A stretch of DNA of 33,157 bases from Syntrophorhabdaceae bacterium. Lineage in GTDB: Bacteria; Desulfobacterota; Syntrophorhabdia; Syntrophorhabdales; Syntrophorhabdaceae. Shown piece by piece: positions 1 through 33,157 of the stretch (its first letter is position 1; each line of letters opens with the position of its first letter). The translations under genes and the position numbers were made by a program. The notes under the pieces are model-generated. The model was not told where the DNA came from and did no database searches. It saw nothing but the letters and a program-made list of their open reading frames with translations. The stretch covers positions 1 to 33,157 of the forward strand of contig JAGOOA010000028.1 of the NCBI GenBank assembly GCA_017992765.1. The letters run 5' to 3'.

Positions 1-53
1 TCCCTAACGAGCTGCATTTTTAATTCCATCTGGCTTAGCACCTTCCACGGCAT
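1..53 (-). CDS. IS481-family transposase, N-terminal fragment (partial)
   Basis: The minus strand reads ATG at 53-51 preceded by a strong ribosome site (AAGGAGGAG) and opens MPWKVLSQMELKMQLVR before running off the window. IS481 transposases commonly begin MPWK followed by a short helix that leads into the helix-turn-helix domain. Only 17 residues are visible, so the assignment rests on this opening plus the adjacent repeated element end. It cannot be told whether the remainder is intact. Confidence 0.55.
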   Translation of the reverse strand, partial: MPWKVLSQMELKMQLVR

Positions 54-127
54 CTGTTCTCCTCCTTGCCGTAAAGTGTAAACCATGTATCCGGTCTGTT
101 TTGTAAACTATGTTACCAGTTTGTACC
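1..127 (-). mobile_element. End of an IS481-like insertion sequence (truncated by window edge)
   Basis: Two direct copies of a 22-bp sequence (78-99 and 103-124, period 25, 17 of 22 identical, pattern GTAAACyATGT..CCrGTyTGT) lie just upstream of a minus-strand transposase start at 53. Reiterated ACCATGT/CCGG-type repeats at the element end, followed by a short leader and the transposase start, are familiar from IS481 and IS21 elements. The transposase N-terminus points to IS481. The outer boundary is inferred near 124-128, where the palindromic repeat cluster begins. The rest of the element lies left of the window, so its completeness cannot be judged. Confidence 0.55.
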
Positions 128-331
128 CCACCGTCCCCTCTCCCCTTTGCGGGAGAGGGCCAGGGTGAGGGGGTAGCCCTGCACCGCTGCTGGCAGGATG
201 CACCACCGTCCCCTCTCCCCTTTCGGGAGAACGGTCGTAGCACCACCGTCCCCTCTCCCCCTTGCGGGAGAACGGTCGTAGCACCACCGTCCCCTCTCCC
301 CCTTGCGGGAGAGGGCCAGGGTGAGGGGGGT
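128..331. repeat. Cluster of four palindromic CCCTCTCCC/GGGAGAGGG repeats
   Basis: Four units start CCACCGTCCCCTCTCCCC at about 128, 203, 243 and 284. The first and last carry both arms (CCCTCTCCC...GGGAGAGGGCCAGGGTGAGGG) and can form a hairpin. The middle two end in GGGAGAACGGTCGTAG and keep only part of the right arm. Units two to four are spaced 40-41 bp apart, which suggests local tandem amplification. Together with the IS end this fills the 442 bases before the first gene; no complete gene is seen here. Confidence 0.8.
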
Positions 332-442
332 GACCGCGGCATCACGGAAGATCCGGGTTGATAATTTTCGAAATGTATGGCATATCAGAATTTGATGCAC
401 GTGATCTCGCACGAACCTTTTGCATCGGGAGGAGAGGCCGTC

Positions 443-1555
443 ATGAAAAATCTTTTAGAAGGCATTGAGGACATACTGCTGATGGGCCCCGGCCCCTCCT
501 GCGTGCCGCAGGAGGTCTACCGCGCCCTGAGCCGGACGACCATCGGGCACCTCGACCCGTACTTTCTGGACATCGCCGAGGAGCTCAAGGAGATGCTCAG
601 GAGGATCATGAACACGAAGAACAACCTTACGATCCCAATATCGGGAACAGGATCCGCGGGCATGGAGGCGGCCTTCGTAAACCTCGTCGAGCCTGGCGAC
701 AGGGTGCTGGTCCTGCTGAACGGGGTGTTCGGCATGAGGATGCAGGACGTCGCCACGCGGCTTGGCGGCAGCGTTGACGCCCTCGAATTCCCATGGGGCT
801 CCCCCGTCGAACCGGAGGCAGTGGAAAAAAGGCTTAAAAAAGAATCCTATGCAATAGTCGCCGTGGTCCATGCCGAGACCTCAACGGGGGTGAAGAACCC
901 CGTTGCCGAGATCGGCGGCCTTCTTGCGGGCAGCGAGACTATCTACTTAGTGGACGCCGTTACCAGCCTTGGCGGGATCGAGGTGCGCATGGACGGTTGG
1001 AATGCGGACGTCCTCTACAGCGGCACGCAGAAATGCCTTTCCTGCCCGCCGGGGCTCGCGCCCCTTTCGTTCGGCGACAAGGCGATGGCAAAGCTGAAGG
1101 GGCGGAAGGCGAAGGTGCCCAACTGGTATCTCGACCTCACCATGATCGCCAATTACTGGGGCCAGAACCGGGTCTACCACCACACGGCCCCGGTGAACAT
1201 GCTCTACGGGCTCTACCAGGCGCTCCTTTTGATCCTCGAGGAGGGGCCGGAGAACGTGTTCCGGCGCCACAGGGAGAGCCACACGGCGCTGGTCGCCGGC
1301 CTGGAGGAGATGGGCCTCAAGATGCTGGTCGAAGAGCCGTACCGCCTTCCCATGCTGAACGCGGTCTGCGTGCCCGACGGCGTCGACGAGCTGTCGGTCC
1401 GAAAGCGCCTGCGGAGCGAATTCAGGATCGAGATAGGCGGCGGCCTGGGATCCCTTGCCGGGAAGATCTGGCGCGTCGGAATAATGGGACATACTGCGAG
1501 GACAGAAAACGTCGCAAGGTTCCTCGCGGCACTGAAAGAGACGCTGGGAAAATAA
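443..1555 (+). CDS. Class V aminotransferase (serine/alanine-glyoxylate aminotransferase family)
   Basis: A 370-residue PLP enzyme of the alanine-glyoxylate / serine-pyruvate aminotransferase family, expected to move an amino group between a small amino acid and glyoxylate or pyruvate in the cytoplasm. Visible marks are the opening LLMGPGPSCVP, the cofactor-loop stretch SGTGSAGMEAA (about 68-78), the PLP-contacting Asp in VDAVTSLGG (about D171) and the Schiff-base lysine in SGTQKCLSCPPG (about K197). The N-terminal third, the HHTAPV segment and the C-terminal domain are all present and the length is normal. The start at 443 is chosen because GGGAGGAG precedes it; the frame stays open upstream to 377 without a better site. 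It is monocistronic and converges on the DUF4129 gene with only 6 bases between stops. The exact substrate pair cannot be read from sequence. Confidence 0.9.
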   Translation: MKNLLEGIEDILLMGPGPSCVPQEVYRALSRTTIGHLDPYFLDIAEELKEMLRRIMNTKNNLTIPISGTGSAGMEAAFVNLVEPGDRVLVLLNGVFGMRMQDVATRLGGSVDALEFPWGSPVEPEAVEKRLKKESYAIVAVVHAETSTGVKNPVAEIGGLLAGSETIYLVDAVTSLGGIEVRMDGWNADVLYSGTQKCLSCPPGLAPLSFGDKAMAKLKGRKAKVPNWYLDLTMIANYWGQNRVYHHTAPVNMLYGLYQALLLILEEGPENVFRRHRESHTALVAGLEEMGLKMLVEEPYRLPMLNAVCVPDGVDELSVRKRLRSEFRIEIGGGLGSLAGKIWRVGIMGHTARTENVARFLAALKETLGK

Positions 1556-1561
1556 AGCATA

Positions 1562-2977
1562 TCAGGGAACGGGGTCGGCGGTGCTTGAGAAGAAGGCCTT
1601 CAGCCTTTGAAGCCAGCGGGCAGGGTTGCGGAGCTTGCGCCAGGCACGTTGCGCGGCGGCGATCTCGCCGCTCTCCAAAGCTATTTCCCCGTAAAATTCC
1701 CGGTTGAAGGCGGCCACGATAGCGCCAATCTCTCGTTCCAACGCCGGGAACCTTTTCGTCAACCTGGAGCAGAACTCGGACGGCGTTTCGTTGAGGCGGC
1801 GCCGGATGCCGCTTCGCCTCGACCATTGCGTGAGCGCTATATAGTAATCCGCTGCCGTCCTGTAACCCTTTAGCATCCGCCTTGCCTTCCGCGCAAGGAG
1901 GGCAAGAACGCCCCACATCTGCCTGATCGCCCGAAGGAGGAAAGACCCTCTTTCCTGATCGATATGGCCCCTTTTTGTACGGGAAAAAAGCCACTTAATG
2001 AAATAGAACGCAGCGAAGGCGATAATGGTCAGTACGATCAACCCGAAGACCGTGCCGAGGAGCCAGCCCAATACCTTCAATACGGGCTCCATCCACGCGG
2101 GGATGTCAGCCGGTACGACGCGGTTTAGCATGCCTCCTTGCGGGTCTGCCGCCTGACTGCCCGCTTTCGTCTGCCTGGGCAGATAGATGAACCGTATCAT
2201 GCTTATAAAGATCACGCCCAGGTAGGAGGCGCCGCCCTTGATGATCCCGTAGCTTGCCCGGGCGGCACTTGCCAGCGGTTGCTGGAAAAAGACCACAACG
2301 CTCACCACAGAGGCGAAAACGGCGAGAACAAACCCCAGGACAACGCCGAGCCTTCGATACCCGGCGATGAGGTCCGAAGCGGCCGCAATCCGCCCCCTGG
2401 TCATCCCTATCGACGCGAGGCCCAAGAAAAAGAATACGCAGGCGAGAGGCCCTGTCAGGGGGTCGTTGACGGAGATATTTCCCTTTACGAGAAGGGCGAA
2501 CTTCAACAGGAAGAGGCAGAAGAACGCGGCAAGGCCGAGGTCAAACCGGGAGCAGACCTTATCGTGGGTCTTCGGCCTTACGGAGTATCGCGCGCCGCCG
2601 GCCCAAAAGGCCATGGCCCAGAACACGGATAGGACGAACAGGAGCCACTCAAATGCGCTGTGCGGTGTACCGAAGAGCCCGACGACCCACCGGTAGCTGA
2701 GAAAGGGAGGTGCAACGTCATTGAAGATATAGATGGCCCTGAGCGTCGCATAGGCGATGCCGGCTGACTGCAGGAGCACAATAGAAATAACCCTCAGGCC
2801 CCGGCCGGTGGAAAGGCCGGTAACGGCGGCGCCGGCAAAGAATATGGCGGCGGCCTCCGTAAGGGGAATAGAGCGCTGCGCTATGGACATCGTGGAGAAC
2901 GCCGCCCACGCATAGAGCCACGTGAATTCCATAACGGCGCCGGTGAAGGAGAGGATGATCCTTTCGCTACGATCCAT
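1562..2977 (-). CDS. Multi-pass membrane protein with DUF4129-type C-terminal domain
   Basis: About 471 residues. The N-terminal two thirds hold several hydrophobic segments, including VVLGFVLAVFASVVSVVVFF and a segment near 320-345. The soluble C-terminus (YYIALTQWSRRSG..., LNETPSEFCSRLTKRFP, ...NREFYGE) resembles the DUF4129 domain usually found in transglutaminase-like operons with MoxR and DUF58 genes. It is the last gene of such an operon here and overlaps the DUF58 gene. Start 2977 is preferred because AGGG sits 8 bases upstream; an in-frame ATG at 2992 is the alternative. No catalytic transglutaminase core is seen, so its role in envelope assembly or stress is inferred from context only. 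Confidence 0.75.
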   Translation of the reverse strand: MDRSERIILSFTGAVMEFTWLYAWAAFSTMSIAQRSIPLTEAAAIFFAGAAVTGLSTGRGLRVISIVLLQSAGIAYATLRAIYIFNDVAPPFLSYRWVVGLFGTPHSAFEWLLFVLSVFWAMAFWAGGARYSVRPKTHDKVCSRFDLGLAAFFCLFLLKFALLVKGNISVNDPLTGPLACVFFFLGLASIGMTRGRIAAASDLIAGYRRLGVVLGFVLAVFASVVSVVVFFQQPLASAARASYGIIKGGASYLGVIFISMIRFIYLPRQTKAGSQAADPQGGMLNRVVPADIPAWMEPVLKVLGWLLGTVFGLIVLTIIAFAAFYFIKWLFSRTKRGHIDQERGSFLLRAIRQMWGVLALLARKARRMLKGYRTAADYYIALTQWSRRSGIRRRLNETPSEFCSRLTKRFPALEREIGAIVAAFNREFYGEIALESGEIAAAQRAWRKLRNPARWLQRLKAFFSSTADPVP

Positions 2978-4187
2978 GCTCTTTGCCCTCATCGTTCATG
3001 ATGATCTCCCCGAGAGAACGGATGGCCCTCCCGGGTCCGGCACAAGGAGCGCCCGGCCGCTCAGCGGCAAGATCGCAAACATAGTGAATGACCGGTACCC
3101 TGCGGCGTCTGAAGTGCTCGCCGGCGGCCTGCGACGCCCCGTCCTGCCCATGGGAAAAATAAAGACAGGTAACCCCGAAGGGAAGGGAGGTGTTTTGCTT
3201 GAGCTCCCGGAGCAGGTCCTGTCCTTTTTCCATGTTGAGGCGCGCCAGCGCCTCCAGGATGGCCTGCACGTGCCCGGGGTTCCTTTTGACGGACCTTACG
3301 GAAGCCGTCTTTCCTGTCGCGGAGGCATCTGTCGCGAACCCCATGGCCACGCCCTGCTTGTCGAAGGATACAGCCAGCGATGCGACCGCTTCGAGGCAGC
3401 GCTCAAATTCATAGGAGGCCCCGGACCGGGCAAAGCCTTCTACGGCCACCACAAAGAGCACCTTTTCCTGCTCCGTGGGCTCAAAGACCTTTTCCTGCAG
3501 GACGTGGCGGCGTGCGCTCGCCTTCCAGTGGATGAACTTCGCAGGGCTTCCGTGCTGGTAATCATGGGTGCCGAGTATGTAGACGGGATCACGGACAGGG
3601 CTTTCCTCGCCGGGGATGCCGAAAAAATCCCGCCGGTTGATGGAAAAGGGCTTGAGAGGGACGAGCTTTGGATAGACGATGACCTCAAGGGCCTCGTCGA
3701 TATGCCTCTCTTTAGGAAAAAAGCCGAAAAGGTCGCCGCAGGTGAGGGAGACCGGCCCTACACGAAAAACGCCCCGGTGAGGGGCCGTCAGCTCCCACTG
3801 AAAGCGGCCCCTTCCATGCCAGAGCAGGCTGGCCTCTCCCATGAGGGCATCGTCGTCGTTGCCGAAGGTGCGCCTGTGCAGGCCGTTGAGGGGGATCCTC
3901 GATTGAAACCACAGGGGAAGGAAGGTGTTGTTCTTTACTGCGAGCCTAAGCTCAAGCCCGCTTTCAGGAAAGACCCTGAACGCATTGACCTCTGTGCGGC
4001 ATGCGATGCCGGAAAGGCCTATCGTTGTCCACAGCCTGGCCGCGCCTGCCACGCCGAGCACGAGCAGCGACAATATGGAAAGGTCTCTCTGCTTGAAGAG
4101 AAGGGCCGCAATGAGAATAAGCGCCCCCAGAAAAAGCATTGGAACGGTGATGAAAACGCTTGATACCCTGCGGCTTATCGCATCCAC
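2967..4187 (-). CDS. DUF58 domain-containing membrane-anchored protein
   Basis: A 406-residue protein with two N-terminal transmembrane stretches (VPMLFLGALILIAALLF and LSLLVLGVAGAARLWTTIGL), then a periplasmic-type beta region and the DUF58 signature VYILGTHDYQHGSPAKFIHW followed by KASARR..LQEKVFEPTEQEKVL. Beyond that is a vWA-like fold characteristic of the family. DUF58 proteins nearly always accompany MoxR ATPases and are thought to be their substrates or partners. The start is GTG at 4187, 9 bases after the MoxR stop; an ATG just upstream is in another frame. The gene overlaps the DUF4129 gene at its 3' end, consistent with coupled translation. Its precise function is unknown. Confidence 0.85.
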   Translation of the reverse strand: MDAISRRVSSVFITVPMLFLGALILIAALLFKQRDLSILSLLVLGVAGAARLWTTIGLSGIACRTEVNAFRVFPESGLELRLAVKNNTFLPLWFQSRIPLNGLHRRTFGNDDDALMGEASLLWHGRGRFQWELTAPHRGVFRVGPVSLTCGDLFGFFPKERHIDEALEVIVYPKLVPLKPFSINRRDFFGIPGEESPVRDPVYILGTHDYQHGSPAKFIHWKASARRHVLQEKVFEPTEQEKVLFVVAVEGFARSGASYEFERCLEAVASLAVSFDKQGVAMGFATDASATGKTASVRSVKRNPGHVQAILEALARLNMEKGQDLLRELKQNTSLPFGVTCLYFSHGQDGASQAAGEHFRRRRVPVIHYVCDLAAERPGAPCAGPGRAIRSLGEIIMNDEGKEHGS

Positions 4188-4196
4188 GGTAAATGC

Positions 4197-5135
4197 TCAT
4201 TCAACCGCGACAGGCACGGGTATGTTCTCTATGATCTCCCGCACCACCTGTTCCTGCGTTTTCCCCTGGAGCCTGACCTCTTCGTGGAGGATCAGGCGGT
4301 GTGCGAGCACAGAGAACGCAAGGTATTTGATGTCGTCGGGAAGGACATAGTCGCGCTGCCTGAGTATCGCCATTGCCTGCCCGGCGCGCATGAGCCCCAG
4401 GGAGCCTCGGGGGCTGGCGCCGAGGCTGCATGCAGGGTTGTCGCGTGTGGCCCTCGTTATGTCGGTGATATACCTCCTGACAGGGTCTGAGATGCGTACG
4501 CCCCTGCGTATCTCCTGCAAACGGGAGACCTCCTCCGGCGCTGCCACGGCGCTGAGCTTTTGCAGGGGGTCGTTCTCCTGAAAACGCTTCAAGATCGCCA
4601 CCTCTTCGTCCTGCCCGGGATAGCCAAGATGAACGCGCAGGAGAAAGCGGTCGAGCTGGGCCTCGGGCAGAGGGAAGGTGCCTTCGAGGTCAATGGGGTT
4701 CTGGGTGGCCATCACGAAAAAGGGATGGGGCAGCGGGTAGGTCCTGCCGTCCACCGTGACCTGCCTTTCCTCCATGCTTTCGAGGAGGCTCGACTGGGTC
4801 CTGGGGATGGTGCGGTTGATCTCGTCGGCGAGGAGCACGTGGGTCATAACGGGCCCGAACTGAAAAACGAACTCCCCTTTTTGCTGATCGTAGACATTGA
4901 ACCCCGTAATATCGGAGGGCAGGAGGTCCGGCGTGAACTGGACCCTTTTAAACGACGCGCCGATGCTCCTGGCGAGCGATTTTGCGATGAGCGTCTTGCC
5001 TACGCCTGGAATATCTTCGAGCAGAACATGGCCGTCGGCGAGCAGGGCCACCATAAGCAGCTCGATAGAATCCTCCTTGCCGATGATGACGCGCGAGATG
5101 TTCTCGATTATCTTTCTGCATAGATCGTAATGCAT
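4197..5135 (-). CDS. MoxR-family AAA+ ATPase
   Basis: A 312-residue AAA+ chaperone-like ATPase, first gene of the MoxR-DUF58-DUF4129 operon. The Walker A is in DIPGVGKTLIAKS (K47, T48) and the Walker B in HVLLADEINR (D104, E105). The MoxR-typical PRTQSSLLESMEERQVTVDG and ATQNPIDLEGTFPLPEAQLDRF follow, then a C-terminal lid (GASPRGSLGLMRAGQAMAIL). Length is standard. A ribosome site (GGAGAG) lies just before ATG 5135. Family members are proposed to help mature metal-cofactor or vWA-domain proteins, and the adjacent DUF58 protein is the likely partner. Cytoplasmic. Confidence 0.92.
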   Translation of the reverse strand: MHYDLCRKIIENISRVIIGKEDSIELLMVALLADGHVLLEDIPGVGKTLIAKSLARSIGASFKRVQFTPDLLPSDITGFNVYDQQKGEFVFQFGPVMTHVLLADEINRTIPRTQSSLLESMEERQVTVDGRTYPLPHPFFVMATQNPIDLEGTFPLPEAQLDRFLLRVHLGYPGQDEEVAILKRFQENDPLQKLSAVAAPEEVSRLQEIRRGVRISDPVRRYITDITRATRDNPACSLGASPRGSLGLMRAGQAMAILRQRDYVLPDDIKYLAFSVLAHRLILHEEVRLQGKTQEQVVREIIENIPVPVAVE

Positions 5136-5182
5136 GGTGGTCTCTCCGGGATCAACCTGAGGAGTAAATGAAAACCCTCACA

Positions 5183-5211
5183 AGCATACCACAGGCGGCG
5201 CCGATTGTAAA
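5183..5211 (-). promoter_or_regulatory. Sigma70-type promoter for the moxR operon
   Basis: On the minus strand TTTACA (5211-5206), a 17-bp spacer and TATGCT (5188-5183) form a good sigma70 promoter, with a start near 5176 and a leader of about 40 bases to the moxR ATG. It sits directly after the response-regulator stop, so the ATPase operon need not depend on the kinase operon upstream. Confidence 0.5.
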
Positions 5212-5229
5212 AGGATTATGCCGCCTGTG
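5190..5229. repeat. 10-bp perfect inverted repeat flanking the moxR -35 box
   Basis: CACAGGCGGC (5190-5199) and GCCGCCTGTG (5220-5229) are perfect complements separated by 20 bases. One arm lies in the promoter spacer and the other upstream of the -35. No T-run follows on either strand, so it is not a standard terminator. It may be an operator or a processed hairpin at the 3' end of the regulator mRNA. Confidence 0.6.
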
Positions 5230-5232
5230 CGT

Positions 5233-5904
5233 TCATCCTTGTTCGAATTTATAGCCGACGCCGTAGACCGAGTGGATGAGGCTTGCCTTAGGGTCTGCGG
5301 CCTCGATCTTTCTTCTGAGCTTCTTGATATGGCTGTCGATCGTCCGCTCGCTGACGGTCCGTTCGTCGGGATAGATCCTGTCCATGAGCTGCTGCCGGTT
5401 GTATATGCGCCCGGGATTGGCAGCCAGGAATTGCAGCAGCTTGAACTCTACGGCGGTCAGATCAAGTTCGCGGCCGCCGATGCTGGCCCGCCAGCCCGGC
5501 TCATCGAGGACAAGCCCGAAGGCTTCGATGGCCTGTCCGTCACGGACCCGGCGGAGGACCGCCTTGACACGGGCTATCACCTCGCGAGGGCTGAAGGGCT
5601 TGCAGACATAATCGTCTGCCCCGAGTTCAAGCCCCAAGAGCCGGTCGATCTCCTCGACCCGCGCCGTCACCATGATTATGGGAACGCGGGAGAACGTCCG
5701 GACCTCCTTGCAGATCTCCATGCCGTCGCGCCCCGGCAGCATCAGGTCAAGGAGGATGAGGTCGGGCTTATGCTCCCTCACCCAGGGCACAACATCATTC
5801 CCGTCCCCGAGGCAGAAAGGCTCGAAGCTGGATGCCTTCAGGTAGTCGGCCAAGAGGTTTGCGAGCTTCGGCTCGTCCTCAACGACGAGAACGGTTCCGC
5901 TCAT
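5233..5904 (-). CDS. OmpR-family response regulator (BaeR-like)
   Basis: A 223-residue two-component regulator. The receiver domain shows the acidic pair D10/E11, the phosphoacceptor D53 in LILLDLMLPG, T80 and K102 (CKPFSPRE). The C-terminal winged helix (LDLTAVEFKLLQFLAANPGR... SERTIDSHIKKLRRKIE ... SVYGVGYKFE) is the OmpR/PhoB type, closest in feel to BaeR. It overlaps the kinase gene by 4 bases (ATGA), so the pair is translationally coupled. Divergent placement next to a drug-efflux operon suggests that operon as a target, as BaeSR controls efflux in enterobacteria. The specific box is not identified. Confidence 0.9.
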   Translation of the reverse strand: MSGTVLVVEDEPKLANLLADYLKASSFEPFCLGDGNDVVPWVREHKPDLILLDLMLPGRDGMEICKEVRTFSRVPIIMVTARVEEIDRLLGLELGADDYVCKPFSPREVIARVKAVLRRVRDGQAIEAFGLVLDEPGWRASIGGRELDLTAVEFKLLQFLAANPGRIYNRQQLMDRIYPDERTVSERTIDSHIKKLRRKIEAADPKASLIHSVYGVGYKFEQG

Positions 5905-7289
5905 GGCTTCCCCTCCTCTGATAAAGGTATGATGACCCTTACGAGGATCCCTCCAAGCATTGACGGGTGTGCGGTAATGGCGCCGTTGTGGGCCTGGACA
6001 ATGTTCCTGCAGATCGCAAGGCCCAATCCCGAGCCTCCCGATGCCCGGCTCCTTGAGGCATCCACGCGGTAGAGGCGGTCGAAGAGCTTTTCCAGGTCGC
6101 TTTCCGGGACCCCGGGGGAGGAATCCTCAAATTCGACCATCGCCTGTTTCCCGCCGCTTTGCAGGCGTACAACCAGTTTACCGCCGGCATCGGTGTATTT
6201 GAGAGAATTGTCGAAGAGGTTGGCAAAGAGCTGTCCCAGGCGCTCACCATCGGCAAAGAGGTTCGCCCTGCACCCCTCCTTAATGTCAATAGTGAGCCCT
6301 ATGCCTTTCCTGGCAAATTCGGCCTGGTGGGTCCGGGCGGAATCCCTGAGGAGATCGGCCAGGTCGAGGTCGTGCTTCCGGTATGTGAGCGCGCCAAGGT
6401 CGGAAAGGGTAAGCTGGTGAAGGTCGTCAACGAGGCGATGGAGCCTTATCACCTCCGTGTGGAGCGAACGGATGGCCTCCGGCGTGGTGTCGCGGACCCC
6501 TTCCAGAAGCGCCTCTATCTCGCCGCGCAATACGGCAAGCGGGGTCCTCAGCTCGTGGGAGATGTCGGCAACCCATTGATACCTGGCCTGTTCGTTCTTT
6601 TCGAGCGTCGCGGCCATGGAATTGAAATCCTGCGCAAGGCGTCCCAGCTCGTCAGAGGGGGCAGCAGGGACGCGGATGCTGTATTTTCCAGAGGCAAGCT
6701 CATGGATAGCCAGGGAAAGGGACTTCACGGGACGCACCAGCCTCCTCGCAAGGGGGAGGGAAAATGCTGCCGCCGCCAGCACCAGCACGAGCACTGCCGT
6801 GATAAGCGCCAGTTTTTGATCTTGAAGGAACTGAAGCTGGTGAGGGCTGAGGAACTGTTTCGGCGGCAACAGGCCGACGTACCCCACGGTCTTGTCGTTA
6901 TGGTTGATGGGCCGGTAACGGATCTCGCTGGATTCCGTTGGGTCCCCGAAGAGCGGCCTGCGGCCGGCATCGAGGATAACCAGGGGTATCCTCGGGGGCC
7001 GGGCCTTGCCCGTTATCCCGGATCCGGCGTTGTCAGGTTGTTTGTGTAGCATGCGTATGGTCCAGAACGAGGGGTCATCACGAAAGAAATCCCAGTTTCC
7101 ATGTTCCCCGTACGCATGCTCGAGATTCGTTGCCAGAGATTCCATGTTGTCATGGGCCGTGGCATTGAGATACTGGATGAACCCCCTGTTGATGCTCCAC
7201 TGCATGATAAGGAGCATGCACAGGACCGCAAGGCAGGTGGCTGCCAGGATCGAGAAGAACAGCCGGTATGTTATGCCTATCTTTACCAT
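5901..7289 (-). CDS. Membrane sensor histidine kinase (BaeS-like)
   Basis: About 462 residues from ATG 7289. An N-terminal transmembrane helix (LFFSILAATCLAVLCMLLIM) is followed by a periplasmic sensor region and a second helix (LALITAVLVLVLAAAAFSLP). A HAMP domain (RPVKSLSLAIHELASGKYSI), the phosphoacceptor His in WVADISHELRTPLAVL (about residue 250) and the HATPase N box (LFANLFDNSLKYTDAGG) and G boxes (DSSPGVPESD, SGGSGLGLAIC) complete it. The WSINRGFIQYLN stretch after the first helix is BaeS-like. The frame is open to an ATG at 7334, but 7289 has GGAGCGGG upstream and starts at the family-typical point. It senses an envelope signal, probably toxic compounds, by analogy only. Confidence 0.9.
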   Translation of the reverse strand: MVKIGITYRLFFSILAATCLAVLCMLLIMQWSINRGFIQYLNATAHDNMESLATNLEHAYGEHGNWDFFRDDPSFWTIRMLHKQPDNAGSGITGKARPPRIPLVILDAGRRPLFGDPTESSEIRYRPINHNDKTVGYVGLLPPKQFLSPHQLQFLQDQKLALITAVLVLVLAAAAFSLPLARRLVRPVKSLSLAIHELASGKYSIRVPAAPSDELGRLAQDFNSMAATLEKNEQARYQWVADISHELRTPLAVLRGEIEALLEGVRDTTPEAIRSLHTEVIRLHRLVDDLHQLTLSDLGALTYRKHDLDLADLLRDSARTHQAEFARKGIGLTIDIKEGCRANLFADGERLGQLFANLFDNSLKYTDAGGKLVVRLQSGGKQAMVEFEDSSPGVPESDLEKLFDRLYRVDASRSRASGGSGLGLAICRNIVQAHNGAITAHPSMLGGILVRVIIPLSEEGKP

Positions 7290-7410
7290 ACTGCACCCGC
7301 TCCGTGATCGATCATAGTTATTTTTATAACGCATTTTTCAAAAAATGGGCACCCTATTCGGGCCGTTCCTGAAAAATCCTTATTTCCTCCTTATTTGCGC
7401 CACATTTCAC

Positions 7411-7419
7411 TGTTATGCT
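7411..7419 (+). promoter_or_regulatory. Possible extended -10 promoter for the efflux operon
   Basis: TGTTATGCT matches the extended -10 form TGnTATGCT; no clear -35 box is found at normal spacing. Initiation 7 bases downstream would fall at or next to the ATG at 7426, giving an mRNA with almost no leader. This agrees with the absence of a ribosome site there. Confidence 0.3.
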
Positions 7420-7425
7420 GTTTGC

Positions 7426-8907
7426 ATGAGACAAAGATGCAAAAGGACACAAGCAATATTTCTGGCCACGCTCGCTGCCCTTGTTGCCCTCGCCGGATGC
7501 GCCAGCGTCGGGCCCGATTACGTCAAGCCGGACACGCAGGTGTCTGCGGCCTGGCACGCCCCGCTTGGCGGCGGCCTCGCCCCCACGGTGATGAGCCCTG
7601 AGGTCCTGGCCGCCTGGTGGACGACATTGAAAGACCCTGAACTTTCCGGTCTTATCGAACGGGCGGCAGCGGGCAACCTTGACCTGAAGAAGGCGAAGGC
7701 TAGGATCCGTCAGGCGCGGGCCAGCCGCGGCGTGTCAGCAGGCGGCTATTTTCCCACCCTCGACGCAACGGGCAACGCCGGAAGGAGCTACAGCAGCGAG
7801 CGTACCGGCACAGACAAGATCAATGATCTTTACAATGCGGGCTTTGACGCAGGCTGGGAGATCGACATATTCGGCGGCGTCCGCCGATCCGTTGAGGCCG
7901 CATCGGCAGACCTGCAGGCGGCAGAGGAAGACCTCCGCGATGTCCTTGTTTCGCTGCTCGGAGAGGTGGCGCTGAACTATATTGAGGTGCGCACCTACCA
8001 GGCAAGGATATCCAAGGCCGAAGGGAACATCGCAAAGCAGCAGGAGACATACCAGGTAGCCCTGTGGCGCCAGCAGGCAGGCCTCAGCGATGAGCTCGCG
8101 GTACAGGAGGCCCGCTACAACCTTGAGAGCACGCGGGCGCAGTTGCCGGGCCTTCGTTCGGGGCTGGAAGAATCCCTGAACAGGATAGCGGTGCTGTTGG
8201 GAGAGCAGCCCGGCAGTATCCACAAGCAGATGGAGGGTCCGGCCGCCATACCGGCCCCTCCATCTGATGTTGCTGTTGGCGTGCCCGCCGAGATGCTGCG
8301 GCGAAGGCCGGACGTTAGGCGCACGGAGCGCGAGCTCGCCGCGCAGACGGCGAGGGTGGGAGTGGCAACGGCGGAGCTTTATCCAAAATTCACGCTCATC
8401 GGGTCCATAGGCATCGAGGCGCTTTCGCTGGATAGCCTTGTTTCCACGCCTGTCAGGATGTACAGCTTCGGCCCCAGGATAAGCTGGCCGATCTTCCGGG
8501 GAGGAGCGATACGGGCCAATATCGAGGTGCAGTCTGCGCTCCAGGAGCAGGCCCTGATCGCATACGAAAAGGCAGTTCTCGACGCATTGGAAGAGGTGGA
8601 GAACGTGCTGACGGCCTATGCGGAAGAACAGAAAAAGAGAGATTCCCTGCGCGCTGCCGAAGAGGCGGCCCGCACGGCCGTCGAGATCGCCATCGGTAAA
8701 TATGAGGCCGGTTTGATCGATTTTCTTGCCGTCCTCGTTGCCCAGCGCTCCCTTCTTTCATTCCAGGACCAGCTCGCCCAGAGCGACGGGGCCGTGGCAA
8801 CGAATCTGGTAAAGCTCTATAAGGCGCTCGGCGGCGGATGGGAGTCAATGGCATCGGAAGAGGGGAAAAAAGAGGTGAAAGGAAAGGAAAATGGCACCGA
8901 AGATTGA
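7426..8907 (+). CDS. Outer-membrane efflux lipoprotein (TolC/NodT family)
   Basis: A 493-residue RND-type outer-membrane factor, the exit duct of a tripartite pump. The signal peptide ends in a lipobox (ALAGC) and the mature protein starts CASVGPDYVKPDT, as NodT/OprM members do. Two OEP repeats follow: DPELSGLIERAAAGNLDLKKAKARI... with the partner helix, and the second with GVPAEMLRRRPDVRRTERELAA and RISWPIFRGGAIRANIEVQ. Start 7426 is chosen because it gives the lipoprotein signal; the frame is open up to 7345. It overlaps the adaptor gene by 17 bases, first in the operon outer membrane factor - adaptor - ATPase - permease. Confidence 0.93.
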   Translation: MRQRCKRTQAIFLATLAALVALAGCASVGPDYVKPDTQVSAAWHAPLGGGLAPTVMSPEVLAAWWTTLKDPELSGLIERAAAGNLDLKKAKARIRQARASRGVSAGGYFPTLDATGNAGRSYSSERTGTDKINDLYNAGFDAGWEIDIFGGVRRSVEAASADLQAAEEDLRDVLVSLLGEVALNYIEVRTYQARISKAEGNIAKQQETYQVALWRQQAGLSDELAVQEARYNLESTRAQLPGLRSGLEESLNRIAVLLGEQPGSIHKQMEGPAAIPAPPSDVAVGVPAEMLRRRPDVRRTERELAAQTARVGVATAELYPKFTLIGSIGIEALSLDSLVSTPVRMYSFGPRISWPIFRGGAIRANIEVQSALQEQALIAYEKAVLDALEEVENVLTAYAEEQKKRDSLRAAEEAARTAVEIAIGKYEAGLIDFLAVLVAQRSLLSFQDQLAQSDGAVATNLVKLYKALGGGWESMASEEGKKEVKGKENGTED

Positions 8908-10177
8908 CCCGAAACTGTTGATGGCCAAAGTTCTGGAAACTGGTCCACACGCGTCTTCCAGACGGATGAAGCTGTATATTGCCCTGGCGCTGATCATCGT
9001 TGTGGCAGCGGCTTCGGCCTTTGCCGTGTACGCCGGCAGGAAGTCAGGCGCCGTGCAATACAAGACGGAACCGGTCCGGCGAGGCGACCTCGTGGTGATC
9101 GTGACCGCTACGGGAACCTTGCAGCCGACCAACCAGGTGGACGTAGGCAGCGAACTCTCGGGCACCATTAAAAGCGTTGAGGTGGATTTTAACAGCAAGG
9201 TGAAGACGGGCCAGGTGCTCGCGAGGCTGGACACCACGAAGCTGGAGGCAACGATAGCCCAGTCGCGGGCGGCCCTGGAGTCCGCAAAGGCAAAGGTGCA
9301 GCAGGCCCAGGCGACCGTCATGGAGACCCAGGCAAAGCTGGCGCAATATCAGAAGGTCTGGGATATAAGCGGTGGGAAGGTCCCTTCCCGGACAGAGATG
9401 GATGCGGCGGCCGCGGCCTACGAAAGGGCGGTGGCCGACGCGGCGAACAACGCCGCCACGGTCTCGCAGGCCCAGGCGACCCTGAACGCCCACCTGACGG
9501 ACCTGTCGAAATCGGTTATTAAGTCCCCCATAAACGGCGTTGTCCTTACCAGGAGCATCGAGCCCGGGCAGACCGTGGCGGCGTCCTTTACCGCGCCGGT
9601 GCTCTTTACCCTTGCCGAGGACCTGGCAAAGATGGACCTCCATGTGAATGTTGACGAGGCGGACATCGGCAAGGTGCAGGAAGGGCAGATGGCCACCTTC
9701 AGCGTGGCCGCCTATCCGAACCGCACCTTTGAGGCCCAGATCACCCAGGCCCGCTATGGCTCTTCGACGACGTCCGGGGTGGTGACCTATGAAACGGTGC
9801 TTAAGGTCAGCAACCCGGACCTGTCGCTCCGGCCGGGCATGACTGCCACCGCGGACATCACGGTAAAAAAGCTCGGGAACGCTATCCTCATACCCAGCGC
9901 GGCATTGCGGTTCTCTCCTCCCGTTAAGCAGGAGGAGAAGGCCTCTGCCGGTTTGGTCGGGGCGCTTTTGCCGCGTCCCCCGAGAAAGGGGGCTCAACAG
10001 CGCGACGGCTCGTCCGCGGGCACACAAGGGAAGAGCGTCTGGACCCTGAAGAACGGCAAGCTCACGCCCATTTCCGTTGTGATCGGGGCGTCGAACGGGA
10101 GCGTAACGGAGGCCACATCAGGGGACATCCAGCCGGGCACCGAGTTGGTGACCGATACGATCACGGGTGCGCAATGA
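8891..10177 (+). CDS. Periplasmic adaptor of a MacAB-type efflux pump (HlyD/MacA family)
   Basis: A 428-residue membrane fusion protein bridging the inner-membrane ABC transporter and the outer-membrane duct. An inner-membrane anchor (LYIALALIIVVAAASAFAVYA) is followed by the first lipoyl half (VTATGTLQPTNQVDVGSELSG...), a long alpha hairpin rich in Ala and Gln (about 110-190) and the second lipoyl half (KSPINGVVLTRSIEPGQTV). Beta-barrel and membrane-proximal domains come last. Near the C-terminus a low-complexity insert (LLPRPPRKGAQQRDGSSAGTQGK) interrupts the usual fold. A ribosome site GGAAAGGAAA precedes the ATG. Its stop overlaps the ATPase start (ATGATG at 10174). Confidence 0.92.
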   Translation: MAPKIDPKLLMAKVLETGPHASSRRMKLYIALALIIVVAAASAFAVYAGRKSGAVQYKTEPVRRGDLVVIVTATGTLQPTNQVDVGSELSGTIKSVEVDFNSKVKTGQVLARLDTTKLEATIAQSRAALESAKAKVQQAQATVMETQAKLAQYQKVWDISGGKVPSRTEMDAAAAAYERAVADAANNAATVSQAQATLNAHLTDLSKSVIKSPINGVVLTRSIEPGQTVAASFTAPVLFTLAEDLAKMDLHVNVDEADIGKVQEGQMATFSVAAYPNRTFEAQITQARYGSSTTSGVVTYETVLKVSNPDLSLRPGMTATADITVKKLGNAILIPSAALRFSPPVKQEEKASAGLVGALLPRPPRKGAQQRDGSSAGTQGKSVWTLKNGKLTPISVVIGASNGSVTEATSGDIQPGTELVTDTITGAQ

Positions 10178-11073
10178 TGGCCGGCGATAGAGATGGAAAT
10201 GACCGGGCGACGCAAGCCCCTTTAAGTGGAACCAGCCCACACCGTGGGCGAGAGGAGGAGGCTCCGCGGGCTTTGCACGTGGAGGGGGCGACGCAAGCCC
10301 CTTTAAGTGGAACCAGCCCACACCGTGGGCGAGAGGAGGAGGCTCCGCGGGCTTTGCACGTGGAGGGGGCGACGCAAGCCCCTTTAATAGCGTTTAGCGG
10401 AGTGACCAAGGTCTACGGAAAGGGCAACGCAACGGTAGAGGCCCTGCGCGGCATTGATCTTTGCATCGAAGAGGGAGAGTTCGTGGCGATAATGGGACCC
10501 AGCGGATCGGGCAAGTCGACGTGCATGAACATCCTCGGATGCCTCGATACGCCTACCGGGGGAACGTATATGTTCGGGGACGTCGACGTGGGCACGCTGA
10601 CCCGCAACCAGAGGGCCCTGCTCCGCCGCCATTACCAGGGGTTCATCTTCCAGGGCTATAATCTTCTCAGCCGCACCTCGGCCCTGGAGAACGTGGAGCT
10701 TCCCCTGCTGTACCGGGGAGCCGGCGTCCGTGAGCGGCGGGGGCACGCCATGGAAGCCCTTGAAACGGTGGGCCTTAAGGGATGGGAGTCCCATACGCCG
10801 AGCGAGCTGTCGGGGGGCCAGCAGCAGCGCGTTGCCATCGCCCGCGCCATCGTGACCAACCCAGCGGTGCTCCTGGCGGATGAACCCACGGGCAACCTGG
10901 ATACGGCCCGCAGCAGAGAGATCATGGATGTGCTGACCGCCCTGAACAGCGATGATGGGATCACGATCGTGATGATCACCCATGAACCCGACATGGCCGT
11001 CTATGCAAAACGCCAGGTCCACTTCCTGGACGGCCTCGTCGTATCCGATGAACCAAAAGGAGGCAAGGGATAA
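10174..11073 (+). CDS. ABC transporter ATPase of MacB type with repeat-expanded N-terminus
   Basis: A 299-residue ABC ATPase. The family core begins near residue 71 (LIAFSGVTKVYGKGN) and contains Walker A GPSGSGKST (about 108-116), the Q-loop region IFQGYNLL, signature LSGGQQQRVAIARA, Walker B VLLADEPTGNLD and the H-loop MITHEPD. The first 70 residues are not family sequence: they contain two copies of a 27-residue unit (ATQAPLSGTSPHRG..., LHVEG) encoded by an in-frame 81-bp tandem repeat. No ATG, GTG or TTG with a ribosome site lies close to the core, so translation probably starts at ATG 10174 or 10177 by coupling to the adaptor stop. The TAATG overlap with the permease completes the operon. 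Confidence 0.88.
   Translation: MMAGDRDGNDRATQAPLSGTSPHRGREEEAPRALHVEGATQAPLSGTSPHRGREEEAPRALHVEGATQAPLIAFSGVTKVYGKGNATVEALRGIDLCIEEGEFVAIMGPSGSGKSTCMNILGCLDTPTGGTYMFGDVDVGTLTRNQRALLRRHYQGFIFQGYNLLSRTSALENVELPLLYRGAGVRERRGHAMEALETVGLKGWESHTPSELSGGQQQRVAIARAIVTNPAVLLADEPTGNLDTARSREIMDVLTALNSDDGITIVMITHEPDMAVYAKRQVHFLDGLVVSDEPKGGKG
10207..10387 (+). repeat. 81-bp tandem direct repeat inside the ABC ATPase gene
   Basis: Two apparently identical 81-bp units begin at 10207 and 10288. A third partial copy (19 bases, GCGACGCAAGCCCCTTTAA) runs from 10369 to 10387. Because 81 is a multiple of three the reading frame is kept and each unit adds 27 residues. Each unit contains a short hairpin (GCCCAC acc GTGGGC), purine-rich GAGGAGGAGG and GC-rich ends. 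The pattern suggests a palindromic mobile repeat that entered the gene's 5' end and then duplicated, possibly by slippage. Confidence 0.92.
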
Positions 11074-12278
11074 TGCTCTGGAACACGATACTGCTGGCGC
11101 TGCGGGAGATACGGCGAAACGTCATGCGGTCGTTCCTTACCATACTGGGCATCGTCATCGGCGTGGGGGCGGTCATTACCATGGTGACCATCGGAGGAGG
11201 AGCGACCCTCCAGGTCAAACAGCAGATCTCGAGCATGGGAAGCAACATGCTCATGGTGAGCCCCGGGAAAAGGCTCGGTCCCGGCCAGTCGTCGGGCAAC
11301 GTCCCTTTCAAGGAGGCCGATGCGGAAGCGATCTCCAGGGAGGTGGGCTCCGTAGCGGCCGTTGCGCCCGTCTCATCGCAATCCAGCCAGGCGATATTCG
11401 GCAATCAGAACTGGACCACCCAGGTGACGGGGAGCAACAACCAGTATTTCTACGTGACGAACAGAACCGTCGCGGCAGGGAGGCAGTTCAGCGAGAGCGA
11501 GCTTCGGGCCGGGGCGGCGGTATGCATAATCGGCGAGACGGTGAGAAAGAAGCTCTTTGGAGGCCAGGATGCGCTGGGGGAGAAGATACGCCTGCAAAAG
11601 CTCTCCTGCGAAGTGATCGGGCTTCTCGAGGGCAAGGGCCAAAGCAGCATGGGAATGGACCAGGACGATGTTGTGGTGATCCCGCTTCGCACCCTCCAGC
11701 GGCGCGTTACAGGGAAACAGGACATCGGAATGATCCAGATATCCGTCCGGCAGGGGGCGTCTACCGACAAGGCCCTGAAGGATATAGCAAAACTGATGCG
11801 AGAGAGGCGCCACCTTGCCCCGAGCGATGACGACAACTTCAACGTCATGGACATGAAGGAGATCTCGAAGATGCTCACGGGCACCACGGAGCTCCTCACG
11901 GCGCTCTTAAGCGCAGTGGCGGCCGTGAGCCTGCTCGTCGGAGGCATAGGAATAATGAACATCATGCTCGTGTCGGTCACGGAGCGGACACGCGAGATCG
12001 GGGTCCGCCTTGCCATCGGCGCCATGGAGCGCGAGGTGCTCATGCAGTTCCTTGTGGAGGCGGTTGTGCTGTCTTCCCTTGGCGGCATCATCGGGATCAT
12101 GCTGGCCCTGGCGGCTTCGATATGGCTCGCCGGTCTTCTCCGCGTACCCTTTGTGTTCAACGGCCCCATCGTTTTCGTTGCCTTCCTGTTCTCGGCGGCG
12201 GTGGGCATGATCTTCGGGTACTTCCCTGCGCTGAAGGCGGCGAGGCTGGACCCCATAGAGGCCCTGCGCCATGAGTAG
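11073..12278 (+). CDS. MacB-type ABC transporter permease (FtsX-like)
   Basis: A 401-residue permease with the standard MacB permease layout. A first transmembrane helix (SFLTILGIVIGVGAVITMVTIG) is followed by a large periplasmic domain (about 60-280, with WTTQVTGSNNQYFYV and AAVCIIGETVRKKLFGGQDALG) and three C-terminal helices. The FtsX motif GGIGIMNIMLVSVTERTREI lies at the second helix, and the end LKAARLDPIEALRHE is diagnostic. In classical MacB the ATPase and permease are fused; here they are separate genes with overlapping TAATG, a common arrangement outside enterobacteria. It acts in the inner membrane and powers export of drugs, lipopeptides or other amphiphiles through the adaptor and duct encoded upstream. 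The actual substrate is unknown. Confidence 0.93.
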   Translation: MLWNTILLALREIRRNVMRSFLTILGIVIGVGAVITMVTIGGGATLQVKQQISSMGSNMLMVSPGKRLGPGQSSGNVPFKEADAEAISREVGSVAAVAPVSSQSSQAIFGNQNWTTQVTGSNNQYFYVTNRTVAAGRQFSESELRAGAAVCIIGETVRKKLFGGQDALGEKIRLQKLSCEVIGLLEGKGQSSMGMDQDDVVVIPLRTLQRRVTGKQDIGMIQISVRQGASTDKALKDIAKLMRERRHLAPSDDDNFNVMDMKEISKMLTGTTELLTALLSAVAAVSLLVGGIGIMNIMLVSVTERTREIGVRLAIGAMEREVLMQFLVEAVVLSSLGGIIGIMLALAASIWLAGLLRVPFVFNGPIVFVAFLFSAAVGMIFGYFPALKAARLDPIEALRHE

Positions 12279-12297
12279 AACAGGGTAGTGAAGATAG

Positions 12298-12326
12298 TTG
12301 CGGATAAACGGGCAGCTCTGTGCTAT
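12298..12326 (+). promoter_or_regulatory. Candidate promoter for the OmpA-like lipoprotein
   Basis: TTGCGG (12298-12303), a 17-bp spacer and TGCTAT (12321-12326) give a fair sigma70 match in the short gap after the permease gene. The match is moderate and overlapping TATATT offers other phasings. Confidence 0.3.
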
Positions 12327-12370
12327 ATTATGTATGACATCACATTAGAAAATGTAAAGGAGTGTGTACG

Positions 12371-13063
12371 ATGAAAAAGCTGATGATCTGTATGAGCATC
12401 ATTACCCTTATGATGGCGGGGTGCGCAACCCAAACGCAGACCGGCGCCCTTGCGGGCGCAGGCATAGGCGCTGCCGTGGGGGCGGGCGCAGGACAGGCGA
12501 TAGGGCGCGACACGAAGTCCACGCTTCTTGGCGCCGCGATCGGGGCGGCGGTCGGGGCCCTGTCAGGGACCGCGATCGGACATTATATGGACAAGCAGGA
12601 GGCATCAATGCGCCAGGCCCTGGCCAACTCTGAGGCGGCCAGCGTCCAGCGGGAGCAGGAGGTGCTCGCGCAGGCGGAGGCGAGCAGCACAAAGAAATCC
12701 CTCGATGTCCTGAAGGTGACCTTCAAGTCGGACTACCTGTTTGCCGTCAACTCTTCGACGTTGCTTCCGGGCGCTTATGATGAGCTGGAGAGGGTGGCCA
12801 GGGTCCTCAATGAATATCCCCAGACGCATATCACCATCAGCGGCCATACCGACAGCACCGGGTCCGAGGAGTACAATCAGAAGCTATCAGAACAAAGGGC
12901 ACATGCGGTCAAGAACGCCCTCCTCGGCATGGGCGTCGCCGAGGCGCGCATGCAAACGATTGGGTTCGGCAAAAGCAAGCCTATCGCGAGCAACGCTACG
13001 GAGGCAGGCCGCCAGCAGAACAGGCGCGTAGAGGTCCGCATCGTAGAGCAGGCGCACTCATAA
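12371..13063 (+). CDS. OmpA-family lipoprotein with glycine-zipper segment (YiaD-like)
   Basis: A 230-residue lipoprotein. The signal peptide ends MMAGC, followed by two glycine-zipper stretches (GALAGAGIGAAVGAGAGQAIG and LLGAAIGAAVGALSGTAIG), a short helix and a C-terminal OmpA domain (VTFKSDYLFAVNSSTLLPGA..., ITISGHTDSTGSEEYNQKLS, SEQRAHAVKNAL, IGFGKSKPIASNATEAGRQQ, NRRVEV). This domain binds peptidoglycan diaminopimelate through the conserved D and R residues, so the protein tethers the outer membrane to the wall. The ATG at 12371 is preferred, with AAAGGAG 8 bases upstream; a GTG at 12362 is possible. It follows the efflux operon on the same strand but probably has its own promoter. Confidence 0.93.
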   Translation: MKKLMICMSIITLMMAGCATQTQTGALAGAGIGAAVGAGAGQAIGRDTKSTLLGAAIGAAVGALSGTAIGHYMDKQEASMRQALANSEAASVQREQEVLAQAEASSTKKSLDVLKVTFKSDYLFAVNSSTLLPGAYDELERVARVLNEYPQTHITISGHTDSTGSEEYNQKLSEQRAHAVKNALLGMGVAEARMQTIGFGKSKPIASNATEAGRQQNRRVEVRIVEQAHS

Positions 13064-13084
13064 AGAGATACCGGTTTAGCCCTG

Positions 13085-13237
13085 TTATCTCCCGGTTCCT
13101 GCCCTGACAACGGAGACGAGCTTTTCTAAATTCACCTTTTTCAACAGAAGGAGAAAATCGAGGTCCTCGTCCGTATGGAGAAGGTCTTTGATGATCCTGA
13201 TGAGGTTTTCTTTGGTGTCAGTAGAGGCTGTATTCAT
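13085..13237 (-). CDS. Small 50-residue protein coupled to the FMN reductase gene
   Basis: The ATG at 13237 overlaps the stop of the FMN reductase (ATGA) on the minus strand, and the frame runs 50 codons to TAA at 13085. The peptide (MNTASTDTKENLIRIIKDLL...DEDLDFLLLLKKVNLEKLVS...) is acidic-then-basic and looks mostly helical, with evenly spaced Leu/Ile and ordinary codon use for the region. No domain is recognised. The stop-start overlap and helix-like composition argue for a real, translationally coupled gene; without a homologue search this stays likely rather than certain. Confidence 0.6.
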   Translation of the reverse strand: MNTASTDTKENLIRIIKDLLHTDEDLDFLLLLKKVNLEKLVSVVRAGTGR

Positions 13238-13788
13238 GGGGCGGCGTGCCTTTTCACCCATGCGACATAACGGTCCATCCAGCCCTGGAGGAACGCTCTG
13301 CTGGCGGGGCCGATGCTGCCTGCTTCATCAAACAGCCCGTCCTTCATCTGGATGAACGCCTCAGGCTGGCCGAGGGTGGGTACGTCAAGATAAGCGAGGA
13401 CATTGCGTAAATGCTGTTGCGCCATGGCCGTGCCGATGACCCCGATAGAGACGCCCAGGATGCCGGCCGGCTTCCCCGCCCAGGCGCTCTGGCCGTAAGG
13501 CCGCGAGGCGTGGTCGATCGCGTTCTTCAGCACGCCGGGGATCGAGCGGTTGTATTCGGGCGTAACGAACAGAAGACCGTGGGCGTCCTTGATCTCCTTT
13601 TTCAGCCGTTTAACCGGCCCAGATTGATCTGCATCGTCGTCCTGGTTGTAAAGGGGCAGGTCGTCGATGCGCGCCTGCGCGAACGTGAACTCCGGCGGCG
13701 CCAGCTTTACAAGGGCACCGGCCAGTTTGCGGTTGAACGAATCCTTTCTAAGGCTCCCGACGATAACGGCAATACTGTAGCTGCTCAT
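13234..13788 (-). CDS. NADPH-dependent FMN reductase family protein
   Basis: A 184-residue flavodoxin-fold oxidoreductase that uses NAD(P)H to reduce FMN, quinones or related acceptors. It shows the FMN phosphate loop GSLRKDSFNRKLAGAL at about residues 11-26 and the family signature VTPEYNRSIPGVLKNAIDHA with SRPYG. GKPAGILGVSIGVIGTAMAQ and a C-terminal helix follow. The length is typical of the ChrR/SsuE-like group. Start 13788 is chosen because AAAGGAGA lies 4 bases upstream; an ATG six codons earlier lacks a site. It is divergent from the MscS gene and overlaps the small ORF downstream. The physiological acceptor is not determinable. Confidence 0.9.
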   Translation of the reverse strand: MSSYSIAVIVGSLRKDSFNRKLAGALVKLAPPEFTFAQARIDDLPLYNQDDDADQSGPVKRLKKEIKDAHGLLFVTPEYNRSIPGVLKNAIDHASRPYGQSAWAGKPAGILGVSIGVIGTAMAQQHLRNVLAYLDVPTLGQPEAFIQMKDGLFDEAGSIGPASRAFLQGWMDRYVAWVKRHAAP

Positions 13789-14019
13789 GGCATCTCCTTT
13801 AGGCATAAACGATGCGGGCTTCTATCCTCCCGCACATTTTCCTGCGAATGCGGGCATTTTTCAAGCAAATTATTCGATGATGTCAACGCAAGGCTGTCGC
13901 CTCGCGGGCGGCTGTCGGATATCCGGACAACGTTTTTTCTTGTAAAACATCTTAGCATAGAGGAAAATGGGGAAAGAGGAGAAGTAAAACAACCAGAAGA
14001 AAGACCGGGGAGGCCTGCA

Positions 14020-14934
14020 ATGCCGCACATCTCACCTGCCTATTTTGAGGTACTGCAAAAGATCGTCGTTTCGATCGTCGTTATCGGCATTGCCGTCATC
14101 GTGAGCCGTTTAGCCGGGAGGATCCTCAAGAAACGCGTAAGGGACGTATCCCAAATGCACACCCTGACCGTGCTTGTCCGCAAGATCTCTTACGTTGCCG
14201 CCGCCGTGATCGTGCTTGCGGTCGTCTTTGAATTCGGAAGCAACTTCGCCACCGTTATCGGGATCCTCGGCGCCGGCGTTGCCTTTGCCTCGCAGGAGGT
14301 GATAGGCTCCTTTGCCGGCTATCTGAATATCATCACCGGGAACATATTCAGGATCGGCGACAGGATAAGAATAGGCAACGTAGTGGGGGACGTCCTCGAC
14401 ATCAGCCTGCTGCGGACGACGGTCATGGAGATCGGCGAGTGGGTTAAGGACGACCAGTATACGGGCCGGATCGTAAGCCTGGCAAACCGCGTGGTCTTCT
14501 CCGATCCGGTCTTCAACTATACGCAGCACTCGGGCTATATCTGGGACGAGATCATGATCCCCGTCACCTACGAGGCCAACTGGCGAAGGGCGGTGGAGGT
14601 CATGCTGGCAAAAGGACAGGAATTGACATCGCGGTTTCATGCAGAGGCGAGGGCGGAATTTGAAGGGATGGTAAAAAGATACCCTTCCCTTCAGCCGGTG
14701 CCCGTTGAACCCTCTCTCTACATCACCCTTACGGACAATTGGATCGCGCTGACGTTGCGCTATATCGTCGCGGTGAGGGACCGCAGGCCCGTGAAAGGGC
14801 AGATCCACGGCGAGCTCCTGAAGTGTTTCGGTGAGGAGCCGGATATCAAGGTCGCCTCGGTAACCGTTGATATCGTAGGGTTCCCTCCGCCGAAAAGCGG
14901 CAATGCCGCATTTCAAGGCGGCGTTCACCAGTAG
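14020..14934 (+). CDS. MscS-family mechanosensitive ion channel
   Basis: A 304-residue inner-membrane channel. Two or three N-terminal helices (VVSIVVIGIAVIVSRLAG, ISYVAAAVIVLAVVFEF) lead into the pore helix region (VIGILGAGVAFASQEVIGSF), with the MscS hallmark FRIGDRIRIGNVVGDVLDIS just after it. The cytoplasmic beta and alpha/beta domains follow. It should open under membrane tension during osmotic downshock and release solutes. Start 14020 is supported by GGGGAGG upstream and by the position of the first helix. The same frame is open far upstream, but that stretch is antisense to the FMN reductase and is not part of the protein. Confidence 0.92.
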   Translation: MPHISPAYFEVLQKIVVSIVVIGIAVIVSRLAGRILKKRVRDVSQMHTLTVLVRKISYVAAAVIVLAVVFEFGSNFATVIGILGAGVAFASQEVIGSFAGYLNIITGNIFRIGDRIRIGNVVGDVLDISLLRTTVMEIGEWVKDDQYTGRIVSLANRVVFSDPVFNYTQHSGYIWDEIMIPVTYEANWRRAVEVMLAKGQELTSRFHAEARAEFEGMVKRYPSLQPVPVEPSLYITLTDNWIALTLRYIVAVRDRRPVKGQIHGELLKCFGEEPDIKVASVTVDIVGFPPPKSGNAAFQGGVHQ

Positions 14935-14936
14935 GG

Positions 14937-14954
14937 ATGGCCCGTACCGGGCAT
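14937..14954. repeat. Short palindrome in the MscS-VOC gap
   Basis: The 18 bases ATGGCCCGTACCGGGCAT are nearly self-complementary and can form GCCCG-TAC-CGGGC. It sits 2 bases after the MscS stop. No T-run follows, so it is at best a weak terminator or mRNA 3'-end hairpin. Confidence 0.4.
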
Positions 14955-14987
14955 GGTAAAATCTGAAAGGATACAGCAGGTCGTTCA

Positions 14988-15449
14988 ATGCCGGGAACCG
15001 AAATAAAGTGCATCAATATCCACCATGTGGGCATGTGGGTCGATGACATTGATGAAGCGATCTCTTTTTACACGGATATAATGGGATTCCGCTTGCTGAC
15101 ACGAGGCCCTCGCGGGGACGTCGGGCCGGGGGAGCGGGCCATCATACATGCGGGCGACTCGCAGGTGCTGGAACTGCTGACGGAGCCGGATGTCCTGCCC
15201 CATCCCGGTTTTCCAGCCCATCCAGTCGGCCACGTGGTCGGGATCCCCCATATATGCCTGAGGGTAACGGATGTGCCGGCCTGGCGGCAGAAACTGAAGG
15301 AGCACGGGTATGCCGTATCGGAGCAGTTTCCCGGAGACGGTTTTGCACAGACAGAATTAGGTTCGCTCCGACTGATCTATTTTACAGGCCCGGGAGGAAT
15401 AGGGTTCGAGCTGTTTGAATTTGCAGGGGAGCATCCACTGCCAGGCTGA
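14988..15449 (+). CDS. VOC (glyoxalase/bleomycin resistance/dioxygenase) family protein
   Basis: A 153-residue vicinal-oxygen-chelate protein with two beta-alpha-beta-beta-beta halves. The first begins INIHHVGMWVDDIDEAISFY with a metal-ligand-type His, then GFRLLTRGPRGD and VLELLTEP. The second begins VVGIPHICLRVTDVPAWRQK, followed by IYFTGPGGIGFELFEF with a Glu near the end. The His/Glu set is consistent with a metal site. Such proteins include glyoxalase I, methylmalonyl-CoA epimerase and ring-cleavage dioxygenases, and the sequence seen does not decide among them. A weak ribosome site (CAGG) precedes the ATG. It lies upstream of the aromatic acid-CoA ligase, which makes a catabolic or detoxification role plausible. 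Confidence 0.85.
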   Translation: MPGTEIKCINIHHVGMWVDDIDEAISFYTDIMGFRLLTRGPRGDVGPGERAIIHAGDSQVLELLTEPDVLPHPGFPAHPVGHVVGIPHICLRVTDVPAWRQKLKEHGYAVSEQFPGDGFAQTELGSLRLIYFTGPGGIGFELFEFAGEHPLPG

Positions 15450-15474
15450 GAAGGGAGGGCGCGCGGCCCCGTGC

Positions 15475-15503
15475 TTGACGAACAGGGGGGAATCGAGGAA
15501 AAT
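15475..15503 (+). promoter_or_regulatory. Candidate promoter for the CoA ligase - TAXI pair
   Basis: TTGACG (15475-15480), a 17-bp spacer and GAAAAT (15498-15503) make a moderate sigma70 match ahead of the CoA ligase, with a predicted leader of about 55 bases. Confidence 0.3.
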
Positions 15504-15564
15504 GGAAGAGGCGCTTCATATTCTTGTTTTATAAAATCACGTGGGCGGTCAGGAGGGGTTTATT

Positions 15565-17124
15565 ATGGTAAGGCTTGCAGATTTTTCAATTCCCGAGATC
15601 TTCAATCAGGCAGAATTTTTAACGGACAGGCACGTAAAAGAAGGAAGGGGCAAAAATACAGCCATCTATTATAAGGATCAGAAGATCACCTACGAGGAGA
15701 TGGCGCCTATGGTGAACAGGTGCGGGAATGCCTTAAGGGCGACAGGCGTAGAGATGGAGAACAGGGTGCTTATCCTTCTCCCCGATTCCCCGGAGTTTAT
15801 CTACGCTTACCTCGGGGCCATGAAGATCGGGGCGATACCTATTCCCGTAAATACGATGGCATCACCGAAAGACTATGCCTTCTTCCTTGAGGATTCGAGG
15901 GCAAAGGCGTTGATAATCAGCGATCTTCTTTATAAAAAGATCGAGAATGTCCTGGAAGGCAAAAGACATCTCAAACATGTGATCGTTGCCGGCGAGAAGA
16001 TGCCGGGCACGTTGAGCTTCGGCGATCTTACGGCCTCCTCCTCCCCCGAACTTAAGGCGGAGGAGACAACAAAAGACGATATGGCGTTCTGGATGTATAC
16101 CTCCGGCACCACGGGGCTGCCCAAGGGCGTGGTCCATCTCCACCACGACCTCCTTTACTATATGGTCCCTTCCTGCGAAGGGGTGTTCGGGATCCAGGAA
16201 GAAGACATCGTCTATTGCACGTCAAAGATGTTCTTTTCCTACGGCCGCAACCACTCCCTCGAAGCGCCGTTTATGTATGGCGCCTCAGTGGTCCTGTGGC
16301 CCGAATGGTCCAAGCCGGAGGAAGTCTTTGATGTGGTAGGCAAGTACAGGCCGACGATCTTTTTCAGCGTCCCGACCCTTTATAACGCCCTCTTAAGGGA
16401 ATGCGAAAAAAGGCCGGTCGATCTTTCGTCTGTCCGCCTTTGTATCTCTGCCGGGGAGGCGTTGCCGAAGGAAATTTTTGAAAGGTGGTCAAAGAGGTTC
16501 GGCATCGAGATCATAGATGCCATCGGCAGCACGGACGTGGGCGGACTATACTTTTCAAACAGGGAGGGGGACGTAAGGCCCGGAAGCAGCGGCAGGCTCC
16601 TCCCCGGCTTTACGGCAGAGCTCAGGGATGAAGAGGGGACGAAGGTGCCCGTCGGAGAAGTGGGGACCCTCTGGCTTCAAAATGACGGCATAGCAAATTG
16701 CTACTGGAAAAGGCACGAGAAGAACAAAGAGGTCTTTTTGGGCCCGTGGTTCAATACGGGCGACCGGTTCATCGAGGATGGCGACGGGTTTTTCTACTAC
16801 CAGGGAAGAGCCGACGACATGTTCAAGGTAAGCGGCCAGTGGACATCGCCCATTGAGATAGAGAATGTCCTCATGCAGCATCCGGCAGTGAACGAATGCG
16901 GGGTGATCGGGTCTCCGACCGGCGAGGGCCTCGTAAGGGTAAAGGCATTTATCGTATTGAACGAAGGATATGGGGCAAGCCCCGAGCTGGAAAGCGAGCT
17001 TGTTGAATTCGTCGGCGGCAGGCTTGCCCATTTCAAAGCGCCGAGATGGGTCTCCTTCGTAAAAGAGCTTCCGAGAACCACGACCGGAAAGCTTATCCGT
17101 TACAGGCTCCGCACTGAACAGTGA
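15565..17124 (+). CDS. Benzoate-CoA ligase family protein (AMP-forming)
   Basis: A 519-residue acyl-adenylate ligase that activates a carboxylic acid with ATP and CoA. Motifs in order: the phosphate loop YTSGTTGLPKGVVHLHHDL (about 180-200), the aromatic-binding region FFSYGRNHSLEAPFMYGASV, IDAIGSTDVGGLYFSN (A5-type), TGDRF, GRADDMFKVSGQWTSPIEIE (hinge) and the adenylation lysine in PRTTTGKLIRYRL at the C-terminus. Together these fit the benzoate/hydroxybenzoate CoA ligase group, the entry step of anaerobic aromatic degradation. Start 15565 has GGAGGGG upstream; a GTG at 15541 is less likely. The TAXI binding-protein gene starts 34 bases downstream, suggesting linked uptake and activation of an organic acid. 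The substrate is inferred from family only. Confidence 0.88.
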   Translation: MVRLADFSIPEIFNQAEFLTDRHVKEGRGKNTAIYYKDQKITYEEMAPMVNRCGNALRATGVEMENRVLILLPDSPEFIYAYLGAMKIGAIPIPVNTMASPKDYAFFLEDSRAKALIISDLLYKKIENVLEGKRHLKHVIVAGEKMPGTLSFGDLTASSSPELKAEETTKDDMAFWMYTSGTTGLPKGVVHLHHDLLYYMVPSCEGVFGIQEEDIVYCTSKMFFSYGRNHSLEAPFMYGASVVLWPEWSKPEEVFDVVGKYRPTIFFSVPTLYNALLRECEKRPVDLSSVRLCISAGEALPKEIFERWSKRFGIEIIDAIGSTDVGGLYFSNREGDVRPGSSGRLLPGFTAELRDEEGTKVPVGEVGTLWLQNDGIANCYWKRHEKNKEVFLGPWFNTGDRFIEDGDGFFYYQGRADDMFKVSGQWTSPIEIENVLMQHPAVNECGVIGSPTGEGLVRVKAFIVLNEGYGASPELESELVEFVGGRLAHFKAPRWVSFVKELPRTTTGKLIRYRLRTEQ

Positions 17125-17158
17125 CAAGGAAACGCCGGAACAGCGCAGGGTATTGACC

Positions 17159-18559
17159 ATGAAGGCAGGCAAGAAAAGAGGATCAACCTGGATCCAGAAA
17201 TTATTCCGGGACGGCTTCGTGGCCGCCTTCTCGCATATCCTGGACGTGTTCAAAGAAACTTTCGGGCTCGGCCGCGCGGCGACGATCGCCTCCATTATTT
17301 TGATCATCCTGGTCACGATCTTTGCCGTTTTCTGGTTCTATAATTCAACCCCTCCCAAGACCATTATCATCACAAGCGGCCCCGAGGGGAGCCTTTTTGA
17401 CAGAACCGCCAGGAAATACGCCAAGATACTGGCACGGAACAAGATAACCTTGAAGATCCTTCCGTCCCAGGGCTCCCTCGAAAATTTCAAAAGGCTGAAC
17501 GACCCTTCTTTCCATGTAGACATAGGCTTTGTTCAGAACGGAATTATGCGGGACCAGGATATCGATACGCTGGTCTCGCTCGGCAGCATCTTTTATGAAC
17601 CGCTCCTGATCTTCTATCGCAGCGCTTCGCCCATGGAGCTGCTTTCCCAGATGAGCGGCAAGCGGCTGGCTGTCGGCACGGCTGGGAGCGGTACCCATGC
17701 CCTGGCCTTAACGCTGCTCTCTGCCAACGGGATAAAGCCCGGAGGAAAAACCAAGCTCCTCGAAATAGGCTCGGAAGACGCGGCAAAGAACCTGACCGAA
17801 GGCAACGTTGATGCCGCGTTCATGATGGGGGACGCCGCATCATCAAGGCTCATGCTTGCCCTTCTCAAGACCCCGGGGATCAAGCTTTTCAGTTTTGCCC
17901 AGGCAGATGGCTATGCGCGCAGGATCACTTATTTGAAAAAACTGAATCTTCCCAGGGGATCCGCCGATTTCGGGAAGGATATTCCCCCGCAGGACGTCAA
18001 CCTGATCGGCCCAACGGTAGAGCTTGTTGCGCGGACCCACCTCCATCCTGTGCTGTCCGATCTTTTGCTCGGTGCGGCGACCGAGATCCATGGAAGGGCA
18101 GGTGTTTTTCAGCGCCAGGGCGAGTTCCCGTCCCCCGTCGAACATGAGTTCCGCATAAGCGACGACGCAAGCCGGTTCTATAAATCAGGCAAGAGCTTCC
18201 TCTACCGCTATCTGCCGTTCACAATGGCGAGCCTGGCAAACCGCATCCTGGCTGTGTTTGTGCCGGTATTCGTTCTATTGATCCCGGGGCTTCGCACGAT
18301 CACCGCGGTCTATCGATGGCGGCTGAGAATGCGCATCTACAGGTGGTACGGCATGATGCTGGCGCTTGAAAGGGATATCCTTGGCCACAAAACGCCGGAG
18401 GAGCGGGAGGCGCTGATGAAACGGATCAACCATATCGAGCAGGCAGTCAATAAGATGAAGATGCCGGCATCGTTCGGCGAACCATTCTACATACTCCGCG
18501 GCCACATCGGCTTTGTCCGTAAACAACTCACGGACATGGCGTGGCCGAACCAGGCATAA
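17159..18559 (+). CDS. TAXI-family solute-binding protein, membrane-anchored at both ends
   Basis: About 466 residues. A soluble, basic N-terminus precedes a transmembrane helix (IASIILIILVTIFAVFWFY). The TAXI solute-binding domain follows (TIIITSGPEGSLFDRTARKY, LPSQGSLENFKRL, VDIGFVQNG, KRLAVGTAGSGTHALALTLL, NLTEGNVDAAFMMGDAAS). A second helix (ILAVFVPVFVLLIPGLRTI) leads to a basic, helical cytoplasmic tail. Ordinary TAXI proteins are free periplasmic receptors for TRAP transporters; this one has no cleavable signal and no TRAP permease nearby. A TTG two codons upstream is an alternative start. Likely substrate, from the adjacent ligase, is an organic or aromatic acid. Confidence 0.85.
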   Translation: MKAGKKRGSTWIQKLFRDGFVAAFSHILDVFKETFGLGRAATIASIILIILVTIFAVFWFYNSTPPKTIIITSGPEGSLFDRTARKYAKILARNKITLKILPSQGSLENFKRLNDPSFHVDIGFVQNGIMRDQDIDTLVSLGSIFYEPLLIFYRSASPMELLSQMSGKRLAVGTAGSGTHALALTLLSANGIKPGGKTKLLEIGSEDAAKNLTEGNVDAAFMMGDAASSRLMLALLKTPGIKLFSFAQADGYARRITYLKKLNLPRGSADFGKDIPPQDVNLIGPTVELVARTHLHPVLSDLLLGAATEIHGRAGVFQRQGEFPSPVEHEFRISDDASRFYKSGKSFLYRYLPFTMASLANRILAVFVPVFVLLIPGLRTITAVYRWRLRMRIYRWYGMMLALERDILGHKTPEEREALMKRINHIEQAVNKMKMPASFGEPFYILRGHIGFVRKQLTDMAWPNQA

Positions 18560-18635
18560 AAACGGAGAGCGGGAAAAGAAGCATTAAATTAACTATCCGT
18601 GGGCTTAGACGGGTGTGCTCGCTGGGGATAAATAA

Positions 18636-19112
18636 TTAAGGGTTGATCGTCAGCGTCACCGTATCGCTGTAGCTGCCCGCAGGCACGTCCATGTAATCGG
18701 CCTCCGCCACCGTTGAGGCTATGTTCATCGTCACCGGGTTCCCGTTCCCGAGCCCCGTTCCCGATGCCGTGTAGGTGAAGGAATAGGGGATGTACTCGTT
18801 CAGGGTGGCATGCTTCATCCGGTGGGTGGTCCCCGATTCGTGCAGGCCGTTGTCGTCGGAGATGACGAACGACGCGTCTTTCGAGCAGCGGTATACCGGC
18901 TGCGTGATGGTCCCGGTTACATTGCCCCCGGTCGCATGGTCGAGGGTGAACGATACCGTGCCCCCGGAATCGAACCGGCACGATCCGGCCAGCACCGTGG
19001 CAGATACCCCGACGCTGGCAGTACCCGCTGCCATGGCCCTGCCTGCCATCGCCGACATTGCAAGTACCATGAAGGCAACGGCAAGGAATCCTATGTGACG
19101 TGTCCTCGGCAC
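18636..19112 (-). CDS. SCPU-domain (spore coat U / fimbrial-like) secreted protein, copy 1
   Basis: A 158-residue exported protein. A signal peptide (FLAVAFMVLAMSAMAGRAMA) precedes a single SCPU domain with a conserved cysteine pair (GSCRFDSGG and VYRCSKDAS) and the closing strand AGSYSDTVTLTINP typical of Csu-type chaperone-usher subunits. The start is GTG at 19112 with AGGGGAG 4-5 bases upstream. It lies 25 bases downstream of a close paralogue on the same strand, and the core HRMKHATLxEYIPYSFTYT is almost the same in both. No periplasmic chaperone or usher gene is in the window, so it may be a stand-alone secreted or surface protein. Confidence 0.85.
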   Translation of the reverse strand: MPRTRHIGFLAVAFMVLAMSAMAGRAMAAGTASVGVSATVLAGSCRFDSGGTVSFTLDHATGGNVTGTITQPVYRCSKDASFVISDDNGLHESGTTHRMKHATLNEYIPYSFTYTASGTGLGNGNPVTMNIASTVAEADYMDVPAGSYSDTVTLTINP

Positions 19113-19137
19113 TATGCTCCCCTGTGAACAGCACGCC

Positions 19138-19593
19138 TTACGGCGCGATCGTCAGCGTCACCGTATCGGCATAGCTGCCGGCGGATGCGTTGATGTAATC
19201 GGCCTCCGCTACCGTCGAGGCGATGTTCATCGTTATCGCGGAGGATTTGCCCGTACCGGTCCCCGTTGTCGTGTAGGTGAAGGAGTAGGGGATGTACTCG
19301 GTCAGGGTGGCATGCTTCATCCGGTGGGTGGTCCCCGACGGGTTGAGGCCGTCGTCGTCGGACAGGGTGTAGGTTGCGCCCTTGGTACACCAGAACGTAG
19401 GCTGGGAGACGGTCCCTGTTACCGCGCCGCCCGTTGAGGGGTCGAGGGTGAAGGACAGGGTGCCGCCCGCGTTGAACTTGCACGTGCCCGCCACGGTGGC
19501 CGATACGGCGACGCTGGCAGTATCGGCTGCCATCGCACCGCTCGCTGCCGCGAGGAACCCGATAGCCATTAACAAAACTAAAAATCTTTTCAT
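19138..19593 (-). CDS. SCPU-domain (spore coat U / fimbrial-like) secreted protein, copy 2
   Basis: A 151-residue paralogue of the downstream gene and the promoter-proximal member of the pair. The signal peptide is MKRFLVLLMAIGFLAAASG ending AMA, followed by the SCPU domain with Cys in AGTCKFNAGG and FWCTKGAT and the terminal AGSYADTVTLTIAP. Start 19593 has AAGGAGG 5 bases upstream; the longer frame to 19629 has no site. The two copies share long, nearly identical DNA blocks over the last third of the gene, pointing to a fairly recent tandem duplication. Expression probably follows the promoter and CRP/FNR-type site upstream. Confidence 0.87.
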   Translation of the reverse strand: MKRFLVLLMAIGFLAAASGAMAADTASVAVSATVAGTCKFNAGGTLSFTLDPSTGGAVTGTVSQPTFWCTKGATYTLSDDDGLNPSGTTHRMKHATLTEYIPYSFTYTTTGTGTGKSSAITMNIASTVAEADYINASAGSYADTVTLTIAP

Positions 19594-19643
19594 GGTTGCC
19601 TCCTTATGGATAATTAAAAATATTAACAAATAAACACTATTAA

Positions 19644-19671
19644 ATTATAATGATTATAAATATAATGTCAA
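19644..19671 (-). promoter_or_regulatory. Near-consensus sigma70 promoter for the SCPU pair
   Basis: On the minus strand TTGACA (19671-19666), a 16-bp AT-rich spacer and TATAAT (19649-19644) match both hexamers perfectly. Predicted start is near 19637, 44 bases before the SCPU ATG. Confidence 0.75.
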
Positions 19672-19686
19672 GTGATAAAGATCACA
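19671..19686 (-). promoter_or_regulatory. CRP/FNR-family operator at -41.5
   Basis: The minus strand reads TGTGATCTTTATCACT, i.e. TGTGA-N6-TCAC(T), the half-site pattern of CRP-type regulators; the core TGAT-N4-ATCA is also FNR-like. Its centre is 41.5 bases upstream of the predicted start and it abuts the -35 box, the class II activator position. Which family member binds is not determinable. Confidence 0.6.
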
Positions 19687-19802
19687 GTTTCCTGCGAAGG
19701 TAGATCACGGCAATTAGACACCTTTTTGCGGTTGCATTTCCCTTGGGAACGTGTTATCGAAAATAGGCATTGCAGATAAAAGGCCGGAAAAGGGAGGAAG
19801 AG

Positions 19803-20204
19803 ATGAAACGATGGATAAAGGCATTGATGGTCGGCGTGGCGTTCGTGGTGATCCTGGCAAGCGCATACGGACTTGTAACGGCGGGGCTCATCAACCACAA
19901 GGTAAAGGTAGTAAACACGACGGACGAGGATTGCGGCGTGTTCCTCTATTACGGGTCCAACCCCATTGAAAATAAATGGCTTCGTATCCCGGCGCACCAG
20001 TCGGGGACCTTTGAAACGGGCTCAAAGTGCCCCCGTTTTCTCAACGTCGGCTGCGCCTATCCGACATCATACACTGAGGACAAATGCCACCGCTGTACGC
20101 TGGGAAATGACGGCTGGGTGGATACCTGCACCGCAACCTGCTGGAGCTCCGACTGGTACGTACGGGCAAAGAGCGGCGGGGGCGTTGAGCTGACCAAGGA
20201 GTAG
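19803..20204 (+). CDS. Small Cys-rich exported protein, function unknown
   Basis: 133 residues. An N-terminal hydrophobic helix (ALMVGVAFVVILASAYGLV) acts as signal or anchor. The exported part begins INHKVKVVNTTDEDCGVFLY and holds seven cysteines, including CHRC and CTATC-W. Start 19803 has GGGAGGAAG upstream. It resembles the protein at 32461-32853 in layout: an early KVKVxN strand, paired cysteines in the middle and an ending TATC(C)W...SG...(V/L)EL. No known domain is recognised. It heads a same-strand run of exported proteins (19803-21156) and is divergent from the SCPU genes. A disulfide-stabilised extracytoplasmic protein is the safe description. Confidence 0.65.
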   Translation: MKRWIKALMVGVAFVVILASAYGLVTAGLINHKVKVVNTTDEDCGVFLYYGSNPIENKWLRIPAHQSGTFETGSKCPRFLNVGCAYPTSYTEDKCHRCTLGNDGWVDTCTATCWSSDWYVRAKSGGGVELTKE

Positions 20205-20229
20205 CGGACAGGACAAACATGGAGGCACA

Positions 20230-20622
20230 ATGAAAATAATCATGTTAATAGGCGCGCTGCTCTGTATGTTCTGCCCCGCGGTCGCCTCATCGGCGCAGGA
20301 TTGCAGCAAGGCCGACAATACCCGCGAGATCGTTGCCTGCCATGAGGAGCGGTACAGGAACGCCGACAGAGAGCTGAACAGGATATACGGGGAATCGATG
20401 AAGGGCCTTTCGCCCGCGGCGCAGCAGAAGCTGAAAGAATCCCAGAGGGCGTGGCTGAGATACAGGGACACGGGCCTTGCCCTTGCGATAGAGCTCAACA
20501 AGGAAACGAGATCCTACGGCGATGTGGTGATAGCCGACTACAGGGCGACCGTTGTCGAGAAGAGGGCGCTTGAGCTGAGATATCTTTTTTCGGGACCGGC
20601 AGACGGGCCGGTCAAATGGTAA
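20230..20622 (+). CDS. LprI-family lysozyme inhibitor-like protein
   Basis: 130 residues with a signal peptide (MKIIMLIGALLCMFCPAVASS) followed by the LprI pattern DCSKADNTREIVACHEERY, NADRELNRIYGESMKGLSPA and LKESQRAWLRYRDTG. The two cysteines fit the family's disulfide. LprI-domain proteins are periplasmic or lipoprotein factors, and the mycobacterial member inhibits lysozyme. Many homologues, including this one, are annotated by domain only. GGAGG sits upstream of the ATG. It is 25 bases after the Cys-rich gene and 24 before the next exported protein, so the three are probably co-transcribed. Confidence 0.82.
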   Translation: MKIIMLIGALLCMFCPAVASSAQDCSKADNTREIVACHEERYRNADRELNRIYGESMKGLSPAAQQKLKESQRAWLRYRDTGLALAIELNKETRSYGDVVIADYRATVVEKRALELRYLFSGPADGPVKW

Positions 20623-20646
20623 GCATGCGATGATGGGGGACAGGCA

Positions 20647-21156
20647 ATGAAGATAAGGCTGTTCGTCCTCGCGGCCGCAGCGCTGGCCCTTTGCGCTGCC
20701 GCCGCCGGGGCCCAAGGCCCGGGAAAGGCCTTAACGTTCAATGGCTACAGGAACATTGAGATCGGGATGAAGATAAAGGATGTCGTGAAGGTGACCGGCC
20801 TCGCATTCTCTTATGACGCTCCCCCCGAAGAGGATGCGTGTACCTATGCGTACACGGGATCGCTGCCGGGGCTGTATATCATGGTGATCGACGGGACCGT
20901 TGCGAGGATCGATGCGGACAAGGGCGATTATACGACGCCGGAGGGCGCGAGGCTGGGCGACAGCGAAGAGAAGATCAGGAAGCTTTACCCAAAGGTCGAG
21001 GTCGAAGGGCAGAAGTATGTCCCGGAAGGACACTACCTCATTGTCCGTTCGCCCGACGGGAACCGGGCGATCATCTTCGACACGGACGGGAAAAAGGTGA
21101 CCGCGTTCCGCGTGGGACGCATGCCCGAGGTGGAATGGGTGGAGGGCTGCAATTAG
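20647..21156 (+). CDS. Conserved periplasmic protein of unknown function
   Basis: 169 residues with a clear signal peptide (FVLAAAALALCAAAAGAQG). The mature part reads like a widespread proteobacterial periplasmic family: GYRNIEIGMKIKDVVKVTG, LPGLYIMVIDGTVARIDAD, TTPEGARLGDSEEKIRKLYP, GHYLIVRSPDGNRAIIFDTDG and a closing GRMPEVEWVEGC with one of two cysteines. The repeated 'motif-DGxxARID / GDSEExI' pattern suggests a two-lobed beta-rich fold. I do not know an experimentally assigned role. It follows the LprI-like gene closely, which hints at a shared envelope function. Confidence 0.78.
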   Translation: MKIRLFVLAAAALALCAAAAGAQGPGKALTFNGYRNIEIGMKIKDVVKVTGLAFSYDAPPEEDACTYAYTGSLPGLYIMVIDGTVARIDADKGDYTTPEGARLGDSEEKIRKLYPKVEVEGQKYVPEGHYLIVRSPDGNRAIIFDTDGKKVTAFRVGRMPEVEWVEGCN

Positions 21157-21175
21157 GGACGCGAAAGAAGATGCT

Positions 21176-21856
21176 GTGAAAGACAAGGTTAGAAAACGAC
21201 TGAACAATGCAGGGACCGCCCGGTTGAAACAACCAGGATACAAGCGCGAAGCGGCTAAGAGAGCGTTGCGGGATAGCGAGGATCTTTTTAGGGCCGCCTT
21301 TGAAAACCACGCGGCGGTCAAGCTTCTCATTGACCCCGGTACCGGGAATATTCTCGATGCCAACAGGGCCGCGGTCGACTATTACGGGTGGTCGAAAGAC
21401 CAGTTGCGCACGATGAAGATCTGGGACATTAATACGCTGTCGCCGGATGAAGTGAAGAAAGAGATGGAGAAGGCGACTACGCTGAAACGTATCTATTTCG
21501 AGTTCCGCCACCGGCGGGCTGACGGTTCGATACGGGATGTGGCGGTATTCAGCAACAACATCACCACGAAAGACAAAGCCATCCTCCACTCCATCATTCA
21601 CGACATCACCGACCGCAAAGAGATGGAACAGGAACGGGATAAGCTCATCGTCGAGCTTAAGGAAGCGCTTTCCCAGGTCAAGGCGCTAAGAGGGTTGCTC
21701 CCCATTTGCGCTTCATGCAAAAGAATAAAGAACGAAGAAGGAAAATGGGAACAGATAGAGGGTTACATACGAAGCCGCTCTGAGGCAGACTTCAGCCACA
21801 GCATCTGCCCTGAATGCTTGAAAGCATTATATCCGGAATATAGTAAAGAAAAATAA
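21176..21856 (+). CDS. PAS-domain protein with C-terminal CxxC...CPxC zinc knuckle
   Basis: 226 residues, cytoplasmic. Layout: a basic helical N-terminus; a PAS domain (SEDLFRAAFENHAAVKLLID through GNILDANRAAVDYYGWSKDQ, FEFRHRRADGSIRDVAVFSN, IIHDITDRKEMEQ); a short coiled coil (ERDKLIVELKEALSQVKALR); and a zinc-ribbon-like tail, LLPICASCKRIKNEEGKWEQ with FSHSICPECLKALYPE. In related bacteria this PAS-coil-knuckle tail is common at the end of sensor kinases and diguanylate cyclases. Here it stands alone with no kinase, GGDEF or DNA-binding domain. The start is GTG at 21176. It may act as a protein-interaction sensor module. Confidence 0.85.
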   Translation: MKDKVRKRLNNAGTARLKQPGYKREAAKRALRDSEDLFRAAFENHAAVKLLIDPGTGNILDANRAAVDYYGWSKDQLRTMKIWDINTLSPDEVKKEMEKATTLKRIYFEFRHRRADGSIRDVAVFSNNITTKDKAILHSIIHDITDRKEMEQERDKLIVELKEALSQVKALRGLLPICASCKRIKNEEGKWEQIEGYIRSRSEADFSHSICPECLKALYPEYSKEK

Positions 21857-21907
21857 GATCCCATAATATGCAACGCCTCACGCGGCCTCCGCCCCGTATC
21901 TTGCCTA

Positions 21908-21936
21908 TTGACATTTCCTCCGCGCAATATGAGAAT
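21908..21936 (+). promoter_or_regulatory. Candidate promoter for the lipoprotein pair
   Basis: TTGACA (21908-21913, perfect), a 17-bp spacer and GAGAAT (21931-21936, four of six) lie ahead of the gene starting at 21972. Confidence 0.4.
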
Positions 21937-21971
21937 AAACATACAGGAAGGTACGGCGATCAACGGTTCCC

Positions 21972-22646
21972 ATGAGAACAAAACATTTCATGGCCCTTTT
22001 CATCACACTGATCCTGTGCGTGGCGGGATGCTCGGTCGAGCGCAGCCTGAAGCTTGACGCGAGGCTGCCCCTTCCCCCTGCCGTCAAGCCGGCCCCCCTT
22101 CATATCGGCGTGTATTACGGCCCCGAATTTATTGATTACACCAAAAAGATCGAGTTGATAGGATGCGGGCCGTCCGGACGCAGGGACAGATATGGGATCT
22201 TCTTCATATTCCCCGTCGGTGCCGCCAGCAGGGATCTTTTTGACCAGGTCGCCGCGGGCATGTTCGCCGCCGTTACCAGGGTCTCCGATCCGGCGAAGCC
22301 TTTCCGCGATGCATCGTCCCTGGACGGACTGTTGGAGCTCCGGATCGAATCGTTCGATTGGGGGACGGCGTGCACCAAAGATTACTTTTCCACCGGAAAG
22401 TTTACCGCAAGCGTTCGTTATGTAATAGATCTTTACGACTCCGGGGGGTCGTCGGTGGCGTCAATGAGCGTCGAGGGGCTCGGGATCGAGAAGCCCAGGT
22501 TTTGTCTCGTAGACTGCAAGGACAGCCTGGCAGCGGAGCGGGCGATGCGGGACGCCATGGCAAAGTTCATGGTCGAGTTCAACGAGCAGCCCCAGGTCAG
22601 GGAATGGCTGCTGGCCCGCGGGGCGGCGGGCGGAAGCCCCAAATGA
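21972..22646 (+). CDS. Lipoprotein of unknown function
   Basis: 224 residues. The signal peptide MRTKHFMALFITLILCVAGC ends in a lipobox (VAGC). The mature part has four further cysteines in short contexts (IGCGPSG, TACTKDY, FCLVDCKDS) and alternating beta/helix character, with ASSLDGLLELRIESFDWGTA reminiscent of outer-membrane assembly lipoproteins. No family is recognised. No clear ribosome site precedes the ATG; the start is chosen for the signal peptide. It overlaps the next lipoprotein gene by ATGA, so the two probably act together at the envelope. Confidence 0.75.
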   Translation: MRTKHFMALFITLILCVAGCSVERSLKLDARLPLPPAVKPAPLHIGVYYGPEFIDYTKKIELIGCGPSGRRDRYGIFFIFPVGAASRDLFDQVAAGMFAAVTRVSDPAKPFRDASSLDGLLELRIESFDWGTACTKDYFSTGKFTASVRYVIDLYDSGGSSVASMSVEGLGIEKPRFCLVDCKDSLAAERAMRDAMAKFMVEFNEQPQVREWLLARGAAGGSPK

Positions 22647-23308
22647 GGTCGTTCATGACACGTATTGTGAGCTGGTTAGCGCTGTTGTGCCTCGGTGCGT
22701 GTGCAACGGTGCAGGTTCAGTCCCAACTGGGAAGCCTGGGCGGCCTCGTCTCCGGGGAGAACATCGTGCTCCTGTCAAAAGTTGACAATGCGCAGGATTT
22801 CGACGACGACGACGTTGACGGCTGTATAGGTTCGTCCATGCGCCAGGCCGATCCAGAGCTCCGCTTTGTGTCAGCGAGGCTGTTCCGCGAGAACCTGTAC
22901 CCTTATTTCATGCCGAGCACCATGCCGCATACCGTGGAGGACTATAAAAATATCCTCGATAGAGCGGAGGTCCGGGAAAGGATCGCCGCGCTGAGCGTGC
23001 GGTATCTGGTCATATTGACAAGGGGCGGGACAAACACCGATTGGCATGGCGGGATCTTCTGCGGGGCCGGATATGGAGGAGGCGGCTGCCTCGGGCTGAG
23101 CTGGTGGGATCGCAGGTCAGAGCTTGATTTTGCGGTCTGGGACCTGCGGAACAGGTCCTTTTCGGGCAATGTGCAGGCCAGCGCTTCCGGGAGAGGCTTC
23201 ATGCCGGCCTTCGGCATCCCCGTCCCGGTCTATTCGCCGGCCACCGAATCCGCCGTTTGCAAGGAGCTCGGGATCCGCCTGGCGGAGCTGCTGAGCGGGC
23301 GAGAGTAG
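22643..23308 (+). CDS. Lipoprotein of unknown function, translationally coupled
   Basis: 221 residues starting at ATG 22643 within the stop of the upstream gene; an ATG at 22655 is an alternative. The signal peptide IVSWLALLCLGAC has a lipobox (LGAC). The mature protein contains VLLSKVDNAQDFDDDDVDGC, a ...MRQADPELRFVSARLF region and a Gly/Cys/Trp-rich patch (FCGAGYGGGGCLGLSWW), then a beta-strand-like end (LDFAVWDLRNRSFSGNVQAS). The frame also runs upstream of 22643, antiparallel in sense to nothing but overlapping the previous gene, and is not used. Function unknown; probably acts with the preceding lipoprotein. Confidence 0.75.
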   Translation: MRSFMTRIVSWLALLCLGACATVQVQSQLGSLGGLVSGENIVLLSKVDNAQDFDDDDVDGCIGSSMRQADPELRFVSARLFRENLYPYFMPSTMPHTVEDYKNILDRAEVRERIAALSVRYLVILTRGGTNTDWHGGIFCGAGYGGGGCLGLSWWDRRSELDFAVWDLRNRSFSGNVQASASGRGFMPAFGIPVPVYSPATESAVCKELGIRLAELLSGRE

Positions 23309-23328
23309 CTTGAGGCAACCCCGACAAG

Positions 23329-23360
23329 ACCAGAACGAACTACACAAAAACTATACAGCT
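23329..23360 (+). repeat. Dispersed 32-bp intergenic repeat, copy 1
   Basis: ACCAGAACG at 23329-23337, then ACTA and CACAAAAACTATACAGCT at 23343-23360. It matches copy 2 (27352-27383) at 27 of 32 positions. It lies 20 bases after the lipoprotein operon. Confidence 0.6.
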
Positions 23361-23468
23361 GAAGGATGAACGAGGACAAACGATTAGTCGGCCGTACTGT
23401 TGTCTTTCTTGGGTCATCACTTCTTACCCCCTTAACACCGGTATAAATGAGCTGTTCACAAAAAAATA

Positions 23469-23496
23469 TTGTTATTTGTAAGAGCTGTGGGATAAT
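23469..23496 (+). promoter_or_regulatory. Promoter for the P1-family hydrolase
   Basis: TTGTTA (23469-23474), a 16-bp spacer and GATAAT (23491-23496) preceded by TGG, giving an extended -10 (TGnGATAAT). Predicted start near 23503, 80 bases before the ATG. Confidence 0.5.
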
Positions 23497-23582
23497 GTAA
23501 GACAGAGGTAAGAAAATCGGTTCTTCAGGAACCATCAACCTACACGTTCAAGAGCTTCTTAGTTCGTGGACAATAGGAGAGC

Positions 23583-24572
23583 ATGGAGATGAGACATATC
23601 GACCTTTTAGGGATAGGAGGCATTAAGGTTGGGCACGCGCAGGATCTAAAGGCGGCCACCGGCTGCACTGTCATAATCAGCGAAGAAGGGGCAACGGCTG
23701 GAGTAGACGTGAGGGGCGGCGCTCCTGGAACCAGGGAAACCGACCTGTTGAACCCGGTCAACCTGGTGCAAAAGGTTCACGCGATCATTCTGGCCGGAGG
23801 GAGCGCATTCGGGTTAGATGCCACCGCCGGAGTTATGCAATACCTTGAGGAAAGAAAAGTCGGATTCGACGTTCAGGTCACCAAAGTCCCCATCGTTTGC
23901 GCCGCGGCGCTCTTTGACCTTACGATCGGAGATTACAGGATCAGGCCGGATAAAGCAATGGGGTACCAGGCATGCCTGAATGCAGGTTCTGCGGAGTGCG
24001 AACAAGGCGCTGTTGGCGCAGGCACAGGGGCTACAGTGGGCAAGATCCTGGGCATGCACAGGGCTATGAAGAGCGGCTTGGGATGTTATGCCCTTGAGGT
24101 GGAAGACCTGAAAGTCGGCGCCATGGTAGCGGTAAACTGCCTGGGCGATGTCGTGGATCCTCTTTCGGGAAAAAGGTTGGCCGGTCCGCTTAATGAGGAT
24201 ATGCAGACCCTGGCCGATACCGAAGAGATCATGATCAGCTCATACTCTGACAAAAAGAACCTTTTCAGCGGCAACACAACCATCGGCGTTGTGGCTACAA
24301 ATGCCGCCTTCACAAAAGCGCAGGTGACCAAGCTGGCCTCCATGGCTCAAAACGGATATGCAAGAACCATGAGGCCCGCTCATTCAATGTACGATGGTGA
24401 TACGATATTTGCCATGTCGACCGGCAGCGTTGAAGCAGACTTAAGTGTCGTCGGCTTGCTTGCGGCACGGGTTATGGAAAGGGCCGTGATCGCAGCGGTA
24501 AAGAACGCCCGATCACTCTGCGGGCTCAAGTGTTATACTGACCTTAACCCTGAAGGAGCAACCAGGGGCTGA
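23583..24572 (+). CDS. P1-family peptidase / DmpA- and NylC-like N-terminal nucleophile hydrolase
   Basis: A 329-residue Ntn-type hydrolase. It opens LLGIGGIKVGHAQDLKAATG and has VDVRGGAPGTRETDLLNP and ILAGGSAFGLDATAGV, the family's characteristic N-terminal signatures. The self-cleavage and nucleophile site is SGNTTIGVVATNA (about N231-T232), matching the Asn-Thr cleavage of NylC; DmpA uses a serine at this place. Family members are aminopeptidases or amidases acting on small peptides, beta-peptides or nylon oligomers after autoproteolysis into two chains. A ribosome site (AGGAGA) lies close to ATG 23583; ATG 23589 is also possible. It is monocistronic with its own promoter. The substrate is unknown. 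Confidence 0.9.
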   Translation: MEMRHIDLLGIGGIKVGHAQDLKAATGCTVIISEEGATAGVDVRGGAPGTRETDLLNPVNLVQKVHAIILAGGSAFGLDATAGVMQYLEERKVGFDVQVTKVPIVCAAALFDLTIGDYRIRPDKAMGYQACLNAGSAECEQGAVGAGTGATVGKILGMHRAMKSGLGCYALEVEDLKVGAMVAVNCLGDVVDPLSGKRLAGPLNEDMQTLADTEEIMISSYSDKKNLFSGNTTIGVVATNAAFTKAQVTKLASMAQNGYARTMRPAHSMYDGDTIFAMSTGSVEADLSVVGLLAARVMERAVIAAVKNARSLCGLKCYTDLNPEGATRG

Positions 24573-24636
24573 GCCGGACGCATTCCTCTTATAATCTTAA
24601 TCGTGGCAGCTGTCTGTTTTTTTAATGAAAAAACAT

Positions 24637-24665
24637 TTGAAAATTTATAAAGTGCGTTATATACT
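24637..24665 (+). promoter_or_regulatory. Promoter of the modABC operon
   Basis: TTGAAA (24637-24642), a 17-bp spacer and TATACT (24660-24665): five of six matches in each hexamer. Predicted start about 24672, leaving a leader of about 150 bases before modA. Confidence 0.6.
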
Positions 24666-24678
24666 ATCGGGAACAACG
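24655..24678 (+). promoter_or_regulatory. ModE-like operator overlapping the mod promoter
   Basis: CGTTATAT-N8-GAACAACG covers the -10 box and start site. The E. coli modA operator, as I recall it, is CGTTATAT-N8-ACATAACG with the same 24-bp length. The left half here is identical and the right half agrees at five of eight positions. An alternative reading is the imperfect palindrome at 24671-24688 (14 of 18). No modE gene is in the window. Confidence 0.4.
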
Positions 24679-24824
24679 ATTGTTGTACGGAAGAGTCGAC
24701 CCGCTTTCTAATAAAACCCGGCGCCGTAACAACCCGAATGCTGTTCAGCGGAACCCAGTCATCCGCGGGCACAGATAAGGCAGTTATGTGAACGAAAATG
24801 AAACAAAGAAAGGAGGAAGTATAT

Positions 24825-25577
24825 ATGAAAAACATTATTTGCAGCTTATTTCTGGTTTTAGCCGTTCTTATCTCATGTGCAATGCCTGCCCATGCAGGCG
24901 AAGTCAATGTCTCCGCTGCCGCAAGCATGAGAGACGCAGTGAATGAGCTCTCGGACGCTTTCGCGAAAAAAACTCCCGGCGTTACCTTTCAGAAAAACTT
25001 CGGCGCTTCCGGTGCAGTGGCGAAGCAAATCGAAAACGGCGCCCCCGCCGATTTGTATATTTCAGCCAACGTGAAATGGATGGATTATTTGAAAGAAAAG
25101 AAACTGGTCGTTACGGCGAGCATATCTATCCTTGCTTACAACGAAGTGGTCTTTGTGGGTAAGCCCGGTCTGAAGGTCACGAGCTTGAAGGATGTGGTGG
25201 ATCTTGAAAAGATCGCCATCGGCAGCCCAAAGAGCGTCCCTGCGGGCCAGTATGCCATGGAGGCTCTACAAAAGGCCGGCATTGACAAACAGCTTGAAAA
25301 CAAACTGGTTATGGCAAGGGACGTCCGTGAATGCCTGTTGTATGCCGACAGGGGTGAAGTGAACGGCGCTTTCGTATATAGGACGGATGCGGTGGAGATG
25401 GCAAAGAACGTAAAGATCCTCTTCACCGTACCACAGGAGCTCTACTCCCGGGTAACCTACCCCGTAGCACTGACGATCGCAGGAAGCAAGAAGGCTGATG
25501 CTGCTGCGTTTCTCAAGTTCCTCCAGTCTTCCGAGGCAAAAGTGATTCTTGAGAAACATTCTTTTGCGACACAATAA
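24825..25577 (+). CDS. modA: Molybdate ABC transporter substrate-binding protein
   Basis: A 250-residue periplasmic receptor for molybdate (and usually tungstate). The signal peptide (ICSLFLVLAVLISCAMPAHA) is followed by ModA hallmarks VNVSAAASMRDAVNELSDAF, FQKNFGASGAVAKQIENGAP, ADLYISANVKWMDYL, IGSPKSVPAGQYAMEALQKA and GEVNGAFVYRTDA. Ser residues in AASM and GASG are in the positions that bind the oxyanion. Start 24825 has AAGGAGGAAG 6-7 bases upstream; an in-frame ATG at 24798 lies before that site. First gene of modABC, 8 bases ahead of modB. Confidence 0.95.
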   Translation: MKNIICSLFLVLAVLISCAMPAHAGEVNVSAAASMRDAVNELSDAFAKKTPGVTFQKNFGASGAVAKQIENGAPADLYISANVKWMDYLKEKKLVVTASISILAYNEVVFVGKPGLKVTSLKDVVDLEKIAIGSPKSVPAGQYAMEALQKAGIDKQLENKLVMARDVRECLLYADRGEVNGAFVYRTDAVEMAKNVKILFTVPQELYSRVTYPVALTIAGSKKADAAAFLKFLQSSEAKVILEKHSFATQ

Positions 25578-25585
25578 GAGGCTAT

Positions 25586-26272
25586 ATGCCGGGCTTCACC
25601 CATGCCGATTACTCAGCCATTCTGCTGTCCGTCAAAGTGGCAACGGTGGCAACGCTCCTGTCTCTTCCCTTCGCCTTTGCCGTCGCCTACCTCATGACGT
25701 ACCGGCGGTTCCGGGGAAGGACTGCCCTTGATGTGGCCGTCAACCTTCCCTTGACCCTGCCGCCTGTGGTGATCGGCTACCTCCTGCTTATCCTGCTCGG
25801 CCAGCAGGGCATTGTCGGGAAACTATTGCTGCAGCCCCTCGGCATCAAGCTGATCTTTACCTGGAAGGCGGCAGTAATTGCCACATCGGTGGTCGGCTTT
25901 CCTCTCATGGTCAGGTCAATACGTACCGCAATGGAGGCGATTGACGAGCGGCTTGTCCAGGTCTCCCGGCTTCTTGGCGCAGCGATGCTCGATCGCATTA
26001 TTACCGTCATCCTGCCCCTTTCGGTCCGTGGGATCATAGCCGGCTCGGTGCTTATGTTTGCCCGCGGACTTGGGGAATTCGGCGCCACGGTAATCGTGGC
26101 GGGCAACATCCCCGGCGTCACCCAGACCATCCCTCTCGCCATCTATGAATACGCTAGTTCACCCAAAGGCGATGTCATGGCGCTGAGTCTTTGCGCCATC
26201 TCCATATGCATCTCGGTCGTCGTACTCGTCTTTCATGAATATCTTGGCAGACGCATCGTGAGGAGGGACTAA
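25586..26272 (+). CDS. modB: Molybdate ABC transporter permease
   Basis: A 228-residue inner-membrane permease. It has about five transmembrane helices (ATVATLLSLPFAFAVAYLMT, VVIGYLLLILL, AAVIATSVVGFPLMV, and two C-terminal). The cytoplasmic coupling loop RLLGAAMLDRIITVILPLSV followed by GLGEFGATVIVAGNIPG is the ModB/CysT EAA region. ATG 25586 has GAGG upstream. It lies between modA and modC with 8- and 2-base gaps, so the three genes form one operon that imports molybdate for molybdenum enzymes. Confidence 0.95.
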   Translation: MPGFTHADYSAILLSVKVATVATLLSLPFAFAVAYLMTYRRFRGRTALDVAVNLPLTLPPVVIGYLLLILLGQQGIVGKLLLQPLGIKLIFTWKAAVIATSVVGFPLMVRSIRTAMEAIDERLVQVSRLLGAAMLDRIITVILPLSVRGIIAGSVLMFARGLGEFGATVIVAGNIPGVTQTIPLAIYEYASSPKGDVMALSLCAISICISVVVLVFHEYLGRRIVRRD

Positions 26273-26274
26273 AG

Positions 26275-27333
26275 GTGGAGCTTCGCGTTGCGGTGGAAAA
26301 GAACTTTGGCAGATTTCTGCTTAATGCGGACCTGTCAGTCCGGGGAAAGCGGATCGGCATCTTCGGCCCGTCGGGGGGCGGCAAGTCGACCCTGGTTGGC
26401 CTCATCGCCGGACTATCCAAGCCCGACAGGGGCATCATCACCCTCGACGGAGAAATCCTTTTCGACAGCAGTTCCGGGATAAATGTGCGCACAGAGGACA
26501 GGCGCATGGGCATGGTCTTCCAGCGCCCCAGCCTGTTTCCCCATCTCAATGTAAAGGGGAACCTCCTCTACGGCTATAAGCGTTGTGCGCCCGAAAACCG
26601 CAAGATCGTTTTCGGCGACGTGGTGGAGGTCTTGAACATCGGCCGCTTGCTCGATAGCGGCGTGAAGAAGCTTTCCGGGGGCGAGAAGCAGCGGGTGGCC
26701 ATCGGCCGGGCAGTCCTCGGCAATCCGCGCCTGCTGCTGCTCGACGAGCCCTTGTCGGCCCTGGACGACAGCCTTAAGTTCCAAATCGTCCCTTTTCTGA
26801 AAAACGCCTGCGAAGCCTTTGGCATCCCGTACCTCTTTATCTCCCATTCGTTGCTGGAGATACGGATCATGACCGATCAGGTTCTCAACGTCGTCAACGG
26901 TCGCATTGTCGGCCAGGCGACGGCGGAGGCTCTTGTGCGCTCGCGGATGGGTGACAGCATGGCGGGATATATGAACCTCCTGCGGCTGTCGGCGCCTCGC
27001 CAGGTAGATGCGCTTTATGCTTATATGTGGGGCGGGCAACAACTGGTCACCGCGTCCGGCGACGACCGGCCGGAAGGCCTCTTCGAGCTCTCATCAACCG
27101 ACATCATGCTCTTCAAGAGCCATCCGGAGGCAATCAGCGCCCGTAACCTGCTGAAATGCAGGGTAGTGGGCACGTTCCAGGCGGGCAACAGAGTCGGCGT
27201 CGACCTCGACTGCAACGGCGATGGAAGGCTCGTAGCGGAGGTTGTCAGGCAGGCAGCCGACGAATTGGGCGTCAGGGCGGGAGCTGAAGTCTATGCCGCA
27301 ATCAAGTCAACGGCGTTTAGGAAGCTTGGCTAA
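26275..27333 (+). CDS. modC: Molybdate ABC transporter ATPase with C-terminal TOBE domain
   Basis: A 352-residue ATPase. Walker A is GPSGGGKSTL (about 31-40), followed by MGMVFQRPSLFPHLNVKGNL, signature LSGGEKQRVAIGRA, Walker B LLLLDEPLSALD and the switch His in LFISHSLLEIR. The last 65 residues (SARNLLKCRVVGTFQAGNRV...) form a TOBE/Mop molybdate-binding domain typical of ModC. The start is GTG at 26275, 2 bases after the modB stop, with AGGAGGG upstream. Length is normal. Confidence 0.95.
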   Translation: MELRVAVEKNFGRFLLNADLSVRGKRIGIFGPSGGGKSTLVGLIAGLSKPDRGIITLDGEILFDSSSGINVRTEDRRMGMVFQRPSLFPHLNVKGNLLYGYKRCAPENRKIVFGDVVEVLNIGRLLDSGVKKLSGGEKQRVAIGRAVLGNPRLLLLDEPLSALDDSLKFQIVPFLKNACEAFGIPYLFISHSLLEIRIMTDQVLNVVNGRIVGQATAEALVRSRMGDSMAGYMNLLRLSAPRQVDALYAYMWGGQQLVTASGDDRPEGLFELSSTDIMLFKSHPEAISARNLLKCRVVGTFQAGNRVGVDLDCNGDGRLVAEVVRQAADELGVRAGAEVYAAIKSTAFRKLG

Positions 27334-27351
27334 CTCGTCATATATAACACA

Positions 27352-27383
27352 ACCAGAACGGACCATACAAAAGCTATACAGTT
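27352..27383 (+). repeat. Dispersed 32-bp intergenic repeat, copy 2
   Basis: ACCAGAACG then ACCATACAAAAGCTATACAG, 18 bases after the modC stop. It matches copy 1 at 27 of 32 positions and shares the core TACAAAARCTATACARTT with copy 3 (31830-31847). Confidence 0.6.
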
Positions 27384-27549
27384 TCTTAATGTGAATGGAT
27401 TGCTTCCCGTTATCGGCCATGTCTTAAAATGAAGAAGGCGCTGAATTTCTAACCGTAATATTTGTAGATGCCTGCTCCATGATCATGATAGAATCACAAT
27501 TATTATCTTGCGCTCCTGCATTGCGGGGGCGCTTTATCGGGAGAGGACG

Positions 27550-28776
27550 ATGAAGAGATGCGGCGATCCAACTGTCAGGCCGGACAGGAAAGTAGCTCGT
27601 TCCGGTATCGATACCATTCTTTGCCCGATGCTGATCCTGGCATTGATAGCCTCCCTCAGCGCCTGTAACCTGCATCCTATTTCGAGATCGCTTACGCGGT
27701 ACGGCTATATGGATACTGCCGGGCGTGTCGTGATCCAGATGGAATTCAAGGACGCCCGAGCCTTTTCAGAGGGGTTGGCGGCCGTGGAGGTCGATGGAAA
27801 GTGGGGCTATATCGACCGCAACGGACAGATGGTGATCCAGCCGCAATTCCACAAAACCAGGGCCTTCAAGAATGGCAGGGCGCTGGTTGAAGTTTCACCC
27901 GATAGCTGGCGGTATATTGACCGTACCGGAAAGATCGCCATCGACACCGCTTTCAAATGGAGCATCTATGCCCGCGACTTTTCCGAAGGCCTTGCTGCGG
28001 TTTATATCGATGGCCGTGATCGTTTTGAATGTTTGTCCAGCGTGAGCCAAGGTGTCAGGGAACGATATAACGACAGCAATTCCTATGTGTCATCGCAGTT
28101 CTGCGGACGGTGGGGTTTTATCGGCCCGACCGGCGCTTTTACCATCGAGCCGCAGTTCATTGAGGCCTTCAGCTTTTCGGATGGCCTCGCCGCGGTCAGG
28201 GTGCGCAGCCGGGACGTTGACGACCAAAAGCGTTGGCTGTACGGCTACATTAACCACACCGGCGATATGGTAATTGCACCACAGTTCGAAGCGGCATTCG
28301 ATTTCTCCGACGGCATTGCCCGTGTCGTCATCGACGGCCGCAGGGGGTTCATCGATAAGACCGGGAAAAGGCTGACGGAGGCGACATTCGACGATGCCAA
28401 AGACTTCCACGAGGGGCTGGCCCAGGTCAAGATCGGGGACCGGTGGGGCTATATCGATAAGACCGGAAAGATTGCGATCCCGGCCGAATTCACGATGGCC
28501 GGCAGATTTTCAGAAGGGCTGGCCGCCGCGAGACGTTCGGGCATACTCGGAGGGTACATCGACCGAACGGGCACCATGGTCATCAGCGAACAGTTTGGCG
28601 TGGCATGGGCATTTTCCGATGGGCTTGCACGCGTGAAGATCGGGGACGGCCGTGGGCTCTTCGACAACTGGGGGTATATCGACAAGTCCGGCAAAGTCGT
28701 CATATCCCGCACCCTCAAGGCAGGATGGCCCTTCAGCGAAGGGCTTGCATTAGTTGGGAACGGCGGGCTGATTTAG
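27550..28776 (+). CDS. WG-repeat lipoprotein
   Basis: 408 residues. The signal peptide ends SLSAC, a lipobox-like site followed by NLHP. Nine WG-type repeats follow, each about 40-45 residues with a (W/Y)GYIDxxG turn: YGYMDTAG, WGYIDRNG, WRYIDRTG, WGFIGPTG, YGYINHTG, RGFIDKTG, WGYIDKTG, GGYIDRTG and WGYIDKSG. Each repeat ends FSEGLAxV or similar. WG repeats form small beta units arranged as a solenoid or propeller and are thought to mediate binding at the cell surface. Start 27550 has GGGAGAGG upstream; the frame is open to 27508 without a site. It stands alone after modABC. Confidence 0.88.
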   Translation: MKRCGDPTVRPDRKVARSGIDTILCPMLILALIASLSACNLHPISRSLTRYGYMDTAGRVVIQMEFKDARAFSEGLAAVEVDGKWGYIDRNGQMVIQPQFHKTRAFKNGRALVEVSPDSWRYIDRTGKIAIDTAFKWSIYARDFSEGLAAVYIDGRDRFECLSSVSQGVRERYNDSNSYVSSQFCGRWGFIGPTGAFTIEPQFIEAFSFSDGLAAVRVRSRDVDDQKRWLYGYINHTGDMVIAPQFEAAFDFSDGIARVVIDGRRGFIDKTGKRLTEATFDDAKDFHEGLAQVKIGDRWGYIDKTGKIAIPAEFTMAGRFSEGLAAARRSGILGGYIDRTGTMVISEQFGVAWAFSDGLARVKIGDGRGLFDNWGYIDKSGKVVISRTLKAGWPFSEGLALVGNGGLI

Positions 28777-28965
28777 CGAACCCAGCTCAGCGATCGTTTC
28801 ACGAATAGCGATGTTTGCGTTACTTCATTTCGACCGGCAATTAAGTCTATTGCGAAAGCCCAACCTGATAGCCTTGCAGGTGTCATCAATAACCACGGCC
28901 TTAACACACCGGCCTTGTTGCTTACGATATTGGCAGCGATGAGCGTGCAGGGGAAAAGATAACGC

Positions 28966-28993
28966 TTGCAAACGTTCTGCACGTTCTTATAAT
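28966..28993 (+). promoter_or_regulatory. Promoter in the 28.8-29.2 kb gap
   Basis: TTGCAA (28966-28971), a 16-bp spacer and a perfect TATAAT (28988-28993). It would drive the decayed ORF at 29051 and the Cys-rich gene at 29237. From the WG gene stop to here (28777-28965) no gene or clear signal is seen. Confidence 0.5.
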
Positions 28994-29050
28994 AATTATC
29001 TTAAAGCACACAGGCTTCTTCCGGTGGAGCCCGTGAGAGGAAAAATGACA

Positions 29051-29130
29051 ATGAAAAAATGCTGCTTGTTATGGCAACAATAACCCTCCTGCTGATGCGT
29101 GCCTTCCCAAGCGGAGCGTGGCAGTATTAA
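29051..29130 (+). pseudogene. Frameshifted remnant of an exported-protein gene
   Basis: With a good ribosome site (GAGAGGAAAA), ATG 29051 reads only ten codons. One base shift in the A-run at 29054-29059 opens MLLVMATITLLLMRAFPSGA then WQY and a stop at 29130. This matches the signal peptide of the gene at 32461 (MKRFPLVMATAALLVVYSSS then GEAWEV), including LVMAT and the xGxAW end. It looks like the decayed 5' end of a paralogue. Confidence 0.45.
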
Positions 29131-29236
29131 AAGGCAAGACGGGAAGCCATGCGGAAACGGACCACACAAGCATTGACCCGCTGGCATGAAAGAGATTGAT
29201 TTACGCAATTTCAATAATGAAAGGAGGAAAAGGAGA

Positions 29237-29575
29237 ATGAAAATTCCATTCAAGGGTCTCTGTTCTTTAGCAATAGCCGCAGCGCTCATGGCCGCGTATT
29301 ATGCCGCGGATCACAAGCAGGCAGGTAAATGTCCATACCCCCCGTATTTTACAAAATTTACCAGCATTTTTATGCCGGGTAGCGCCAATGCAGGGTCTGC
29401 ATGCATAGCCTGCACGGCCTGCAATGATACAGTGATATTTAATGGCTGGGAGAAATGTATGCAAACGTGTATCCAGGTCTTAGGATCGGCTCAGGTACGT
29501 GAAGGCGTCTCAGGCCACTGTCAAGTGATATGTAACGAGGCGCGCGACGCAGTAAAGAAGAATTGCGGGAACTGA
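29237..29575 (+). CDS. Small exported Cys-rich protein with twin CX3C motif
   Basis: 112 residues. The N-terminal signal or anchor helix is FKGLCSLAIAAALMAAYYAA. The exported part has CIACTAC (CX2CX2C) followed by KCMQTC and HCQVIC, two CX3C motifs about 20 residues apart, and a final C. Twin CX3C spacing is the signature of helical-hairpin proteins stapled by two disulfides, but no family is recognised. Start 29237 has AAAGGAGG and AAGGAGA upstream; the longer frame to 29186 has no site. It stands alone behind the promoter at 28966. The following 290 bases hold no gene. Confidence 0.7.
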   Translation: MKIPFKGLCSLAIAAALMAAYYAADHKQAGKCPYPPYFTKFTSIFMPGSANAGSACIACTACNDTVIFNGWEKCMQTCIQVLGSAQVREGVSGHCQVICNEARDAVKKNCGN

Positions 29576-29866
29576 CTCCCACGGTATGGCCATCTTTAGC
29601 ATTCCCTCAACGGGCCATCCCTGCTTGCCTTAGTGTTGCGATGATCCGTTCCGGTTTATTGGGGGGCAGGCCATTTTTCTTATTTTCCTATTTCATACAC
29701 AATTCCGATCCCTAATAAAAAATAGCTGAACTGCGACATAACATGTGATACAAGTATTGAGAGGAGAATAGATCGGTATTATGTAAAAATGAAAAAATGG
29801 AGCAGCTCCCGTTTCAACCGGGCACCCTTCTGGTCCCACAAACAAAATAGTGAAAGGAGAAAATAT

Positions 29867-30895
29867 ATGAAATTTTATATGCTGGTTGGATTTATATTCA
29901 TCACATTAATGGGAACCGCCACGACAGAGGCCATATCTGCGGATCCAGGCAAAGATAATCGTCAAAGCCAGCCGGCAGTCTCCGACAAATGCAAGGAGCT
30001 GACAAGCAGGCTGGATATCGATCTCAAGGAAGTCGTGCAGGCTGGTTGTCAACCTTCACAGGCACAGATCTCCAAGCTGATGGACAACCCCGTGGGCAAC
30101 CTTGTGGTCGTAGCCAACCAGTTCAATTGGACTCAACTCAAGGGCCCCAATATTAAGGGGAGTAAGGATGCCTATGTTTACAAACTGACCCCCACTTTCC
30201 CGATACCCCTCGGCGAATCCTGGAACCTGATCAACCGGCCGGTTTTTTCCTTACCCAGCGTCCCGGTGAAGAGAAAGGTCGGCAAGCTGATCGGGATGAG
30301 CGCGGGAGAGATCATACACCAGCCGGCCCTTTTTTCTACGGTCCGCGATCCCTTCGGCCGTACGACGGGATTTGGGGACCTTGCCTATGTCGGGTTGTTG
30401 TCGCCGAAAAAGCCTGACAAGGTCGGGGAGGGGATATTCATCTGGGGCATAGGCCCGGCCCTAATCTTTCCTACGGCAAGCGAAGACGTCCTCGGCCAGG
30501 GCAAGTATCAGGCGGGGCCGGCGGCGGTCGCAGCTTATATCGGGAAGGATTGGGTGTTCGGCCTCTTCCCGCAGCATTGGTGGTCCTACGCGGGCGACAG
30601 CGATCGCGCCAGTACGCGCGCATCAAACATTCAGTACTTCATTTACTATAATATCACCAGCACCGTAAAAATTGGCATGAGCCCGAATGTCACCATCGAT
30701 TGGAATGCTGCCGGGGGAGATATGGTGACGCTCCCGGTAGGGCTGGGAATCAACTGGATGGCCAAAATGGGGAAGCTTCCGGTGCGCATGGGGATCGAGG
30801 GGTATTATTCGGCTATCCACCCTGAGAACAGCATGGGTTCGCGCTTGGGCTTGCGTTTTACGTTTACTCCGGTAATCCCGACTTTCCTGTTTTAA
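29867..30895 (+). CDS. Outer-membrane beta-barrel protein (transporter-like family)
   Basis: 342 residues. The signal peptide (MLVGFIFITLMGTATTEAIS, then AD) is followed by a short linker with two cysteines (DKCKELTSRL, QAGCQPSQ). The rest is a beta-rich body typical of a conserved outer-membrane family: NLVVVANQFNWTQ, YVYKLTPTFPIPLGESWNLI, GFGDLAYVGLLSPKK, FIWGIGPALIFPTASEDVLG, GKYQAGPAAVAAYIGKDWVF, NIQYFIYYNIT and a C-terminal aromatic LGLRFTFTPVIPTFLF as barrel proteins need. Homologues are often called neuromedin U or phenol-degradation MetA-like, without proven function. Start 29867 has GAAAGGAG upstream. Confidence 0.8.
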   Translation: MKFYMLVGFIFITLMGTATTEAISADPGKDNRQSQPAVSDKCKELTSRLDIDLKEVVQAGCQPSQAQISKLMDNPVGNLVVVANQFNWTQLKGPNIKGSKDAYVYKLTPTFPIPLGESWNLINRPVFSLPSVPVKRKVGKLIGMSAGEIIHQPALFSTVRDPFGRTTGFGDLAYVGLLSPKKPDKVGEGIFIWGIGPALIFPTASEDVLGQGKYQAGPAAVAAYIGKDWVFGLFPQHWWSYAGDSDRASTRASNIQYFIYYNITSTVKIGMSPNVTIDWNAAGGDMVTLPVGLGINWMAKMGKLPVRMGIEGYYSAIHPENSMGSRLGLRFTFTPVIPTFLF

Positions 30896-31054
30896 CAAGC
30901 CGCTTGGGCCTTAGTAATACACAATTTGCGGCCTATTATGGAGATTCATAAAATATAGATACCTTTTATCAGCAACTTTTTTGGTGATCGTTCATTTTGA
31001 TGTTCGTTTAATATGCTTGCCTTGTAGATACCGCGTTATTCACGCCGACATAGG

Positions 31055-31621
31055 CTATTTTACTGATGCGGGCGCAAAGAGCGACAACACGCCCAGCAAA
31101 ATGAACAGCGCGGCAGCTATCCAGTGCATTATTTTCATATTGATCCGATGTGTCAGTTTTTCACCTACCCATACCGCCGGCACATTGGCGATCATCATGC
31201 CAAGCGTTGTTCCCATGACGACCGCGACCAATGAATCGTAGCGGGCAGCCAGGGCTATTGTCGCCAATTGGGTCTTATCGCCCATCTCGACAAGGAAAAA
31301 GGCGATCAGGGTGGTAACAAATACACCTGCACCCCTCAGCTTCTGATTCTCATCCAATGTATCCGGTTTCAGCGCCCATATCCCGAACGCAAAGAAAGAG
31401 ATGGCCACGATCCATCTGATGGTTTTCGGGGAAACAAGAGAGGCTAGCCAGGCGCCCACATAGCCGGCAAAAAAATGATTGGCGAGAGTGGCGAAGAGGA
31501 TCCCCAGGATGATCGGCACCCTGTGCTTGAGTTTTGCAGCAAGAACGAATGATAAAAGTTGTGTCTTGTCGCCCATCTCTGCAAGTGCGACGATCGACAT
31601 TGACAGGAAAAAGGATTCCAT
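31055..31621 (-). CDS. TMEM165/GDT1 (UPF0016) family manganese exporter
   Basis: A 188-residue inner-membrane cation transporter with six predicted helices in two repeats. Each repeat carries the family motif E-x-G-D-K-T: AEMGDKTQLL (E15) and VEMGDKTQLA (E112). Bacterial members such as MneA of Vibrio export Mn2+. Here the role is strongly supported by a manganese riboswitch directly upstream. GGAGG sits 5 bases before the ATG at 31621. It is monocistronic and converges on the beta-barrel gene across 159 bases without a clear terminator. Confidence 0.92.
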   Translation of the reverse strand: MESFFLSMSIVALAEMGDKTQLLSFVLAAKLKHRVPIILGILFATLANHFFAGYVGAWLASLVSPKTIRWIVAISFFAFGIWALKPDTLDENQKLRGAGVFVTTLIAFFLVEMGDKTQLATIALAARYDSLVAVVMGTTLGMMIANVPAVWVGEKLTHRINMKIMHWIAAALFILLGVLSLFAPASVK

Positions 31622-31643
31622 TGGGCCTCCTTACGATCAAAAT

Positions 31644-31694
31644 AAAAAAGCGAGAGCCAAGCCGGCGTTATAATGCCGGCCTGAAGCTCTCGCT
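31644..31694 (-). terminator. Riboswitch-controlled intrinsic terminator
   Basis: On the minus strand AGCGAGAGC (31694-31686) pairs with GCTCTCGCT (31657-31649), with an inner GCCGGC/GCCGGC stem, followed by a run of T. The 5' arm overlaps the aptamer core and P1, so ligand binding and termination exclude each other. Confidence 0.8.
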
Positions 31695-31776
31695 AATTGA
31701 TCCTATTGACCAACGGCAAGGCCAGGCCCGAAGACCAGTATGTTGACCTTGCCTGTTTAGCTACTCCCCTTCAGGG
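31680..31776 (-). promoter_or_regulatory. yybP-ykoY manganese riboswitch
   Basis: Reading the minus strand: CCTGAAG (31775-31769, P1), AGGGGAGTAGC, GGTCAACA, GGGCCTGGCCTTGCC, GCGAGAG and CTTCAGG (31686-31680, P1 partner). This order and these segments are the consensus of the yybP-ykoY Mn2+ aptamer. It lies 59 bases ahead of a TMEM165-type exporter. P1 formation sequesters the terminator's 5' arm, so Mn2+ should turn the gene on. Confidence 0.88.
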
Positions 31777-31787
31777 ATTGTGTATAA

Positions 31788-31816
31788 AGTATACATAACG
31801 CGCCCCACCTATGCAA
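31788..31816 (-). promoter_or_regulatory. Promoter of the Mn-riboswitch transcript
   Basis: On the minus strand TTGCAT (31816-31811), a 17-bp spacer and TATACT (31793-31788). Predicted start near 31781, just before the aptamer. Confidence 0.6.
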
Positions 31817-31829
31817 CAACTAAGATCGA

Positions 31830-31847
31830 TACAAAAACTATACAATT
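31830..31847 (+). repeat. Dispersed intergenic repeat, copy 3 (core only)
   Basis: TACAAAAACTATACAATT matches the core of copy 2 at 16 of 18 positions. It lies just upstream of the riboswitch promoter and 46 bases from the tRNA fragment; the ACCAGAACG part is not conserved here. Confidence 0.5.
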
Positions 31848-31893
31848 TTGAGGGGTGAAAGAACCTCTGTGATGTGTAACCTATTGAAAAAAC

Positions 31894-31938
31894 TGGTGGA
31901 GCTGAAGGGGATCGAACCCTCGACCTCTTGACTGCCAG
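31894..31938 (-). other. 3' half of tRNA-Ala(GGC): probable attachment-site remnant
   Basis: On the minus strand 45 bases correspond to tRNA positions 32-76. They comprise anticodon loop CTGGCAG with GGC at 34-36, 3' stem TCAAG, variable loop AGGTC, T-arm GAGGG-TTCGATC-CCCTT, acceptor CAGCTCC with the Ala-specific U70, A73 and CCA. No D-arm or 5' acceptor exists upstream; the sequence before C32 does not pair with TCAAG. A break exactly at the anticodon loop is the usual crossover point of tyrosine integrases. The intact gene is expected beyond the right edge. Confidence 0.7.
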
Positions 31939-32370
31939 ATAGGCCTGGAGGCAGCCGGTAAACTATCCCTTGCTCTCTTCTGCTTGATATTGCTGGAAAA
32001 AGGAGAGGGCAAGGGGTTTTTTCTTTGACGATATTCTCCCTTATTTGACGATTCTATTTCACATTTACTTCACAGTGGAAAAGAATTCTTTTTCCAGACC
32101 CCCCTCTACCGAACAGAATTTCAAAAGGATCCCCACCATATGGCCTTTACGTCAACCTCGTATGTAAAAATCTCTCAATAAGAAACAAATTAGGCTTTCC
32201 CCATATCAAAAACGAGCTGGATAGGTAGCACTTCCTGCGATCATGAGTCTCCTTTTCTCTTCTTGCTGCCTCATTACAATCTGTAATACCGGAGGCGCCT
32301 TCATCCAAAGAAGCTGACACCTCTTGCACCATCGTTGACAGGTACCGTGAACCATGAAACGAAAATATCC
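31939..32370. other. Gene-free, AT-richer stretch next to the att remnant
   Basis: No convincing gene on either strand. It contains two direct copies of TTTGACGAT 20 bp apart (32024-32032 and 32044-32052) and a palindrome GGAAAAGAATTCTTTTTCC (32077-32095). These could be integrase arm sites or regulatory sequence; neither is proven. Confidence 0.5.
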
Positions 32371-32400
32371 TTGCAAAACCTCTACAAACTTGCATACTAT
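32371..32400 (+). promoter_or_regulatory. Candidate promoter for the Cys-rich gene at 32461
   Basis: TTGCAA (32371-32376), an 18-bp spacer and TACTAT (32395-32400), about 55 bases before the gene. Confidence 0.35.
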
Positions 32401-32460
32401 TTTGTATGGCACAGACAAGATTCGTAATGGAATAAAGATGAGAAACAGGGGGAAGACATC

Positions 32461-32853
32461 ATGAAAAGGTTTCCGCTCGTTATGGCAACCGCGGCGCTTC
32501 TGGTGGTGTACTCCTCCTCGGGGGAGGCATGGGAAGTAAAGGTCAAGAACTCGTGCCATGCAGATGTCGAGATCTTTGTCAAAGGGCAGGACCTGACCTA
32601 CTTTGATTCTGTTGACTGCAAGGTGAAGGTGGCGAGTGGCGAGACGGGAATCTGCAGGCTGCGCGGGGGGCTATGCTCAAGCAAGATCTCCGGACATTAT
32701 TATGTGAAAGATTCTTCTGGGAAAACCTATGAAGAAAAGCTTGACCCCATCTTCTGCACTACCCCCAACGTTTTTTTTAAAACTGCGACGTGCTGCTGGA
32801 ATGTGAATGCGGAGGTCACCACGTCAGGTCATTGTCGTCTTGAACTGCGTTAG
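32461..32853 (+). CDS. Small Cys-rich exported protein, function unknown
   Basis: 130 residues. The signal peptide is MKRFPLVMATAALLVVYSSS, with probable cleavage near GEA-W. The mature part WEVKVKNSCHADVEIFVKGQ is followed by eight cysteines in total, including TCC-W, and ends VTTSGHCRLELR. The early VKVxN strand and the TATC(C)W...LEL ending recall the protein at 19803-20204, and its signal peptide matches the remnant at 29051. AGGGGGA precedes the ATG. No domain is recognised. A disulfide-bonded beta-sandwich secreted protein is the most that can be said. It lies on the inferred element side of the tRNA remnant. Confidence 0.65.
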   Translation: MKRFPLVMATAALLVVYSSSGEAWEVKVKNSCHADVEIFVKGQDLTYFDSVDCKVKVASGETGICRLRGGLCSSKISGHYYVKDSSGKTYEEKLDPIFCTTPNVFFKTATCCWNVNAEVTTSGHCRLELR

Positions 32854-33005
32854 GCGACCCTTCGTTGGCAATATGGATCGACAGTTGCTTCATAGGGGGA
32901 AAGGAAACACAGTAATCTCTTTCTCTCCATAATCATCCATTCCCTCTCGGCTGCCCCCCATTCGCTTGTAGGTGACAATTCACACCTGTAATTGGCATTC
33001 ATCGT

Positions 33006-33157
33006 TCATCCCCCGCTATGCATCCTTGTGATAATTTCCTGCAGAATCAAAGAACCGGCGTTCTCCGGGTTATAGTCGACGCTCGCCGGCAAAAGAGGCC
33101 TCAGATCATTGATAAATCCCGGATGCTTCAGCTTGTCCAGTACGTTTGCTTTCAGGC
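33006..33157 (-). CDS. C-terminus of a probable AbiEii-type nucleotidyltransferase toxin (partial)
   Basis: An open minus-strand frame enters from the right edge and ends at TGA 33008-33006, giving 49 residues. The sequence (VLDKLKHPGFINDLRPLLPA, SVDYNPENAG, SLILQEIITRM) resembles the end of AbiEii/AbiGii-type nucleotidyltransferases, which often close with a 'p.F..DlrplLp' segment. These are toxins of type IV toxin-antitoxin and abortive-infection systems, common on integrated elements. The catalytic part lies outside the window, so this is a tentative call. Confidence 0.4.
   Translation of the reverse strand, partial: LKANVLDKLKHPGFINDLRPLLPASVDYNPENAGSLILQEIITRMHSGG

Follow-up and report, generated by a model that had tools for sequence, protein, structure and literature searches.

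The window analysed here is the whole of contig C40 (33,157 bases), one of the 71 contigs of genome bin G000 (2.42 Mb). Close to its right end, at 31894-31938 on the minus strand, lies a displaced 3' half of a tRNA-Ala(GGC) gene, which covers tRNA positions 32-76 including the CCA and has no 5' half; read from 31938 down to 31894 its sequence is CTGGCAGTCAAGAGGTCGAGGGTTCGATCCCCTTCAGCTCCACCA. All of its bases (45/45) are identical to the same positions of the one other copy in the bin, a complete tRNA-Ala(GGC) gene on the plus strand of contig C22 (47227-47302), and an exact identity of this length lies far beyond chance. The homology from position 32 to the CCA that the first-pass annotation had claimed is hence exact, and its claim that the stem partner is absent also holds, the DNA beyond 31938 being unlike a tRNA 5' half. 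No match to the 5' half is found anywhere else in the window either, and ARAGORN reports no complete tRNA in it. The fragment is a terminal piece of the gene that runs to the CCA and not an internal one, as Islander demands of the displaced copy at a tRNA-site island. It also gives a tmRNA match in Rfam (18.6 bits, cut-off 47), but this score reflects the common tRNA-like 3' end and the exact tRNA-Ala match is preferred. An exact copy of the 39-base 3' part is absent from the viral contig collection.

The fragment begins with the anticodon-loop heptamer CTGGCAG (31932-31938, minus strand; tRNA positions 32-38) and continues past the CCA into a trailer (31829-31893, minus strand), with which it makes a 110-base block that is similar in relatives. 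Six further displaced copies occur in four relatives (one in G003, at a distance of 37.6 kb from the intact gene there, two in G004, two in G022 and one in G043), and all seven, the window's included, start exactly at tRNA position 32 in the anticodon loop, so that the heptamer forms the left edge of 7/7 copies. This sharp common edge favours a crossover in the anticodon loop, with CTGGCAG as the likely region of strand exchange. Group I introns also insert in the anticodon loop of tRNA genes, and a break at this point could in principle reflect such an intron, or a split or permuted tRNA gene. This is contradicted by the intact tRNA-Ala(GGC) on C22; moreover, no intron family is matched in 28-33 kb and the window holds no 5' half, and we consider an explanation of this kind very improbable. 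The 110-base block (to window 31829) is 86-99% identical to its counterparts in G001, G003 (intact copy) and G004 (three copies), and the trailers of the intact G004 copy and of the displaced window copy share 99% identity. Because the trailers are near-identical, the copy from the element and the copy from the chromosome are indistinguishable, and the crossover may have fallen anywhere in the repeat. Of the 3,919 tRNA islands in Islander, 2,083 have an anticodon-centred site and 3,760 have a 3' fragment, and an anticodon-centred site with a displaced 3' fragment is a standard pattern (PMC4383910). The trailer also carries a direct repeat, TTGTATAGTTT/TTGTAT with 11-base spacing (31829-31850, minus strand), which is kept in most copies of the block and could be, as a guess, a putative integrase arm site.

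Contig C22 terminates at 47315, 13 bases beyond the CCA of its tRNA-Ala(GGC) gene, and its last 58 bases are the reverse complement of window 31881-31938. This exact 58-base repeat (minus strand in the window) therefore extends 13 bases past the CCA and is halted only by the end of C22. An intact tRNA-Ala(GGC) sharing the 45-mer had been anticipated to the right of the window, and such a gene is present in the same bin, on a different contig whose sequence stops within the repeat. The two contigs would accordingly meet at the 58-base repeat, with no single contig spanning the island between them, and this island would be missing from the bin except for window 31939-33157. A contig overlapping the right end of the window was sought and none was found.

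An arrangement of this kind might also arise from a mixed population and its assembly. Some cells would then have an empty site, with C22 joined directly to C40, and others would carry the island, the assembly having followed a single route across the 58-base repeat; the island would be real but not fixed. C22 enters the same trailer as C40 for 13 bases and then stops, as such a mixture predicts, and contigs also break at tRNA-Ala(GGC) in G030, G033 and G011, where the overlaps of 55, 127 and 141 bases are typical assembly k-mers. However, no usual k-mer length corresponds to the 58-base overlap in G000, and a k-mer could not be derived from the 43 other contig ends of this bin. Some cells must, moreover, still carry the 3' half preceded by foreign DNA: a false join could change what adjoins the repeat on one side, yet a molecule in which the 3' half stands behind foreign DNA would exist all the same. 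We regard a mixed population as unlikely.

The order of the flanks can be read from relatives of the same genus. In G001, homologues of C22 come first on contig C49; they are followed by a single intact tRNA-Ala(GGC), and this in turn by homologues of the window from 17129 down to 348. Similarly, contig C2 of G004 carries C22 homologues, an intact tRNA (3' half at 51655-51699) and displaced 3' halves at 60492 and 63346, beyond which follows a homologue of the window from 24611 down to 18636. Since both genomes show the same order, the left part of the window (348-24611, found as collinear pieces on these two contigs, which also bear the tRNA and the C22 flank) is chromosomal DNA that flanks the tRNA-Ala(GGC) locus downstream, which puts the island on the side of higher window coordinates. 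The direction proposed for the element from the minus orientation of the fragment is thereby borne out on single contigs. The same flank order indicates, indirectly, that the 3' fragment is downstream of the tRNA and in the same orientation, which is the arrangement that Islander asks for. Complete gene and fragment both occur in G000, on C22 and C40 respectively, and these contigs probably belong to the same replicon, as Islander also demands, because their flanks are collinear on one contig in G001 and G004. The comparison with an empty site that had been suggested is answered in part: with its single tRNA copy G001 offers a near-empty site, although not a base-exact one because genes in both flanks vary within the genus.

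To the right of the fragment, 1,219 bases (31939-33157) are visible before the contig ends, and they have no homology at the tRNA locus of relatives. Their GC is 0.471, compared with 0.570 +/- 0.035 for 1.2-kb windows of 1-31800. The first-pass annotation was thus correct that the DNA to the right is AT-richer, although this lends its argument little weight since the GC of 29-30 kb, to the left of the fragment, is equally low. Just inside the island end stands a terminator-like hairpin followed by a T run (31965-32022, plus strand; fold -31.4 kcal/mol, z -2.7), and a mir-204 match in Rfam proves to be this hairpin. From 32231 to 33157 the DNA matches contigs elsewhere in G003 and G004 at 96.7% identity. 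It includes a plus-strand ORF of 130 aa (32461-32853) that is cysteine-rich, with an apparent signal peptide and no family match; the DNA is 96.7% identical in both relatives, where the frame is shorter (81 aa).

At the contig edge, 33009-33157 on the minus strand encodes the last 49 residues of a nucleotidyltransferase toxin of the AbiEii type, whose gene is truncated where the contig stops. The suspected AbiEii toxin end is real, as 49/49 residues match the C-terminus of a 266-aa AbiEii (PF08843, 2.6e-36) that adjoins AbiEi (PF09407, 4.1e-33) on contig C21 of G004 and contig C29 of G003. The likeness to an AbiE system lies in this identity to proteins that adjoin AbiEi; the difference is that the window contig holds just 49 AbiEii residues and that the AbiEi partner is not seen in G000. 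There is no tRNA-Ala on either of the two relatives' contigs, so the AbiE gene beyond the fragment otherwise sits away from the tRNA-Ala(GGC) locus (in G003 and G004), which supports the view that this DNA belongs to an integrated island. These 16.3-kb contigs belong to two different species of the genus and are identical to each other over 16 kb. Besides the AbiEi/AbiEii pair they carry a candidate defence pair (PDC-M05A/B) and an apparent ADP-ribosylglycohydrolase-like gene, and their identity may reflect either a recent transfer or the same contig binned twice. Two intergenic stretches of the island end are possibly dispersed repeats: 32044-32228 is similar (76-82%) to single or repeated places on contig C29 of G005 and contig C35 of G004, and 32302-32460 is 79% similar to 38037-38194 of contig C15 in G000 itself.

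Integrases are associated with the same site in relatives. In G004, a tyrosine integrase of 345 aa (C2, 54868-55905) lies after the intact tRNA and before the first displaced copy, and a more distant relative of it is held by the G022 array; equivalent scars are thus accompanied by an integrase in both genomes. In three other genera (G010, G012 and G018), relatives of the G004 integrase converge on tRNA-Ala(GGC), their genes ending 14, 23 and 14 bases, respectively, from the 3' end of the intact tRNA. For the elements of G010 and G012 that bear these integrases, no second att copy was found on the stretches searched. No fitting integrase is present in the visible 1.2 kb of the island or elsewhere in bin G000, from which most of the island is missing. 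The integrase matches in G000 amount to two short XerC/XerD-like proteins, one integrase at the end of contig C48 and a remnant on contig C60. The integrase on C48 (about 94857-96342, at the contig end) has an arm DNA-binding domain and lies just downstream of tRNA-Ser(GGA), where it marks a second island in this genome; it is rejected as the integrase of the window island as it adjoins tRNA-Ser(GGA) in G003 and G004 too. The C60 remnant is likewise rejected, as it adjoins tRNA-Arg(TCT). It is a 126-aa C-terminal piece (6047-6710) of an integrase related to the tRNA-Ala integrase, and may be a trace of a third island that G000 has lost.

The fragment at 31894-31938 is best explained as the attR scar of a genomic island that a tyrosine integrase inserted into tRNA-Ala(GGC), the island extending toward higher coordinates, and we put the probability of this reading at about 0.88. 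The attP of the island would have carried a copy of the tRNA 3' half, and the tyrosine integrase would have recombined it with the chromosomal tRNA-Ala(GGC) at CTGGCAG in the anticodon loop. The copy brought by the island would then restore the complete tRNA gene at the near end, where C22 now stops, while the original 3' half would be displaced to the far end, where it is found in the window. The island would accordingly start at the right end of C22, continue in DNA that the bin lacks and finish with window 33157-31939, its last genes including the AbiE-type toxin gene. We infer the action of an integrase on the window copy, the exact crossover bases and the island content between the two contigs. 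The locus resembles Islander-type tRNA islands (subsite 'A'; PMC4383910) in its intact tRNA with a displaced 3' fragment in the expected orientation, in the anticodon-loop break and in the related integrases beside the same tRNA in relatives. Islander further requires an integrase gene inside the island and a length of 2-200 kb (PMC4383910), whereas in G000 the two ends are on separate contigs and neither integrase nor island length is visible. The mechanism is already known from textbooks, and the locus would be a standard tRNA-site genomic island boundary; what the fragment adds is that one end is fixed to the base for an island that genome binning has mostly lost.

The chromosome side of the fragment is itself variable within the genus, and for this reason the fragment is no simple divider between core and island. 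A stretch of 7.2 kb (24612-31828), which holds ABC transporter genes and genes for a WG-repeat protein and a GDT1-type cation transporter, is lacking in G004, where the flank follows the last tRNA fragment without it, and is unmatched at the locus in G001. The part with the GDT1-type gene is found in G005, where it follows directly on the same trailer, at the edge of a contig. The stretch may represent either an older unit in a tandem array or normal chromosomal DNA that the other genomes have lost, and the arrangement in G005 fits either view alike. In the first case the fragment would be the inner scar of an array whose older unit, 24612-31828, has lost its outer scar; it would then part two islands, and not island from chromosome. 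Tandem tRNA-site arrays are known (PMC4383910), and G004 and G022 resemble them in that two displaced 3' halves follow a single intact tRNA. They differ in that Islander demands an integrase for each unit, whereas no integrase is matched in the 2.8-kb second unit of G004, and in that a single scar is visible in the window. The absence of the 7.2 kb from the locus in relatives and its start at the trailer in G005 also speak for an array in G000. However, a search for a decayed second tRNA or a further trailer copy near 24611 found none, and the genes of the stretch are mainly ordinary transport genes without mobility functions. Several displaced fragments, each unit with its integrase, would be expected of an array, and the window shows one fragment and none near 24611. 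An array is doubtful, if somewhat less so than a mixed population, and it would refine the attR reading more than oppose it. The GDT1-type gene (31055-31621, minus strand) has directly upstream a match to the yybP-ykoY manganese riboswitch (31695-31775, minus strand; 24.4 bits, cut-off 45, E 8e-4), which is conserved on contig C37 of G005 and is probably a shortened but real Mn riboswitch.

An island at this position, together with those in relatives, shows tRNA-Ala(GGC) to be a site where foreign DNA has repeatedly entered the genomes of an uncultured deltaproteobacterial lineage. A bolder and rather unlikely extension is that the gene serves as a family-wide accretion site, where islands are stacked in tandem through the 110-base block, units without an integrase, for instance the 37.5-kb one in G003, are moved by the integrases of their neighbours and 24.6-31.8 kb of the window is one older unit. 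The inserts range from the small integrase-bearing element of G004 to a metabolic block of 37.5 kb in G003. The latter is an island of about 37.5 kb (C3, 3697-41250) bounded by an intact tRNA-Ala(GGC) on one side and a displaced 3' half on the other, and no integrase is matched in it. Its genes encode hydantoinase A/B-type carboxylase subunits, a thiolase and an MMPL transporter, as well as URO-D/B12-binding methyltransferase proteins and a RACo-type activator, and it looks like a catabolic island.
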